Under the pieces are notes generated by a model. It was not told the origin of the DNA, did no database searches, and worked only from the letters and a program-made list of their open reading frames with translations. Below, piece by piece: positions 1 to 64,000 of a stretch of DNA of 64,000 nucleotides. Origin of the DNA: Embleya scabrispora DSM 41855 (GTDB taxonomy: Bacteria > Actinomycetota > Actinomycetes > Streptomycetales > Streptomycetaceae); the NCBI RefSeq assembly GCF_000372745.1, contig NZ_KB889741.1, forward strand, positions 1 through 64,000, read 5' to 3'. Position 1 is the stretch's first letter; the number at the start of each line of letters is the position of its first letter. The position numbers and the translations under genes were made by a program.

Positions 1-123
1 CTGGCCAACCTCGGCGCCCGCACCCTCGACGAACTCGTCGCCGTCGCCCGCCAAGGCCTGCGACACATCCAACGCCACCCCGCACTCCTCAACAGCTTCC
101 TCGCAGCAACCGAACTGACATGA
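1..123 (+). pseudogene. C-terminal end of an IS630-type transposase (cut by window edge)
   Basis: Frame 1 is open from the first base to TGA at 121-123 and encodes 40 residues. The pattern N-L-x-x-x-T-L-D-E-L, then R-x-x-L-R-x-I-Q-x-x-P-x-L-L and a short F-L-A tail is typical of the end of IS630/DDE-superfamily transposases, after the last catalytic acidic residue. The rest lies outside the window, so whether the element is intact cannot be judged. No terminal inverted repeat is obvious directly after the stop. Confidence 0.6.
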
Positions 124-313
124 CGAACCAACAACAACCGAATTCGCAAAGCTCAGTAGGTGCGGCCGGGGGCGGGGACAAGCGCAATACCGACGGGCGT
201 CGGCGGCAGACGGGCGGCGACGACACGGTGCGCTATGCGGGGCCCGGCAGGGGAGCCTTCGAGCCGGTCCGCTCGGATCCGGCGAAGGCCGCCCGTTCGG
301 GACCGGCGACGGG

Positions 314-1636
314 CTACTCGGGGGGCGTGGTGACGGCCGTGTGTCCGGGTGTGGCGAGTGCCGTCTGTGCGGCCGTGGCGAGGTCCGCCCGATGCGCCTC
401 GGTCGTCGACTGCGCGGGTGCGGAGGGCGCTTCGGCCCTGGGCGCGGCGTCGGCCTTCGACGCGGATTCGATCGCGCGTACGTCCGGCAGCAGCAGCAAT
501 CCCGCGTTCGTGGCCACCACCAGCACGGCCCCGACCAGCAGTGGGGTGCTCGTGCCGATCGCCGTCGCGACGGGAGCGGCGATCGCCAGGCCCAGCGGGC
601 GTGTGGCGAAGGAGATCAGTGTGTCGAACGACCCGACCCGGCCCAGTGCCTCCGGCGGAATGCGGTGTTGGAGTGTGGTCTCCCACAGCGGGCTCAGCAC
701 GCCCAGACCGAACATGGCCACGAAGTAGGCGACGGCAACGACGGTCAACGGTGCGCGCAGTGCGAGGGCGGCGAGCGGAAATCCGTACAGGGCGGCGCCG
801 ATCGACGTGGCCACCAGCGGGCGCCGGACGGGCAATCGGGACGCGATCAGGGCGCCGAGCAGCACGCCCACGGTGCCGACCTGGGCGATGATCACCCATG
901 ATCGATCACCGCCGAGTCGGTCCACCGCGATGATCGGGCCGAGGGTGAGCAGGAAGCCGGCCGCCAGGTGCCATACGCCGTGTGCGACCACATTGGCCAG
1001 GAACCAGGGGTGGCGCCTCGTCTCCACCCACCCCGCGTGCAACTCGCCCAGGAACGGCCCTCGTTCGTGCCTGCGCTCGACACGTTCGGGGCGCAGGCCG
1101 CCGAACGTGGCGGCGGACGCGACGAACAGCAGGCCGGTCAGCAGCGAGGACCAGCCGGCCCCCACGGCCAGCATCAGCGCGCCGGCGGCGGCGGGCGCCG
1201 CCACTTGGGCGAGGCCCTGCGCGACGCCGAGCCGGGCGTTGACCCGCAGGCGCTCCGATTCGGGCACCACCGCGACCACCAACGTATGGATCGGCGAGAT
1301 GCCGAACGCGACGGCGGCGCCGGTGAGCGCGGACAGGATCGCCAGGTCCGGGATCCGCACCGGCCCCGCGAGCAGTTCGGCGCCGATCGCCAACTGGGCA
1401 CCGGCGCGGACCAGGTCGGCGGCCAGGATCACCCGATGTGGCGGGAAGCGGTCGGCGATCACGCCCGCGACCGGCAGGAGGAGCAACATCGGCAGCAGTT
1501 CGCAGGCCAGTACCAGGCCCAGATCGGTGCCCGAGCCGGTGTGTACGAGAGCAAGGGTCAGCGTGGTGGGAATGAGTGCCGTCGCAAGGGCGGCGAAGGT
1601 GCGGCCGAGCAGGAGCCGGCGCGTGGCTGGGGTCAT
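314..1636 (-). CDS. MFS transporter (drug-efflux type)
   Basis: Encodes 440 residues with about twelve hydrophobic segments and the loop 2-3 signature A-D-R-F-P-P-H-R near residues 61-68, which places it in the major facilitator superfamily. The best fit is the MFS_3/DHA group of proton-driven exporters. The C-terminal 55 residues after the last helix are Ala/Thr-rich and probably cytosolic. It is transcribed away from the marR-type gene at 1706, with a palindromic operator between them, the classic arrangement of a regulated multidrug exporter. The substrate cannot be read from sequence. The ATG at 1634-1636 is the only start that keeps the first helix intact. Confidence 0.85.
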   Translation of the reverse strand: MTPATRRLLLGRTFAALATALIPTTLTLALVHTGSGTDLGLVLACELLPMLLLLPVAGVIADRFPPHRVILAADLVRAGAQLAIGAELLAGPVRIPDLAILSALTGAAVAFGISPIHTLVVAVVPESERLRVNARLGVAQGLAQVAAPAAAGALMLAVGAGWSSLLTGLLFVASAATFGGLRPERVERRHERGPFLGELHAGWVETRRHPWFLANVVAHGVWHLAAGFLLTLGPIIAVDRLGGDRSWVIIAQVGTVGVLLGALIASRLPVRRPLVATSIGAALYGFPLAALALRAPLTVVAVAYFVAMFGLGVLSPLWETTLQHRIPPEALGRVGSFDTLISFATRPLGLAIAAPVATAIGTSTPLLVGAVLVVATNAGLLLLPDVRAIESASKADAAPRAEAPSAPAQSTTEAHRADLATAAQTALATPGHTAVTTPPE

Positions 1637-1667
1637 GGCACGAGAATGTATTTCGACAGCGAATCAT

Positions 1668-1688
1668 TCGTCAACGAAATATTGACGA
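1668..1688. promoter_or_regulatory. Probable MarR operator in the divergent promoter
   Basis: Perfect inverted repeat TCGTCAA - 7 bp - TTGACGA in the 69-bp gap between the MFS gene and the marR-type gene. MarR proteins bind palindromes of about this size in their own divergent promoters. The right arm also resembles a -35 hexamer (TTGACG) for the plus-strand gene. The repeat is seen directly; binding is inferred. Confidence 0.65.
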
Positions 1689-1705
1689 CCCAGCATAATG
1701 GCCGC

Positions 1706-2359
1706 ATGCACGGTGAGGGCCGGAAACAGAGACGGGCACGGAGCGGCGTCGCCGATGGGCGGGACCGGCCCGAGGTCGAGGCCGACGGGGAAGGTCCGGT
1801 CGACGGGGAAGGCCCCGCGGACGCGGCGCTCCAGGGCCGGGCCGAGTCCGAGCCGGCGATCGTCGACGCCGAGGATTCCGTCGACCGGCACATCGCGCGA
1901 TGGCGGCACAAGGCGCCGTTCGACGAGCGTGTCGAGGGGATCGTCACTCGGATCCAGATGCTGACCAAGCACTTGGCGCAGGTCAAGGGACGCGTTCTCG
2001 CCGAGGTCGGTCTGCAGGCATTCGAGTTCGACACACTGCACCGACTGGCCTCGCGCGGGGAGCCCTACCGGGCCACGCCGTCCGAACTGGCCGCGGAGTT
2101 GATGGTGTCGCCGGCGGGGATCACCGGCCGGCTGGACACCCTGGAGGAGGCCGGTTCGATCCGGCGCATCCGCGGCACCGACGACCGTCGCCGGGTCGAC
2201 GTCGAACTCACCGAGTCGGGCCGCGCCCGCTGGACGGCCGCGATGAAACTGCTCGACCGTGCCGAGCGCGCGATGGTCGGTCCTCTGGACGAGACGGACC
2301 AGGACGCACTGATCGCGCTGTTGAAGCGGATGCTGCTGCGCGTGGAGAACACGGGCTGA
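1706..2359 (+). CDS. MarR family transcriptional regulator
   Basis: A 217-residue protein. Residues 1-60 are a charged, low-complexity extension. Residues 75-210 hold the winged-helix MarR fold, with the helix-turn-helix around T-P-S-E-L-A-A-E-L-M-V-S-P-A-G-I-T and the wing D-D-R-R-R-V-D-V-E-L-T just after it. The open frame extends far upstream, antisense to the MFS gene, but ATG 1706 is the first start outside that gene and leaves the palindrome at 1668-1688 in the 5' leader. It is likely an autoregulated repressor of the divergent exporter, responding to a small ligand. A downstream start that removes the N-terminal extension is possible. Confidence 0.85.
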   Translation: MHGEGRKQRRARSGVADGRDRPEVEADGEGPVDGEGPADAALQGRAESEPAIVDAEDSVDRHIARWRHKAPFDERVEGIVTRIQMLTKHLAQVKGRVLAEVGLQAFEFDTLHRLASRGEPYRATPSELAAELMVSPAGITGRLDTLEEAGSIRRIRGTDDRRRVDVELTESGRARWTAAMKLLDRAERAMVGPLDETDQDALIALLKRMLLRVENTG

Positions 2360-2573
2360 GGCGTGGCGGGGCACTGCCGCGCCGCCTCCGGCCTCCCAGC
2401 GGCCAGGCGGCCGGGAGGCCCGGCGGACCCGGAGCACGCCCGCGACGCCGAACGACCCGCGACCCGCGACCCGCAGGCCGGGTGCGGGTCCGGCTTCGGA
2501 CCCGCACACGCGCCCGATGCGCACTTCGATCGCGTGCCCCGGAGCCTCCGCGCGCCCCCGATTCGCCTCTCGA

Positions 2574-3731
2574 TCAGTTCTTGACGGCCCGCAGCACCAC
2601 GAACTTCGGGTCGCTGGCCACGATCTCGCAGTTACCGAACAGCCTGCGCAGCTTCACGTGGTAGCCCAGGTGTCGATTGCCGATCACCCACAGCTCGCCG
2701 CCGGAGCGCAGCGCCGCGCGCGAACCGGCGAACATCCGCCACGAAATGGCCTCGGTGGTGGCTCGATGGGTGTGGAACGGTGGGTTGTTCAGGACCAGGT
2801 CGACGCTTTCGGCAGCCACGTCCGTCAAACCGTCGCCCACCAGGAATTCGGCACCGGCGTCCGACCCCAGGTTTTCCTCGAACGTGGCCCGCGCCGATGC
2901 CACGGCCTGATGCGACTCGTCCACGAACAACACGTCCGAACGCGGGTTGGCCAGCATCGCCGCGGTGCCCACCACACCGTTGCCGCAGCCCAGGTCCACC
3001 ACACGATCGCGACCGGTGCGACGCGGGAGGTTGCGCAGCAGGAAGCGGGTACCGATGTCGAGCCGATCGCCGCAGAAGATGCCCGCGTGGTTGGTGACCA
3101 CGATGCCGGACCCCGTGCCGGCGTCGGCGGGCAGCGGGTAGCTGCGCGGCCAGGGGCTCGCGGTACGCGGGAGCGTGGGATCGGGCGTGGCGAAGATCAG
3201 CCGGGCCTTCCTCACCGCGAGCGACGTCCGGGTCGGGCCGATGAGGCGCTCGAACAGCTTGAGCGTGGAGGTGTGGATCTCGGTGGTCATCCCGGTACCG
3301 ACCACGACGGTGTCCGCGTGCACGCTCGGTGCGAGTCGGTGCAGCTGGTCCTCGAGCAGGGCCAGGTTCTTCGGGACCCGGACGATCAGTACGTCGATGC
3401 GCCCCGGCGGCGCGTCCCGGGTGGACAGCAGTTCCACCCAGTCGGGGTCCGCCTCGTTGCGCGCCAGGTTGGCCCGGGTGGCCTCCTGGCCGAGGAAGGA
3501 GTCGCTGATCTGTACCGGCCGGGACTCGGCCAGCGCGGTGACCAGCGCACCCCATCGGTCGCCCACCACCACGACGCTGCCGGACAGATCCGTCGGCTTG
3601 TCGTCGTCGATCCCGGCGAGGTGCCGAAGCACGTATTCGTCGGCCGCGTCCCACGCGCGCAGCAGATCGCGGGGATCCTCGGGGTAACGGGTGAGCTCGA
3701 ACTCGCCGGAAGGCGCAGAAAAACGATTCAT
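2574..3731 (-). CDS. Class I SAM methyltransferase, RlmG/RsmC-like
   Basis: The 385-residue length fits the two-domain RlmG/RsmC rRNA (guanine-N2) methyltransferases: a degenerate N-terminal Rossmann domain followed by a catalytic one. The catalytic half has the SAM-binding motif V-D-L-G-C-G-N-G-V-V-G at about 235-245, an acidic strand end in L-F-V-D-E-S, and the N-N-P-P-F-H motif at about 311-316 that marks base-amino methyltransferases. RlmG makes m2G in 23S rRNA in E. coli; actinobacterial homologues are usually annotated only as methyltransferases, so the exact target is inferred. The gene stands alone, with about 250 bp of non-coding DNA upstream. Confidence 0.8.
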   Translation of the reverse strand: MNRFSAPSGEFELTRYPEDPRDLLRAWDAADEYVLRHLAGIDDDKPTDLSGSVVVVGDRWGALVTALAESRPVQISDSFLGQEATRANLARNEADPDWVELLSTRDAPPGRIDVLIVRVPKNLALLEDQLHRLAPSVHADTVVVGTGMTTEIHTSTLKLFERLIGPTRTSLAVRKARLIFATPDPTLPRTASPWPRSYPLPADAGTGSGIVVTNHAGIFCGDRLDIGTRFLLRNLPRRTGRDRVVDLGCGNGVVGTAAMLANPRSDVLFVDESHQAVASARATFEENLGSDAGAEFLVGDGLTDVAAESVDLVLNNPPFHTHRATTEAISWRMFAGSRAALRSGGELWVIGNRHLGYHVKLRRLFGNCEIVASDPKFVVLRAVKN

Positions 3732-3983
3732 TGTCCACTCAGCCTAGCCGGGCCCGACCCGACCCTCGGCCGCGCGCCGGTTCCGGTGCGGTGGATCGGA
3801 GGTCGCTCCGGTGCCGGACGAGTCGGAGGGGTCGGCATTCGGGCGCCGCCCGACCGGCCCGAGTGGCCCTGCCACCCGTCGAATCCTCGGCGTTCGTCGA
3901 CACCGTGGGTGTGCGCTGTGCGTGCCAGGGGCGTACGGATCCACGACGGGTGTTCTCGGGGTCGACCCGGATACGACGGAGCG

Positions 3984-5093
3984 TCAGCCCGCGTCGTCGC
4001 GGCCGAGGCTGCCGGCCAGCGCGGCGCCGGCTCGGCGGAGCCAGTGCGCGGCGTCGGCCTGGGCCGCGGTCGCCGACCCGGCGAGGCGGGTCAGGTCGGT
4101 GGCGGCGACGACACCGGGTGGTAGCGGCGCGGCCACGGAGCCGGCGACCAGGGCCACCGGGACGCCGGCGCCGTGGTGGGCGAGGTCGAGGACCGTTCCG
4201 ACCACCTTTCCGTGCGTGGAGGTGGCGTCGAAGCGGCCCTCGCCGGTGATCACCAGGTCCGCGCCGGCGAGGGCATCGGGCAGGCCGGCGAGTTCGGCCA
4301 CCCGGATGGCGCCGGGGACGATTGAAGCGTTCCACGCGGCGGCGAATCCGTACGCCGTGCCGCCGGCGGCACCGGCGCCGGGCGCGGCGGGGTTGCCGCC
4401 GAGCAGCGCGGCCAGGCGCGCGAGGCCCGCGTCCAGGGCGGCGACATCGTCGGCGGAGGCACCCTTCTGCGGGCCGAACACGGCCGCCGCGCCGGTCGGG
4501 CCCAGCAGCGGGTTGGTGACGTCGGTGAGAATCTGCACGCCGCCGGGCGGTGGGGTTGCCAGGCCGGTCGCGTCGATCGCCGCGAGACGGGCCAATGCCT
4601 GTCCGCCGTAAGGAAGTTCGTAGCCGTCGAGGTCGCGGAATCGGGCGCCGAGCGCGGCCAACGCGCCCGCTCCGCCGTCCGTCGAGGCCGAGCCGCCCAC
4701 CGCGATCACCAGGGCCGACACACCCGCCCGCAGCGCCGCGCCGACGACCACACCGAGCCCGGCGGTGTGCGCCCCCATCGGGTCGGGCGCGTCCATCAGC
4801 GGCAACCCCGACACGGCGGCCAACTCGACGACGCCCGTACCGTCCGGCAGGCGCAACCAGGCGGTGTCGACGGGCCGCCCGTCCGGACCGGGCGCACCGA
4901 GCACCGGCACCCGCACGGCTCCGGGAACGGCCCGCGCCACGGCATCGAGCGTGCCCTCACCACCGTCCGCCAGCGGCAGCCGCACCACCTCGTCCCCGGG
5001 CCGCACCCGCAGCCAGCCCTCGGCCACGGCAACCGCGGCCGCATCCGCGGCGACGGTGCCCTTGAACGCGTCGGGAGCAATCACGATGCGCAT
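3984..5093 (-). CDS. Glycerate kinase
   Basis: A 369-residue member of the GarK/GlxK glycerate kinase family, which phosphorylates D-glycerate with ATP to feed glycolysis. The N-terminus M-R-I-V-I-A-P-D-A-F-K-G-T is the family signature. The Gly/Ser-rich segment I-A-V-G-G-S-A-S-T-D-G-G-A-G near 150 and I-T-G-E-G-R-F-D near 280 are also conserved. I chose ATG 5093 because it gives the canonical N-terminus with GGTGGA seven bases upstream; an in-frame GTG at 5105 adds four residues. It follows the carbohydrate operon on the same strand after 265 bp, so it probably has its own promoter, though a link to that catabolism is plausible. Confidence 0.9.
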   Translation of the reverse strand: MRIVIAPDAFKGTVAADAAAVAVAEGWLRVRPGDEVVRLPLADGGEGTLDAVARAVPGAVRVPVLGAPGPDGRPVDTAWLRLPDGTGVVELAAVSGLPLMDAPDPMGAHTAGLGVVVGAALRAGVSALVIAVGGSASTDGGAGALAALGARFRDLDGYELPYGGQALARLAAIDATGLATPPPGGVQILTDVTNPLLGPTGAAAVFGPQKGASADDVAALDAGLARLAALLGGNPAAPGAGAAGGTAYGFAAAWNASIVPGAIRVAELAGLPDALAGADLVITGEGRFDATSTHGKVVGTVLDLAHHGAGVPVALVAGSVAAPLPPGVVAATDLTRLAGSATAAQADAAHWLRRAGAALAGSLGRDDAG

Positions 5094-5358
5094 CACGGAT
5101 TCCACCTTCTTGTTTGCCGGCCACTACGGCGACCGGAGGGACGGGGCGATCGGGCCGAGCCGAGCGAGCCGAGCCACCGGCCCGTCCCAAACGGTCGCGA
5201 GGATATACGCGCCGACGGCAGAGTCGATCAGGCACGATGGCACGATGCCCGACCTGTTCCGGAGCGAGGTGCGCGACCGGCCGGCGACCGAGGCGACCGG
5301 TCTGCCGGCCGCCCCGGTGCCTCGACCCGGCCGCGGTGCGTGGTCGTGACGATCGGCG

Positions 5359-6246
5359 TCAGGTGCGGACCTCCGTCACGTAGCGGCGCTTCATGGTGGC
5401 CACCACCGTGTCGCCGTCCGCGGCCCAGACGTCCGCGTTGAAGATCTCCACCTCGATGTCGCCGGTGTAGCCGGCCGCCTCGACCGCCGCCGTCATCGCC
5501 CGGAAGTCGATCGCGCCGTCGCCCATCATGCCTCGGGCGAGCAGGTTGTCGGCCGGCAGCGGCAACACCCAGTCGCAGACCTGGTACGAGGCGATCCGCT
5601 CGCCCGCCCGGGCGATCGCCGCGAACAGCTTCGGATCCCACCACACATGGAACGCGTCCACCACGACGCCCACCTGCCCGACCGGATGCGCCTCGGCCAG
5701 GTCGAGCGCCTGGTCGAGGGTGGACAGCACCGCGCGGTCGGCGCAGTACATCGGGTGCAGCGGCTCCAGCGCGAGTCGCACCCCGTGCGCACCGGCGTAC
5801 GGAGCGAGTTCGGCCAGCGCCTCGGCCACCCGCTCGCGTGCGCCCGGCAGATCCCGGTCACCGGCGGGCAGCCCGCCCACGACCAGCACCAGGCACGCCG
5901 CCTCCAAGGCCGCTGCCTCCTCGATCGCACGGCGGTTGTCCTCGATCGCCGCGGCCCACGCGTCCGGCTCACGCGCCGTCAGGAACCCGCCCCGGCACAG
6001 CGACGACACCCGCAATCCGGCGTCGCGCACCAGCTTCGCCGCCTCGGCCTGTCCCGCGTCGGCAACCTTGTCCCGCCACAACCCGATCGCGGGCAACCCC
6101 GCCCGCACACAACCCTGCACCGCCTCGCGCAACGACCAGGCGCGCGTCGTCCACTGATTCAACGAGAGCCGGGCCAGACGCGGGTCGCCGGCCTCGGGAG
6201 TGGCCGTGGCGGCGGGTTTTCCACTCGGTACATCCAGCGTGCTCAT
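5359..6246 (-). CDS. Sugar phosphate isomerase/epimerase (TIM barrel)
   Basis: A 295-residue xylose-isomerase-like TIM-barrel protein. Features include S-L-N-Q-W-T-T near 29, the G-L-P-A-I-G-L-W first strand, L-A-L-E-P-L-H-P-M-Y near 160 with a metal-ligand Glu, D-A-F-H-V-W-W-D near 197 with metal-ligand Asp/His, and E-V-E-I-F near 272 with the closing Glu. These enzymes isomerise or epimerise sugars, inositols or keto-sugars using a divalent metal. It is the last gene of a three-gene operon with the DUF993 protein (107 bp upstream) and the Gfo/Idh dehydrogenase, a combination typical of polyol or unusual-sugar oxidation. The substrate is not determinable. Confidence 0.85.
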   Translation of the reverse strand: MSTLDVPSGKPAATATPEAGDPRLARLSLNQWTTRAWSLREAVQGCVRAGLPAIGLWRDKVADAGQAEAAKLVRDAGLRVSSLCRGGFLTAREPDAWAAAIEDNRRAIEEAAALEAACLVLVVGGLPAGDRDLPGARERVAEALAELAPYAGAHGVRLALEPLHPMYCADRAVLSTLDQALDLAEAHPVGQVGVVVDAFHVWWDPKLFAAIARAGERIASYQVCDWVLPLPADNLLARGMMGDGAIDFRAMTAAVEAAGYTGDIEVEIFNADVWAADGDTVVATMKRRYVTEVRT

Positions 6247-6352
6247 GCCGGTGCTCCCATGTCCGTGCCGATCCTCGTCTTCGTGCCCGTCCCGCTGCCG
6301 GCGCCGATTCGGAGGGGCACCGGCCGCCTCGCGCCGATCGCACCCGTCGGCC

Positions 6353-7525
6353 TCACGCGCGCACCCCCGCCACCGCGAGCAGCGCCCGCATGCGGTCGGC
6401 CGCCAGGTCGGCGTCCGGGAGCAGGCCGGCCGCGTCCGCGAGGCGGTATGCCTGCGCCAGGTGCGGGAGCGAGCGGGCCGACTGGGCGCCGGCGATCATG
6501 GTGAAGGCGGACTGGTGACCGGTGAGCCAGGCCAGGAAGACGATGCCGGTCTTGTAGTGGTAGGTGGGGGCGGCGAACAGATGCCGCGACAGCGGGACCG
6601 TCGGCGCGAGGAGGGCGTCGTATCCGGCCGTGTCGCCCGCGTCCAAGGCGCGCAGGGCGCCCGCCGCGACCGGGGCGATCGCGTCGAAGATGCCAAGGAG
6701 GGCGTGGCTGAAGTGCCGGTCGTCGCCGCGGATCAGCTCCGGGTAGTGGAAGTCGTCCCCGGTGTAGAGCCGTACGCCCGACGGTAGTTCGGCGCGCAAC
6801 CGGATCTCGTGATCACGGTCGAGCAGCGAGACCTTGACCCCGTCGACACGGTCCGCGTGCTCGCGCACCACCTCCAGGAAGACCTCGGTCGCCGTGTTCA
6901 CGTCGGCCGATCCCCAGTAGCCGGCCAGCGCGGGGTCGAACACCTCACCCAGCCAGTGCAGTACGACCGGACGCCGCACCTGCCGAAGCAGCGCGCCGTA
7001 CACCCGGCGGTAGTCCTCGGCGCCGCGCGCCGCCGCGGCCAGCTGACGACTTGCCATCAGCACCACCTTGGCGCCCGATTCCTCGACCACCGCGACCTGT
7101 TCCGTGTAGGCCGCGATCACCTGATCGATGGTCAGGTCCGGATCGGCGTGGTCGGTGCCCGCGCCGCACGCGATCAGCGTGTACGGATCGCCGACCGTGG
7201 CGGCCTCGGCGGCGCTGCGCCGGATCAGTTCGGCGGTGGCCGTCCAGTTCAGGCCCATGTTCCGCTGTGCGGTGTCCATCGCGTCCGCGACCGCGAACCC
7301 GTGCGACCACAGGTGGTGCCGGAAGGCGAGGGTGGCGTCCCAGTCCGGCACGGCCGGCCGGCCCGGTGTGTTGTCCGCGAGCGGGTCGGCCACGACGTGC
7401 GCGGCGGCGTACGCGGTACGGGTGCGGAAGGCCGGTCCGCCGGGGGCCGCGCCGAGGTAGACCCCGGTGGGCTCGTACGATTCCAGCGCGCCGCCGGCGG
7501 TGGGCAGCAACAGGGGGGCGGTCAC
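6353..7525 (-). CDS. DUF993 / dihydrodipicolinate synthase-like protein
   Basis: A 390-residue protein matching DUF993, an actinobacterial family distantly related to the DapA/NAL aldolase TIM barrel. Residues such as W-D-A-T-L-A-F-R near 55, G-D-P-Y-T-L-I-A-C-G-A-G-T-D near 112, V-V-L-H-W-L-G-E-V-F-D-P near 185 and G-V-K-V-S-L-L-D near 235 follow the family pattern; the Lys in V-K-V-S-L is a candidate Schiff-base residue. The open frame runs much further upstream but lies antisense or shifted within the dehydrogenase gene. GTG 7525 is chosen because it overlaps the upstream TGA in a GTGA junction, implying translational coupling. A likely role is cleavage or dehydration of a keto-sugar acid made by the neighbouring dehydrogenase. 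Confidence 0.8.
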   Translation of the reverse strand: MTAPLLLPTAGGALESYEPTGVYLGAAPGGPAFRTRTAYAAAHVVADPLADNTPGRPAVPDWDATLAFRHHLWSHGFAVADAMDTAQRNMGLNWTATAELIRRSAAEAATVGDPYTLIACGAGTDHADPDLTIDQVIAAYTEQVAVVEESGAKVVLMASRQLAAAARGAEDYRRVYGALLRQVRRPVVLHWLGEVFDPALAGYWGSADVNTATEVFLEVVREHADRVDGVKVSLLDRDHEIRLRAELPSGVRLYTGDDFHYPELIRGDDRHFSHALLGIFDAIAPVAAGALRALDAGDTAGYDALLAPTVPLSRHLFAAPTYHYKTGIVFLAWLTGHQSAFTMIAGAQSARSLPHLAQAYRLADAAGLLPDADLAADRMRALLAVAGVRA

Positions 7526-8691
7526 GCGGACTTCCCGTCCAGCGCGGGAAGCTCCACCCGACGGCCCTCGGCCGACGAGCGCAGCCCGCACTCGGCCAAC
7601 TGCACGCCGCGTGCTCCGGCCAGGAAGTCGAAGGAGAACGGCTCGTCGGCCACCACGTGCCGCACGAAGTCCTCCCACTGCACCTTGAATCCGTTGTCGA
7701 AACCGCTGTCGCCCGCGTTGTCCGGCACTTCCTGCCACTGGTCCCGGAACGACTCGGTGACCGGAAGGTCGGGATTCCACACCGGAGTCGGCGTCGCCGA
7801 ACGGTGCTGGACCCGACAGCGGCGCAACCCCGCCACCGCGCTGCCCTCGGTACCGTCCACCTGGAACTCCACCAGTTCGTCCCGGTTGACCCGCACCGCC
7901 CAGGAGGAGTTGATCTGCGCGACGATCCCGCCCGCGAGTTCGAAGATGCCGTACGCGGCGTCGTCGGCGGTCGCCGGGTACTCGCGTCCGCGCTCGTCCC
8001 ACCGGGTGGGTATGTGCGTGACGGCCTTCGCCGTCACCGCCTCTACCCGGCCGAACAGGTTCTCCAGCACGTAGGACCAGTGGCAGAACATGTCCACGAC
8101 GATGCCGCCGCCGTCCTGGGCACGGTAGTTCCAACTCGGGCGCTGGGCGGGCTGCCAGTCGCCCTCGAACACCCAGTAGCCGAACTCGCCGCGTACCGAG
8201 AGGATTCGGCCGAAGAAGCCGCCCTCGATCAGCCGACGCAGCTTGAGCAGGCCGGGCAGGAACAGCTTGTCCTGCACGACGCCGTGCTTGACGCCGGCGG
8301 CGTCGGCGGCCCGGGCCAGGTCGAGGGCACCGGTGAGCGTCTCGGCGGTCGGCTTCTCGGTGTACACGTGCTTGCCCGCCGCGATCGCCGCGTGGATCGC
8401 CTGCTCGCGCGCGGTGGTCACCTGTGCGTCGAAGTAGATCGAGTTGGCCGGGTCGGCCAGGGCGCCGTCCAGGTTCGTCGTCCACGCGGTGATGCCGTGC
8501 CGGTCGGCGATCGCGCGCAACTTCTCCGCGTCCCGGCCGACCAGGACCGGTTCCAGCCGGACCCGGGACCCGTCGGCGAGCGCGACGCCGCCCTGGTCGC
8601 GAATGGCCAGGATCGAACGGACCAGATGCTGGCGGTAGCCCATCCGGCCGGTGACGCCGTTCATCACGACGCCGAGGGTGTGGGTGGTCAT
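7522..8691 (-). CDS. Gfo/Idh/MocA family oxidoreductase
   Basis: A 389-residue NAD(P)-dependent sugar/polyol dehydrogenase. The Rossmann start L-G-V-V-M-N-G-V-T-G-R-M-G is a variant with an Asn and a stretched glycine motif. The family E-K-P motif appears at Y-T-E-K-P-T-A near 150, and the C-terminal Gfo/Idh domain carries the D-M-F-C-H-W catalytic region near 200. It is the first gene of the operon, with GAGAGG five bases before ATG 8691, and faces the LacI gene across a 300-bp control region. It probably oxidises a sugar or inositol-like compound to a keto form for the two downstream enzymes. No transporter for the substrate is seen here. Confidence 0.87.
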   Translation of the reverse strand: MTTHTLGVVMNGVTGRMGYRQHLVRSILAIRDQGGVALADGSRVRLEPVLVGRDAEKLRAIADRHGITAWTTNLDGALADPANSIYFDAQVTTAREQAIHAAIAAGKHVYTEKPTAETLTGALDLARAADAAGVKHGVVQDKLFLPGLLKLRRLIEGGFFGRILSVRGEFGYWVFEGDWQPAQRPSWNYRAQDGGGIVVDMFCHWSYVLENLFGRVEAVTAKAVTHIPTRWDERGREYPATADDAAYGIFELAGGIVAQINSSWAVRVNRDELVEFQVDGTEGSAVAGLRRCRVQHRSATPTPVWNPDLPVTESFRDQWQEVPDNAGDSGFDNGFKVQWEDFVRHVVADEPFSFDFLAGARGVQLAECGLRSSAEGRRVELPALDGKSA

Positions 8692-8860
8692 GGGGGCCTC
8701 TCAGAAACGGACGGGATGGACGGAAGCGGTGGGTCGGTCGGGCGCCGTGTGGGGCACCCGGCTTCGATCCCAGGGCCTGGTTTCGATGGCCCGGCTTCGA
8801 GGGCCTTGCTTCCAGGGCCTTGTTTGCGGGGTATTGCTTGCGAGGCGGTGTGCTTCAGAT

Positions 8861-8876
8861 GGGAAAGCGCTTTCCC
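8861..8876. promoter_or_regulatory. LacI-type operator
   Basis: Perfect 16-bp palindrome GGGAAAGCGCTTTCCC with the central GCGC typical of LacI/GalR operators. It lies in the divergent region between the dehydrogenase start (8691) and the LacI start (8992). A partial copy, TGCGCTTTCC, occurs at about 8964-8973, close to the lacI start. The remainder of 8692-8991 holds degenerate repeats of AGGGCCTTG and no gene. Confidence 0.8.
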
Positions 8877-8991
8877 GTAAGTTAGAGCGACACGACGATC
8901 AGGTCAAGAGAGCGAAGCGATCATGCGACTCGGATAGCCAAAGCCATCGCCATAGGTTGGGTATGCGCTTTCCAGTCGCTACTGTGTGCCC

Positions 8992-10062
8992 ATGCCGAAT
9001 CCGACGCCCGACGCGCCCGCGACCCGCCCGGCGGGCCCGGTCACCCTGCAGCAGGTGGCCGAGCGTGCCGGCGTGTCCTCGGCCACCGCCTCCCGTGCCC
9101 TGCACGGCAGCAGCGGCACCCGGATCGTGGGGGAGGAACTGCGCCGCCGCGTCCTGGAAGCCGCCCGCGAACTGCGCTACGTCTCCAACGCGCCCGCCCA
9201 GGCCCTGGCCCGGTCGACCACCACCGTGGTCGGCGTCGTCGTGCACGACGTGGCCGACCCGTACTTCGCCGCCATCGCCGCCGGCGCGATGGGTGTCGCC
9301 CGCGAACACGGCCTGCTCGTCATGCTCGCCGCCACCTTCCGCGATCCGGAACTGGAACTGGACTACCTGGCGCGGTTGCGCGCCCAACGCGCCCGCGCCG
9401 TGGTGCTGGCCGGCAGCGGCTTCGCCGATCGCGACTTCACCCGACGCCTGGCCGCCGAGGTGGACGCCTATCGCTCCGACGGCGGTCACGTGGTCGCCGT
9501 CGGCGCACACGGGATCGCCTCGGACACGGTCCGCCCCGCCAACCGGGCCGGCGCCGCGCTTGCCGTGCGGCACCTGTACGACCTCGGCCATCGCAGCTTC
9601 GGCATCGTCTCCGGACCAAGCGCGCTGACCACCGTGCGCGATCGTCTGGACGGCGCCCGTCGGCAACTTCGCTCGCTGGACGTGGCGCTGCCGCCGGCAC
9701 AGGTGATCGACGGCGGCTTCACCCGGGAGCACGCCCGGGTCGCCGCACGCGCGCTCCTGACCCGCGCGCCGGGACTGACCGCGATCGTCGTCCTCAACGA
9801 CGTGATGGCCGCCGGCGTCCTGGCCGCGATCCGCGACGACCTGGGGCTGCGCGTACCCGAGCAGATCTCGGTGGTCGGCTTCGACGACCTGCCTTTCGCC
9901 GCCGACCTGAATCCCCCGTTGACCACCATTCGGCTGCCGCTGGCCGACATCGGCGCCCGGGCGATGGACATGATCCTCACCGGCCCGACCATCGAACCCC
10001 GCACGCTCGACCTCGACACGGAACTCGTCGTCCGCAGCAGTACGACGACGGTGCCGCGGTAG
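8992..10062 (+). CDS. LacI family transcriptional regulator
   Basis: A 356-residue repressor of standard LacI length. The helix-turn-helix reads T-L-Q-Q-V-A-E-R-A-G-V-S-S-A-T-A-S-R-A-L at about residues 18-37, followed by the hinge helix N-A-P-A-Q-A-L-A-R near 68. The periplasmic-binding-protein-like effector domain runs to the end, including V-V-G-F-D-D-L-P-F-A near 298. It is divergent from the Gfo/Idh operon and should repress it until a sugar derivative binds. GTG 8986 is an alternative start two codons upstream. The matching operator near 21.27 kb suggests a second target (see 20381-21187). Confidence 0.9.
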   Translation: MPNPTPDAPATRPAGPVTLQQVAERAGVSSATASRALHGSSGTRIVGEELRRRVLEAARELRYVSNAPAQALARSTTTVVGVVVHDVADPYFAAIAAGAMGVAREHGLLVMLAATFRDPELELDYLARLRAQRARAVVLAGSGFADRDFTRRLAAEVDAYRSDGGHVVAVGAHGIASDTVRPANRAGAALAVRHLYDLGHRSFGIVSGPSALTTVRDRLDGARRQLRSLDVALPPAQVIDGGFTREHARVAARALLTRAPGLTAIVVLNDVMAAGVLAAIRDDLGLRVPEQISVVGFDDLPFAADLNPPLTTIRLPLADIGARAMDMILTGPTIEPRTLDLDTELVVRSSTTTVPR

Positions 10063-10333
10063 GAGCGGGACGACCGCGCCGTCGGTAGGGACGCGGCGGT
10101 GTCTCGATGAGCTGCTGCGTCCCGCCCGGGCGGGGTGGGCCCGGGTGGGCCCGGCCCATCCGGGGAGATCATCGTGCCGACCCGTTGCAGACGGCGGCGA
10201 TCAGCAGTGCCGCGCGGTAGGTGGTGGCGGCCTCATCGCGGCGGGTCGCGATGCCGCGCCATTGCCTCGGACGTTGATGCGCCTGGGCGCTGCCGGCTGG
10301 TGGCCGTCTTTCGGCGGGGTCGGGAGGTGGCGG
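10063..10333. other. Intergenic region, no gene seen
   Basis: 271 bp between the convergent lacI and ABC-permease genes. It contains GC-rich imperfect repeats around GGGTGGGCCCGGGTGGGCCC (about 10132-10153) that could form a hairpin acting as a bidirectional terminator. No convincing open frame was found. Confidence 0.4.
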
Positions 10334-11287
10334 TCACAGGGCACGGCGGCGTAGGCGCAGGGTGGTCGCGGCGAGGAGGATTGCGGACAGGCTCGTGTAC
10401 AGAGCTGCTTCGGTGAGTTGGAAGTGCCAGAAGCGGGTTGCCGGATGGTAGGTCTCCCACCAGCGCAGGCCGTGGGATTGCAGGTATTCGGCGAAGCCGG
10501 TGCGGTCCGGGTAGGCGTTGGCGATGCGGCGGTATTCGTCGTGGGAGAGGCGGCGGCCCGTGGCATCCAGCCAGCCGTCGGACAGGATCCAGTGGTGACG
10601 CTTGTCCGTCAAGGGTGTGAGGGGCGATCCGGTTCGGGTCACCGGGTTTTGGTAGTGCGGCCTCAGATAGCTCTCGGCCGGGAGGCGGACCGCGAGGAAG
10701 ACCGCGACGGTGATCACGATCGCGGTGACCGTGCGCCGGATGAGCAGGCCGACGAGGGCGCCCAGGGACAGGGCGAAGAGCGTGTAGACCGGGAACGACA
10801 GGCCCTCGGTGTCGAATGCCTGGGCGGCGAAGCGGCCGTCGACGACCACCTTGTCCATGGGCTCGCGGTACCAGGTGAACAGCCACGCCATCGCGCCGGT
10901 GAAGACCAGCGTCGCGGCCACCAGGAGGGCCGCCTTGGTGACCAGCCAGCGGGTGCGGGTGACGCCCTGCGTCCAGGCCAGGCGCCAGGTTCCGTTCTCG
11001 TATTCGGGGGCCAGCAGTGTGGCTCCGACGACCGCGCCGATCAGGCCCGGGATCACGTTCACCCAGGTGATCAGCCGCTCCGCCCGGGCGACCTTGTCGA
11101 AGTACGACCGGACGGTCATCGAGCAGGCGGGTGAGGTGTCGTCCGTGGCCAGGCAGCCGGCCACGTGTTGCCGGTACTCGTCGTGGAGGGACTGGCCGTG
11201 TAAACCGAGGAACACGCCCGCCAGGATCAACAAACCGATGGCGCTCAGCGCCTGTACGCGGTGTTGACGCCACGTCAGCCAGATCAT
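10334..11287 (-). CDS. ABC transporter permease (exporter type)
   Basis: A 317-residue membrane protein starting M-I-W-L-T-W-R-Q-H-R, a common N-terminus of actinobacterial ABC-2-like permeases paired with YtrA regulators. Hydrophobic helices lie near 13-30, 95-118, 137-160, 182-200, 203-220 and 290-310, with a large extracytoplasmic loop between the first two. The start ATG 11287 overlaps the ATPase stop (ATGA). It should form the membrane channel of an exporter with the ATPase at 11284-12231. The substrate is unknown; such systems often export antibiotics, lantibiotic-like peptides or lipid-linked compounds. Confidence 0.85.
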   Translation of the reverse strand: MIWLTWRQHRVQALSAIGLLILAGVFLGLHGQSLHDEYRQHVAGCLATDDTSPACSMTVRSYFDKVARAERLITWVNVIPGLIGAVVGATLLAPEYENGTWRLAWTQGVTRTRWLVTKAALLVAATLVFTGAMAWLFTWYREPMDKVVVDGRFAAQAFDTEGLSFPVYTLFALSLGALVGLLIRRTVTAIVITVAVFLAVRLPAESYLRPHYQNPVTRTGSPLTPLTDKRHHWILSDGWLDATGRRLSHDEYRRIANAYPDRTGFAEYLQSHGLRWWETYHPATRFWHFQLTEAALYTSLSAILLAATTLRLRRRAL

Positions 11288-12231
11288 CGGGGGCTCGTTT
11301 CGGTCGGAGAAGGCTGCGCGGGAGGCTGCGAAGCGGGATCCGGGAGTTCCAGGTAGGCCAGCACCAGGTCCTCCAGGCCGATCGATCGGGATTGCCAGGC
11401 CGGGTGGAACTCCGGCCGTTCGCCGGTCGTGCGCACGAGCATGGTGCTGTGTCGGTCGGCGTGTTCCTGGCGCACCACTCCCGGTACGGATGCGGCGAGT
11501 TCGGTGCGTGGGCCGGTGAGCACGCGGTGCGAGGAGACCAGGTCGTCGACCGGGCCGGAGAGGCGGACCCGGCCGTGGGACAGAACCACGAGCCAGTCGC
11601 TGACGCGTTCCAGTTCGGCGACGACGTGGGAGGACATCAGGACGGTGAGGCCGTCTTCCGCGACCGCCGCCATCACGGTGCTCATGAACTCGCGGCGAGC
11701 CAACGGGTCCAGACTCGCCAGTGGTTCGTCGAGGACCAGCAGCGGCGCGCGTTTGGCCAGCGCGAGAGCAAGGGCGACTTGGGCCTGCTGGCCGCCGGAG
11801 AGGTCCTTCGCGCGGCGACGGAGGGGCAAGTCGAGTTCGGCGAAGCGCCGTTCGGCGAGTGTCCGGTCCCATCGGCGGTTCAACCTGCGGCCCATTTCGA
11901 GGTGGTCGGCGAGGGTGAAGCCCCGGTACAGCGGGTGATCCTGGGCGACGAACGCCACCTGCTCCAGCCCCGCCGCGGCGCCCGCCCGCACGGGCGCGTC
12001 GAACACCCGGACCACGCCCTCGGTCGGCTCCAGGAGCGCGGTGACCAGTTGCAACAACGTGCTCTTGCCCGCGCCGTTGGGTCCCACCAACGCGATCACC
12101 GCACCCGCCGGCAGCGACAACCAACAGTCGTGCAGCGCACGGACCTTCCCATACCGCTTGCCCAGCCGCTCGGTTTCCAGCGCCGGTGCGTCGCCACCGA
12201 GGTTCGGCTCGATCGACAGCGGCCCGCTCAC
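11284..12231 (-). CDS. ABC transporter ATP-binding protein
   Basis: A 315-residue ATPase with Walker A G-P-N-G-A-G-K-S-T near 60, the signature L-S-G-G-Q-Q-A-Q near 145, Walker B L-L-V-L-D-E-P-L-A-S near 165, and the switch His in S-S-H-V-V near 205. The C-terminal 85 residues are an accessory domain typical of drug/lantibiotic exporters. The frame extends upstream, but GTG 12231 overlaps the regulator stop in a GTGA junction and gives a normal N-terminus. It is the second gene of the GntR-ATPase-permease operon. Confidence 0.9.
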   Translation of the reverse strand: MSGPLSIEPNLGGDAPALETERLGKRYGKVRALHDCWLSLPAGAVIALVGPNGAGKSTLLQLVTALLEPTEGVVRVFDAPVRAGAAAGLEQVAFVAQDHPLYRGFTLADHLEMGRRLNRRWDRTLAERRFAELDLPLRRRAKDLSGGQQAQVALALALAKRAPLLVLDEPLASLDPLARREFMSTVMAAVAEDGLTVLMSSHVVAELERVSDWLVVLSHGRVRLSGPVDDLVSSHRVLTGPRTELAASVPGVVRQEHADRHSTMLVRTTGERPEFHPAWQSRSIGLEDLVLAYLELPDPASQPPAQPSPTETSPR

Positions 12232-12620
12232 GCGACCCCCTCGTTCCGGACCTCGGTACGAATCATCGCGAACATCGCGGTGACCATCTCGTCGTCCAAT
12301 CCCGCCGCGTAGGCGTCGCGCACCCACCGCTCCAACGACCGCCGCAACGCCGCATGCACGCCGGGCGGTACCGGCGTCAGGTCGCCGACCACGAACGTGC
12401 CTTGCCCGGGCCGGGCGGAAACCAGGCCCTCGTGCTCCAGTTGGCGGTACGCCTTGACCACCGTGTTCGGGTTGATCGCCAGTTCGGCGACCGCTTCCTT
12501 GACGGTCGGCAGCCGGTCTCCGACGTGGATGTAGCCCAGGAGGAGCGCCTGTCGGACCTGCTGCACGATCTGCAGATAGGGCGGCACGCCCGTCGCGCTG
12601 TCCAGACGCAGCTTCAACAT
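12228..12620 (-). CDS. GntR family regulator, YtrA subfamily
   Basis: At 130 residues it has the short YtrA layout: a winged helix at about 12-75 (P-P-Y-L-Q-I-V-Q-Q-V-R-Q-A, then L-P-T-V-K-E-A-V-A-E-L-A-I-N-P-N-T-V-V-K-A-Y) and a two-helix tail of about 50 residues with no large ligand domain. YtrA regulators usually repress their own ABC exporter operon and respond to cell-wall-active compounds. It is the first gene of the operon, translationally coupled to the ATPase, with AGGA before ATG 12620. The palindrome at 12635-12648 overlaps the expected promoter and is the likely autoregulatory site. Confidence 0.9.
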   Translation of the reverse strand: MLKLRLDSATGVPPYLQIVQQVRQALLLGYIHVGDRLPTVKEAVAELAINPNTVVKAYRQLEHEGLVSARPGQGTFVVGDLTPVPPGVHAALRRSLERWVRDAYAAGLDDEMVTAMFAMIRTEVRNEGVA

Positions 12621-12634
12621 CTCGTCCTCATTTC

Positions 12635-12648
12635 ACTATGATGATAGT
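12635..12648. promoter_or_regulatory. Probable GntR/YtrA operator
   Basis: ACTAT-GATG-ATAGT inverted repeat lying 14 bp before the GntR start codon, flanked by TTT on the left and AAA on the right, so the symmetry extends outward with one mismatch. It stands out as AT-rich in this genome and matches the palindrome style (half-sites with a short spacer) recognised by GntR proteins. Confidence 0.65.
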
Positions 12649-12745
12649 AAAAGTAGGCGGGATGGAGGCGCGGGGTCAACGTTTGGTCACCCGGAAGATG
12701 GCGGTCGGGACGGTCCGACGGTCCAGACGCCCAAGTGGTAGGCGG

Positions 12746-13990
12746 TCATGCCCCGCGACTGTTGGGTCGGGCGGCGGCGGCGACGACGTCGTCGTCGTGG
12801 TGCGGGCTCGTGGGTTGGGGCGACGGTTGCTTCGGGCGTACGAAGGCGAGGGCGGCGAGGACTTCGAAGGTGGTCGCCGCGTACAGGGGTACCGGGGCCG
12901 CGTGGGTGCTCAGCGGGCCGGTGAGGGCTGCGCCGAGGGCGAAGGCGGTGATCTTCAGGCTTGCGCCGGTGGTGAAGATCCGGCTGCGGAGCCGGTCCGG
13001 AGCCTCGCGGTGGCGGATCGCGAACAGGGCGGTCAGTTGTGGGCCTTCGCCGATGCCGGCGAGCATCATCGCGGCGATCGACAAGATCGGCCGGCCGGTC
13101 GACGCCAGCAGGAATGCGCCGGCCAGGATCAGGGCGCTGCACCACATCACAGTGTCCGGGCGGACGGCGTGTGGACGGCGGGCGAGGAGCGCGTTGGCGG
13201 CCAGGGCCGAGGCGGCCGGCACCGAGAGCAGGATCGTGCCGTGCGCGGCGGAGCCGAAGGCGTGTTCGCCCAGCAGCGGACTGTAGGCGAGCAGCATGCC
13301 CTGACCCACGCAGGACGACATCGAGGCGGCGGTGGCCCTGGCCAGCGACGGAGTGCGGAAGACCGCCCGGAATCCGGCGACCAGGTCGGCCCCGATCGAT
13401 GTGGTCGGTGTCGCCCGCCGAGAGTGGTCCGGCGGCGGGGGCAGTGTCCAGGCCGCGGGCAGCGCGAGGCAGATCAACGCGATCGAGGTCGCCACCGCGG
13501 CGCCGGCGCCGGCCAGGCCGGCCGCGATGCCGGCCAAAGCCGGCCCGGTCAGGCCGGCCATGTTGAAGGTCATCGCATCGAGCGTGGTGGCGCGGGGCAG
13601 GTGCGTGGCCGGTACGACGCGTGGCAGTTGTGCGGTCCAGCCGCCGGCCAGGGCCGGAGCCGCCAGGCCCGCCCCCGCCGCGATCGAGAGGGTGACCGGC
13701 GGCGGGACCGAGCCAAGGCACAGCACGATCACCCCGAGCGCCGCCGCGTAGCCGGCCAACGCCCCGGTGAGCAGCCGGCCGGGCCGCGCCGAACGGTCCA
13801 GCAGCACACCGAACACCGGGCCACCGAGCGCCGCGGACCCGGTGACCGCGGCGAGCAGCGCCGATCCGGCGCCCGCCGACCCGGTGACCGCCGTTCCGGC
13901 CAGGAGCAGCGCCGGCCCCGACATCTCGTCGCCCGTGCGCGCGGCCGCCGCCCCGACGGTGTACGACCACATTCCGTAACGCTTTGTCAT
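12746..13990 (-). CDS. MFS transporter
   Basis: A 414-residue protein with about twelve transmembrane helices, one of the Ala/Gly/Leu-rich MFS exporters. The loop 2-3 motif is degenerate (F-G-V-L-L-D-R-S-A-R-P-G-R near 55). ATG 13990 (M-T-K-R-Y-G-M-W-S-Y) gives a normal N-terminus; a TTG nine codons upstream sits too close to the GGAGG at about 14019. It is divergent from the CGNR zinc-finger regulator at 14056 across a 65-bp region full of GTAAC/GTTAC elements, so the two are probably co-regulated. The substrate is unknown. Confidence 0.83.
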   Translation of the reverse strand: MTKRYGMWSYTVGAAAARTGDEMSGPALLLAGTAVTGSAGAGSALLAAVTGSAALGGPVFGVLLDRSARPGRLLTGALAGYAAALGVIVLCLGSVPPPVTLSIAAGAGLAAPALAGGWTAQLPRVVPATHLPRATTLDAMTFNMAGLTGPALAGIAAGLAGAGAAVATSIALICLALPAAWTLPPPPDHSRRATPTTSIGADLVAGFRAVFRTPSLARATAASMSSCVGQGMLLAYSPLLGEHAFGSAAHGTILLSVPAASALAANALLARRPHAVRPDTVMWCSALILAGAFLLASTGRPILSIAAMMLAGIGEGPQLTALFAIRHREAPDRLRSRIFTTGASLKITAFALGAALTGPLSTHAAPVPLYAATTFEVLAALAFVRPKQPSPQPTSPHHDDDVVAAAARPNSRGA

Positions 13991-14037
13991 GTCAGGAACG
14001 TTACGCAGGTAACTCAAACCTCCACCAGATGCGTTAC
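13975..14037. promoter_or_regulatory. Clustered GTAAC/GTTAC elements between MFS and CGNR genes
   Basis: Four related pentamers lie in the divergent promoter: CGTAACG at 13975-13981, its reverse complement CGTTACG at 13999-14005, GGTAAC at 14008-14013 and GCGTTAC at 14031-14037. The first pair is a perfect 7-bp inverted repeat overlapping the MFS start codon; the second pair is another inverted repeat. This looks like a multi-site operator for the adjacent regulator. Confidence 0.55.
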
Positions 14038-14055
14038 ATTCGACGCGTGCCTCCC

Positions 14056-14628
14056 ATGAACGACGATCGATCCACCCGCCACTCGGTCCAGGCCGTGGCC
14101 CGCCGGACGGTGGCCCTGGTCAACGCCCTGACCGGGAACGATCCGGCGACGGACCAGGCCCGGGCGACGCCGTCGCCGGCGGTCCTCGCGGCCCTGTTGC
14201 GGGCCCATGGCGAGCCCGATCCGGTCGACCTGACCCCGACCGACGTCACCGAACTACGCGCCGTCGCCGTACTGCTGCGCGCCGTCTTCGCCGCCGAGGA
14301 CGTCGACGCCGCCGCATCCGCGCTCAACCGCCTGCTGCGCCGGGGCCGAGGCGTCCTGCGGCTCACGTCGCACGACGGGCGCAGCCCCTGGCATCCGCAC
14401 CTGGACAGCGACGACGACGCCCCGTGGGGCGAGTGGTTCCTGGCCTCGTCCTGTCTGGCCCTGACCATCCTGGTGTGGGACCGACAACGGCCGCCCGGCG
14501 GCGTCTGTGCGTCCGGCACCTGTCACCACGTCTTCACCAACGAGGGCAGCGGCCCACCTCGCCGCTACTGCTCCCGCCGCTGCGCCACCCGCGAACGAGT
14601 GGCGGCACACCGGCGGTCCCGTGCGTAG
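14056..14628 (+). CDS. CGNR/ABATE zinc-finger regulator
   Basis: 190 residues. The N-terminal part follows the ABATE (stress-induced regulator) domain, including V-A-R-R-T-V-A-L-V-N-A-L near 12 and the L-T-P-T-D-V-T-E-L-R-A-V-A-V-L-L-R region near 60. The C-terminus has the four zinc cysteines as C-A-S-G-T-C then, after 17 residues, C-S-R-R-C, followed by a basic R-V-A-A-H-R-R-S-R tail. The eponymous C-G-N-R is C-A-T-R here, a tolerated variation. ATG 14056 is preferred over GTG 14047. Probable DNA-binding regulator of the divergent MFS gene. Confidence 0.82.
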   Translation: MNDDRSTRHSVQAVARRTVALVNALTGNDPATDQARATPSPAVLAALLRAHGEPDPVDLTPTDVTELRAVAVLLRAVFAAEDVDAAASALNRLLRRGRGVLRLTSHDGRSPWHPHLDSDDDAPWGEWFLASSCLALTILVWDRQRPPGGVCASGTCHHVFTNEGSGPPRRYCSRRCATRERVAAHRRSRA

Positions 14629-14634
14629 CTTGCC

Positions 14635-14683
14635 GGTGCGTGGTGCGTGGTGCGTGGTGCGTGGTGCGTGGTGCGTGATGCGT
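14635..14683. repeat. 7-bp tandem repeat (GGTGCGT)
   Basis: Seven consecutive 7-bp units of GGTGCGT, the last with one mismatch (GATGCGT), directly after the CGNR gene stop. A period of seven does not fit a coding repeat of whole codons, so it is a simple tandem array in non-coding DNA that may vary in copy number. Confidence 0.9.
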
Positions 14684-14776
14684 GGTGGGCGTGGACGGTG
14701 AGGGTGTGCGTGCGTTCGAAGGTCCTTCCGACGTCGTACCGGACACGCGGCCCTTCGCTTTTGTGACAATCGAGGA

Positions 14777-15640
14777 GTGACGTCACCACATCCGCTCGGA
14801 GAGTTCCTGCAAGCCCGCCGTGCGCGCCTCCAGCCCGGCGACGTCGGGCTGCCCGCGGGTATCGGTCTGCGCCGTACCCAGGGGCTGCGCCGGGAGGAGT
14901 TGGCCGCGCTCGCGGGGTTGAGCATCCAGTACTACACGCGCCTGGAGCAGGGTCGGGAGAACAATCCCGGCGGCGCCGTCCTGGACGGTCTGGCGGCGGC
15001 GCTGCGGTTGAACGAGGAGGAGCGCGCACACCTCTACGTGCTGGCCAACCACGCGGACGAGCGGGTGCCGGCCGGGGACGAGCCCGCGGATCGGGAGGTG
15101 CGGCCGGGAATCCTCGCGCTGTTGGAGCGGGTTCGGCCCTGGCCCGCTTGTCTGCTCACTCGCACCGGCGACGTCTTGGCGGCCAACCCCGAGGCGTTCG
15201 TACTGTTCCCGGGACTGGCCCGGTGGTCGCCCGAGCGACGCAACATGGTGCGGTACCTGTTTCTGCACCCGGCCGCGCGTGCCCTGTTCGTCGACTGGGA
15301 AGGGGCCGCGTCGAGGGGCGCCGCACAACTGCGCACGCTGGTGGCGGCCGATCCCCGCGATCGTGGACTCACCGCGCTGGTGGAGGAACTCAAGGCGGGG
15401 AGCCGGGAGTTCGCGGCACGCTGGCAGCGCTACGAGATCCAGCGCCGGGACGGTGACCGGCAGGTGTACCGGCATCCGCAACTCAATGAGATCACCCTCG
15501 TGTTGGAGGTGCTGCGGATGGAGGGCGGCCGGCGGATCGTGCTGCACCAGCCCGCGGAGCAGGACGAGGCGGGCCGTCGGATCATGCTCGAACTGGCCCG
15601 ACTCGCGGCGGCGGACACCCCCTCGGGCCCCTTCGAGTAG
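14777..15640 (+). CDS. XRE/MmyB-like helix-turn-helix regulator
   Basis: 287 residues. The N-terminal XRE domain (L-G-E-F-L-Q-A-R-R at 7-15, then G-L-R-R-E-E-L-A-A-L-A-G-L-S-I-Q-Y-Y-T-R-L-E-Q-G-R near 37-59) is followed by the MmyB ligand-binding domain from about 110, with R-T-G-D-V-L-A-A-N-P near 128 and the closing L-R-M-E-G-G-R-R-I-V-L-H. MmyB-type regulators in actinomycetes often control a neighbouring SDR or efflux gene; none is adjacent here. GTG 14777 immediately follows GAGGA with almost no spacing, so initiation may be leaderless or atypical. No better in-frame start was found. Confidence 0.87.
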   Translation: MTSPHPLGEFLQARRARLQPGDVGLPAGIGLRRTQGLRREELAALAGLSIQYYTRLEQGRENNPGGAVLDGLAAALRLNEEERAHLYVLANHADERVPAGDEPADREVRPGILALLERVRPWPACLLTRTGDVLAANPEAFVLFPGLARWSPERRNMVRYLFLHPAARALFVDWEGAASRGAAQLRTLVAADPRDRGLTALVEELKAGSREFAARWQRYEIQRRDGDRQVYRHPQLNEITLVLEVLRMEGGRRIVLHQPAEQDEAGRRIMLELARLAAADTPSGPFE

Positions 15641-15675
15641 CCGCCGCGGAGCCGAATCCGGTGAACTCGGGCGAT

Positions 15676-16641
15676 TCAGTGGTCTGTTCGACTCTCGCCG
15701 AAGGTGCGTCGGTAGGCGCCCGGCGTGGTGCCCAGGTGGGTGCGGAAGTGGCGGCGCAGGGCGACCGCGGTGCCGAGGCCGACCCGGCCGGCGATGACGT
15801 CCACGGGCAGGTCGGTCTGTTCGAGCAGGGTTCGGGCCGCCTCGATGCGCCGGGTGAGCAGCCATTGCCAGGGACTGATGCCGAGTTGTTCGGCGAATCG
15901 CCGGGCCAGGGTCCGGCTGGATACGCCGGCGTGTTCGGCGAGCCGATTCAGGGTCAGCGGGGTGCCCAGGCGGTCCGTCGCCCAGTCGAGCAGCGGGGCC
16001 AGCGACTCGTCGGTCCGCGCGGGGGTTGGCCGGCCCGCGTACTGGAGTTGGCTGCCCTCGCGGTGCGGCGGCAGCACCATGCTGCGGGCGATCTGTGCGG
16101 CGTGGCCGGCGCCGTGGTCGGTCCGGACCAGATGCAGGCACAGGTCGATGCCCGCGCCCGACCCGGCGCTGGTGGCCACGTCGCCGTGGTCCACGTACAG
16201 CACGTCCCGGTCCACGATCACGTTCGGGAACGCGGCGGCGAGTTGTGCGGTGCGGCGCCAGTGGGTGGTGGCACGGCGTCCGTCGAGCAGGCCGGCCTGC
16301 GCGAGCACGAACGCCCCGGTGCAGATCGCGACGACCCGGGCACCTCGGCCGTGTGCGGCCCGCAGCGCGGCCAGGACCTCGGCCGACACCGCGGCGCCCG
16401 GTGGTTGCCAGCCGGGCACGAGCACGGTGTCCGCGTCGGTCAGGGCGCTGAGCCCGGACTCCACGAGCATCGGGTAGCCGATGGTGGTGGGCAGCGGGCC
16501 GGGGGTCTCGGCGCAGATCCGAAAGTCGTAGTGGGCCGGCAGATCCGGGTGCGCGGTGGCGAAGACCTCGGCGGCACACGCGAGTTCGAACGGGGACTGG
16601 GGCGGGTTCAGCAGGGCCACGATCCGATGACGACGAGACAT
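15676..16641 (-). CDS. GlxA family AraC-type regulator
   Basis: 321 residues with a DJ-1/PfpI-like N-terminal domain (residues 5-170, nucleophile-elbow region A-I-C-T-G-A-F-V-L-A-Q-A-G-L-L near 107-121) and a C-terminal AraC domain with two helix-turn-helices (L-A-E-H-A-G-V-S-S-R-T-L-A-R-R-F near 245, then I-A-G-R-V-G-L-G near 290). This is the GlxA family, close to AdpA in architecture. It converges with the MmyB-like gene (35 bp between stops) and is divergent from the small cupin at 16712, which may be its target. Confidence 0.88.
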   Translation of the reverse strand: MSRRHRIVALLNPPQSPFELACAAEVFATAHPDLPAHYDFRICAETPGPLPTTIGYPMLVESGLSALTDADTVLVPGWQPPGAAVSAEVLAALRAAHGRGARVVAICTGAFVLAQAGLLDGRRATTHWRRTAQLAAAFPNVIVDRDVLYVDHGDVATSAGSGAGIDLCLHLVRTDHGAGHAAQIARSMVLPPHREGSQLQYAGRPTPARTDESLAPLLDWATDRLGTPLTLNRLAEHAGVSSRTLARRFAEQLGISPWQWLLTRRIEAARTLLEQTDLPVDVIAGRVGLGTAVALRRHFRTHLGTTPGAYRRTFGESRTDH

Positions 16642-16711
16642 GGCAGGAATATTTCCACAGATGTCTTTCCGGACACTATGCGGGGGTCCGGCCCCGGGGC
16701 ACAGTGGGCTC

Positions 16712-17047
16712 ATGAGTGAGATCGAGAACCCGAACGCCCTGGTGACCGCCCTGCATGTGGACGACGTGGCGCCGATGGAGGTGGCCTTGGGCATCGTCCG
16801 CCGCCGGTTGACCGGCACCGAGTACGCACGGGCCTGGCTGATCGACTTCGCCCCCGGATCGCAGTGGCCCGAGGTCGATGTGCACGCGACCGAGGAGCGC
16901 TACTACGTGCTCGACGGTGAGGTGATCGAGGGCTCCGACCGGTATGGCGCCGGCACGTACGTGGTCTTCGCACCCGGCAGTCGGCACCGACCGCGCACCG
17001 AGACCGGGGCGCGGATACTGGGCATTTCGCTGCTGCCGACGACCTGA
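16712..17047 (+). CDS. Small cupin-domain protein
   Basis: 111 residues forming a single cupin beta-barrel. The two motifs are recognisable but imperfect: P-E-V-D-V-H-A-T-E-E-R-Y-Y-V-L-D-G-E near 49-66 (metal-ligand His and Glu) and Y-V-V-F-A-P-G-S-R-H-R-P near 78-89 (second His). Similar proteins are annotated as anti-sigma-factor-like or pyruvate/flavonol dioxygenase-like cupins, and no reaction can be assigned. It starts 70 bp from the divergent GlxA-type gene. Confidence 0.75.
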   Translation: MSEIENPNALVTALHVDDVAPMEVALGIVRRRLTGTEYARAWLIDFAPGSQWPEVDVHATEERYYVLDGEVIEGSDRYGAGTYVVFAPGSRHRPRTETGARILGISLLPTT

Positions 17048-17232
17048 CCGGGCCGCGCCGGGCGGCGTGTTCGGACGACGCCGGCACCGCGACGATCGAC
17101 GCGGGTGGCGCCCGCCCCGGGCATCGCCCGCGGGGTGGTGGGGGCCGGGTGCCCGGGCGGCTCCGCCACCCGCGGGAAGCGTCGCCGGAAGGCTCACCGG
17201 AGGCTGTTCGCCGGCCGTATTAGCTTAGGGCC

Positions 17233-18567
17233 ATGACCAAGTCGCTCTCCTTCGCAGCCTGGGGTCGGTGGTGGTCGGGTGCGGGGGTTGTCTCGCGCAC
17301 GGGGCGTCACACGCTCGCGCGGTCGCTGTACCTGCTCACCGCGCCGGTGACCGCCGCGGTCGGTCTCCTGGCGGTGCTCGGCGGAGGGTTGGTCGCGACG
17401 GTCGGTCTACTGCTGCCGGGCGGTTCGTCGGTCGTGGCCCGCGCTCCGGCCCCGGTGCGCCGGTGCGCCGACCTGGAACGCCGGCGCATCGCGAAGGTAC
17501 GCCCGCCGCTTCCGGGGGACGAAGGCGTCGCCTCGCGGCCGAAGTGCGACACCGTCGCGTCCGCTCCCGCGCCGTGGCTCGACGCGGCCCACGCGCTGGT
17601 GGTGCTCCCGGTCACCCTGGTCACGGCGGCGGTGATCGCGTTGTGGTGGTTCGTCGGTCTCGCCTGCGCCACGTGCGCCCTGCGCTACGAGTACGCGCCA
17701 CCCGGGTCGCTGCGCCCCCTGTCGCTGAACGCGGGCAGCGCCGAATCGCACGTCACGGTGAGCCTCGGGTTGTTGTCGCCGACCGATCGGGTCGCCTTCG
17801 GGACCACGGTCGGCCTGCTGCTGCTGGTCACCCTGCCGCTGGTGACCCGGGCGTGCACCCATGTCCAGGCCGGGCTGGGGCAGGCGCTGCTCTGCGACAC
17901 GTCCGCGTTGCACCGCAGGATCAGCGGGCTGGAGCAGGAGCGGGACACCGCCCGTGCGCAGACCGTCGCCGCGGTGACGGCCGAGGCGAGCGCACTGCGC
18001 CGGCTCGAGCGCGACATCCACGACGGCCCCCAGCAACGACTGGTCCGCCTCGCGATGGAACTGGGGCGGGCCCAGCACTACCTCGACAGCAGGCCGGAGA
18101 CGGTGCGGGCGGCCCTCGCCGACGCGATCGTCCAGGCCCACGAGGCATTGGACGAGTTGCGGGCGTTGTCGCGCGGCATCGCCCCGCCGATCCTGGTCGA
18201 CCGCGGCCTGAACGAGGCGCTCACCGCCCTGGCCGCGCGCTCCACCGTCCCCGCCGAACTCGATACGGTTTGCCTGGAGCGTCGGCTGCACGCCGGTGTC
18301 GAGACAGCCGCGTATTTCGTGGTCGCGGAGACCCTGACCAACGTGGCCAAGCACAGCCACGCGCATCGGTGCGCGATCGCACTACGCCACGGTGGGGGAA
18401 CCTTGAGGGTTTGGGTGACGGACGACGGAGTGGGCGGCGCGGCACTGGACAAGGGGCACGGACTGCGGGGTCTGGACGAGCGGCTGCATGCGGTCGGCGG
18501 TCGGCTGTCGGTCGACAGTCCCCGCGGCGGCCCGACGACGATCACCGCGGTGCTGCCGTGCTGCTGA
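17233..18567 (+). CDS. Sensor histidine kinase (NarL-type, HisKA_3)
   Basis: 444 residues. An N-terminal membrane sensor has hydrophobic stretches near 32-63, 120-155 and 190-215. A short coiled segment leads to the dimerisation/phosphoacceptor box E-R-D-I-H-D-G-P-Q-Q-R-L near 257-268, whose His is the phosphorylation site. The HATPase domain has the N-box N-V-A-K-H-S-H-A near 373 and G-box D-D-G-V-G-G plus G-H-G-L-R-G-L. It is paired with the LuxR-type response regulator that starts at or just after its stop. The signal is unknown; the sensor resembles the generic actinobacterial membrane sensor domain preceding HisKA_3. Confidence 0.88.
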   Translation: MTKSLSFAAWGRWWSGAGVVSRTGRHTLARSLYLLTAPVTAAVGLLAVLGGGLVATVGLLLPGGSSVVARAPAPVRRCADLERRRIAKVRPPLPGDEGVASRPKCDTVASAPAPWLDAAHALVVLPVTLVTAAVIALWWFVGLACATCALRYEYAPPGSLRPLSLNAGSAESHVTVSLGLLSPTDRVAFGTTVGLLLLVTLPLVTRACTHVQAGLGQALLCDTSALHRRISGLEQERDTARAQTVAAVTAEASALRRLERDIHDGPQQRLVRLAMELGRAQHYLDSRPETVRAALADAIVQAHEALDELRALSRGIAPPILVDRGLNEALTALAARSTVPAELDTVCLERRLHAGVETAAYFVVAETLTNVAKHSHAHRCAIALRHGGGTLRVWVTDDGVGGAALDKGHGLRGLDERLHAVGGRLSVDSPRGGPTTITAVLPCC

Positions 18568-18608
18568 CCCCCGGCGAGGGAGCGCGCGCCGCGCCGGCGG
18601 ACCATGCG

Positions 18609-19265
18609 GTGCGCCGTTCGCTGCGCATTGTCGTGGCCGACGACTCGGTGCTGCTGCGCGAGGGCCTGGTCCGGCTGCTCGTCGAGGACGGGCATCAGGT
18701 GGTGGACGCGGTCGGTGACGGCCCCTCCCTGGTCGAGGCTGTCCTCGAACACCGTCCGGACGTGTCGATCGTCGACGTGCGGATGCCGCCGACCCATACG
18801 GACGAGGGCCTGCGCGCGGCGATCGCCGCCCGCTCGCACCTTCCCGGCGCCCCCATGTTGATGCTCAGCCAGTACGTGGAGGCGTCCTACGCCGGCGACC
18901 TGCTCGCGGACGGCTCCGGAGCGGTCGGCTACCTCCTCAAGGACCGGGTCGCCAGGATCGCCGAGTTCCTGGACGCGCTGGAGCGGGTCGCCCGCGGCGG
19001 GACGGTACTGGACCCCCAGGTCGTCGCCCAGTTGCTGACGGAGCAGCGCCGGGACAGCCCCGTGGGGACCTTGACCGTACGGGAACGGCAGATCCTGGCG
19101 CTGATGGCCGAGGGCTGTTCCAATACGGCCATCACCCGGCAACTGGTGATCTCCGCCAGCGCGGTGGAGAAGCACATCGGCAACATCTTCGCCAAACTCG
19201 GCCTGCTGCCCGACGATGCCCGGCATCGCCGGGTACTCGCCGTGCTCACATACCTCAGAGGCTGA
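18609..19265 (+). CDS. Response regulator, NarL/FixJ family
   Basis: About 218 residues: receiver domain starting L-R-I-V-V-A-D-D-S-V-L-L-R-E-G-L with phosphoacceptor Asp in S-I-V-D-V-R-M-P-P, and a C-terminal LuxR helix-turn-helix (L-T-V-R-E-R-Q-I-L-A-L-M-A-E-G near 148, then S-A-S-A-V-E-K-H-I-G-N-I-F-A-K-L). GTG 18609 is preferred because GGCGGA lies seven bases upstream and the receiver then begins almost at once. An in-frame GTG at 18558 overlaps the kinase stop by 10 bp and is an alternative. It is the cognate partner of the kinase at 17233-18567; target genes are unknown. Confidence 0.88.
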   Translation: MRRSLRIVVADDSVLLREGLVRLLVEDGHQVVDAVGDGPSLVEAVLEHRPDVSIVDVRMPPTHTDEGLRAAIAARSHLPGAPMLMLSQYVEASYAGDLLADGSGAVGYLLKDRVARIAEFLDALERVARGGTVLDPQVVAQLLTEQRRDSPVGTLTVRERQILALMAEGCSNTAITRQLVISASAVEKHIGNIFAKLGLLPDDARHRRVLAVLTYLRG

Positions 19266-19410
19266 CGGCGGTCCGTTTTCTCCGTGTTCGGCCCCTCCGA
19301 GCGCTGCCCTCGGTGCCTGCCTGTTCCTCGCGGGGGTGTGGCCTGCCATACCCCCGAGTGTCCGGCCTGCCCCGGTGACCGTGCGGCGCCGGTGCGAAAC
19401 CGTGGGCGAC

Positions 19411-20304
19411 ATGACAGCGACACCACACACCACCGGTCCACGCCGACACCCCGCCGCCCCGTCGCGATTCGCGGGTATGCCCGGTCGCACACTCGCCGTG
19501 CTCGTCGCCCTGGCGACGGCCCTCCTCGTCGCTCTCTTCCTCGCCCCGGGCCCGCTTGCGGCGAGCGGGTCGGGGGGCGACTCCCTCGACGAGGGCAACC
19601 TCGCCGAATCCTTCCGCGAGGCGTTCGTCGAGTACTGGAATGCCGGCAACCGGGATTTCTCCCCGGACATGCGGAGGGTCGTCGACTACTGGTTGCGCTA
19701 CCACGTGGTCAAGGCCGTGGTCGCGGCGACCCTGCTGATCGTGCTCGTCGCACTCGGCGTGCTCGTCTGGCGGGCATTCCTGCGGGCCGGTGACCTCGGG
19801 GCGGGACACGGGGCCGCCCTCGCGTCGGCCGGCGTTCTCGTCACGCTGCTCGCGCTGTTCGCGTCGGTGACGATGGCGGCCAACATCCAGGGGGCGGTGG
19901 CGCCCTTCGCCTCGCTGTTGTCGATGCTGCCGACCGGGGCAACCGAGGGGGAACTCGCCGTCACGCTCGATCGGGTCAGGCAGCAACTGACCTCCCCCTC
20001 GGGCGCGGCCGGGCGAACCCCGCCTCCTCTCGACGTGATGATCGACGACTTCGCTCGATATCACGTGGCGATGGCCGTGCTCGGCGCGATCGTGGCGGTC
20101 GTCCTGATCGGGTCGAGCGTGGTGTCGGGGAAGAGGTTCGCGAGGACGGAGTCGTCCGACCGGCGACGGCGTCGTGTGTTTGGGGCGTTCGGTGTTCTCT
20201 CGGCGTTGGTGTCGCTGGTCGTGATCGTCGTCGTGGTGGCGAACACGGGCAACGCGACCGACCCGAGGTCGGGGCTCTCGGCCTTCTTCGAAGGCGGATG
20301 GTGA
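19411..20304 (+). CDS. Multi-pass membrane protein of unknown function
   Basis: 297 residues with four clear hydrophobic helices: about 26-46, 100-122, 138-158 and two closely spaced near the C-terminus (about 223-243 and 262-282). An extracytoplasmic segment rich in acidic residues lies between the first two (S-L-D-E-G-N-L-A-E-S-F-R-E-A-F-V-E-Y-W). I do not recognise a family. It follows the two-component system on the same strand after 145 bp and could belong to its regulon, but nothing in the sequence proves this. Upstream GTG codons (such as 19376) would only add an Arg-rich extension. Confidence 0.7.
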   Translation: MTATPHTTGPRRHPAAPSRFAGMPGRTLAVLVALATALLVALFLAPGPLAASGSGGDSLDEGNLAESFREAFVEYWNAGNRDFSPDMRRVVDYWLRYHVVKAVVAATLLIVLVALGVLVWRAFLRAGDLGAGHGAALASAGVLVTLLALFASVTMAANIQGAVAPFASLLSMLPTGATEGELAVTLDRVRQQLTSPSGAAGRTPPPLDVMIDDFARYHVAMAVLGAIVAVVLIGSSVVSGKRFARTESSDRRRRRVFGAFGVLSALVSLVVIVVVVANTGNATDPRSGLSAFFEGGW

Positions 20305-20380
20305 TGCGCGTCGGGGGCGATCGACTGCCCGACTTCGCCTCGTCCGTTCCTGGAACCCGCGCTCGTACCAGGCGAGTTCG

Positions 20381-21187
20381 CTACCCGGTCGGCGAGCCGA
20401 AGCGGTTCACCCACTCGGCTGCCGCGGGCAGCACATCGTCGAGCGGGGCCACGTCCGGATACCAGGCCCGCTCCCATTCCAACGACACCCAGCCCCGCCA
20501 GTCGTGTTCGCGCAGGGTGGTTCCGATGGCGGTCAGCGGTACGGACCCGGTGCCCAGCGGGACCGGCGTGGTATCGGCGGCGGAGGCGGCGTCCTTGATC
20601 TGGACGTAGCGCAGCAGCCCGGTGAGGGCGTCGGCCGTGTCGGCGGGCTGCTCGCCGTGCCGCCACGGGTGCAACGCGTCCCAGATCACCCCGACCGCGC
20701 CTGCGAACGGTCGGACCAGGGACGCGACCGCCGCGCCCGTGGGGTGCGAGTCGTGGGTCTCGACGAGCATGGTGACCCCGCGCGCGGTGGCTTCGGGAAG
20801 CAGCACCGCAAGCCTGTGCCCGGCGCGTTCGGCGTCGCCCTCGCCGGTGCCGCCCGGAAAGATCCGCACGGCGGGTGCGCCCAGGTCGTGGGCCAGATCG
20901 AGGAGCTTGGAGATCATGGACAGCACGACCGGGTCGGGCGTGGGCGCGCAGATGCCGGCGTAGCCGGCCAGGCACGGTACGGCGAGGTCGGCGTCGGCGA
21001 TCCGGGCGCGGATGGAGCGGCGTTCGCCGACAGGTAGGTCCAAGTGGACGAATTCGTCCTGGTGTACCCGAAGTTCCAGCCCTGTGCAGCCGTGCCGCAG
21101 GGCACGGGCGAGGTGTTCGTGCAGGGGTCGGCCGGGTGCGCCGAGCGTGCTGAACGCCCATCGTTTCGCACGCTCGGGTGTGCTCAC
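20381..21187 (-). CDS. Sugar phosphate isomerase/epimerase (TIM barrel)
   Basis: 268 residues, xylose-isomerase-like TIM barrel. Signature points are G-C-T-G-L-E-L-R-V-H near 33, V-E-T-H-D-S-H near 141 (metal Glu/His), V-I-W-D-A-L-H-P-W-R-H-G near 165 (Asp/His), Y-V-Q-I-K-D near 192 and S-L-E-W-E near 236 (closing Glu). The GTG start at 21187 has AGGA three bases upstream. A 22-bp palindrome sharing its 14-bp core with the LacI-type operator at 8861-8876 sits 70 bp upstream, so this gene is probably a second target of the LacI regulator at 8992. Confidence 0.83.
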   Translation of the reverse strand: MSTPERAKRWAFSTLGAPGRPLHEHLARALRHGCTGLELRVHQDEFVHLDLPVGERRSIRARIADADLAVPCLAGYAGICAPTPDPVVLSMISKLLDLAHDLGAPAVRIFPGGTGEGDAERAGHRLAVLLPEATARGVTMLVETHDSHPTGAAVASLVRPFAGAVGVIWDALHPWRHGEQPADTADALTGLLRYVQIKDAASAADTTPVPLGTGSVPLTAIGTTLREHDWRGWVSLEWERAWYPDVAPLDDVLPAAAEWVNRFGSPTG

Positions 21188-21257
21188 GTGTCCTCGACTC
21201 CCTCGCCCGGCGCCGCCGCGCCACCGATCGATCCGACCGAGGCCCGGCCGATCGATG

Positions 21258-21279
21258 TACGGAAAGCGCTTTCCGTACG
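21258..21279. promoter_or_regulatory. LacI-type operator (second copy)
   Basis: A 22-bp perfect palindrome: GTACGGAAAGC followed directly by its reverse complement. The inner 14 bp, GGAAAGCGCTTTCC, are identical to the operator core at 8862-8875. It lies upstream of the TIM-barrel gene starting at 21187, within the 175-bp gap. Confidence 0.8.
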
Positions 21280-21362
21280 GGAGGTTAGATCGCCCCCGGA
21301 TCGCCGGTCAAGCGGACGCCGCGGCATCGATCCCGGAGCCTCGACTCAGGCCGGCGTGTGGT

Positions 21363-21767
21363 TCAGGACGTGGTCAGCGTGTAGTTCAGGACGTAGGTGT
21401 GGCCGCCGTCCTCGGCACGGACGATGTCGAGCGTGCCGCCGATGCCGGCCAGTTCGTCCGACCCGGTGCCGGCGACCACGCGGATGGCCAGGTGCTCGCC
21501 GCCGCTCCCCGGTGCGCTGTGCTGGAGGACGAAGGAGCCTTTGCGGCCCGCCAATTCGCCGGCGAAGCGTTCCACGGCCACGTAGGCGGCGGGGTTGCCG
21601 TCGAGGTCGTTCACCGAGAGCATGTGCACCGAGCTGGTACCGACCAGGTCGCCGGCGAAGGTCTTGGTGATCCGCACCCGGCCGAGCGCGGCGCCCGGGT
21701 CGGCCTCGTCGACCGTCTCCGGTTCGAACGAGGTGAGTTCGAAGGAACCGCGAGCTGCCGTAGTCAT
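21363..21767 (-). CDS. DUF3224 domain-containing protein
   Basis: 134 residues, matching the small DUF3224 beta-barrel family: G-S-F-E-L-T-S-F-E-P-E near 7, the strand V-R-I-T-K-T-F-A-G-D-L-V-G-T-S near 30, A-Y-V-A-V-E-R-F-A-G-E-L-A-G-R-K-G-S-F near 62, and the C-terminal G-G-H-T-Y-V-L-N-Y-T-L. The biochemical role of this family is unknown; the fold is related to allene-oxide-cyclase-like barrels. ATG 21767 has GAGGGTGG four bases upstream. Confidence 0.85.
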   Translation of the reverse strand: MTTAARGSFELTSFEPETVDEADPGAALGRVRITKTFAGDLVGTSSVHMLSVNDLDGNPAAYVAVERFAGELAGRKGSFVLQHSAPGSGGEHLAIRVVAGTGSDELAGIGGTLDIVRAEDGGHTYVLNYTLTTS

Positions 21768-22036
21768 GGTGCCACCCTCGATCGTTGCCTACCGTGTCAC
21801 GCCGCAGCCTTGCACACGCATCCGACAACGCCCATCGCCGACGCGTGATCGCGTGCCGTGGTGAACACCCGCCGTCGTAGCGTGGAAGTCCCGCTGCTCG
21901 GACCGACGGCGGTATGGCCGGGTGCGGCGCGCCGCCGCTTCGCGAGGGGGTCGTCCGTTCACCGGATACGAACACCGGATACGAAAAAGGGCGAGGGATC
22001 CGACTCTCCCCGCCATGAACAACTTATAGCGCGTCG

Positions 22037-22057
22037 GGGGGCTTGCGGCAAGGCCCC
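22037..22057 (+). promoter_or_regulatory. Rifamycin-associated element (RAE)-like inverted repeat
   Basis: A 21-bp inverted repeat with inner arms CTTGC and GCAAG around a central G, outer arms GGGG and CCCC, and one G/G mismatch per arm. It closely resembles, from memory, the RAE found upstream of rifamycin-inactivating genes (rph, iri, rgt, arr) and helR in actinomycetes. It lies 59 bp before the start of the glycosyltransferase remnant, the expected RAE position. The rest of the 348-bp gap (21768-22115) holds no gene. Confidence 0.75.
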
Positions 22058-22115
22058 GGTGGTACCGCAGAATCGGCGGCCGAACGTGGAAACCGGCGGA
22101 ACCTGGAGTCGCGAA

Positions 22116-22867
22116 GTGCGAGTGTTGTCGATGACGTGGGGATCGCGCGGAGATGCCGAGCCGTTGGCGGTGCCGGCGGTGAAGTCGCGTGACCTCGGCG
22201 CGCAGGTGCGGGTGTGCGCGCCGCCGGACGAGGCGTTCGCGGCCCTGTCGGCCCTGGCGGCGCGTGTCGGTGTGCGGGCCGCGCCGCTCGGCCCGACGGT
22301 GCGCTCGGTGGTCGCCGGCACGAAGGCACCGACGGCGCGTGACGCCTTCCGGCTCGCCCCCGAGCCGGTCGCCGCGCGGTTCGACACACTCGCCGCGGCG
22401 GCCGAGGGAAGTGACGCGCTGCCGGCAGCCGGCCTGATGCCGGCCGGCGCACGGGACGTGGTGATCGACCTGGCCCCGATCGACGAGCGGGTCGACTGCT
22501 TCGCCGTCGGCGAGGCCGGCCAACAGGCCCGGCAGGCACTGGTTCGCCGGGTGGCCGCCGTCGTGCACCACGGCGGCGCGGGCGCCACGACGACGGCCGC
22601 CCGGGCCGGCGCGCCTCGGGTGGTGGTCCCGCGGATCGCGGACCAGCCGTACCGGGCCGGCCGGCCGCCCTGGGCATCGGCGCGGCACACGAGGGCCCGG
22701 CTCCGACCTTCGAGTCCCTGTCCGCCGCGCTCGCGACGGCCTTGACCCCCCGGACCCGCGCACGCGCGACCGCCGTGGCCGGCACGATCCGCACCGACGG
22801 CGCGACGGTGGCCGCGCGGCTGCCGCCCGACGCGGCCGGCCGGGACAGGTCGCCGGGGTCCGTGTGA
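22116..22867 (+). pseudogene. rgt: Broken rifampin-type glycosyltransferase (UGT family)
   Basis: Starts at GTG 22116 (GGAG seven bases upstream) with the GT-B N-terminus [17 protein letters not shown]. It reads normally to about residue 118, then jumps in frame to the C-terminal donor-binding region [11 protein letters not shown] and [11 protein letters not shown]. Roughly 150-180 residues, including the domain linker, are missing compared with the usual length of about 400. After R-A-G-R (about 22664) the frame shifts by one base, and the conserved end A-L-G-I-G-A-A-H continues in another frame to TGA 22867. The gene is therefore inactive. Its RAE promoter and the helR gene behind it suggest it was rgt. 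Confidence 0.8.
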
Positions 22868-23061
22868 CCCACGCGAGATCGTCGAGCCGGAACCAGGAAC
22901 ACGAGAACCCACACACCCCGGCGGCCGGGACGGACGACGGCCACGGGGCCACTTCGGGCGCGGTTTTGCCGCCCGTCCCCGCCACCGGGTTCGTCACGAC
23001 GATCCGAAACCCCCTGCCACGCGCCACGGTCGCACCGCGACCCCAGATCGGAGCCGATGCC

Positions 23062-25215
23062 GTGAACCCCCTGACCACCAGCAGCGCGTTCGACCTTCCC
23101 GACCACCTCTCGGCCAAGGCCGATCCGGCGCTGACGGCCGACGACGAGCAACACTTCGCGGCCATCGCGCAGTGCCTGGAGCAGTCGATCGCCGACCTGT
23201 CCGACCGCCTCGACGCCGAGCGCAAGGCGCCCGGCGGCAAGGGTCGGCAGGCGATGGACCGGGACATCGAGATCCACCGGCTGACCACTCGCCTGCGGGC
23301 GCTGCGTCGCTTCGGCCTGGACCTGTGCCTTGGACACATGGTCGGCGCGGACGACCCCGAGCCCGTGTACGTCGGACGTCTCGGCCTCACCGACAGCGCG
23401 GGGCGTCGGTTGCTGGTCGACTGGCGCACCCCCGCGGCCGAGCCCTTCTTCGGAGCCACCCACGGCAACCCGATGGGCCTGGCAAGCCGGCGCAGGTACC
23501 GCTGGACCCGCGGCCGGATCAGCGACTACTGGGACGAGGTGTTCACCCCGGATGGGTTCGTCGGGCATGCCGCCCTCGACGACCAGTCCGCCTTCATCGC
23601 CGGCCTGGGCGGCAATCGCTCGCCCCGGATGCGCGACGTGCTCGGTACCATCCAGGCCGACCAGGATGCCATCATCCGCGCCGGATCCCGCGGTGCTCTC
23701 GTCGTCGACGGCGGTCCCGGTACGGGGAAGACCGTCGTCGCCCTGCACCGCTCCGCCTACCTTCTCTACTCCGACCCCCGCCTGGGTCACCGCCGCGGCG
23801 GTGTGCTGTTCGTCGGCCCGCACCAGCCCTACCTGAACTATGTCGCCGACGTCCTTCCCAGCCTCGGCGAGGAGGGCGTGCAGACCTGCACCCTGCGGGA
23901 TCTCGTCGCCGAGGGAGCCGGGGCGGGGGTCGAGGCCGACCCGGGGGTCGCCCTCCTGAAGTCGTCCGCGGACCTGGTGCGGGCGATCGAGAAGGCCGTG
24001 CGGTTCTACGAGGAGCCGCCCACCAAGGGAATGACGATCACGACCCACTGGTCCGACATCCGGCTGACCGTCCGCGATTGGGCCGAGGCGTTCGAGGCGG
24101 CGGAACCCGGTATGGCGCACAACGAGGCACGCGAGTCGATCTGGGAGGAACTGCTCACGATCCTGGTGGACAAGCACGACGACGACGAGGTTTCGCCCGA
24201 CCTGCTCCGCAGGTCCCTGGCGCGGAACGGTGAACTGCTCACGGCCTTCAACCGGGCATGGCCACTGCTCGAAGCGACCGACATCGTCGGAGACCTGTGG
24301 ACGGTACCCGCCTACCTGCGGATGTGTGCCCCCTGGCTCGACCCCGACGACGTGCGGAAGTTGCAGCGCGGGAACGCCCATGCCTGGACGGCGTCCGACC
24401 TGCCGTTCCTGGACGCGGCACGACTGCGGCTCGGCGACCCGGAGGCGGCGCGCCGCAAGCGCCGACGCAAGGCCGCCGTCGCCGCCGAGCGCGAGCACAT
24501 GTCCCACGTCGTCGACGCCCTGCTGGAGGCCGACGACGACGGTGAGGGTGTGGTGACGATGCTGCGCGGTGAGGACCTACGGGCATCCCTGGTCGACGAG
24601 TCCGCGCAGCCCGGCCTCGAACCGGATCTGCTCGCCGGTCCGTTCGCGCACGTCGTCGTGGACGAGGCCCAGGAACTGACCGACGCCGAATGGCAGATGT
24701 TGCTGCTGCGGTGCCCGTCCCGGAGCTTCACCATCGTCGGGGACCGCGCCCAGGCCCGGCACGGGTTCACCGAGTCGTGGCAGGAACGGCTCGAGCGGAT
24801 CGGGCTCGACCGGATCAACCTGGCCTCCCTGAGCATCAACTACCGGACGCCGGAGGAAATCATGACGCAGGCCGAGCCGGTCATCCGGGCCGCGCTCCCG
24901 GACGCCAACGTGCCGACCTCCATCCGCAGCAGCGGCGTCCCCGTCGTACACGGATCCGTCTCGGAACTGGACTCGATCCTGGACACCTGGCTCGCCACCC
25001 ATGCCGAGGGGATCGCCTGCGTCATCGGCGATCCCGCCTTCCGGTCGACGTCCCGCGTGCGGTCGCTGACCCCGGGGTTGTCCAAGGGGCTGGAGTTCGA
25101 CCTGGTCGTCCTCATCGATCCGGAGGCGTTCGGCACGGGCATCGAAGGGGCGGTCGACCGCTATGTCGCGATGACCCGAGCCACCCGAGAGCTGGTCGTA
25201 CTCACGAGTTCCTGA
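23062..25215 (+). CDS. helR: HelR, RNA polymerase-recycling helicase-like rifamycin protection protein
   Basis: 717 residues from GTG 23062 (GGAG eight bases upstream; N-terminus V-N-P-L-T-T-S-S-A-F-D-L-P as in relatives). It is a HelD/UvrD-like superfamily 1 protein: an N-terminal coiled-coil arm at about 20-95, Walker A G-G-P-G-T-G-K-T near 225, V-V-D-E-A-Q-E-L Walker B near 532, G-D-R-A-Q-A-R near 560, and helicase motif V/VI region S-K-G-L-E-F-D-L-V-V-L near 675. HelR binds RNA polymerase, dislodges stalled enzyme and displaces rifamycins. An in-frame GTG at 22864 overlaps the glycosyltransferase stop (GTGA) and may be the true coupled start, adding 66 less conserved residues. Confidence 0.85.
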   Translation: MNPLTTSSAFDLPDHLSAKADPALTADDEQHFAAIAQCLEQSIADLSDRLDAERKAPGGKGRQAMDRDIEIHRLTTRLRALRRFGLDLCLGHMVGADDPEPVYVGRLGLTDSAGRRLLVDWRTPAAEPFFGATHGNPMGLASRRRYRWTRGRISDYWDEVFTPDGFVGHAALDDQSAFIAGLGGNRSPRMRDVLGTIQADQDAIIRAGSRGALVVDGGPGTGKTVVALHRSAYLLYSDPRLGHRRGGVLFVGPHQPYLNYVADVLPSLGEEGVQTCTLRDLVAEGAGAGVEADPGVALLKSSADLVRAIEKAVRFYEEPPTKGMTITTHWSDIRLTVRDWAEAFEAAEPGMAHNEARESIWEELLTILVDKHDDDEVSPDLLRRSLARNGELLTAFNRAWPLLEATDIVGDLWTVPAYLRMCAPWLDPDDVRKLQRGNAHAWTASDLPFLDAARLRLGDPEAARRKRRRKAAVAAEREHMSHVVDALLEADDDGEGVVTMLRGEDLRASLVDESAQPGLEPDLLAGPFAHVVVDEAQELTDAEWQMLLLRCPSRSFTIVGDRAQARHGFTESWQERLERIGLDRINLASLSINYRTPEEIMTQAEPVIRAALPDANVPTSIRSSGVPVVHGSVSELDSILDTWLATHAEGIACVIGDPAFRSTSRVRSLTPGLSKGLEFDLVVLIDPEAFGTGIEGAVDRYVAMTRATRELVVLTSS

Positions 25216-25341
25216 GGTCGGGCGAACGCCCGCTCCCGGACCGGCCGGTGCCGTTTCGGGTGCGGGCGGGCGGGTGCGGGCGGGCGGGGCGAGTGCGGGT
25301 GCGGGTGGATCGGGTCCGGGCGCGGGTGCGGGACGGTCGAG
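25216..25341. repeat. GC-rich low-complexity intergenic region
   Basis: Between the convergent helR and MFS stops. It is composed of irregular GGTGCGGGC/GGGCGGGTGCG repeats with no coding signal. It may act as a transcriptional roadblock, but no defined hairpin with a U-tract is visible. Confidence 0.5.
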
Positions 25342-26712
25342 TCAGCGGCGGCGTACCGCGAGGGTCATGGCCGCGCACAGTGCGGCCGGCAGGAGCAGGG
25401 CCCAGACCAGGTCGTGGGGGTCGGCTGCGCCGTCGACGCTGACGAAGGCGCCCATCGCGGCGACGCCGAGCGTCGCGCCGATCTGGCGGACGGCGTTGAG
25501 GAGGCCGCCGGCGGCGCCGGCCGTGCCCTCGGGGGCCGTGGTGATGACCGTGGTGACCAGCGCCGGGAGCGCGAAGGAGACGCCGAAGCCGGTGCACAGC
25601 AGGCCGATGGCCAGGACCGGATAGGCCGAGCCGGTCAGCACGGCCACGGCGAACACGACGCTGCCCGCGGTCAACAGGCCCAATCCGGCGAGCATCGGCC
25701 CACGCGCCCCCGACCTGGCCACGATTCGGCCGGTCAGCAGCGGATTGACCGCGAACGGCAGGGTCATCGGCAGGAACGCGACACCCGTCTCCAACGGCGA
25801 CATGTGCAGGCTCTGCCGAAACAACAACGGGAGGACGAACAGCAGTCCGGTCATCGCGAAGTTGACCGCCGCGCCCGCGAGCAACGCGGACACCGTGCCA
25901 CGCGAGCGCAGGATCGCCGGGGCCAGTACCGGGTTGGCGCTGCGCCGCTCGGACCCGGCGAACAGCAGCCCGGCGAGCACCGCGCCCGCGCCCGAGCCCG
26001 CCGCGTGCGTCGCGCTGCCGGAGCCCGCCGCGATCAGGGCATCGGTGGCCGGCCCCAGCGTCACGCACGCGGCGAGCTGGGAGGTCCAGTCGATCGGTCG
26101 TACCCCCTTCGGGCAGCGCACCGTTCGCCCGGCCGTCAGGGCCAACGTGAGTGCGGCGAGCGGCACGTTGATCAGGAAGATGGCCCGCCGGCCGAACGCG
26201 TCGACCAGCAGTCCGCCGACGATGGGTCCCACCGCGAGCGCGGCGCCGCTGAGCGCGGCCCAGACCGCGACCGCCCTGGCCCGTTCGGCCGGCACCGGAT
26301 ACAGCGTGGTGACCGTGGCCATCGACGCGGGTACGCACGCGGCGGCGGCCACGCCGAGCAGTGCGCGCAGGGCCACCAGGGTCCACAGGTCCGGCGCCCA
26401 GGCGCTGAGCAGCGAGCCGAGGCCGAACGCGACGATGCCCACCCGGAATGCCCGATGCGCACCGAACCGGTCGGACATCGCGCCCGCCGTCAACAGCAGC
26501 GCACCGAATACGACGGTGTACCCGGACACCACCCATTGCAGACCCGCCACCGAACTGCCCAGTGACCGGGCCGGATCCGGCTCGGCCACCGACAGCACGG
26601 TCAGGTCGAGCAGCACCATGAAATAGCCCAGCGCGATGCCCAGGAGGGCGACCGTACGAGAGCGTGCCGTCGGCGCGGGCCGGGTGGAAACGGGTGAATC
26701 GACGACAGTCAT
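25342..26712 (-). CDS. MFS transporter, DHA2 (EmrB/QacA-like)
   Basis: 456 residues with about fourteen predicted helices, as in the DHA2 drug:proton antiporters. The N-terminal helix reads A-L-L-G-I-A-L-G-Y-F-M-V-L-L-D-L-T-V-L-S-V-A (DHA2 motif D1 variant L-D-x-T-V), followed by W-V-V-S-G-Y-T-V-V-F-G-A-L-L-L-T-A-G near 61. The open frame continues upstream, but ATG 26712 has GGAGAA eight bases upstream and starts the protein just before the first helix. It is divergent from the LysR gene at 27005 across 292 bp, the usual layout of a LysR-controlled exporter. Confidence 0.87.
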   Translation of the reverse strand: MTVVDSPVSTRPAPTARSRTVALLGIALGYFMVLLDLTVLSVAEPDPARSLGSSVAGLQWVVSGYTVVFGALLLTAGAMSDRFGAHRAFRVGIVAFGLGSLLSAWAPDLWTLVALRALLGVAAAACVPASMATVTTLYPVPAERARAVAVWAALSGAALAVGPIVGGLLVDAFGRRAIFLINVPLAALTLALTAGRTVRCPKGVRPIDWTSQLAACVTLGPATDALIAAGSGSATHAAGSGAGAVLAGLLFAGSERRSANPVLAPAILRSRGTVSALLAGAAVNFAMTGLLFVLPLLFRQSLHMSPLETGVAFLPMTLPFAVNPLLTGRIVARSGARGPMLAGLGLLTAGSVVFAVAVLTGSAYPVLAIGLLCTGFGVSFALPALVTTVITTAPEGTAGAAGGLLNAVRQIGATLGVAAMGAFVSVDGAADPHDLVWALLLPAALCAAMTLAVRRR

Positions 26713-26965
26713 CGAGAGTTCTCCAAGGATGGGTGGGGTGAGCACGGCGAAGGCGCGACAGGGCGATCGCGCGGTATCGCGATTGCGCGGTACGGCGAAG
26801 GTGCGGCACTGCGATCGCGCGGGAGTCCGGCCCGTCGGCAGGTTTACCGACCGGGCTCGATACCGGGGCATACCGCCGAGACCGGCATCGGCAGCGGGAA
26901 CGGATCGAGGACAACCACTGTGCGGCCGCGCTGGATTCGGCTCGACCGGCTGTGCCGCATGCCTC

Positions 26966-26982
26966 GTTCGGAATATCCGAAC
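26966..26982. promoter_or_regulatory. Probable LysR operator
   Basis: GTTCGGA-ATA-TCCGAAC, a perfect 7-bp inverted repeat with a 3-bp AT spacer, ends 22 bp before the LysR start codon. LysR regulators bind dyads with T-N11-A-like symmetry near their own start, repressing themselves and activating the divergent gene. The rest of 26713-26965 holds GCGATCGCGCGG-type repeats and no gene. Confidence 0.6.
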
Positions 26983-27004
26983 GCTGTGCCGAGGTTGCCG
27001 GACC

Positions 27005-27940
27005 ATGGAATTCCGCCGGCTCCGCACGTTCGAGACGGTCATCCGGACCGGGACCGTCACCGCCGCCGCCAACGCGCTGGGCATCGCGCCCTCGTCGGTC
27101 TCCGAACAGATCCGGGTGCTGGAGAAGTCGGTCGGCGTCGCGTTGTTCGACCGAGGTCCCAGGGGAATGACGCTCACCTCGGCCGGCGAGCGCATGCGCG
27201 ACTGGGCCCACCGCCTGCTCGACCAGGCCGATCAGGCCCGCCGCGAGGTCGCCGAGGCCGCGCCGCTGCTGCGACTGGGTGCGTTGGAGAGCATCGCCGC
27301 GACGCACGTGCCACCGGTACTGGCCCGGCTCGGTGCGCGCCGACCCGACCTGCGGGTCCAGGTCGGTTCGAACGGTACGCGCGATGACCTGTTGGCCGCC
27401 GTGGCCGCCGGACGCCTCGATGCGGCGCTGGTCCTGGACACCGGTACCTGGCTCGGCGAGCTGGGCTTCGAACCGCCGCCGGCCGCGCTGGCGTTCGTCG
27501 ACTTGGAGCCGATCGGGCTGGCCCTGGTGGCCGCGCCGGGCCACCCGCTCGGCGGCCGCTCCGAGATCACCGGCGACGATCTGCGCGGTCACCGGCTCCT
27601 GGTCAACGTGGCGGCTTGCTCGTTCCGCCTGGCCGGTGATCGACTCCTGGGCACGGAGGTGGAACAGGTCCGGGTCGGCGGCGTCGCGGTCATCCGGGCG
27701 TGGACCGAACAGGGCCTGGGCGTCGCCCTGTTGCCGGCCTTCGCGGTCGCCGACCAACTCGCCTCCGGCAAGCTGATCCGACTCGCCCTGGACGCCCCCG
27801 ATCTGACTCTGCGTCTGGTCTGGCGTCCGGACCGGGAATCCCTCCCGGGCCTGCGCGAAGTCCTCTACGCGGCGGCCGCCCCGACACCCGGCACCACGGG
27901 ACCGGTCACCCCGCTCGCGAGCGCGCGCACGGGGCCGTGA
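27005..27940 (+). CDS. LysR family transcriptional regulator
   Basis: 311 residues. N-terminal winged helix M-E-F-R-R-L-R-T-F-E-T-V-I-R-T-G-T-V-T-A-A-A-N-A-L-G-I-A with the recognition helix S-S-V-S-E-Q-I-R-V-L-E near 34-44, and a periplasmic-binding-like effector domain from about 90 to 295 (L-R-L-G-A-L-E-S-I-A-A near 81; G-L-G-V-A-L-L-P near 238). The C-terminal 20 residues are low complexity. Probably controls the divergent DHA2 exporter. Confidence 0.9.
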   Translation: MEFRRLRTFETVIRTGTVTAAANALGIAPSSVSEQIRVLEKSVGVALFDRGPRGMTLTSAGERMRDWAHRLLDQADQARREVAEAAPLLRLGALESIAATHVPPVLARLGARRPDLRVQVGSNGTRDDLLAAVAAGRLDAALVLDTGTWLGELGFEPPPAALAFVDLEPIGLALVAAPGHPLGGRSEITGDDLRGHRLLVNVAACSFRLAGDRLLGTEVEQVRVGGVAVIRAWTEQGLGVALLPAFAVADQLASGKLIRLALDAPDLTLRLVWRPDRESLPGLREVLYAAAAPTPGTTGPVTPLASARTGP

Positions 27941-28136
27941 TCCGACAGCCGGCGCCGTCCGGCTCGGCCGGGCTCCCGGCCCGGCCGCCCTGCCGAGGAC
28001 GGGGGTCGACCACGACGAGCGTTTACGTTCGGAAGCCGGCGGTCACCCTCCGTTGCGGGAATCGGGGTCGGAGTCGGGATCGGGATCGGTGGATGGGAGT
28101 GCGATGGTGCGGCGACGACGGGATGGGCTTCGGTTC

Positions 28137-28172
28137 GTGGATGACGTGGATGACGTGGACGGCGTGGGTGGC
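28137..28172. repeat. 9-bp tandem repeat before the glutaminase gene
   Basis: Four consecutive 9-bp units (GTGGATGAC twice, then GTGGACGGC and GTGGGTGGC) end eight bases before the glutaminase ATG and occupy the place of its ribosome binding site. An upstream stretch (about 28060-28095) has irregular CGGGAT/CGGAGT hexamers. Outside these arrays, 27941-28180 has no gene. Confidence 0.8.
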
Positions 28173-28180
28173 GTGGTGTC

Positions 28181-29542
28181 ATGGATCCGGTGAACGCCTC
28201 CCTGGCCGAGATCCACGATCGGCTCGGCGCCATTGCCGACGGCGAAGTCGCTGACTACATTCCGCAGTTGGCCTCGGCCGACCCGCGGACATTCGGGCTG
28301 GCCCTGGTGAGCATGTCCGGCCACTGCTACAGCGCCGGCGACATCGACGAGCCGTTCAGCATCCAGTCCGTGTCCAAACCGTTCGTGTACGCGCTCGCGC
28401 TGTCCGAGCTTGGTCCCGCCGAGGTGAGCCGCCGAGTCGGCGCGGAGCCCAGCGGCGAGGCGTTCAACGCGATCAGCCTCGAACCGGGCACCGGTCGCCC
28501 GGCGAACCCCATGGTCAACGCCGGCGCCATCGTGACCACCTCGCTGGTCCCGGCGGCGGACCCGCGGGATCGATTCGAGCGCATCCTCGCGTGCCTGTCC
28601 GCGTTCGCGGGTCGCTCCCTGGACGTCGACGAGGACGTGTACCGCTCCGAGGTCGAAACGGGAGATCGCAACCGGGCCCTGGCCTACCTGATGCGCGGCG
28701 CGGGATCGTTGTCCGGCGACGTGGACGAGACCGTACGCACCTACTTCCGCCAGTGCTCGATCCGGGTCCGCGTCGCCGACCTGGCGGTGATGGCCGCGAC
28801 GCTGGCCAACGGCGGCGTCAACCCGGTCACCGGCGACCGGGTGATCGCCGAACCGGTGGCGGTACGGGCACTCGCGGTGATGGCCACGTGCGGGATGTAC
28901 GACACCGCCGGCGAATGGCTGCTGCGAGTGGGACTGCCCGCCAAGAGCGGGGTGTCCGGCGGCCTGATCGCGTGCAGCCCCGCGCGCTTCGGCATCGCCG
29001 TGCACAGCCCGCCACTGGATCGCGCGGGCAACCCGGTACGCGGCGTGGTCGCGCTCACCGAACTCTCCCAACGCTTCGCCCTGCACCTGATGCACCAACC
29101 GGGCCGACACATCGCGACCGTCACCGAGGTCACCACCGCGCTCGACCAGCCCTCCTTCCGGGCCCGCACCCCGGGGGAGCGTGCCGTCCTCGACCGCGAG
29201 GGGCACCACATCGTGGTGATCCGCGCCCAGGGGGTGTTGGAATTCACCGAGACGGAGCACCTGCTGCACGCGCTCCGCGAGTCCGTGCCGGACGCACCCG
29301 GTTGGATCGTGCTGGACCTGGACCGGGTCACCCGGATCGCCGTCGGCCCCGCCACCATGCTCGGCTCCGCGCTGGCCGGTCTCGCCTCCACCGGCCACGA
29401 GCTCGCCATCGCGGCCCGGGAACCGCTGCTGGACCCGGTCGCCGACCCCGCGCCGTGGACCCCGTTCCGCAGCCGGGCGGAGGCCGTCGCCTGGTGCGAG
29501 GACCGGCTGCTCGCGACGACGGCGGCGCAGCCGTCCGGGTGA
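28181..29542 (+). CDS. glsA: Glutaminase A fused to a STAS domain
   Basis: 453 residues. Residues 1-300 are a serine-dependent glutaminase (L-glutamine to glutamate plus ammonia). The catalytic S-x-x-K dyad lies in F-S-I-Q-S-V-S-K-P-F near 60; substrate-site motifs are N-P-M-V-N-A-G-A-I near 108, the V-S-G-G-L near 264 and the conserved C-G-M-Y-D. Residues 345-445 form a STAS-like domain (V-V-I-R-A-Q-G-V-L-E-F, then W-I-V-L-D-L-D-R-V-T-R-I). This GlsA-STAS architecture exists in actinobacteria, where the STAS part may regulate oligomerisation. No Shine-Dalgarno sequence precedes ATG 28181; the 9-bp repeat sits there instead. Confidence 0.93.
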   Translation: MDPVNASLAEIHDRLGAIADGEVADYIPQLASADPRTFGLALVSMSGHCYSAGDIDEPFSIQSVSKPFVYALALSELGPAEVSRRVGAEPSGEAFNAISLEPGTGRPANPMVNAGAIVTTSLVPAADPRDRFERILACLSAFAGRSLDVDEDVYRSEVETGDRNRALAYLMRGAGSLSGDVDETVRTYFRQCSIRVRVADLAVMAATLANGGVNPVTGDRVIAEPVAVRALAVMATCGMYDTAGEWLLRVGLPAKSGVSGGLIACSPARFGIAVHSPPLDRAGNPVRGVVALTELSQRFALHLMHQPGRHIATVTEVTTALDQPSFRARTPGERAVLDREGHHIVVIRAQGVLEFTETEHLLHALRESVPDAPGWIVLDLDRVTRIAVGPATMLGSALAGLASTGHELAIAAREPLLDPVADPAPWTPFRSRAEAVAWCEDRLLATTAAQPSG

Positions 29543-29767
29543 CGCGGTTCGCGGGCGGTCCCCGCGTGCGGTCCGCGGGCGGCCCCGGGAACGCGGTTCG
29601 AGTGGGGCGCCCGGCTTGCTGTCGTGGGGCCGAGAGATTCTTTCGGCGAGCGGTCACATTCCCGGGTCGGCATGGGTCACATCGTTGTCGGATCGGAAAA
29701 ACGGTCCCCGCACGAAGCCATCGCCGACCTCCGGAACCCGAGTCCGGAAGCCCCTGAGGAGCACATC

Positions 29768-30109
29768 ATGACCGCAGGTATCAAGACGGTGATCCATCCC
29801 GTCCGCGATCTCGCCAAGGCCAAGGAGTTGTACAGCCGAATCCTGGGGGTGGAGCCGGTGGTGGACGAGGTCTACTACGTCGGCTACCGGGTCGCCGGCC
29901 AGGACATCGGCCTGGACCCCAACGGCCACGCCAAGTGGGCCGGCGGCCCGATCGCCTACTGGCACGTCGAGGACATCGACGCGACCTACAAGTCCCTGGT
30001 CGAGGGTGGCGCGGAGTCCGTACACGAGGTCAAGGATGTCGGCGGCGGCAAGCGGACCGCCGTTCTCAAGGACGCCGACGACAACCCCATCGGCCTGATT
30101 CAGGGCTGA
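29768..30109 (+). CDS. VOC/glyoxalase superfamily protein
   Basis: 113 residues with the paired beta-alpha-beta-beta-beta units of vicinal oxygen chelate proteins: I-H-P-V-R-D-L-A-K-A-K-E-L-Y-S-R-I-L-G near 9-27 and, in the second half, Y-W-H-V-E-D-I-D-A-T-Y-K near 66. His and Glu residues at the expected metal positions are partly present. Such short proteins are usually annotated as glyoxalase/bleomycin-resistance-like; the substrate is unknown. GAGGAG lies seven bases upstream of ATG 29768. Confidence 0.8.
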   Translation: MTAGIKTVIHPVRDLAKAKELYSRILGVEPVVDEVYYVGYRVAGQDIGLDPNGHAKWAGGPIAYWHVEDIDATYKSLVEGGAESVHEVKDVGGGKRTAVLKDADDNPIGLIQG

Positions 30110-30306
30110 TCCGGGGCCGAGTAACGGCCTGGGCACCGGTCCGGGCGGCAAAGCGCCATGACGCGTCCCGAGCGCGGCACGACCGGCGAGGCCGGCACCC
30201 GAGGGTGTCGGCCTCGCCGCACGTCGGGGATTGCCGTCACGGGGGGTGGAGACGCGGGTGGTGACTTGGGCTCGGATTGGGTGGCTTCGATATCGGCCAC
30301 GTGTTG

Positions 30307-30912
30307 TCAGTACGAGCCGTATGTGGGGGCCCCGAGCCGCTCGTAGGAGTTGAGGACCACGCCGGTCGCGGTGGCGCGCGACTCGGTGAGGGTGAAGGCG
30401 GTCGGCTGTACGCCGGGGACGAACAGTCGCTTGCCGGAGCCCACGGCGACCGGGAACGTCAGCAGGTGCATCGTGTCGATCAGGCCGAGCCGCAGCAGCG
30501 CGCCGGCCAGGGCTCCGCTGCCGTGAATCTGGAGTTCGTGGCCGTCCTGCTCCTTGAGCGCGGCGACCTCCTCGGCGAGGTCGCCGCCGAGCAGCTTGGT
30601 GTTCGCCCAGTCGGCCGAGGCCAGGGTGCCGGTGGGGACGTACTTGGGCAGCTCGTTGAGCCGGGTGGCGATGGGATTGGCGGGGTCGGTCACCTTCGGC
30701 CAGTACGACGCGAAGATCTCGTACGTCCGGCGCCCGAGCAGGAAGGCGTCCGCCCGGCCGATGACGTCGGTCATGAACCGCCCGAAATCCTCGTCGCCGT
30801 ACGGCACCGACCAACCGCCGTGCTCGAATCCACCGCTGGGGTCCTCCTCCGGGCCACCAGGGGCCTGGTAGACGCCGTCGAGGGTGAGAAAGGTGGTGAG
30901 GATGAGCTTCAT
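30307..30912 (-). CDS. Dihydrofolate reductase family protein (RibD C-terminal-like)
   Basis: 201 residues starting M-K-L-I-L-T-T-F-L-T-L-D-G-V-Y-Q, the standard opening of the actinobacterial YyaP/YwjB-type dihydrofolate-reductase-like family. Features include L-L-G-R-R-T-Y-E-I-F near 58, I-H-G-S-G-A-L near 130 (NADPH-binding loop) and L-L-T-F-P-V-A-V-G-S-G-K-R-L-F near 150. The true reductase substrate is unknown; these are not the essential FolA. Divergent from the cupin at 31063. Confidence 0.87.
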   Translation of the reverse strand: MKLILTTFLTLDGVYQAPGGPEEDPSGGFEHGGWSVPYGDEDFGRFMTDVIGRADAFLLGRRTYEIFASYWPKVTDPANPIATRLNELPKYVPTGTLASADWANTKLLGGDLAEEVAALKEQDGHELQIHGSGALAGALLRLGLIDTMHLLTFPVAVGSGKRLFVPGVQPTAFTLTESRATATGVVLNSYERLGAPTYGSY

Positions 30913-31062
30913 GGCAGTGCCCTTCATGGTTTCCGCGCCGTCACACGCTTCGACTGCCGGCCGGCCGGAAACTCATCGGTGCGGGAGAGATCCTTCCGCA
31001 GTTCCCACCACGACGTCGAGCCACACACTCCGTGCTTCACACAGGTCACGAGGAGCCACGAA

Positions 31063-31560
31063 ATGTCGTATCCGACCTATCCCGAGGCCCGCTACCACGG
31101 CGAGGGAGGCGAAGTCAGTGCCCGCTTCCGCCCGGCTGGGCATCCGCCGGAACTGACCACGGCCGGTGCGAGCTATCACTACCTGGCCACGGCCGACTCC
31201 ACGGACGGCGAGTTCGGGCTGTACCGGGTGGACATGCACGCGGTGCCCAGCGGCCCGGGCACGCACTTCCACCGCACCATCTCCGAGTCCTTCTTCGTAC
31301 TGTCCGGCACGATTCGGCTGTTCGACGGCAACGCGTGGCGCGACGCCAAGGCCGGCGACTTCCTGTACGTGCCCGTGGGTGGCCTGCACGCGTTCCGCAA
31401 CGAATCGGGGGAGCCGGCCTCGATGCTGCTCCAGTTCGCCCCCGGCGCGCCTCGTGAGGCGTATTTCGAGGGGGTGCCGGAACTGGAACACCTTACGGAG
31501 AAGGAGCGCGCGCAGTTCTTTCTGCGTCATGACAATCAGTGGGTGGATCTCGGGGGGTAG
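31063..31560 (+). CDS. Cupin domain-containing protein
   Basis: 165 residues. A clear cupin fold has motif 1 G-P-G-T-H-F-H-R-T-I-S-E-S-F-F-V-L-S-G near 63-81 (two His and one Glu metal ligands) and motif 2 D-F-L-Y-V-P-V-G-G-L-H-A-F-R-N near 98-112 (third His). AGGAG precedes ATG 31063 by nine bases. Possible functions include dioxygenase or sugar-binding regulatory protein; the sequence does not decide. It is divergent from the DHFR-like gene. Confidence 0.83.
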   Translation: MSYPTYPEARYHGEGGEVSARFRPAGHPPELTTAGASYHYLATADSTDGEFGLYRVDMHAVPSGPGTHFHRTISESFFVLSGTIRLFDGNAWRDAKAGDFLYVPVGGLHAFRNESGEPASMLLQFAPGAPREAYFEGVPELEHLTEKERAQFFLRHDNQWVDLGG

Positions 31561-31708
31561 GGGGGTGGGGGTTGACGTTCAACCGCTCTGCCGCCGTGCG
31601 TAATGCCGTCTTCTCTGTCGCTTGTGACGCAGTTCTCGGGTGCTCTCGCTGGTCGTGGGCGGGTGTCTGTGGTGTAGATCGTCCGTCAGGGTGGTTCGTG
31701 GCGCGGGG

Positions 31709-32446
31709 TCACCAGGGGATGGTCCCGTCGTCCTCGAAGAACGAACCGGTCGGGCCACCGTCCGGCAGCGTGGCGAGCCGGATCGCCGTGGCTGCGCCCT
31801 GCTCGGGGGTGCGGGGTCCGTGGAAGCCGGTGAAGTCGGTCGCGACCAGGCCGGGGCAGGCGGCGTTGATCAGGATGCCCGTGCCGGCGAACTGGCGGGC
31901 GTACTGCACGGTGACGGCGTTGAGGAACGTCTTCGACGGCGCGTAGGCCGCCATGACCGGACCGATGTCGATGTCCGGGTCCGCCTGCCGGGTCAGGGAG
32001 CCGACGGCGCTGGAGACGTTGACGATGCGGGGCGACCTGGAGCGCCGCAGCAGCGGCAGCATCGCGTTGGTCACCTGGATGACGCCCAGCACGTTGGTCT
32101 CCACCACCGTCCGGACCACGTCGGAATCCAGGCTGGTCGGATCCTGGGCCCACCCCGGCCCCATCTCCCCTGAGATGCCGGCGTTGTTGACCAGGACGTC
32201 GAGGCCCCCGGCCTCCAGCTCGACCAGTTCGGCGGCCTCGGTGACGCTGCGTCGGCTGGTCACGTCCAGCGGCACGCCGAACGCGTCGACCCCGGCGGCG
32301 CGCAGCTTCTCGACAGCGGCCCCGAGCCGGGTTTCGTCACGGGCTCCCACGCCCACGCGGTGTCCCAAGGCGCCCAGACCGGCCGCGATTGCGTACCCGA
32401 TGCCTTTGTTCGCGCCGGTAACCAGCGCGATCTTCGCTTTGCTCAT
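31709..32446 (-). CDS. Short-chain dehydrogenase/reductase
   Basis: 245 residues, classical SDR: cofactor motif T-G-A-N-K-G-I-G near 11-18, N-N-A-G near 90, the catalytic region N-V-S-S-A near 142 with Y-A-P-S-K near 164-168 (Tyr and Lys of the catalytic tetrad), and P-G-L-V-A-T-D near 195. It resembles the carbonyl-reductase-like subgroup (G-A-N-K-G-I-G-Y-A-I). Divergent from a LysR regulator at 32541, with a palindromic site between, so probably induced by that regulator. The substrate is unknown. Confidence 0.9.
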   Translation of the reverse strand: MSKAKIALVTGANKGIGYAIAAGLGALGHRVGVGARDETRLGAAVEKLRAAGVDAFGVPLDVTSRRSVTEAAELVELEAGGLDVLVNNAGISGEMGPGWAQDPTSLDSDVVRTVVETNVLGVIQVTNAMLPLLRRSRSPRIVNVSSAVGSLTRQADPDIDIGPVMAAYAPSKTFLNAVTVQYARQFAGTGILINAACPGLVATDFTGFHGPRTPEQGAATAIRLATLPDGGPTGSFFEDDGTIPW

Positions 32447-32493
32447 GCCGTCGATGCTCGCCCTCAGCCGAGCGGAGCGTCCAACACCGAAGC

Positions 32494-32520
32494 GGTATCT
32501 TACGATACCCACCAGGTATC
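32494..32520. promoter_or_regulatory. Probable LysR operator between SDR and LysR genes
   Basis: GGTATC-TTAC-GATACC (32494-32509) is a perfect inverted repeat. A third half-site GGTATC follows at 32515-32520, 21 bp from the first. The dyad plus an extra half-site is the usual LysR recognition/activation arrangement. It is AT-rich for this region. Confidence 0.65.
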
Positions 32521-32540
32521 AGCCCAGAAAGGGGACAGCC

Positions 32541-33440
32541 GTGGACGCCTTGGAGACCCGCGAGCTCAGGTACTTCATCGCCGTTGCCGAGGAGCTGCAC
32601 TTCGGCCGCGCCGCCGAACGCCTGGGCATGGCCCAGCCGCCGCTGTCCAGAGCCATCCAGCGGCTCGAGAAACGCCTCGGGGTCTGTCTGCTGGACCGCG
32701 ACCGCCGCGGCGTGCGCCTGACCGGCGCCGGCCAGGTGCTGCTGCACGAGGGCCGCGCGGCCCTGGACGCGACCGCCGCCGCGGCGCGACGCACCCGCCG
32801 CTCCGGCAGCACAGACCATCCGGGCGGCTCCCGAGAACGCCTGGTCATCGCGGTCAAGGCCGCCGCCTCCCACGATCTGTTGCAGCGGCTGCTCGACGCC
32901 TACGCCGCCGAGCCCGACGCCGCCGAGATCGAGGTGCTGGCCGGCGGTTTCACCGAGCAGGAGCAGATGCTGCGCGACGGTCGCGCCGACGTCGCGCTCC
33001 TCATCGCGCCGTTCAACTCCCTGGCCGGGTTCGACAGCGAGGAACTGCTGACCGAAGGGCGGATCGCCGTCCTACCCGCAAGGCACCCGCTCGCGACGCG
33101 CAAGTTTCTGTCCATGGCCGACATCAGCGACGTCCCCGATCTCCCGATCGCCCGCTGGCCACGACACGGCGCCTACGCACCCGGGCCAGGCCCGGAAGTC
33201 CGCGACCACACGCAGCTGGCCCAGCTGATCGCCCTCGGACGCACCATGGCCGTCGTCCCGGACTCCGCGCGCACCTGGCTATGGCACGAGCACGCCGCCG
33301 TGCCCCTGACCGACGCACCGCCCGTCCACACCCACATCGCCTGGCCCCCGCACAGCCGCTCACTCGCCCTAGCCGGCCTGATCCGCACCGCCACGCGGCT
33401 GATTCCGGACACCGCGCCGACGGCTGCCACCATGGAGTAG
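32541..33440 (+). CDS. LysR family transcriptional regulator
   Basis: 299 residues from GTG 32541 (AGGGGA five bases upstream). DNA-binding domain E-L-R-Y-F-I-A-V-A-E-E-L-H-F-G-R-A-A-E-R-L-G-M near 8-30 with P-L-S-R-A-I-Q-R-L-E, the common actinobacterial LysR signature, then an effector domain from about 100 (L-V-I-A-V-K-A-A-A-S near 98). Likely regulates the divergent SDR. The open frame extends well upstream through the SDR antisense strand, but that part is not coding. Confidence 0.9.
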   Translation: MDALETRELRYFIAVAEELHFGRAAERLGMAQPPLSRAIQRLEKRLGVCLLDRDRRGVRLTGAGQVLLHEGRAALDATAAAARRTRRSGSTDHPGGSRERLVIAVKAAASHDLLQRLLDAYAAEPDAAEIEVLAGGFTEQEQMLRDGRADVALLIAPFNSLAGFDSEELLTEGRIAVLPARHPLATRKFLSMADISDVPDLPIARWPRHGAYAPGPGPEVRDHTQLAQLIALGRTMAVVPDSARTWLWHEHAAVPLTDAPPVHTHIAWPPHSRSLALAGLIRTATRLIPDTAPTAATME

Positions 33441-33570
33441 CCGGTCGGGGCGCCGGCTGCACCACGCGTTCGGCCACCACCAGCTCGTCACGCCCGCCCA
33501 CGACCGGCACGAGCACCCACGAACCCCGCCACGCCGGCACCCTGACCAGCCGCTTCAGGATGGTGGATCT

Positions 33571-35559
33571 TCACTGGGGTGGGCCCGGGTCGGGGGTGTC
33601 GGCGGGCCGCGGGGTGGGTGGTTGGGGTGGGGGCTGACGTGTCGCGGGGGTTGGTGGCCGGTTGCTTGGCGTGGGGACTGCTGCTCGTCGTCGTAGTCGT
33701 GAACCCGGGGCCGTGGCGATCAGGCTTCCTGCGTGGCCGGTCAGTGCTCGGCATGTGTTCGGTTCTGCGGGCTCTCCGGGTAGTGGAGTGAATACCGCGG
33801 TGTCGGTCGTCGGCAGGCGGGTGGAGAAGTGTCCGTGTCGATCGGCCGCGTACAGTCTTCCGTTCATTGCGGTGAGTGCGATTGCGCCGCCTGCGGGGCC
33901 GAGTTCGCGCCACGGTGCCGATGCGTCCGGGTCGGTGGGCAACTCGGCGGCGTGCACGTGGTGCAGCGTATCGTCGGCGCACACCGCGAACAGGCCGCCG
34001 TCGCACAGTGCGAGCGCGATCGTGCCGGTCGGCAGGCGGGTCACCCAGGTCCATGGTGCCGGACCCGTCAGTGGTGGCCGGCGCAACAATCGGCCGTCGG
34101 CCGTGGCCGCGTACAGCACCAGCGGCAGCGGGCCGGACGCCTCGCGTGCCGCGGCCAGCGCCACCACCGGTCGTGCGGTGTCGATCGTGCGCCACGGCAG
34201 GTTCTGCCCGCTCACCTCGCGGCACACCAGCGCGCCATCGGTGTCCACCGCGAACAGCACGTCCTCGCACGCCGCCAGTGCGCGGACGTCGCCGGAGGGC
34301 CCGATCACCTCCCACTGCGGCTGCCGATCCGCGCCGAGTCGATCGAGCACGTTGCGGGTGACCCGGTCCACCACCGGATCGGCCAGCGCACTGCCCCAGT
34401 TGATCGTGCCCGCGTTGAACACCGTGCCCGCCCCGAGGCGGAACGTGCCCATCACCGCGTCCCCACCCTGGCCGTAGCGGGCCCAGTGCCGCAGGTCGGC
34501 GGTGGCCAGCACGACGAAGGACGCCGGTGTGCCGTCTCGGCCGGTGGCGCGCGGGACGCCGCCGCTCCAGTCCAGTTCGGTCGCGTCGGTCTCGTAGCCC
34601 AGCGCGCCCTGTGCGAACTTGTCGCCGTCCGCGAGACCGGTGCCCGCGAACACCCAGTGATCGGTGAACCGGGCGATGTACGCCTCCTCCCGGATCACCT
34701 TCATGCCCTCGCCCCACGCGCCCGCGCCGCGCCGGAAACTGAGTCCGGTCATGCTGTTCTCCGGGCGGTACACCGGCGCGCTGGACCACTCCACGGTGAC
34801 CCGTTCGGGATCCATCGCCGCCATCGGGTCGGCCACCGCGTCCCGATGACAGACCATGGTGCGCCCGTCGTCCTCCAGGCGCATCTGCCACCATGCCGTG
34901 TTCGCCGCGAAGATCGCCAGGTTGCCGCCACCGCGAACGAAGTCCTCGACCGTGTCCCGCTGTTCCTTCGACCAGTACTCGTCGTGCCCGTTGATCACCA
35001 ACAGCCGATAGCGCCCCAGCAGGTCGTCGCCGCCGTGCAGGTCCAGACCGGAGCAGAAGTCGACCGGCCGACCGGCGGTCCGCAACCAGCGCAGCAGTCC
35101 CTCCTCCCAGCGCTCCGGCGGTGGGCCGCCGCCGGGCCGGTCGAAGGAGACCCGGGCGGCGCGGTCCGGCTGTTCGGCGTAGTACAGGCCCTGACCGGGC
35201 ACGCCGGAACGGTTGTACGCCTGCCAGGTGGCGAACGGCACGGACACCAGGACGCGCGCCGTCGTGCCCGGGCGGGCCGCACGCACCACGAACCATGCCT
35301 CGTGGTCCAGCGGTTCGACGCCGGCGAGCGGGGTGCCGTCGTCGAACACGGCCCGGTAGAGCGAGCTGGGCCAGTGCTCGGGCACGGCCAACTCCCACAG
35401 CCCGCCTTCGACTCGGGTGCGGGTGAACACGCGGTCGGTGGCCGCGTCCAGCACCGTGACCTCGCCGTCCACCGGGCCGCCGTCGGTCGAGGCGAGGTGG
35501 AAGCGCAGCCGGCCGCCCGCGACCACGGACGTCGCGCCGGCATACGCCAGAACGCTCAT
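33571..35559 (-). CDS. N,N-dimethylformamidase beta-subunit-like protein, last gene of NRPS operon
   Basis: 662 residues. The N-terminal 420 resemble the C-terminal domain of the N,N-dimethylformamidase large subunit: A-S-T-D-G-G-P-V-D-G-E near 24, V-P-F-A-T-W-Q-A-Y-N near 110, then W-L-R-T-A-G-R-P-V-D-F, V-I-N-G-H-D-E-Y-W-S near 195 and G-G-G-N-L-A-I-F-A-A-N-T near 215. Residues about 430-620 form repeated short beta segments (A-L-A-A-C-E-D-V-L-F-A-V, I-A-L-A-L-C-D-G-G-L-F-A-V, I-A-L-T-A-M-N-G-R-L-Y-A), suggesting a beta-propeller lectin-like part. The last 45 residues are Pro/Thr-rich. It overlaps the condensation gene by ATGA and so belongs to the NRPS transcript; an amide-cleaving or binding tailoring role is inferred only. 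Confidence 0.75.
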   Translation of the reverse strand: MSVLAYAGATSVVAGGRLRFHLASTDGGPVDGEVTVLDAATDRVFTRTRVEGGLWELAVPEHWPSSLYRAVFDDGTPLAGVEPLDHEAWFVVRAARPGTTARVLVSVPFATWQAYNRSGVPGQGLYYAEQPDRAARVSFDRPGGGPPPERWEEGLLRWLRTAGRPVDFCSGLDLHGGDDLLGRYRLLVINGHDEYWSKEQRDTVEDFVRGGGNLAIFAANTAWWQMRLEDDGRTMVCHRDAVADPMAAMDPERVTVEWSSAPVYRPENSMTGLSFRRGAGAWGEGMKVIREEAYIARFTDHWVFAGTGLADGDKFAQGALGYETDATELDWSGGVPRATGRDGTPASFVVLATADLRHWARYGQGGDAVMGTFRLGAGTVFNAGTINWGSALADPVVDRVTRNVLDRLGADRQPQWEVIGPSGDVRALAACEDVLFAVDTDGALVCREVSGQNLPWRTIDTARPVVALAAAREASGPLPLVLYAATADGRLLRRPPLTGPAPWTWVTRLPTGTIALALCDGGLFAVCADDTLHHVHAAELPTDPDASAPWRELGPAGGAIALTAMNGRLYAADRHGHFSTRLPTTDTAVFTPLPGEPAEPNTCRALTGHAGSLIATAPGSRLRRRAAVPTPSNRPPTPATRQPPPQPPTPRPADTPDPGPPQ

Positions 35560-37019
35560 GCGACCGGCTCCGCCACACGCTCCGCGAAGCCGGTCAACGC
35601 GCCGATCGGCACCTCCCGTCCACCCGCCGCGCGGACCAACAGGTCCTCCAACGCGACCAGATGCGCCTCCAGCGCGTGCACCGGCAGGTAGGCCGTGTCG
35701 CCGGTGACGCTGACCACCAGCGCTTCGCCCTCGGAGACCACGTGCATGCAGTATCGGCATGCGATGAACTCGTGTTCGCCGGCCGGTTCCACCCGACTGT
35801 GGCTGCGCGCGGCATCCAGTTCGGCACCGGTCGGCGCCGGGCCGGTCCGCGGCGGACGGTCCACCAGGCGCATGTCGTTGAAACAGCAGAACGGCCGGAT
35901 CGGCGTACCGCGCTCGGTCGCGATCCGCCGCATCAGCTCGTTCCATCGAGCCGGGTCGTAGCCGGCGCTGCGATAGGCGCGCAGCGACGCCTGCCACGCG
36001 GCGGGCAGCAGGTCGGTGAAGTGCGCGGCCGGGTCCAGGTCCAGGACGAAGAGCCCCTCCTGGGACAGCGTGGTCACCAGGTCGCGGCTGTCCGACCGGA
36101 ACCGATTGGCCACGATCGGCAACATCACCGCGGTGTCCCGACCGCCCGCCCGCGCGGCCAACACCGCGGCGCCGGCCAGCAGTACGGCGGACGGGCTGAT
36201 CCGATGCCGCAGCGCGACCGCGTCGGTGGCCCGGGCCAGCGCCGCGGACACCAGCCGCACAGTGCGAAAACGCGGCGCGGCGGGCTCGGCGACCACGTCG
36301 GCGAACACCGTCGGCGCGATCCGCCGGTAGTGCGTCTCCCAATGCGCCAACGCCGATTCGCCCCGACGCAGCCCGGTCGCCGAGGATTGCTCGTGGGCCA
36401 GATCCAGCGGTCCGCCCGAGGTCGGGCCGCCGGCCGAGCCGCGCCGGATCAGCAGCCGCAGGTCGCGTACCAGCACCTCGACGCCGTGCCCGTCGGTGGC
36501 CACATGGCACAGGGCCAGCGCCACGTAGCGGACCCGGCCGCCCTGCACGATCAGCCCGGCCCGGATCGGCCACGTGCCGAAGTAGTCGAAGCGGGTCGCG
36601 CCGAGCCGCTCCGCGACCGCCGCCGCGACCGTGTCCGCGTCCTCGATCAGCGCCACTTCGAACACCTGTACCGGCAGGGAGCCCGCCGAGTGTCGGACCT
36701 GTCGCGGCTCGCCGTCGCCGCTCACCAGGCGGGTGCGCAACGCGTCGTGGCGTTCCATCAGCCGGCCGAGTGCGGCGCTCGCGTGCGCGACGTCCACCGG
36801 TCCGCCGCGATCGGCGATCGGCAACACCCGGGTCATGTTGAAGTAGTGGTCGCTGGGCGCGGTGCGTCGGATGGCCTGCCAGATGGCCCGCTGACCCCAG
36901 GTCAGCGGCGCCTGCACCGGGCCGTCGGCGGCGACCGCGAACGGCGCTGGGACCTCGTGCGGGGCCGCGGTCGGATCACCGGCCGCGACCGGGGTTCTTG
37001 CCGCGCCGTGCTCAGCCAT
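35556..37019 (-). CDS. Free-standing NRPS condensation-domain protein
   Basis: 487 residues comprising one condensation domain: L-T-W-G-Q-R-A-I-W-Q near 40, R-H-D-A-L-R-T near 90, the active-site motif as C-H-V-A-T-D-G near 174 (the canonical motif is H-H-x-x-x-D-G; the first His is Cys but the catalytic second His and the Asp-Gly remain), and later N-R-F-R-S-D near 305. Such stand-alone enzymes transfer an acyl or peptidyl group between carrier proteins or onto a soluble amine. It overlaps the free carrier protein (8 bp) and the downstream amidase-like gene, implying that it uses the free PCP. Confidence 0.85.
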   Translation of the reverse strand: MAEHGAARTPVAAGDPTAAPHEVPAPFAVAADGPVQAPLTWGQRAIWQAIRRTAPSDHYFNMTRVLPIADRGGPVDVAHASAALGRLMERHDALRTRLVSGDGEPRQVRHSAGSLPVQVFEVALIEDADTVAAAVAERLGATRFDYFGTWPIRAGLIVQGGRVRYVALALCHVATDGHGVEVLVRDLRLLIRRGSAGGPTSGGPLDLAHEQSSATGLRRGESALAHWETHYRRIAPTVFADVVAEPAAPRFRTVRLVSAALARATDAVALRHRISPSAVLLAGAAVLAARAGGRDTAVMLPIVANRFRSDSRDLVTTLSQEGLFVLDLDPAAHFTDLLPAAWQASLRAYRSAGYDPARWNELMRRIATERGTPIRPFCCFNDMRLVDRPPRTGPAPTGAELDAARSHSRVEPAGEHEFIACRYCMHVVSEGEALVVSVTGDTAYLPVHALEAHLVALEDLLVRAAGGREVPIGALTGFAERVAEPVA

Positions 37020-37278
37020 CGCCCACCGCCACGCCCTGTCGGGTCAATCGCTCGACCAGCGTGTCCAGGTCGTCGACGAAGTCCAGATCGGCGTCCAGGT
37101 CGAAGAACACGTCGAACTCGCCCTCCAGCGCGTCGATCAGTCGCAGAAAGGTCAGCGAACTCACCCCGGCGGCCGTCAACGAGCCCTCGCTGTCCAATAC
37201 TTCACGCGCGCTCACCTCCCCGTCGCTGACCTCGGCGATCAGCGTGGCCACCCGTTCGCGCAGCCGCTCCGCGCTCAT
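37012..37278 (-). CDS. Free-standing peptidyl/acyl carrier protein
   Basis: 88 residues with the four-helix carrier protein pattern and phosphopantetheine site G-V-S-S-L-T-F near residues 38-44 (Ser41 is the expected attachment point; the usual Asp before it is Ser). The very acidic helix II-III region D-L-D-A-D-L-D-F-V-D-D-L-D is typical. It overlaps the MbtH stop by ATGA and the condensation-protein start by eight bases. It could be loaded by the AMP-ligase at 40675-42189. No phosphopantetheinyl transferase is encoded in the window. Confidence 0.83.
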   Translation of the reverse strand: MSAERLRERVATLIAEVSDGEVSAREVLDSEGSLTAAGVSSLTFLRLIDALEGEFDVFFDLDADLDFVDDLDTLVERLTRQGVAVGDG

Positions 37279-37493
37279 GCCGCGTCCCCGGCCAGGCGTC
37301 GACGCAGGCTCAGCGGACGGATGTCCGGCCAGACCCGGTCGATGTGCGCCGAGCACTCCTCGCGGGTGCCGACGAAGCCGGTGGGCACCCACCCGGCGGG
37401 CGGGTCGGTGCGCAGCGGCCACAACGAGTGCTGCTCCTCGTCGTTGACGACCACGCGGTACCGGGGCTCGGTGGTTTCGGTGTCGATGCTCAT
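37275..37493 (-). CDS. MbtH family protein
   Basis: 72 residues with the MbtH signature: Y-R-V-V-V-N-D-E-E-Q-H-S-L-W-P near 12-26, P-A-G-W near 32-35, G-T-R-E-E-C near 42 and the closing W-P-D-I-R-P-L-S-L. MbtH proteins bind and activate NRPS adenylation domains. It is embedded between the Gly-type NRPS and the free carrier protein, overlapping both by ATGA. Confidence 0.95.
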   Translation of the reverse strand: MSIDTETTEPRYRVVVNDEEQHSLWPLRTDPPAGWVPTGFVGTREECSAHIDRVWPDIRPLSLRRRLAGDAA

Positions 37494-40400
37494 CGCTGCT
37501 GCTCCTGGAGTTCGCGGATGGCGTCCGTGACGCCGGTGACGGTCGGGGTGTCGAAGAAGACGTCGAGTGGGACCTCGACGCCGAGTCGCTTGCGAATGCG
37601 GGCGGCGATCCGGGTGATGGTCAGCGAGTGGCCGCCGAGGTCGAACAGGTCCTCGTCCACGCCGAGGTCGTGCAACTGCAACACCTCGGCCCAGATCGCC
37701 CGGACGGTCTCGGTGAGTTCGTCGGCCGGTGCTCCCGGCGTCCCGGCGGGGTCGGTGGGATCGGTGAAGTCGATCGGCTCGGGCAACCGGGCGCGGTCCA
37801 GCTTGCCGTTCGGGGTCAGCGGGAACGCGTCCAGGACGAGGAAGCTCTGGGGCACCATCGCGGATGGCAGGGTACGGGCGAGGTGGGCGCGCAACACGTC
37901 GGACGGGACCGGTGGTTGCCCCGGCTCGGGGAGCAGGTAGCCGACCAGCCGGGCGTGTTCGGAGTCCCGGCCGAGCAGTCGGACCGCCGCCTGGGCGATG
38001 CCCGGATGCGCGGCGAGCAGGTTCTCGATCTCGCCCGGTTCGATGCGGTGCCCGCGCAGCTTGACCTGCGCGTCGGTGCGGCCGACGTACTCCAGTCCGC
38101 CCCCGGGCGCGTGCCGGACCAGGTCGCCGGTGCGGTAGAGCCGGGCGCCGGGTGGCCCGTAGGGGTCGGCCACGAACCGCTCGGCGGTCAGCCCCGGGCG
38201 GCCCGGATAGCCGTGCGCCACGCCGTCGCCGCCCAGGAACAGCTCGCCCGGCAGGCCCTCGGGCACCGGGTGCAGCCGGGCGTCGAGCACGTACGCACGG
38301 GTGTTGGCCAGCGGCCGACCGATTCCGGGCGGCGCGTCGGCGGGCACCTCGATGTAGGTGGACCACACCGTGGTCTCGGTGGGTCCGTAGACGTTGATCA
38401 ACTGGCCCACCGCGCGCCGCAGTTCGCCGGCCAGCGGGCCGGGCAGCGCCTCGCCGCCGCTGATCGCGGTCAGCCCGGGGCGGTGCAGGCCGGCCGCCAG
38501 CAGCACCCGCCAGCCGCTGGGTGTGGCCTGCACGTGGGTGATCGCGTACCGCTCCAGGATGGCCAGTTGGGCGGGGCCGTCCCGGTGCCGATCGTCGGGC
38601 ACGAGCACCACCCGCGCACCGGTGACCAGCGGCAACAGCAGCTCGACGGTGGAGATGTCGAAGGACAGCGAGGTCAGTCCGAGCCAGCGGTCGGCCGAGG
38701 TGGCGCCGAGTCGGTCGCGCATGCTCGCCAGCAGATTGGCCAGTGCGTGGTGCGGGACCTCGACGCCCTTGGGCCGACCGGTGGAGCCGGAGGTGTAGAT
38801 GACGTAGGCCGGATCGCCCGGTTCCGGTCGGGCCGGTGGCTCCACCGGGGCGGGCTCAGACCCGAACAGGTCGGGGCCGTACAAGTCGGGCTTGGCCGGC
38901 ACCAGGACCTCGGCGGCGACATCGACGGGGCGTTCACCGCGATCGGTGACCAGTGCCGCGATCCGTGCGTCGGCGCGGATGAAGGCGAGTCGCTCGGCGG
39001 GATAGCCGGGGTCCAGCGGCAGGTAGGCGGCGCCGGCGGCGAGCACGCCGAGCACGGCGGCCACCTGTTCGCCGGTGCGTCCCAGCTCGATCGCGACCAG
39101 GTCGCCGGCGCCGATCCCCGCCGCGCGCAGGCGTCGGGCGAACACGTAGGCCGCCGAGGCCACCTGACGGTAGGTCAGGAACCGGCCGTCGCACACCACG
39201 GCGACCGCGTCGGGAGTGGCGCAGGCGCGGGCGGCGAACAGGTCGACCACGGTGTCCCGGGCCGGATAGGGCGTGTCGGTGGCGTTGTCGGCGTGCAACA
39301 CCCGCACCAGTTCGGCCTCGGGGAGCAGCGGCAGGTCGCCGATGGGCATGTCGGGGTCGGCCAGTGCGGTGGTGAGCAGCGTGCGGAAGTGGCCCGGGAT
39401 GCGCGCGGCCACGCCGGGGGCGAACGCGTCCTCGGGCACGTGCAGCGCGCCGTCGATCCGGTCCCGTCCCTCGACCAGTTGCAGGTGCGCGGTGTTGCGG
39501 GCGGTCGGCGGCAGCACGATCCACTCGACCCGCACCTCGACGCCGGGGAACACCGGTTCGATGGCGCGGGTGCGCCGCCGGTAGCTCACGGTCAGGTCGG
39601 TCAGCGCGGTCCTGGGTCCCAGGCCGCGCACGGTGTGGCTGTAGGGCACATCGCGGAACGCGTAGATCGCCCGCAGTTCGGCGCGCAGTTCGCGGGTGAA
39701 CGCGCCGAATTCCCGGTCGGCGCGCGGCTTGGAGGAGACCGGTAGCTCGTTGACGAACAGGCCCACCCGGCGGAGGTCGTCCGGGGTGCGGGTGGACAAC
39801 TCCAGTGCGGTGCGCACGCGCGCGTTGCCGTAGCGGAACAGCAGCGCATGCCAGCCGGCGAGCAGCAGTTCGAAGTGGGTGACGCCCAGGCGCAGCGCGG
39901 CCTCGTCGAGCGCGGCGACCGTCTCGGGGCCCAGGGTGAAGGGTGTCGAGATTCCCGGCGCGGGTTCGCTGCCGGCGCGGGTGGTGGGCAGCAGGCCGGG
40001 CAGTACGGCCCGACCCGGCTCCTCGCGGTGCCTGGCCCATACGCCGGTGCCGTCCGCCGGCGGCAGGCCCGGCGCCGCACCCGCGGCCTCGAACGCCTTC
40101 GCCGCCCCGCGTGCGTCCGGCGCCGCGCTCGCCGCGTCGGTGTCGTCCCGGGCCGCGCGATAGGCCCGGGCCAGGCCGGCCACCACGATCTCCTTGGAGG
40201 TCCCGTCGAAGACCATGTGATGCGCCGTCACCAGCAGCGTGTGTCGGTCCGCGCCCAGGGCGAACAGCGTGAAGCGCGCGAGCGGCCCGGCGGACAGGTC
40301 GAACGGGCGGGCGAGTTCGGCCCGGATCAGTGTCTCGATCGTCGCGTCGTCGGCCGGCGCGCGACGCATCGGCGCGGCCTCGGCCGGCACCAGAGCGGGG

Positions 40401-40678
40401 GCGCCGTCGACCTCGCCGACGGCTGTCGCGAGCACGGGGTGGCGCGCGACGGTGGCCGCACACGCCGCGGCCAGCGCGGCCACGTCCAGCGGGCCGTCGA
40501 AACGCAGCAGCACCGAGAGGTGGTAGGCGGACTCGGCGGGCAGCGTGCGCTCGGTCACCCATACGCCCAACTGCGCCGCGGACAGCGGCGCGAAGGGCAC
40601 CGAGGCGGGCGGTGGCGCGACGGGTGGCGCGCCTTGGCTCTCGGTCGTCGGGGGAATCTGATCGTCGGTGACAGTCAT
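37490..40678 (-). CDS. NRPS module C-A-PCP, predicted glycine-type
   Basis: 1062 residues. Condensation domain at about 25-440 with intact H-H-M-V-F-D-G-T near 160. Adenylation domain at about 470-960 with core A3 Y-T-S-G-S-T-G-R-P-K-G, Y-G-P-T-E-T-T, G-E-L-F-L-G-G and G-K-L-D-R. Carrier domain with F-D-L-G-G-H-S, Ser about 1018. Aligned by eye to GrsA, the specificity residues read D-I-V-Q-I-G-V-V-W-K, close to the glycine code D-I-L-Q-L-G-L-I-W-K with only conservative changes. There is no epimerisation or TE domain. It overlaps both the AMP-ligase and MbtH genes by ATGA. Confidence 0.9.
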   Translation of the reverse strand: MTVTDDQIPPTTESQGAPPVAPPPASVPFAPLSAAQLGVWVTERTLPAESAYHLSVLLRFDGPLDVAALAAACAATVARHPVLATAVGEVDGAPALVPAEAAPMRRAPADDATIETLIRAELARPFDLSAGPLARFTLFALGADRHTLLVTAHHMVFDGTSKEIVVAGLARAYRAARDDTDAASAAPDARGAAKAFEAAGAAPGLPPADGTGVWARHREEPGRAVLPGLLPTTRAGSEPAPGISTPFTLGPETVAALDEAALRLGVTHFELLLAGWHALLFRYGNARVRTALELSTRTPDDLRRVGLFVNELPVSSKPRADREFGAFTRELRAELRAIYAFRDVPYSHTVRGLGPRTALTDLTVSYRRRTRAIEPVFPGVEVRVEWIVLPPTARNTAHLQLVEGRDRIDGALHVPEDAFAPGVAARIPGHFRTLLTTALADPDMPIGDLPLLPEAELVRVLHADNATDTPYPARDTVVDLFAARACATPDAVAVVCDGRFLTYRQVASAAYVFARRLRAAGIGAGDLVAIELGRTGEQVAAVLGVLAAGAAYLPLDPGYPAERLAFIRADARIAALVTDRGERPVDVAAEVLVPAKPDLYGPDLFGSEPAPVEPPARPEPGDPAYVIYTSGSTGRPKGVEVPHHALANLLASMRDRLGATSADRWLGLTSLSFDISTVELLLPLVTGARVVLVPDDRHRDGPAQLAILERYAITHVQATPSGWRVLLAAGLHRPGLTAISGGEALPGPLAGELRRAVGQLINVYGPTETTVWSTYIEVPADAPPGIGRPLANTRAYVLDARLHPVPEGLPGELFLGGDGVAHGYPGRPGLTAERFVADPYGPPGARLYRTGDLVRHAPGGGLEYVGRTDAQVKLRGHRIEPGEIENLLAAHPGIAQAAVRLLGRDSEHARLVGYLLPEPGQPPVPSDVLRAHLARTLPSAMVPQSFLVLDAFPLTPNGKLDRARLPEPIDFTDPTDPAGTPGAPADELTETVRAIWAEVLQLHDLGVDEDLFDLGGHSLTITRIAARIRKRLGVEVPLDVFFDTPTVTGVTDAIRELQEQQR

Positions 40679-42185
40679 GGTCGGACCTCGTCGTCCAAGA
40701 GCCGGCGCAGCTCACGCTTGAGGATCTTGCCGCCCTCGTTGCGCGGCAGGGATTCCCGGAACAGCACGTGTCCGGGCAGTTCGTGTGCGGCGAGGCGCTC
40801 CATCAGGAACACCCGCAGCTCGGTCGCGGTCAGATTGCCCAGCGGTACCACCGCCGCCGCGACGGTCATGCCGAGCACGGGATGCGGTACGCCGAAGGCG
40901 GCCGCGTCGATGACCGCGGGATGCTCGTGCAGGGCGTCCTCGACCTGGAGCGTGGAGACCTTGTGGGCCCCGGACTTGATCACGTCCCGCTCGCGGTCGA
41001 CCAGGTACAGGAAGCCGTCCCCGTCCAGGTAGCCCAGATCGCCCATTCGCACCCAACGTCCGGAGAACACCCCGGAATCGGTGTCCTCGCCGTAGTAGGA
41101 ACGGGGCGTGGTCGGCGAGCGCAGCCACACCTCGCCCGTCTCGCCCGTCGGCAGTGCCCGGCCCGTGTCGTCGGTCACCCGCAGGTCGCGCAGCGACGCG
41201 GGCCGCCCGGGCGAGTCGGGGTGTTCGGGATCGAAGAGCATCGTGGTCTGCGCGGGCGCGGCCTCGGTGGAGGTGTAGTAGTTGACGATCTGGGCCTGCG
41301 GGAACAACCGGGACAGGCCCAGCGCGACCATCTGCGGCAGGGCGGCGGCGGTGGAACCGAGCAGCCGCACACCGGAGAGGTCGCAGCGCCGAACCTGTTC
41401 CGCGCCGAGCAGTTCGATCGCCATCGCCGGCACCACGAACACGCTGCCGACCGCGTGCCGTTCGATCAGCCGGGCGAAATGGCCGGGGGTGAAGCGCGGT
41501 GCGGCGATCGCGGTCGCCTTCGCGTCCAGCGCGTTGATCAGCATGGTCTGCCCGGCGTTGGTGCCGACCGGGAACGCGTGCAGGAAGTGCGCCGAGTGCC
41601 CCAGCGGGCGCCGGCGCGCGTCCAGCGTGCAGCCGTGGGCGAGGTTGGCGTGCGTGGCCGCCACGCCCTTGGGTGTGCCGGTGGTGCCGGAGGTGTACAG
41701 GATCTGGGCGAGGTGGCCGGGCTCGGGTGGCGGGAGTTCGCTGCCGGGGTAGGTTTCGATGTCCTCGACCGGTGCGGTCCAGGCGCCGGTGCCGGCGTCC
41801 GGCGGGGTCAGTTGCGCGCGGTGCAGCACGGCGGCGGCCCCGCTGTGCCTCAGCAGGTGTCGCACCTCGGCGGGGGCGAGCCGATCCGACATCGGTACCG
41901 CGACCGCGCCGGCGCGCTGCACGCCCAGGTAGGCGGTCGCGTAGTCGATCCAGTCGCCGTTGCCGTACAGCAGCGCGACCCGGTCGCCGGCGCCGACGCC
42001 GCGCGTGCTCAGCCCGGCGGCGACCGCGTCGGCGCGTTCGTGCCACGAGCCGAAGGTCAGCTTCTCCCGGCCGCTGAGGATCGCGGGTCGTTCCGGTTCC
42101 AGCCCGGCGCGGTGGGCGAGCAGCGCGGACAGGCTCTCCGGTGTCCGGCGGGCGGCCGAGACCGGGCGCGGGCGCGTGCCGGTGC

Positions 42186-42189
<4 letters not shown>
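40675..42189 (-). CDS. AMP-dependent synthetase/ligase (acyl- or aryl-activating)
   Basis: 504 residues, class I adenylate-forming enzyme of the acyl-CoA synthetase/CoA-ligase type: P-loop Y-T-S-G-T-T-G-T-P-K-G-V near 179-190, Y-Y-T-S-T-E near 304, the hinge G-D-L-G-Y-L-D-G-D-G-F-L near 392 and the catalytic Lys in G-G-K-I-L-K-R near 488. It is not a standard amino-acid A domain and carries no PCP. Sitting between two NRPS genes with ATGA overlaps, it most likely activates a carboxylic acid starter and loads it on the free PCP or as a CoA ester. The acid is unknown. Confidence 0.88.
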
Positions 42190-47767
<5,578 letters not shown>

Positions 47768-47771
<4 letters not shown>

Positions 47772-50700
47772 GGCTGCGGACGGTTCCTCTCCCGAAAGAG
47801 CTGCTGCTCGGCGGTGTCGTCGTCCAGGGCCTCCAGGTCGGCGACCAACAGGTCTTCGACGGCCGCGGCGAACCCGGCGAGGGTGCGGTGGGTGAACAGC
47901 GTGCGCAGCGGCACGGTCAGGTCGGCGGTGGCGGCGATGCGGGCGACCACGCGGGTGGCGAGCAGCGAGTGGCCGCCGAGTTCGAAGAAGTCGTCCAGGG
48001 CGCCCGCCTTGTCCAGGCCGAGCACGTCGATCCAGATCTCGGCGACCAGTTCCTCGGCGGCGGTGCGCGGTGCGAGGTAGCCGTGCGCTTGTCCGGCGCG
48101 CCGGTCCGGGGCGGGCAGTGCGCGGTGGTCGAGTTTGCCGTTGGAGGTCAGCGGCAGCCGGTCCAGGCGAACCAGCGCGTCGGGGACCAGGTACGCGGGC
48201 AGCCGGCCGGCGAGTTCGGCGCGCAGTTCCGGGACGGTGAGGTCGGCGTCGGTGACCACGTAGCCCACCAGCGCCTCGTCCCGGGCGATCACCGCGGCCT
48301 GGCGCACGCCGGGTCGGGCCGACAGCGCGGCCTCCACCTCGCTCGGTTCGATCCGGTGGCCGCGCACCTTGACCTGTGCGTCCAATCGTCCGAGGAACTC
48401 CAACCGCCCATCGGGGCGCAGTCGGACCCGGTCGCCGGTGTGATAGCGGCGGGCGCCGGGCGGCCCGTCCGGGTCGGGGCGAAAGGCGGCCGCGGTGGCG
48501 CCGGGGCGGCCGAGGTAGCCGTGCGCCACGCCCGCGCCGCCGATCAGCAGTTCGCCGGCCACGCCCGGCGGCACCGGGGTGCCGTGCACGTCGGCGACGA
48601 CGGTGTGGGTGTCGTCGATCGGGGTGCCGATCGGTGGGCGGGCGCGGGCGTCGGCGGGGCCCAGATCGGACGTGGTCGCGATGATCGTGGTCTCGGTCGG
48701 CCCGTACGAGTTGACCACGCGTACCCGATCGCCGAAGCGGGCGCGCCAGGCGGCCACCGCGCCCGGGCGGATCTGGTCGGCGCCCAGGACGAGCAGGCGC
48801 AATGCGGGTGGCCAGGCGATGGTGTCGGCGCCGGTTTCGACGAGTTCGTGCCAGTAGGGCGTGGGCAGGTCGAGCACCGTCACGTCGGCCGCGCCGCCTT
48901 CGGCGAGCACATCGGGCAGCCTGGCGTCGGGAGCGGGCAGGACCAGCGTGGCACCTGCCGCCAGACACGGGTAGAGCTCCTCGGCGTGGGTGTCGAAGCT
49001 CAGCGAGGCGCTCTGCAACACCCGGTCCTCGGCGTGGATTTCGTAGCCGGCGCGCATCCAGCGCACCCGGGCGGCGAGCGCGCCGTGCGGGACGAGTACC
49101 CCCTTGGGCGTCCCGGTGGAGCCTGAGGTGTAGATCAGGTAGGCGGGCTGCTGCGGACCGAGGTCGACGGGATCGACGGGCGGGGGAGCGTCGGTGGTGT
49201 CGGTGGTGTCGGTGGCGTCCACGCGTACGACGTCCACGTGCTCGGGCAGTTCGTGTGGGGGCGTGCCGTCGGTGACCACGACCCGGGTGCCGCTGTCGGC
49301 GAGCATGAACGCGATCCGGGCGGCCGGGTAGTCGGGGTCCAGCGGCAGATACGCCGCGCCGGCGCGCCAGGCGGCGAGCATGGCCACGATCGCATTGGGG
49401 CCACGCGGGCACAGCACGCCCACGAGGTCGCCGGGACCGACCCCGGCCGCCCGCAGCCGGGCGGCCACTGCCTCCGTGTGCAGGGCGAGTTCGCGGTAGG
49501 TAAGGCCGGCGTCGGGAGCGCGCAGTGCGATCCGGTCGCCGGGCACGCGGGCGATCGCGGCGGGCACGGTCTCGGCCGGGTCGGCGGATGTGCCGGGGAC
49601 CGCCCCGAAGGCGACCGCGCGCAGCCGGTCCCGATCCGCGACGGTCAGCAGCGGCAGCAGGTGTACGGGGGTGTCCGGGTCGGCGAGGGCGCCGTGCAGC
49701 AGGGTCTCCAGGCGGGCGGCCAGGCCGGCGACGGTGGATTCGTCGAACAGCGCGGTGCGGTAGCCGAATACGGCGACCAGGTCGTCGCCGGCGCGCCGGA
49801 TGTCGAGCGAGAGGTCGAACTTGCCGGCCCGATGTCCGCCGTCCTCCTCGACCGCGACCAGATCGGCGAACCGGTGTTCCGGTCCGGTGTCCGGGTCCTG
49901 GGTGTGCACGGTCAGCAGGGTCTGGAACAGCGGGGCGGGCGCCGCCGGATCGCGGTCCACCCGCAGTTCGGCGAGCAGTTGTTCGAACGGGATGCGGTCG
50001 TGTCCGTAGGCACCGAGCGCGGTCTTGCGGGTGCGCCGCAGGAGTTCACCGAAGGTCGGTGTGCCGCGCAGATCGGCGCGCAGTACCAGGGTGTTGGAGA
50101 AGTAGCCGATCACCTCCTCGTGCTCGATCTCGCCGCGTCCGGCGATCGGCGCGCCGACCGCGAAGTCCCGCTGCCCGCCGTGCCGATGCAGCACGGCCTG
50201 ATAGCCGGCGAGCAGGATCATGAACGGTGTGCAGCGCCGGGCCCGGGCGACGGTGTCCAGCAGCGGGCCGACGCCGGCGAGGCGGCGGGTGTGGAAGGCG
50301 GCGGAGGAGCCGGTGTGGGCGCTGCGCGGACGGTCCAGCGGGAGTTCGAGCGCCGGCACGCCGGCGAGTTGCCGGCGCCAGTAGTCGAGGGCCCGGTCGG
50401 TGTCCGGATCGGGCTCGCGTTGGCGCGTGGCGTAGGCGGAGTAGGCGGGCAGCGGTGCGAACACCGGGTCGACGCCGTCGCGGTGCGTGCGGTAACGCAG
50501 TTCGAGCTCGCGGCGGAGCAGATTCAGCGACCAGCCGTCGGCCAGGATGTGGTGCAGCACCACGCACAGCACGTGCTCGTCGGCGGCGAGTCGGATCAGG
50601 CTCACCCGCAGCGGTGCGGCGAGCGCGAGATCGAAGCCCGCGTTGACCCGTTCACCGAGTATGCGCGCGAGCGCCTGGTCGTCCTGTCCGGTCAGGTCGA

Positions 50701-51097
50701 GGATCTCGATGGGCACCGGGCCGGGCGGTTGCACCACCGCGGTCGGGCGGCCCTCGTGGTCGGGGAAGCGGGTGCGCAGCGCGTCGTGTCGGCCGACGAC
50801 GCCGTCGAACGCGGCGCGCAGCGCGTCCGTGCGCAGCGGGCCACGCAGGCGCAGCAGCCACGGGATGTTGTAGGCGGCGTCACCGGGCTCGAACCGGTCG
50901 AGAAACCACAGCCGTTCCTGGCCGAAGGACAACACCCCGGAGCACTCCTCGGAGCCGGGACCGAGATCGAAGCCCGGGACGAGGCCGGGGCCGGGCTCGG
51001 GGCCGGCGGCTTCGGCCGACCCGATCCGCCCGGCGCCGTGGACCGGGTCGAATCGTGCCCCGGACCGGGTGCGGGAAAGCGTTCGTTCGTCGTCCAT
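47768..51097 (-). CDS. NRPS module C-A-PCP, first gene of the operon
   Basis: 1109 residues. After a 50-residue low-complexity leader, the C domain spans about 55-490 (H-H-I-L-A-D-G-W near 182) and the A domain about 505-1000 ([24 protein letters not shown]). The carrier has F-E-L-G-G-H-S, Ser about 1044. By-eye specificity residues D-T-E-D-V-G-S-I-I-K put acidic residues in the pocket, pointing to a basic amino acid such as lysine or ornithine; this is tentative. Since it begins with a C domain, its donor must come from another protein (AMP-ligase/free PCP or the Gly module). ATG 51097 lies about 165 bp below a consensus-like promoter. Confidence 0.9.
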
Positions 51098-51263
51098 GTC
51101 GACCCCCTCGCCGGCATCGCCCGAAGGACGCGACGCAGCGGCCGAACGGCCCTGCCGTCATCCCGTTCCCGGGATCCGACGCGAATCGATTCCCGGCACG
51201 GCGGCGCGTCGGGCAACCTGCCGTCGCCCGATCGAATGTCCGCCCCCGTGGCGTGCGTCGGCC

Positions 51264-51293
51264 ACGCTAGGAGTGCCATCGACAGGGTGTCAA
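51264..51293 (-). promoter_or_regulatory. Predicted promoter of the NRPS operon
   Basis: On the minus strand TTGACA (-35, 51288-51293) is followed after 18 bp by TAGCGT (-10, 51264-51269), a strong match to the vegetative (HrdB-type) promoter of actinomycetes. Transcription would start near 51257, leaving a leader of about 160 nt before ATG 51097. Confidence 0.7.
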
Positions 51294-51326
51294 TGGTCTA
51301 TACCAAACCGAGTATTGGTCCAGACC
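51294..51326. promoter_or_regulatory. Two DasR-like operators abutting the NRPS promoter
   Basis: TGGTCTATACCA at 51294-51305 differs at one position from the DasR consensus TGGTCTAGACCA, and TGGTCCAGACCT at 51316-51327 differs at two. They are 22 bp apart centre to centre, and together they also form a larger imperfect inverted repeat. The first touches the -35 hexamer. A GntR/HutC-type regulator is the likely ligand. Confidence 0.6.
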
Positions 51327-51451
51327 TTGAATCAAACGGAACCGGTCCGACGGGCCGCGGACACCAACCGGGTGTTCATTGCCCGGGTCGGTCCTCGCAA
51401 CCGGAAACCACCGGCCTCCATGCCCCGCGCGCCCCCACGCTCCCGGACGCC

Positions 51452-51622
51452 GGCCGTCCGGGCGGCCGGTGGCGCGATTACCCACAGGTCGTCGACGGCG
51501 TGCTGTTCCGCTTCCGGACCGGCGCCCGATGGCGCGACCTGCCCGCCCGATTCGGCCCGTGGCGCACGGTCCACGCCCGGCACCGCCGCTGGTCCGCCGA
51601 CGGCACCTGGTCCGGGCTGCCC
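51452..51622 (+). pseudogene. IS5-type transposase remnant
   Basis: The stretch G-R-W-R-D-Y-P-Q-V-V-D-G-V-L-F-R-F-R-T-G, followed by A-R-W-R-D-L-P-A-R-F-G-P-W-R-T-V and R-R-W-S-A-D-G-T-W, is the N-terminal DUF4096-like region of IS5-family transposases. There is no start codon in a sensible place, and after G-T-W the sequence departs from the family and lacks the DDE catalytic part. It marks the boundary between the NRPS operon and the ROK locus. Confidence 0.8.
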
Positions 51623-51795
51623 ACGCTGCCGCACGAGCGGCTCGCGAGCGCCGACCGGGACCGGGCTCGGGTGCTGCGCGCCCTGATCGGCCGCCTCGGC
51701 GAGGTGGCCCATCGACCCACACCCACCCGAGGACGGGGCCGACCGACGCCCGGCACCGAACCCCGCGGAGCCCGACCGGGGGTTGAAGACACGCC

Positions 51796-53028
51796 CTAGC
51801 CCTGTGCGTGGTGGGCGAAGACTCGCTCCCGGGCTGTGGACACCGCCGTGGCGACCGCGCCCAACAGGACCGCCTCCTCGCCCAGGCCGCTCGCCGCCAC
51901 CCGTGGTCGCAACGGGGTCAACTCGTGCAGCGCGGCGGTCATCGGGCCCATCAGCAGATCGGCGTTCGCGCCGATCCCGCCGCCGAGCACCACGAGTTCG
52001 GGATCGAGGACCGCGGTGACCGCGGCCACCACGTGCGCCAGCCGCTGCGCCTCGTGCCGCACCGCGCCGGCGGCCGGCTCCACCCCGCGCCGCGCCGCGT
52101 CGAAGACGCCCTTCGCGGTGAGCGGTCCGGTCATGCCCAGTGCCCGGGCGCCGCGCACCACGGCGTCGGCCGAGACCGCGTCCTCGAGCATGCCGCGACG
52201 TGGTACCGGCGCGCTCGCCCCGTGCCCGACCCGGTCCGAGGGCCGCGGCGACAGCGGCAGGAAGCCGATCTCACCGGCCGCGCCCGAGGCTCCGGGGAAC
52301 AGCCGCCCGTCGGCGACGATGCCCATGCCCAGGCCGGTTCCGACGGTGACGTAGACGAACAGCGGACAGCCCACGCCGGCCCCGCTGTGGTACTCGCCCA
52401 GCGCCGCGAGGTTGGCGTCGTTGACGATGTCCACGGTGGTGCCCAGCGCGCTCTCCATCCGCCCGCGCAACCCCGGACGACCCCACCCGGGCAGGTTGAC
52501 CGCGTAGCGGATCCGGTCGGCCGCACGGTCGTACACACCCGGACAGCCGATCACCGTGTGTACCACCGCGGTCGGCGTCAGGCCCGCGTCCGCCACCACG
52601 GTCTGCGCCAGATCGGTGGCGGTGGCCAGCATGGTCGCCGAGGTGCGGGCCCGGTTGTGCCGGTCCTGCCGAGCCAGCAACCGGCCGTCCAGGTCGGCGA
52701 CCGCGACCCGGATCCAGGACCGGCCGACATCGATCCCCACGACGTAGCCCGCGGTCGGATCGGGTTCGTACAGCAGCGCCGCCCGACCGCGTGCACCGGT
52801 CTCCAGACCCACCGCACGCACCAGCCCGGCGCGTTCCAGCGCGTCCAGTGCGGTGGACACGGTCGGTTTGGACAGGCCCGTGTCGCGGGCGAGTTGGGCG
52901 CGCGAGATGGGCGCTGCGGCGCGTACCCGGTCGAGGAGTACGCGCTCGTTGATGCTGCGCAGCACGCCCCGGTTCCAGTGCGCCACGGCGGGCGGGTCGT
53001 TTTCCGGTGGGATCCCACCTGCGGTCAT
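51796..53028 (-). CDS. ROK family transcriptional repressor
   Basis: 410 residues: N-terminal winged helix (S-R-A-Q-L-A-R-D-T-G-L-S-K-P-T-V-S-T-A-L near 42-61) plus an actin-like ROK domain (V-V-G-I-D-V-G-R-S-W-I-R-V-A-V-A near 95; N-D-A-N-L-A-A-L-G-E near 205; V-T-V-G-T-G-L-G-M-G near 228; A-A-G-E-I-G-F near 250). The zinc-binding C-G-C-x-x-x-G-C motif of typical ROK proteins is absent; the equivalent segment reads H-G-A-S-A-P-V-P-R-R-G-M-L-E. It is divergent from the permease-kinase operon and probably represses it, sensing the sugar or its phosphate. Confidence 0.9.
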   Translation of the reverse strand: MTAGGIPPENDPPAVAHWNRGVLRSINERVLLDRVRAAAPISRAQLARDTGLSKPTVSTALDALERAGLVRAVGLETGARGRAALLYEPDPTAGYVVGIDVGRSWIRVAVADLDGRLLARQDRHNRARTSATMLATATDLAQTVVADAGLTPTAVVHTVIGCPGVYDRAADRIRYAVNLPGWGRPGLRGRMESALGTTVDIVNDANLAALGEYHSGAGVGCPLFVYVTVGTGLGMGIVADGRLFPGASGAAGEIGFLPLSPRPSDRVGHGASAPVPRRGMLEDAVSADAVVRGARALGMTGPLTAKGVFDAARRGVEPAAGAVRHEAQRLAHVVAAVTAVLDPELVVLGGGIGANADLLMGPMTAALHELTPLRPRVAASGLGEEAVLLGAVATAVSTARERVFAHHAQG

Positions 53029-53114
53029 CGGCTCTCCGTCAGTGCTGTCGAGGTGCTCGCGCCACTGTAACGGCCATGGAAGGGCAAAGATGTGGGGCGG
53101 ATCCGGACTCGCCC

Positions 53115-53143
53115 TTGACGGGAGTTAGTTAAGGAATTTTACT
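53115..53143 (+). promoter_or_regulatory. Predicted promoter/ROK operator region of the permease operon
   Basis: TTGACG (53115-53120) and TTTACT (53138-53143) are spaced by 17 bp. Between and around them lies an AT-rich island (GTTAGTTAAGGAATTTTACT, then TTAC) unusual for this GC-rich DNA. Such AT-rich dyad-like sequence with AGTTAA/AGTAAA elements is typical of ROK repressor operators (NagC, XylR). The site is a prediction. Confidence 0.5.
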
Positions 53144-53253
53144 TTACAAACCGGTGGCGCCAAGCGCCGGATCGCACCACGAAGTCCCTTCCTCCGCACC
53201 CCCGTTCCGACCCCCGGAGTCCCCCGGGGCGTCCCCTGTTCTGGAGGTTCACG

Positions 53254-54738
53254 GTGAGCGCCGGCCCAAGAGCGACCACGCCGGACGGCGGATTCGTCCG
53301 CCGGATCGGCCTGTTCCAGGCAACCGCGATCAACATGAGTCAGATGTGCGGCATCGGTCCGTTCGTCACCATCCCACTGATGGTGGGCACCTTCGGCGGC
53401 CCGCAGGCCATCCTCGGCTTCCTCGCCGGCGCCCTGCTCGCCCTCGCCGACGGGCTGATCTGGGCCGAACTCGGCGCGGCCATGCCCGGCGCCGGCGGCA
53501 CGTACATCTATCTGCGCGAGGCGTTCCAGTACCGTACCGGCCGGCTGATGCCGTTCCTGTTCGTCTGGACCGCGATCCTGTTCATCCCGCTGATCATGTC
53601 CACCGGCGTGCTGGGCATGGTGCAGTACCTGCAATACCTGTGGCCCTCGATGTCGCAGACCGAGGGCGACTTCGTCGGCGTCGGCGTCGTGGCCCTGGTG
53701 GTCCTGCTGCTGTGGCGCAAGATCGAGTCGATCGGTCTGCTGAGCACCATCATGTGGGTGGTCATGCTGATCAGCGTCGGCGCGGTGATCATCGCGTGCT
53801 ACACCAACTTCGACGCGGACCTGGCCTTCACCTACCCCGACGGCGCCTTCGATCTGGGCACCACCGGCTTCTGGCTCGCCTTCGTCGGCGGCCTCAACAT
53901 CGGCATCTACGACTACCTCGGCTACAACACCACCGCCTACCTCGGCGCCGAGATCAAGAGCCCCGGCCGGGTACTGCCACGTTCGATCGTCTACTCCATC
54001 GTCGGCATCATGGCGATCTACCTGATCATGCAGATCGGCGTGCTCGGAGTCACCGACACCGACACCATCTCCGGTTCCTCCTCGATCGGTTCGCTGGTCC
54101 TGGAGAAGGCGTGGGGCAAGGGCGCGGCCCAGACCGTGACCGTACTGATCCTGATCACCGCTTTCGCATCCGTGTTCGCCGGCCTGCTCGGCGGCTCGCG
54201 CGTGCCCTTCGACGCGGCCCGCGACCGGGTGTTCTTCAAACAGTTCGCCCGGCTGCACCCGCGACACCGCTTTCCGACGGTGGGGCTGCTCACCATGGGC
54301 GTGGTCACCGCGGCCGGCTTCCTGATCGGCAACCACACCGACTTCAACACGATCATCGTGCTGCTCACCGCGGTGATGGTGATCGTTCAGGCGGTCTCCC
54401 AGGTCGCCGCACTGATCGTGCTGCGCCGCCGGCAACCCGGCCTGAACCGGCCGTACCGGATGTGGCTGTACCCGGTACCGGCCCTGGTCTCGCTGGTCGG
54501 TTGGGTCGCGATCTTCTGCTATGCCGACAAGAACTCGCCCGGACGCCACCCGATCGAATGGGCGCTGGCGTGGGTGGCGTTGGGCGGCGCCGCGTTCCTG
54601 GTGTGGGCCAAGGTGGAGCGGACCTGGCCGTTCGGTCCACGCGAGATCACCGAGGAATACCTGAACCGGTCCGACGCCGACGCCGGTACGGGCGTCGCCG
54701 GTTCGGGCGCGGTCGGCAACGTCGCGGAGCCCGCATGA
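53254..54738 (+). CDS. APC superfamily permease
   Basis: 494 residues with twelve predicted helices. The first helix region reads G-L-F-Q-A-T-A-I-N-M-S-Q-M-C-G-I-G-P-F (helix break G-I-G-P, as in amino acid-polyamine-organocation carriers), followed by E-L-G-A-A-M-P-G-A-G-G-T-Y-I-Y-L near 69-84, the APC motif after helix 2. GGAGG precedes GTG 53254 by six bases. It shares ATGA with the downstream ROK kinase, so the transported compound is probably phosphorylated by it, for example an amino sugar. That pairing is inferred. Confidence 0.87.
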   Translation: MSAGPRATTPDGGFVRRIGLFQATAINMSQMCGIGPFVTIPLMVGTFGGPQAILGFLAGALLALADGLIWAELGAAMPGAGGTYIYLREAFQYRTGRLMPFLFVWTAILFIPLIMSTGVLGMVQYLQYLWPSMSQTEGDFVGVGVVALVVLLLWRKIESIGLLSTIMWVVMLISVGAVIIACYTNFDADLAFTYPDGAFDLGTTGFWLAFVGGLNIGIYDYLGYNTTAYLGAEIKSPGRVLPRSIVYSIVGIMAIYLIMQIGVLGVTDTDTISGSSSIGSLVLEKAWGKGAAQTVTVLILITAFASVFAGLLGGSRVPFDAARDRVFFKQFARLHPRHRFPTVGLLTMGVVTAAGFLIGNHTDFNTIIVLLTAVMVIVQAVSQVAALIVLRRRQPGLNRPYRMWLYPVPALVSLVGWVAIFCYADKNSPGRHPIEWALAWVALGGAAFLVWAKVERTWPFGPREITEEYLNRSDADAGTGVAGSGAVGNVAEPA

Positions 54739-55775
54739 CGGCGCTCCACCGAGGAGACCGGACCCCCGGTACTCCCGACCCCGCGCCCGCGCCGGAGCAG
54801 GCGTTCGTCTGCTCCGGCGCGGGCGCGGGCGAGGCATTCGTCTGCGGCATCGACTTCGGCGGCACCAAGATCGCGCTGGCCACCGCGCGCCCCGACGGTA
54901 CGGTACTGGCGAGCGAGCGGCTGACCACCGACGCTCGCGAGGGCGCGGTCCAGGCGGTCCGACGCGCGGTGGCGGCGACCCGCGAACTGGTCGCGCACAC
55001 CGCTGCGGCCACCGGCGGACACTGCGCGGCCGTCGGCGCGGTCAGCCCCGGCATCGTGCTGCCCGACCGGATCCTGCTCGCGCCCAACGTGCCCGGCTGG
55101 GAGGACCTGGCACTGGCCACGACGCTGTCCGACGGGCTGGGCCTGGAGCCCGAACGGATCGCCGTCGGCAACGACGCCAAGGCCGCCGCGCTCGCCGAAT
55201 CCCGCTGGGGCGCACTGCGGGGCGCGGACCCGGCGATCCTGCTCACCGTCGGCACCGGGATCGCCGCCGCGATCGTGCTGGGCGGTCGGGTCCTGAACGG
55301 CGCGCACGGGGCGGCCGGCGAGATCGGCTACCTGCTGCGCGGTCGCGACGACACCGGATTCGGCGCGGGACGCGCGCCGTTGGAGGAGTACGCCTCGGGC
55401 ATCGGGCTGGGCACGCGCGGCAGCGAACTGCTCGGCCGCGAGGTGGACGCCGCGGCGCTGTTCGCCGACCCGGACCCGCGGGTGCGGGCGCTGGTCGACG
55501 AGGCGTTGGACGAACTGGCCGTGCATGTAGCCAACTTGGCGATCACGCTGGACGTGGAGCGGATCGCGGTCACGGGTGGGCTGATGCGCTCCGCTTCGCG
55601 TGTCCTGGCTGCGGTTGTTGCGCGGGTGCGCGCGGGTGTGCCGTTTCCGCCGGAGGTGGTGCGGGCGCGGTTTTTGCAGGATGCGGCGTTGTGTGGGGCG
55701 CTCTCGTTGGCTGCGGAGTTGTTGCGCTTTCCGGGCGCCGGGGCCGGGGTGGCCTCAAACGCCGGCCGGGCTTGA
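54735..55775 (+). CDS. ROK family sugar kinase
   Basis: 346 residues. After a 35-residue Pro/Ala-rich leader comes the phosphate motif C-G-I-D-F-G-G-T-K-I-A-L-A near 37-49, then G-N-D-A-K-A-A-A-L-A-E near 141, T-V-G-T-G-I-A-A near 170 and G-A-A-G-E-I-G near 192. The zinc motif Cys residues are not present. It most resembles glucokinase/N-acetylhexosamine kinase-like ROK proteins. Start ATG 54735 overlaps the permease stop (ATGA). The last codons run into the 31-bp tandem repeat. Confidence 0.87.
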   Translation: MTALHRGDRTPGTPDPAPAPEQAFVCSGAGAGEAFVCGIDFGGTKIALATARPDGTVLASERLTTDAREGAVQAVRRAVAATRELVAHTAAATGGHCAAVGAVSPGIVLPDRILLAPNVPGWEDLALATTLSDGLGLEPERIAVGNDAKAAALAESRWGALRGADPAILLTVGTGIAAAIVLGGRVLNGAHGAAGEIGYLLRGRDDTGFGAGRAPLEEYASGIGLGTRGSELLGREVDAAALFADPDPRVRALVDEALDELAVHVANLAITLDVERIAVTGGLMRSASRVLAAVVARVRAGVPFPPEVVRARFLQDAALCGALSLAAELLRFPGAGAGVASNAGRA

Positions 55776-55837
55776 AGGCTTGGCCTCAAACGCCGGCCGG
55801 GCCTGAAGGCTTGGCCTCAAGCGCCGGCCGGGCTGAG
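55751..55837. repeat. 31-bp tandem repeat, three units
   Basis: Units at 55751-55781, 55782-55812 and 55813-55837 (last one partial) each begin GGCCTCAAACGCCGGCCGGG with one or two substitutions. The first unit covers the kinase stop codon, and the array reaches into the 3' end of the convergent MBL gene. Similar CTCAAACGCCGG motifs are commonly seen at gene ends in streptomycetes, and the dyad CCGGCCGG may assist termination. Confidence 0.9.
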
Positions 55838-56524
55838 TTGGTGCCGTGCGTCGGCCGGGCCGGAAGGGTTTGGGGTGGTGGGGGCGTAGCGTTGGAATTC
55901 CCACGGGTCGTGGGAGGAGAAGACTTCGACTTCGGTGCCGTAGAAGTACGCGTCGCCCGCGTGCAGCAGCCGGCGCTCGCCGGTGTCCACGGCGACGGCG
56001 CTGTGGCCCTCGGTGTGGCCGCCGAGTGGGACCAGCAGGATCTCCTCGGGCAGGCCGTCCAGTCGGCGTACCGCGTCGAAGCCGAACCAGGGGTCGCCCT
56101 GTTCGCTCGCGTATGTCGCCCAGCGCGGGCCGTGCGCCAGTTGCGCGGCACGGTAGCGGTCGGCACCGCCGGCGATGCCCGCCTCGTACTCCGCCTTGTG
56201 CACATGCACGGTGGCGTGCGGGAAGTCGGCCGGTCCGCCCACGTGGTCGCGGTCGAGGTGGGTGAGCACGACGTGCCGGACGTCCTCGGGGGCGAATCCG
56301 AGCCGACGCACCTGGTGCAGCGCGGTCTCGTTCAGGTCCAGGACGGGAGCGGCGTAGCCGACCCACTCGGCGCCCAGGTACTCGTCCGGATGCGGCACGT
56401 CGTTGGTGCCGAGGCCGCTCTCCACCAGGACGAGGCCGGCGGAGTCCGTCTCGACGAGGAGGCAGTGGCAGACCGTACGGGCGGGCAGCAGCGGACTGTC
56501 GGGGCCGTCCGCGTGGTCGATCAA
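55817..56524 (-). CDS. MBL-fold metallo-hydrolase
   Basis: 235 residues. The metal-binding H-L-D-R-D-H-V-G-G near 90 is the H-x-D-x-D-H motif; further ligands are G-G-H-T-E-G-H-S near 168 and H-A-G-D-A near 188. The fold is the quorum-quenching/glyoxalase-II-like superfamily. The start is problematic: the frame has only TTG at 56524 and lacks the first 15 or so residues that relatives carry (before R-T-V-C-H-C-L-L-V-E-T), with no upstream ATG or GTG. It may be slightly truncated but still functional. The 3' end contains part of the 31-bp repeats. Confidence 0.78.
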   Translation of the reverse strand: MIDHADGPDSPLLPARTVCHCLLVETDSAGLVLVESGLGTNDVPHPDEYLGAEWVGYAAPVLDLNETALHQVRRLGFAPEDVRHVVLTHLDRDHVGGPADFPHATVHVHKAEYEAGIAGGADRYRAAQLAHGPRWATYASEQGDPWFGFDAVRRLDGLPEEILLVPLGGHTEGHSAVAVDTGERRLLHAGDAYFYGTEVEVFSSHDPWEFQRYAPTTPNPSGPADARHQLSPAGA

Positions 56525-56576
56525 AAACCGGACCGGTCCACCTGCTTGCTCCGGCGAAGTGCCCGGTGAACGCGGC

Positions 56577-56616
56577 GGCGCCGTGCCCTCCGAGTGTTGT
56601 CGGAGGGCACGGCGCC
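56577..56616 (-). terminator. Strong hairpin terminator after the NlpC/P60 gene
   Basis: A 17-bp perfect stem (left arm begins GGCGCCGTGCCC, right arm is its reverse complement) with a 6-nt loop. It lies about 120 bp past the stop of the NlpC/P60 gene on the minus strand and just upstream of the MBL gene start. No long U-tract follows, which is normal in actinomycetes. Confidence 0.85.
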
Positions 56617-56737
56617 GGGAGCGCGTTTCACTATGCGATTGTGCGGTGCCGCCAGGGCCGAGTACCGGTGCCGGGCGCCGAGTACCGATGAAGGTCCTCG
56701 ATCACGGCGGCACCGGCTGCGGCGGGCGTCGGGGCGA

Positions 56738-57709
56738 TCAGACCGGGCGGGTGGCGCCGGCGATCGGCATGGTGTTGATCGAGGCGATCTCGACCGGCTT
56801 GCGCGGGTTGGCGGCGTGCACCATCTTGCCGTCGCCGATGTAGATGCCGACGTGGCTGATGCCCGAGTAGAAGAACACCAGGTCGCCGGGCTGCAGGTTG
56901 GCGATCGACACGTGCGGGTCGGCGGCGAACTGGTCGTTGGTCACGCGCGGCAGCGAGATGCCCGCGGACTTGTACGCCGCCTGGACCAGACCCGAGCAGT
57001 CGTAGGCGTTCGGGCCGGTGGCGCCGTACACGTACGGCTTGCCGATCTGCGCCTTGGCGAAGGCCACGGCCTGGGCGGCCTTGCTGCTCGACGCGGTGGA
57101 CGCACCGCCGGTCGGCGCCTGGTTGCCCTTCGAGCCGCCGGTGGCGGGCTTGGCGGGGGCCTTGGCGGCGGGCTTGACCGACAGCGCGGCCGACGGCTTG
57201 GTGGTGGTCTTGCCGGGCGTGACGCCGGTCTTCGGCTGCACCTTGATGCTCGGCTGGGCCGGGGCGGCGGCCTTGGAGAGCGCGGGCGCCGAGCCGGTCA
57301 GCTTGAGCGTCTGCCCGATCCGGATGAGGTCCGGGCCGGACAGGAGCACGTCGCGGTTGAGCTCGTACAGGCTCTGCCAGCCGCCGGTGACCTGGTTGGT
57401 CTGGGCGAGCCGGGACAGCGTGTCACCGGCCTTGACCACGTAGCCGGCCTTGTCGGCGGGAGCGGCGGTCTCCGACGCGGCGGGCGCGGCCTGGACCGGG
57501 GCGGACTCGACCGCGGCGGTCGGGGTCGCCGACAGCACGGCGGAGGCACCGGAGGGGACCTGCTCGGAGGTGGAGGGGGCGTACGCATGGGCCGTACCGG
57601 CAGCGGCGACCGGGATCACGACCCCCATGCCGGCGATGCCCACCGCCGCGACGAAGCGGCGGACGTTGGTGGGTCGAGCGGCGCGATGGCGAGCGTTTGC
57701 GGACAGCAT
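56738..57709 (-). CDS. Secreted LysM-NlpC/P60 peptidoglycan hydrolase
   Basis: 323 residues. Signal peptide at 1-42 (basic N-region, hydrophobic G-I-A-G-M-G-V-V-I-P-V-A-A-A-G-T-A-H-A, cleavage after A-H-A). LysM domain at about 86-138 (Y-V-V-K-A-G-D-T-L-S-R-L-A). A Lys/Pro/Thr linker follows, then an NlpC/P60 domain at about 207-320 with catalytic Cys in Y-D-C-S-G-L-V-Q and His in S-H-V-G-I-Y-I-G. It should cleave peptide stems of the cell wall. ATG 57709 is preferred to the longer open frame because it opens a normal signal peptide. The leader carries a cyclic-di-AMP riboswitch. Confidence 0.93.
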   Translation of the reverse strand: MLSANARHRAARPTNVRRFVAAVGIAGMGVVIPVAAAGTAHAYAPSTSEQVPSGASAVLSATPTAAVESAPVQAAPAASETAAPADKAGYVVKAGDTLSRLAQTNQVTGGWQSLYELNRDVLLSGPDLIRIGQTLKLTGSAPALSKAAAPAQPSIKVQPKTGVTPGKTTTKPSAALSVKPAAKAPAKPATGGSKGNQAPTGGASTASSSKAAQAVAFAKAQIGKPYVYGATGPNAYDCSGLVQAAYKSAGISLPRVTNDQFAADPHVSIANLQPGDLVFFYSGISHVGIYIGDGKMVHAANPRKPVEIASINTMPIAGATRPV

Positions 57710-57720
57710 GAAATGGGGTC

Positions 57721-57852
57721 CTCTCCTGTCGCCTACGAGGTGAGCTGTCGGATTCGGACTGGAGCAGCCCGGTCGCGCGACACGCGACTTCACCCCTAGC
57801 CGTCACCGGAACGATCCCGGCCACGGCGATTCACCTGGTTCCCCCGCTCCCG
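57721..57852 (-). ncRNA. Cyclic-di-AMP riboswitch (ydaO-yuaA type)
   Basis: In the leader of the NlpC/P60 gene the minus strand shows the conserved blocks of the ydaO riboswitch in order: GGGGGAACC, GGTGAATCG, GGGGTGAA, then GGGCTGCTCC, CCGAATCCGACAGCTCACC and TCGTAGGCG, ending just before the ribosome binding site. This class is regularly found upstream of actinobacterial cell-wall hydrolase genes and generally turns expression off when c-di-AMP is high. The upstream 57853-58284 region holds a hairpin TTCACC-CGAAA-GGTGAA (57915-57931) and an AT-rich patch (about 58075-58200) but no gene I can support. Confidence 0.85.
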
Positions 57853-58284
57853 TCGGATTCTTCGATGTAGACCTCCCGCTGCCGGCGACGGGATTCGGCG
57901 TACCGGCGGCGGGGTTCACCCGAAAGGTGAATCGGCGAGAAAGGTAGGCAATGCGCATGCCGGATCACAACCGAAACGCGGACTTTGCCTCCGGCGTAAA
58001 GGCGGAATAAAGGCGACATCTCGTCCCGGTCTCGCTCGGCGCACCGGTGGTGACGAGGACATATCTCGGAGAGTGGCGTGATCATCCGGTCACGGAAAAT
58101 AATCGAGATTCGTTGCGCGCGGCAGGAAATGAATTACTACATGAAGTCGGCTATATAGTTTATGTCCGTTTTATCCGTGCGGTCTACATCACATTTCGGA
58201 CGGTTCGCCCGAGGGGCATGCCGGACATGCCGGCGATCGAACGATTCGCCCCCGGCCCGCTCCGCGCCGGCGCGATCCCCGCCG

Positions 58285-58434
58285 TCACAACTCGCGCAGC
58301 GCCGCCAAGAGCCGGTCTCGAGCCCAGTCCAACAACGCGTGCCGGGTCTCACCGCCGATCCGGACGAGCGCGACCTCGGTGAACCCGGCCTCGACGTACG
58401 GGCGCACCGCGTCGACGAACGCGCCCACGTCGTG
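58285..58434 (-). pseudogene. C-terminal fragment of an F420-dependent LLM oxidoreductase
   Basis: A 49-residue stretch (V-G-A-F-V-D-A-V-R-P-Y-V-E-A-G-F-T-E-V-A-L, then L-L-A-A-L-R-E-L and stop) matches the end of the luciferase-like F420-dependent oxidoreductases (the A-L-x-P-Y-V-D-A-G-F-T-x-V region). Upstream of H-D-V the reading frame loses all similarity, so only the tail of a gene remains. Confidence 0.65.
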
Positions 58435-58623
58435 TAGCCGATCTTGACCATGGGACGCGGGTGTCCGACCGGCTCGGCGGAAAACCCGCGCGATGCCCGC
58501 GCCGCGCCACGACCCGTGTCGCGACCGAGGGGTTTCCACCGGACACGCGTGCGGCGAGGCGGCACTGTGGTGCGCACGGGCGTGGCCGACGAGTGCGCCG
58601 ATCGGGAACACCGGGGGTGGGGC

Positions 58624-59484
58624 ATGATCGCCGCAGTGCGCGAGAGCGTCGCTACGGGAACGGCGTGGGCGTCGAGCGACCCGCAGGCGGGCCGGGACCT
58701 GGCGGACTGGTCCGCGCCGACGGGTCCGGCTCGGCTGTACCTGGTCCTGACGCTGGTCTGCGTGGGCTACTTCGTGGTCGCCTGGCTGCTCCGCTTCGCG
58801 CGCGCGTACCGGCTGCGCAGGCACCCCGCGCCGCCCACCGCCGGGCGCCCCCTCGACGTCTGGGAGATCGCGCTGCTGGTGGGCGGTCCGACTCGGTTCG
58901 CCCAGGTCGCGCTGGTGGCGATGCATCGCCGTCGACGGGCGGTGATCGGTGCGGATCGTCGGGTCAGCCTGCTCGCGCCACGGCCGGACGACGAGATCGA
59001 GCGCACGGTCTTCGACGCGGTCGGTCCGGCGCGCACCGCCTTGGTCGGGCCGGTGGTGGACGCCGTCGCCCGGCCCGGCCCGACCGCCGGATGGCGTCCG
59101 GTGCGGGCCCGGCTGGAACAGGACGGACTCCTGCTGACCGAGCAGGACGTCGACCCGCGCGGCATCGGCGGCCTGTGCGTGGTCCTGCTGCTCGGCGTCG
59201 TGCTCAGCTTCGCCGAGGCGGTGAGCGGCTCCCCGGCCTGGGCCGCGGTCGTCTTCTTCGCGCTGATCGTCCTCGTACCGCGGCTGTTCGCCAAGTCCCT
59301 CGCCGCGCAGACCATGGCCGGCCGGGCCCGGATCGTGGAACTCCGCACGATGCCGCCGACCGTGTGGACCGACACCGACGAGGACGTGCTGACCCGGATC
59401 GCGGTGTTCGGCCCGGAAGCGATCCCTGATCCGATCGTCCGCTCGTCCCTGATGTCGCCACCTCCCACGCCGTCGTCGAGTTGA
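58624..59484 (+). CDS. TIGR04222 domain-containing membrane protein
   Basis: 286 residues. N-terminal helix at about 37-57 (Y-L-V-L-T-L-V-C-V-G-Y-F-V-V-A-W-L), then W-E-I-A-L-L-V-G-G-P near 79-88, the TIGR04222 signature, and two further helices near 180-215. The protein ends in a short Pro/Ser tail, without the Cys- or His-rich C-terminus some family members have. Function unknown. ATG 58624 has GGGGTGGGG close upstream. Converges with the GDT1-type gene. Confidence 0.8.
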   Translation: MIAAVRESVATGTAWASSDPQAGRDLADWSAPTGPARLYLVLTLVCVGYFVVAWLLRFARAYRLRRHPAPPTAGRPLDVWEIALLVGGPTRFAQVALVAMHRRRRAVIGADRRVSLLAPRPDDEIERTVFDAVGPARTALVGPVVDAVARPGPTAGWRPVRARLEQDGLLLTEQDVDPRGIGGLCVVLLLGVVLSFAEAVSGSPAWAAVVFFALIVLVPRLFAKSLAAQTMAGRARIVELRTMPPTVWTDTDEDVLTRIAVFGPEAIPDPIVRSSLMSPPPTPSSS

Positions 59485-59515
59485 CCGGGCGGGCCCGGGC
59501 GAGCGGCAACGCGGG

Positions 59516-60100
59516 TCAGCCGGCGAACACCTCCACCAGGGACCAGATCGCCAGCCCGAGCATGCACGCGCCGCCGATTCGCTGCACGATCAGAAGCGGG
59601 ACCCGCTTGGCGATGAACCGTCCCGCGAGCAGGGCCAGTGCGGAGACCGACATCAGTGCCGCGGCCGACCCGATCGCGGTGGACCAGGTGCCGTTGGTGG
59701 CCGCCAGGTTGGCGGTGGTGATCTGGGTGAGGTCGCCCCATTCGCTGATGAACACGGCTGTGAACGCGGTCGAGAAGACCGTCCGGAAACCGGTGACGGT
59801 CTTGCCCGCGGTGACCTCGTCGTCGTCGCCGGCCCCGCCGCGCAGCAGCATGAAGGCGCCGAAGCCGAACAGCGCGGCGGAGACGAGTTTGACGATCCAG
59901 CCGGGAAGGAGGCCGAGCAGACCGCCCGCGCCGACGGCGATGGCGACGTGCACGACGAACGCGGTCGAGGTGCCGAACCAGACGTACAGCGGTCGCATGC
60001 GGGTGCCCATGGCAAGCGACGCGAACATGGTCTTGTCCGGGAGTTCGGCGAGGAAGATGAGCCCGAAGGCGGTCAGGATCGCCAGAGGGTCGAGGTGCAT
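59516..60100 (-). CDS. TMEM165/GDT1 family cation transporter (manganese efflux type)
   Basis: 194 residues with six helices arranged as two repeats, each carrying the family E-x-G/P-D-K/R-T motif: A-E-L-P-D-K-T-M-F near 18-26 and S-E-W-G-D-L-T-Q near 119-126. Bacterial members export Mn2+. The yybP-ykoY riboswitch directly upstream supports manganese as the physiological substrate. Confidence 0.9.
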   Translation of the reverse strand: MHLDPLAILTAFGLIFLAELPDKTMFASLAMGTRMRPLYVWFGTSTAFVVHVAIAVGAGGLLGLLPGWIVKLVSAALFGFGAFMLLRGGAGDDDEVTAGKTVTGFRTVFSTAFTAVFISEWGDLTQITTANLAATNGTWSTAIGSAAALMSVSALALLAGRFIAKRVPLLIVQRIGGACMLGLAIWSLVEVFAG

Positions 60101-60217
60101 CCGGGTGGCTTTCTGCGAGAGCCGGGCCCCGGATCTTCACGAAGGCGCCGCTCGGCGACCGGAGGACCACTCGGCCCGGCACGACGGGTGCACCCGCGCG
60201 GAACGCGGATGCGTCGA

Positions 60218-60322
60218 TACCTGGCCGAAGGTCTCGCCCGCCCGCACAAGGCACGGGCCCGGCCACCGGGAGTCCGAGGACTCCAGCATGTCGACGACCG
60301 GTTCGCGGGGCTACTCCCCTTC
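60218..60322 (-). ncRNA. Manganese riboswitch (yybP-ykoY)
   Basis: On the minus strand the leader contains GGGGAGTAGCCCCGCG, then GGTCGTCGACATGC, a variable hairpin GGAGTCC-TC-GGACTCC, and the closing block GCGAGACCTTCGGCC, the hallmark sequences of actinobacterial yybP-ykoY riboswitches. A TAGGGT -10 element lies just upstream (60333-60338). The RNA switches on Mn2+ exporters when manganese is high, fitting the GDT1-type gene that starts at 60100. Confidence 0.87.
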
Positions 60323-60360
60323 GCTGCCGCAGACCCTACCGCACCTCGCCACCCGGCCGG

Positions 60361-60909
60361 CTACGGCGCGGCCGATCCCAGGACCCGGGCCAGCGACCAG
60401 CGCAGTTGGTCCTCGTCCAGCACCGCGTCCAGCGTGAGCACCTGCAACATGGTGCCGTCCAGCACCACGAGCGCCGCCGCGGCCGCCCGCGGTCCGACCC
60501 GGGCGGACAGGAAGTCGCCGACCCCCTCGACCCACGCCAGGGCGAACCCGCGCAGTTGCGGGCTGCGAGCCGCCGCCAGATACAACTCGTACTCGACCAG
60601 CGCGCGCGGGCGGTCCGCGAGGTATTCGGCGGTGAGCGCCGTGAGCACCGCCGGCAGGTCCTCGGCGTCGCGGGCCCGCCGCACCCACTCGTCCAGCAGC
60701 GCCACCGTCTCCGCCGACGCGTACGCGAGCGCTGCGGCGACCAGGTCGTCGAGCGACGCGAAGTAGTACGTCGTCGCCCCCAACGGCACACCGGCCCGGG
60801 CCGCGACCAGGCGATGCGTGGTGTTGCCCACCCCCACCTCGGCGATCACCTCGCACGCACCCCGTACGATCCGCAGCCGCCGACCCTCGGGATCGCGGGT
60901 CGCGGTCAA
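60361..60909 (-). CDS. TetR family transcriptional regulator
   Basis: 182 residues from TTG 60909, which overlaps the SMR gene stop (TTGA). N-terminal helix-turn-helix: R-L-R-I-V-R-G-A-C-E-V-I-A-E-V-G-V-G-N-T-T-H-R-L-V-A-A-R-A-G-V-P-L-G-A-T-T-Y-Y-F near 12-51, then an all-helical ligand domain. The longer open frame upstream is antisense-like and rejected. It is co-transcribed with the SMR exporter and should repress it via the tandem operators at 61274-61299. Confidence 0.88.
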   Translation of the reverse strand: MTATRDPEGRRLRIVRGACEVIAEVGVGNTTHRLVAARAGVPLGATTYYFASLDDLVAAALAYASAETVALLDEWVRRARDAEDLPAVLTALTAEYLADRPRALVEYELYLAAARSPQLRGFALAWVEGVGDFLSARVGPRAAAAALVVLDGTMLQVLTLDAVLDEDQLRWSLARVLGSAAP

Positions 60910-61226
60910 TGCGCACCACCCAGGTTCAGCACCACCACGCCCGCGATCACCAGCGCCATCCCGAACGCCTTGAGCAGCGTCACCGGCTCGTTCAGGAACG
61001 CCGCCCCGACCAGCGCGATCGCCACGGTCCCCAGGCCGGACCAGATCGCGTAGGCCGTGCCCACCTGCAACTGCCGCAACGACAGCGTCAGCAGGTAGAA
61101 GGCTCCCGCGTAGCCGGCCAGACACGTCAGGGTCGGCCACAGCCGGGTGAACCCATCGGTGCTCTTGAGCAGGCTGGTCGCGATCACCTCACACGAGATC
61201 GCCAGTCCCAGGAACAGCCAGGCCAC
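60906..61226 (-). CDS. Small multidrug resistance (SMR) exporter
   Basis: 106 residues with four helices, the EmrE/QacC layout. It starts V-A-W-L-F-L-G-L-A-I-S-C-E-V-I-A-T-S-L-L-K, with the essential membrane Glu13 and Lys21, then Y-A-I-W-S-G-L-G-T near 59. GTG 61226 has GGAGGGAGA six bases upstream. SMR proteins export quaternary ammonium or guanidinium compounds as dimers. First gene of the SMR-TetR operon. Confidence 0.92.
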   Translation of the reverse strand: MAWLFLGLAISCEVIATSLLKSTDGFTRLWPTLTCLAGYAGAFYLLTLSLRQLQVGTAYAIWSGLGTVAIALVGAAFLNEPVTLLKAFGMALVIAGVVVLNLGGAH

Positions 61227-61273
61227 GAGCTTCTCCCTCCGAGTGGTGCGGACGCAGTGCTGCGGACGCAGTG

Positions 61274-61299
61274 GTACAGATGTACAAGTACAAATGTAC
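61274..61299. promoter_or_regulatory. Tandem TetR operators
   Basis: Two 12-bp palindromes, GTACA-GA-TGTAC (61274-61285) and GTACA-AA-TGTAC (61288-61299), start exactly 14 bp apart and read as a 14-bp direct repeat. They lie 48 bp before the SMR start and 52 bp before the plus-strand kinase-like gene at 61351, so they may affect both directions. Confidence 0.7.
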
Positions 61300-61350
61300 A
61301 AGTCCGAGGTGTGGGGATGTCCAGGGCGAATCGGTCGGTAGGCTGCGTCG

Positions 61351-61986
61351 GTGTCCATCGAACGGCCGGATCCGCACTGGGGCGTGACGGCCGCTCGACT
61401 CGCCGCGCGTGCCGTCGCGTCGCCGCCGTCGATCGGTGCGACCCGGTTGGTTGCGGTGGACGGGATCGGCGGGTCCGGCAAGTCCACGCTCGCCGATGCG
61501 CTCGCCGTGCGGCTGGGGGGTGCGCCCGTGGTGCGTCTGGACGACTTCGCCCGGCCCGGGGACTTCTTCGGCTGGCTGCCGCGACTGCGCGCTCGACTGC
61601 TCGAACCGCTCGCCCGGGGTGAGGCGACCCGCTGCGACACCTACGACTGGGCCGGCTATCGGGTCAGCGGCTGGAGCGAGGTGCCGGCCGCGCCGGTGTT
61701 GATCCTGGAGGGGGTCGGCGCGGCCCGGCGCGAGCTCGGCCCGGTGACCGCGCTGCGGATCCGTGTCGACACGCCCGGCGAGCTCGCCGCCGCTCGCACC
61801 CTGGACCGGGACGGTCCCCAGGTCGCCTGGTTCTGGCGGCTGTGGCGCGCCGCCGAGGCCGCACACCTGGCCGAAGACCGCCCCTGGACCCGCCCGCACC
61901 TGCGCGTCGACGGGACCGGCGGGCCAGGTGAGGCCGGGGCCGGCGCCGATCGGCGGATACCTGCCGGCAGGGGCGGTCGACGGTAG
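61351..61986 (+). CDS. Uridine kinase-like P-loop protein
   Basis: 211 residues from GTG 61351. P-loop G-I-G-G-S-G-K-S-T near 38-46, then L-D-D-F-A-R-P-G-D-F-F near 67-77 and I-L-E-G-V-G-A-A-R near 120, as in the short actinobacterial proteins annotated as uridine kinase or (d)NMP kinase-like. The last 35 residues are Gly/Arg-rich and may be disordered. The true phosphoacceptor is unproven. Confidence 0.82.
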   Translation: MSIERPDPHWGVTAARLAARAVASPPSIGATRLVAVDGIGGSGKSTLADALAVRLGGAPVVRLDDFARPGDFFGWLPRLRARLLEPLARGEATRCDTYDWAGYRVSGWSEVPAAPVLILEGVGAARRELGPVTALRIRVDTPGELAAARTLDRDGPQVAWFWRLWRAAEAAHLAEDRPWTRPHLRVDGTGGPGEAGAGADRRIPAGRGGRR

Positions 61987-62148
61987 CCGCCTCGGGGTGG
62001 GGAGGGATCACACGCCGGCGGCGCCGGCCGGGCGCGCGGTCGCAGACACCACCTCGCCGGGGACACCGCCCCGGACCGCACGCGCGCCGCCCGTCCCGCG
62101 CGCGGGCTCACCCCCGGCGCGGGACGAGCAAGTCCCCGCGAATCCCGC

Positions 62149-64000
62149 CTATTTGCGCCCGAGGCGGCGTGGCGCGACGTCCATCGCGTTGGACCGGCGG
62201 TCCTCGGCGAGGTCGGCGATCTCCTCGGGATCGGCGTTGTTCGCCCGCGCGTACTCCTCGGCCATCGCCGTCGAACTCGACCAGCCGCTCCAGTAGTTCT
62301 CGGTGCGGCCGAGGCCCGAACCGTGTTCGAGCCCGGCGGTGTCCGCGGCCAGCGCGTGCGCCGTGTACCAGTCCATCATCCGGCCGGCGGGGATGCCGAC
62401 GTGCGGGATGTAGCTGAGGACCTGCGCGGTCGTGAGGTACTGGAACTTGCGGTTCCAGGTCGCCTCGGTGACCCCCGCCTCGCGCGCTGCGACGATCGAC
62501 TCGTCACGCAGACCGTCCATGGTCCCGAGCGCGTTGAACGCCTGCCGGGCCTCGACGTCCATGGCCGGCAACGCGCCCGGCGCCTTGACCACCGGGTGAT
62601 GGGCCAACACGTCGGCGGCATGGTTGACGGTGGCGCCGTGCATGACCGCGAATGCCTCGGGATCGGTGCCGGCGGCGGTGATCACCCGCATCAGGTCCTG
62701 GTCGTGGAACATCGAACCGTTCCGGCCGTCCTTGGCCACGAGTTGGTCGTACACGCCGTCGCCCATGTACGACGCGACCATGTTGCCCACGCTGTCGCGC
62801 ATGATCGCCGGGAACTTGCCCTGCTTCCCGTCCTCCCCGCCCAGCGCCGAGACGGTGTCGCGCATGATCTGCTTCATCGTCTCGTCGTGCACGGGATGGT
62901 CGCCGCCGGGCAGACCGTAGCCGCCGGTGGGCACCCGGCCGGTGGCGGCGGCCTCCAACGCGCGCCCCAACTGGTCGTAGCCGGGCGGGGTGTAGCCCTC
63001 GGGAATCGGCCCGGCGCCGTCCCAGTCCATCAGCCAGTGCCGGTCCTTGAGCATGTAGGCGACCTCGCCCGGGTGCTCGGCCGGATCGAAGAACTCCTTC
63101 GCGGCCTCCGGGTTGTTGCCGAACGCGGCCATCAGGCCGGTCATCGGGTCGAGCCCCGCGCCGTGCCCGTCGGTGATGTCGAGCCGGAACCCGTTGTACA
63201 TCGCCCCCGACGGGGTGTTCTTGAGCCATACCGCGGGATCGTCCCGCTCCATGGCACGCATGTCCTGGCCGATCCGGCGCAGGAAATCGGTGTCCTGATT
63301 CCCGGTGTCCAGCAGGGTGCCCAGGAGTTGGTAACCGTAGGGCTGAAACGAATACAGTCCGATGTCGGTCTTCTCCCGGCCGGCCCGCTCGAGTTCGTCG
63401 ATCCAATTCTGATCGACGTGCGGTCCGGGCCCCTTGCCGGTCCCGGCGGCCAACACCCGGCCCAGATCGGCCTGGATGGCCTTGAGGTCCTCCTGCTGGT
63501 CCTTGGGCACATCGCTGCCCGCGCCCAGCTTGGCGATCATGCCCGCCAGCCACAGGGTGCCGCGCGGGCCCTGCTGGTTCAGGAACGGCGTACCGAACGC
63601 CGGATCGTCGGCGTTGGCGGCGAGCAGGTTGCGCAGTTCGCCGCGTTCGGCCGGGCTGAGCATCATCAGCCGGTTGGCCAGGTCGGTCGCCCGACGGGCG
63701 TCCTGGGCCGGCCCCGCGCCGACCGCCTTGCCGTTGAACTTCTTCGGGTCCTCGCCGCGGGTGTCCGCGTTCAATGCGAACGCGGCGCGCTGGTCGGCGG
63801 CGGTGGCCTCGGTCAGTGCCTTGCCGATCCGGTCGGCGATGGCCTGTGCCGCCTCCTTGAGCGGTTTGGTCACCGCGTCGTAGTCGTCCGGCGGCAGGTT
63901 GCGTGCGTACGGTGGCGCCGTCCAGTGCACGCCGCCGCTGTCGTCCACGGTCAGCTTCTGGTCGACCGCGTCGGCGATCGCCTTGGCCAGGTGCTCCTTC
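62149..64000 (-). CDS. Large hypothetical protein (DUF6571-like), 5' end outside window
   Basis: At least 617 residues; the frame is open through the window edge, so the start is not seen. The internal GTG at 63948 is not a convincing start because the residues before it (A-I-A-D-A-V-D-Q-K-L-T) continue smoothly. The sequence is soluble, rich in Asp, Gly and Ala, with motifs such as L-M-M-L-S-P-A-E-R-G-E-L, D-P-A-F-G-T-P-F-L and H-W-L-M-D-W-D. It resembles large actinobacterial proteins of the DUF6571 type, often found with WXG100/ESX-like small proteins. I cannot name a function. Confidence 0.6.
   Translation of the reverse strand, partial: KEHLAKAIADAVDQKLTVDDSGGVHWTAPPYARNLPPDDYDAVTKPLKEAAQAIADRIGKALTEATAADQRAAFALNADTRGEDPKKFNGKAVGAGPAQDARRATDLANRLMMLSPAERGELRNLLAANADDPAFGTPFLNQQGPRGTLWLAGMIAKLGAGSDVPKDQQEDLKAIQADLGRVLAAGTGKGPGPHVDQNWIDELERAGREKTDIGLYSFQPYGYQLLGTLLDTGNQDTDFLRRIGQDMRAMERDDPAVWLKNTPSGAMYNGFRLDITDGHGAGLDPMTGLMAAFGNNPEAAKEFFDPAEHPGEVAYMLKDRHWLMDWDGAGPIPEGYTPPGYDQLGRALEAAATGRVPTGGYGLPGGDHPVHDETMKQIMRDTVSALGGEDGKQGKFPAIMRDSVGNMVASYMGDGVYDQLVAKDGRNGSMFHDQDLMRVITAAGTDPEAFAVMHGATVNHAADVLAHHPVVKAPGALPAMDVEARQAFNALGTMDGLRDESIVAAREAGVTEATWNRKFQYLTTAQVLSYIPHVGIPAGRMMDWYTAHALAADTAGLEHGSGLGRTENYWSGWSSSTAMAEEYARANNADPEEIADLAEDRRSNAMDVAPRRLGRK

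Follow-up and report, generated by a model that had tools for sequence, protein, structure and literature searches.

The window analysed here is a stretch of 64,000 nucleotides from Embleya scabrispora DSM 41855 (contig NZ_KB889741.1, positions 1 to 64,000), and the rgt-helR locus within it runs on the forward strand. The locus is marked by an RAE, a 19-bp inverted repeat at 22038-22056 with the sequence GGGGCTTGCGGCAAGGCCC, of the kind described in the available text of PMC10719064. A TATAGC box (22025-22030), the probable -10 element of the upstream promoter, stands 13 nt before the RAE, and further upstream lies a second inverted repeat (21990-22014; arms 21990-21998 and 22006-22014) that is imperfect in the window. 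Behind the RAE follow three remnants of rgt: an N-terminal part (22116-22469, about positions 2-115 of the Rgt profile), a part of the C-terminal domain (22470-22664, profile 282-343; Pfam EryCIII-like_C, PF06722, E 4e-10) and a C-terminal tail in another frame (22658-22867, profile 343-408) that ends at the old stop codon. An intergenic leader (22868-23061) resembling that of intact operons then leads to helR (23062-25215), which is intact at 717 aa and encodes an RNA polymerase recycling motor and rifamycin target-protection protein. Two further ORFs, both named by eye, lie beyond it: a transporter-like ORF (25342-27195) convergent to helR, and a LysR-like regulator (26636-27940).

The earlier note had described the first gene as a UGT whose two ends match rifampin glycosyltransferases, which has lost about 150-180 internal residues and changes frame near 22664, and each part of that description was borne out. 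ORF 22116-22742 matched the NCBIfam Rgt model NF000354 with E 9e-60 (202.9 bits against a cut-off of 800; best stretch, profile 1-114), and the out-of-frame tail at 22661-22864 matched profile 347-408 of the same model with E 7e-18. The next-best family for the UGT, TIGR04516, reached E 2.8e-7, so that no non-rifamycin family describes it better. A profile search of the strain's own genome returned the gene in three pieces (2-115, 282-343 and 343-408), with about 166 of the 411 profile positions (~40%) absent and the frame change near 22660. By these alignments the window's UGT, which scores below the whole-protein cut-off, is a relic of the Rgt family and not a working member. Its start codon has kept its place 59 nt behind the RAE, a distance of 58-60 nt in 16 of 18 full-length RAE-rgt-helR loci. 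Compared with full-length genes, the three pieces have mean pN/pS values of 0.90, 0.72 and 0.91, against 0.72, 0.30 and 0.59 for pairs of full-length rgt genes over the same codons, which indicates relaxed constraint on the window's pieces.

What had been called an RAE-like repeat is a real RAE, since relatives carry the same type of element ahead of helR, rph, rox and rgt; the available text of PMC10719064 likewise places it upstream of rifamycin-protection genes, rgt, rox and helR among them. A 20-base form, GGGGCTTGCGGCAAGGCCCC, recurs without change in 27 of 81 loci of the helR-locus set, which comprises best matches and not all helR loci. A degenerate RAE pattern occurs three times in the 11.4-Mb genome of the strain, and the reversed pattern, our control, does not occur there. 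Through this element the window's locus would presumably be induced by rifamycin. As stated in the available text of PMC10719064 and PMC12802891, the RAE overlaps a second, downstream promoter, and its regulator is unknown. Of 88 upstream regions compared, a set that omits two divergent RAE-rgt regions of the window's genus, 87 have a TATAGC-type box exactly 13 nt ahead of the RAE; inspection by eye of the compared regions revealed no clear -35 element before it. In the two omitted regions (L134 and L138, from genomes G001 and G002) the RAE lacks the upstream box, and their Rgt proteins form a divergent subfamily (412 and 395 bits against the cut-off of 800). The arms of the upstream inverted repeat are conserved as a pair: arms of one locus match each other at a mean of 7.90 of 9 positions in the 88 regions, against 5.41 after shuffling and 7.05 when paired with arms of other loci, and own arms pair better than foreign ones in 74 of the 88 loci and worse in 13. 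The element before the RAE is thus a fixed module, consisting of a GGCAAGGAG/CTCCTTGCC-type inverted repeat with variable spacer and covarying arms, then the TATAGC box, and its inverted repeat is a possible site for a rifamycin-responsive regulator, or possibly a hairpin. In the strain itself the arms match at 6 of 9 positions at the window's helR locus, 9 at rph and 8 at rox (shuffled mean 5.4), and with such weak arms helR may be less inducible in this genome.

The claim of an intact helR directly behind the UGT also stood: the window's HelR scored 1299.7 bits against NF041254 (cut-off 750) over profile positions 1-706. We place its start at 23062, where alignments with relatives begin and which a Shine-Dalgarno-like GGAG (23050-23053, by eye) precedes. 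An alternative start at 22864, to which the frame remains open, was rejected because the upstream frames of relatives disagree there. A small hairpin found by eye (GGTCGC-ACC-GCGACC, 23028-23042) lies about 20 nt before the start and is common to several relatives; counted over rgt-helR leaders, 6-bp hairpin stems occur in 34 of 64 loci, a modest excess over the shuffled mean of 22.25 (maximum 28 in 20 rounds). The sequences GGPGTGKT, DEAQ, GDRAQ, NYRTP, KGLEFD and TRAT, which we take to be the ATPase and helicase motifs of a class II HelD, are all present in the window's protein. According to the available text of PMC10719064, the tip of the primary-channel loop of M. smegmatis HelD is acidic (E484/D485); the window's HelR carries an acidic DDDGEG in the loop-tip region, a correspondence by region and not residue by residue. 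This motif is exact in 42 and closely similar in 69 of 84 compared HelR proteins. The window's HelR very probably continues to work by displacing rifamycin from RNA polymerase. Additional HelD-like genes lie on contigs C103, C2, C181, C90 and C131 of the same genome.

The genome to which the window belongs (G000; 11.39 Mb, a draft in 190 contigs) carries its three RAEs at the window's helR locus, on contig C109 before rph and on contig C125 before rox. Both of the latter genes are intact, Rph scoring 1655 bits against NF041857 (cut-off 999) and Rox 846.3 bits against NF033145 (cut-off 800). A search of this genome found neither an intact rgt nor a member of the Arr family. An Rgt-like match on contig C67 was discarded, having neither an RAE core (one mismatch allowed) nor the HHGGAG motif. 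A single rpoB was found, whose rifamycin-binding region is of the sensitive type, and target protection would therefore be useful to the strain.

We then compare 84 helR loci in all, namely the best 80 of 575 confirmed HelR matches, the window itself and three genomes of its genus. Full-length rgt, defined as an ORF of 380-450 aa between RAE and helR, is present in 18 loci (17 from Streptomyces, one from Kribbella), an rgt relic in 31, and neither was found in 35. The RAE-rgt-helR operon that the earlier note had proposed as ancestral is accordingly found complete, and an origin of the window's locus from such an operon, with rgt decayed and helR kept, is well supported by these comparisons. 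The expectation that related genomes would hold an intact rgt held only in part: the 18 operons were found further afield, and none of the three other genomes of the window's genus keeps an intact gene at this locus, so that the ancestor is inferred from Streptomyces and Kribbella. Relics were called as tblastn matches with the 18 full-length Rgt proteins at E <= 1e-2; 31 of the 66 loci without full-length rgt have one (30 at 1e-3). For these 66 loci the minus strand gave no relic, and each of ten dinucleotide shuffles gave none or one. Four of the 31 are less regular: L019 and L035 have no RAE in reach, and L020 (E about 0.005) and L006 (13 residues) are weak or odd matches. In L019, mechanical translation also gives helR an ORF of 855 aa; the nearest 2.2 kb hold no RAE, and the C-terminal third of rgt lies upstream.

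The relics vary in length, reach to about 100 codons and mostly represent the 5' end, beginning at rgt codon 1 to 5; internal or C-terminal pieces occur in L002, L012, L023, L024, L032 and L073, and the end of the rgt-helR intergenic stretch recurs in many relic loci. Within the window's genus, tblastn aligned 98 reference residues in G002 and 43 in G001 (the 287 for the window is too high, since alignments overrun the deletion edges), and it detected no rgt relic at the helR locus of G003. On a HelR tree the intact-rgt state changes at least 12 times, with 8 changes forced by starred branches; this is a quick tree in which 32 of 81 inner branches are open. Near sisters on it differ, L050 having full-length rgt and L035, which is cut by a contig end, a relic. 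The tree itself is silent on gain versus loss, and the relics point to loss. Since 31 of the 66 loci keep relics and the three other genomes of the genus are without rgt here, the gene has decayed repeatedly, and its loss in the window is nothing special: 66 of the 84 helR loci have no full-length rgt in front. Extra RAEs lie near some helR genes (in L040 a divergent RAE-rgt adjoins RAE-helR, in L027 a second RAE-rgt lies some 4 kb away from the first RAE, and L077 has a further RAE), which suggests material for recombination between RAE units.

Relics of rgt are also found before rph and rox. A search of 296 genomes of the class for an RAE followed by an rgt start, a set selected for that start, gave 22 places in 20 genomes: 7 with full-length rgt, and an rgt-like start followed by helR in 9 (including the window), by rph in 5 and by rox in 1. 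Among the 15 places without full-length rgt, 6 also match Rgt by tblastn. An unselected census searched 61 genomes of the family for the RAE alone; 52 had a match, and the places come to about 100 by hand sum. The 75 examined stand before helR (20), rph (16), rox (15), rgt (12, including the window) or other genes (12), and relics at E <= 1e-3 occur four times in each of the first three groups (helR, 4 of 20; rph, 4 of 16; rox, 4 of 15). Neither the minus strand nor any of ten shuffles of these 51 regions produced one. The window's genus contributes two of the helR relics and one each of those before rph and rox. The window's own genome has a relic before all three RAE genes; that before rox is the weakest (E 2.9e-4) and is broken in frame. 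Some RAEs precede other genes: in L187, L188, L189 and L195 another HelD/HelR clade whose best match is NF041258 and not NF041254 (ORFs cut by the locus end), and in L223, L227 and L229 monooxygenases that match rifampin monooxygenase below cut-off and are possibly divergent Rox.

Among 30 further rgt loci, the best of more than 100 listed and hence near L050, an RAE lies 75-81 bp upstream in 28, and behind rgt stands helR in 5, rph or rox in none, and none of the three in 25; most rgt genes of this best-30 set stand alone as regards helR, rph and rox. Another 15 loci, several with less than 300 nt to inspect, likewise had only helR or none of the three behind rgt. No intact RAE-rgt-rph or RAE-rgt-rox arrangement was found among the rgt loci and RAE places examined.

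Several other readings of the window's locus must be weighed. If the frame change were a sequencing error, as a draft assembly of 190 contigs might allow, rgt would be broken all the same, because about 40% of the protein is already gone through the internal deletion; we regard an error as improbable in any case. That the shortened UGT is a working small enzyme in a new role, with a 209-aa product, is hardly credible: the deletion does join the N- and C-terminal parts in frame and HHGGAG is still present, but about 40% of the profile is absent, the frame is lost before the C-terminal tail, and pN/pS is raised. The earlier note took the locus to mean that drug inactivation had been lost and target protection kept, a natural test of whether HelR alone gives useful rifamycin tolerance. 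A strain living on HelR alone would agree with the broken rgt and with the failure to find another intact rgt or an Arr in its genome, but we reject it as very improbable, because the strain keeps rph and rox intact under separate RAEs, and these should still inactivate the drug; the proposed test falls away for the same reason. One decayed resistance gene tells little about whole-cell resistance.

Two alternatives concern the segment behind the RAE more generally. The 5' remnants of rgt might be retained as open reading frames in the leader, coupling translation to helR while the peptide is free to drift. We counted frames in 64 RAE-helR loci without full-length rgt, choosing the frame by likeness to rgt. 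An rgt-type start is present in 33, and in 22 of these the frame stops at the helR start (-20 to +5), against 3 and 10 for the shifted frames; counting also the frames that run into helR gives 26, against 18 and 19. These loci are related and the counts not independent, however, and when eight similar Streptomyces loci are set aside the contrast falls to 14 of 25 against 3 and 8 for stops at the helR start, and to 18 of 25 against 11 and 17 for reaching helR. The window's frame ends 316 nt short of helR, and 31 of the 64 loci have no rgt-type start at all. The eight Streptomyces leaders have pN/pS of 0.65-1.34, whereas the first 45 codons of full-length rgt average 0.41; these leaders drift as peptides (pN/pS about 1), and a leader peptide kept for its sequence is not supported. 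We take the frame counts as a possible lead for translational coupling, not as proof, and think coupling unlikely. As an observation apart, L009 and L025, the latter keeping little rgt-like sequence, have helR in the same frame as the start codon at the rgt position, and L151 has rph in that frame; the N-termini would then be fused. Alternatively, the segment could belong to the regulatory element itself, its rgt-like starts being conserved for DNA or RNA reasons. The nearly fixed distance from RAE to start codon and the beginning of most relics at the first codons of rgt fit this idea, but relics about 100 codons deep, the internal and C-terminal pieces, and the 31 loci lacking an rgt-type start make it rather doubtful.

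The reading we prefer, with a probability of roughly 85%, is that the window holds an RAE-type rifamycin-resistance locus in which rgt is a pseudogene and helR is intact, one case of a repeated loss of the promoter-proximal rgt. A large internal deletion, together with a frame change, has made a pseudogene of rgt, the first gene of the operon; the gene may have been dispensable because rph and rox, elsewhere under their own RAEs, still inactivate the drug. Repeated deletions in RAE-rgt-helR operons have spared the RAE in front and helR behind, leaving fossils of rgt of varied length, mostly its 5' end. The locus thus suggests that target protection and other inactivating enzymes make rgt dispensable again and again.

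A further step can be put forward only tentatively: the actinomycete rifamycin-resistance regulon could have begun with RAE-rgt, a founding unit that passed RAE control on to helR, rph and rox. Each of these genes would have landed on such a unit or behind it, rgt would have eroded afterwards, and the fossils of its first codons between RAE and helR, rph or rox would be scars, as seen for all three genes in the window's genome. Two routes are conceivable: a gene settles behind rgt, which is then deleted, or the RAE and rgt start are copied in front of it. For helR, the full-length operons and the recurring end of the rgt-helR intergenic stretch lend good support to settlement followed by deletion as the probable route. 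For rph and rox, where the loci examined hold no intact operon with rgt, the founder step is suggested just as tentatively. In the literature searched, whose coverage did not extend to the primary RAE and HelR papers, we found no account of rgt relics before helR, rph or rox, and the available text of PMC10719064, PMC12802891 and PMC8655204 offers no explanation of how unrelated genes came to share the RAE. Fossils of rgt between RAE and other genes offer a concrete and testable route, that of promoter inheritance through a sacrificial first gene.

Set beside known systems, the window agrees with RAE-controlled rgt of the NF000354 type in its RAE, in the spacing from RAE to start codon and in N- and C-terminal protein sequence, and differs in that its copy is a pseudogene, deleted internally and changed in frame. 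The Rph and Rox genes of the same genome share with the window's helR the RAE module and the rgt 5' relics; they encode different enzymes and are intact. Further parallels are the RAE-helR arrangements of Streptomyces venezuelae (SVEN_6029) and Mycobacteroides abscessus (MAB_3189c), as presented in the available text of PMC8655204 and PMC10719064. An RAE lies upstream in both, as it does in the window, and all three proteins are class II HelD, the window's putatively sharing the acidic tip of the primary-channel loop; unlike either of them, the window has about 1 kb, mostly dead rgt, between RAE and helR.
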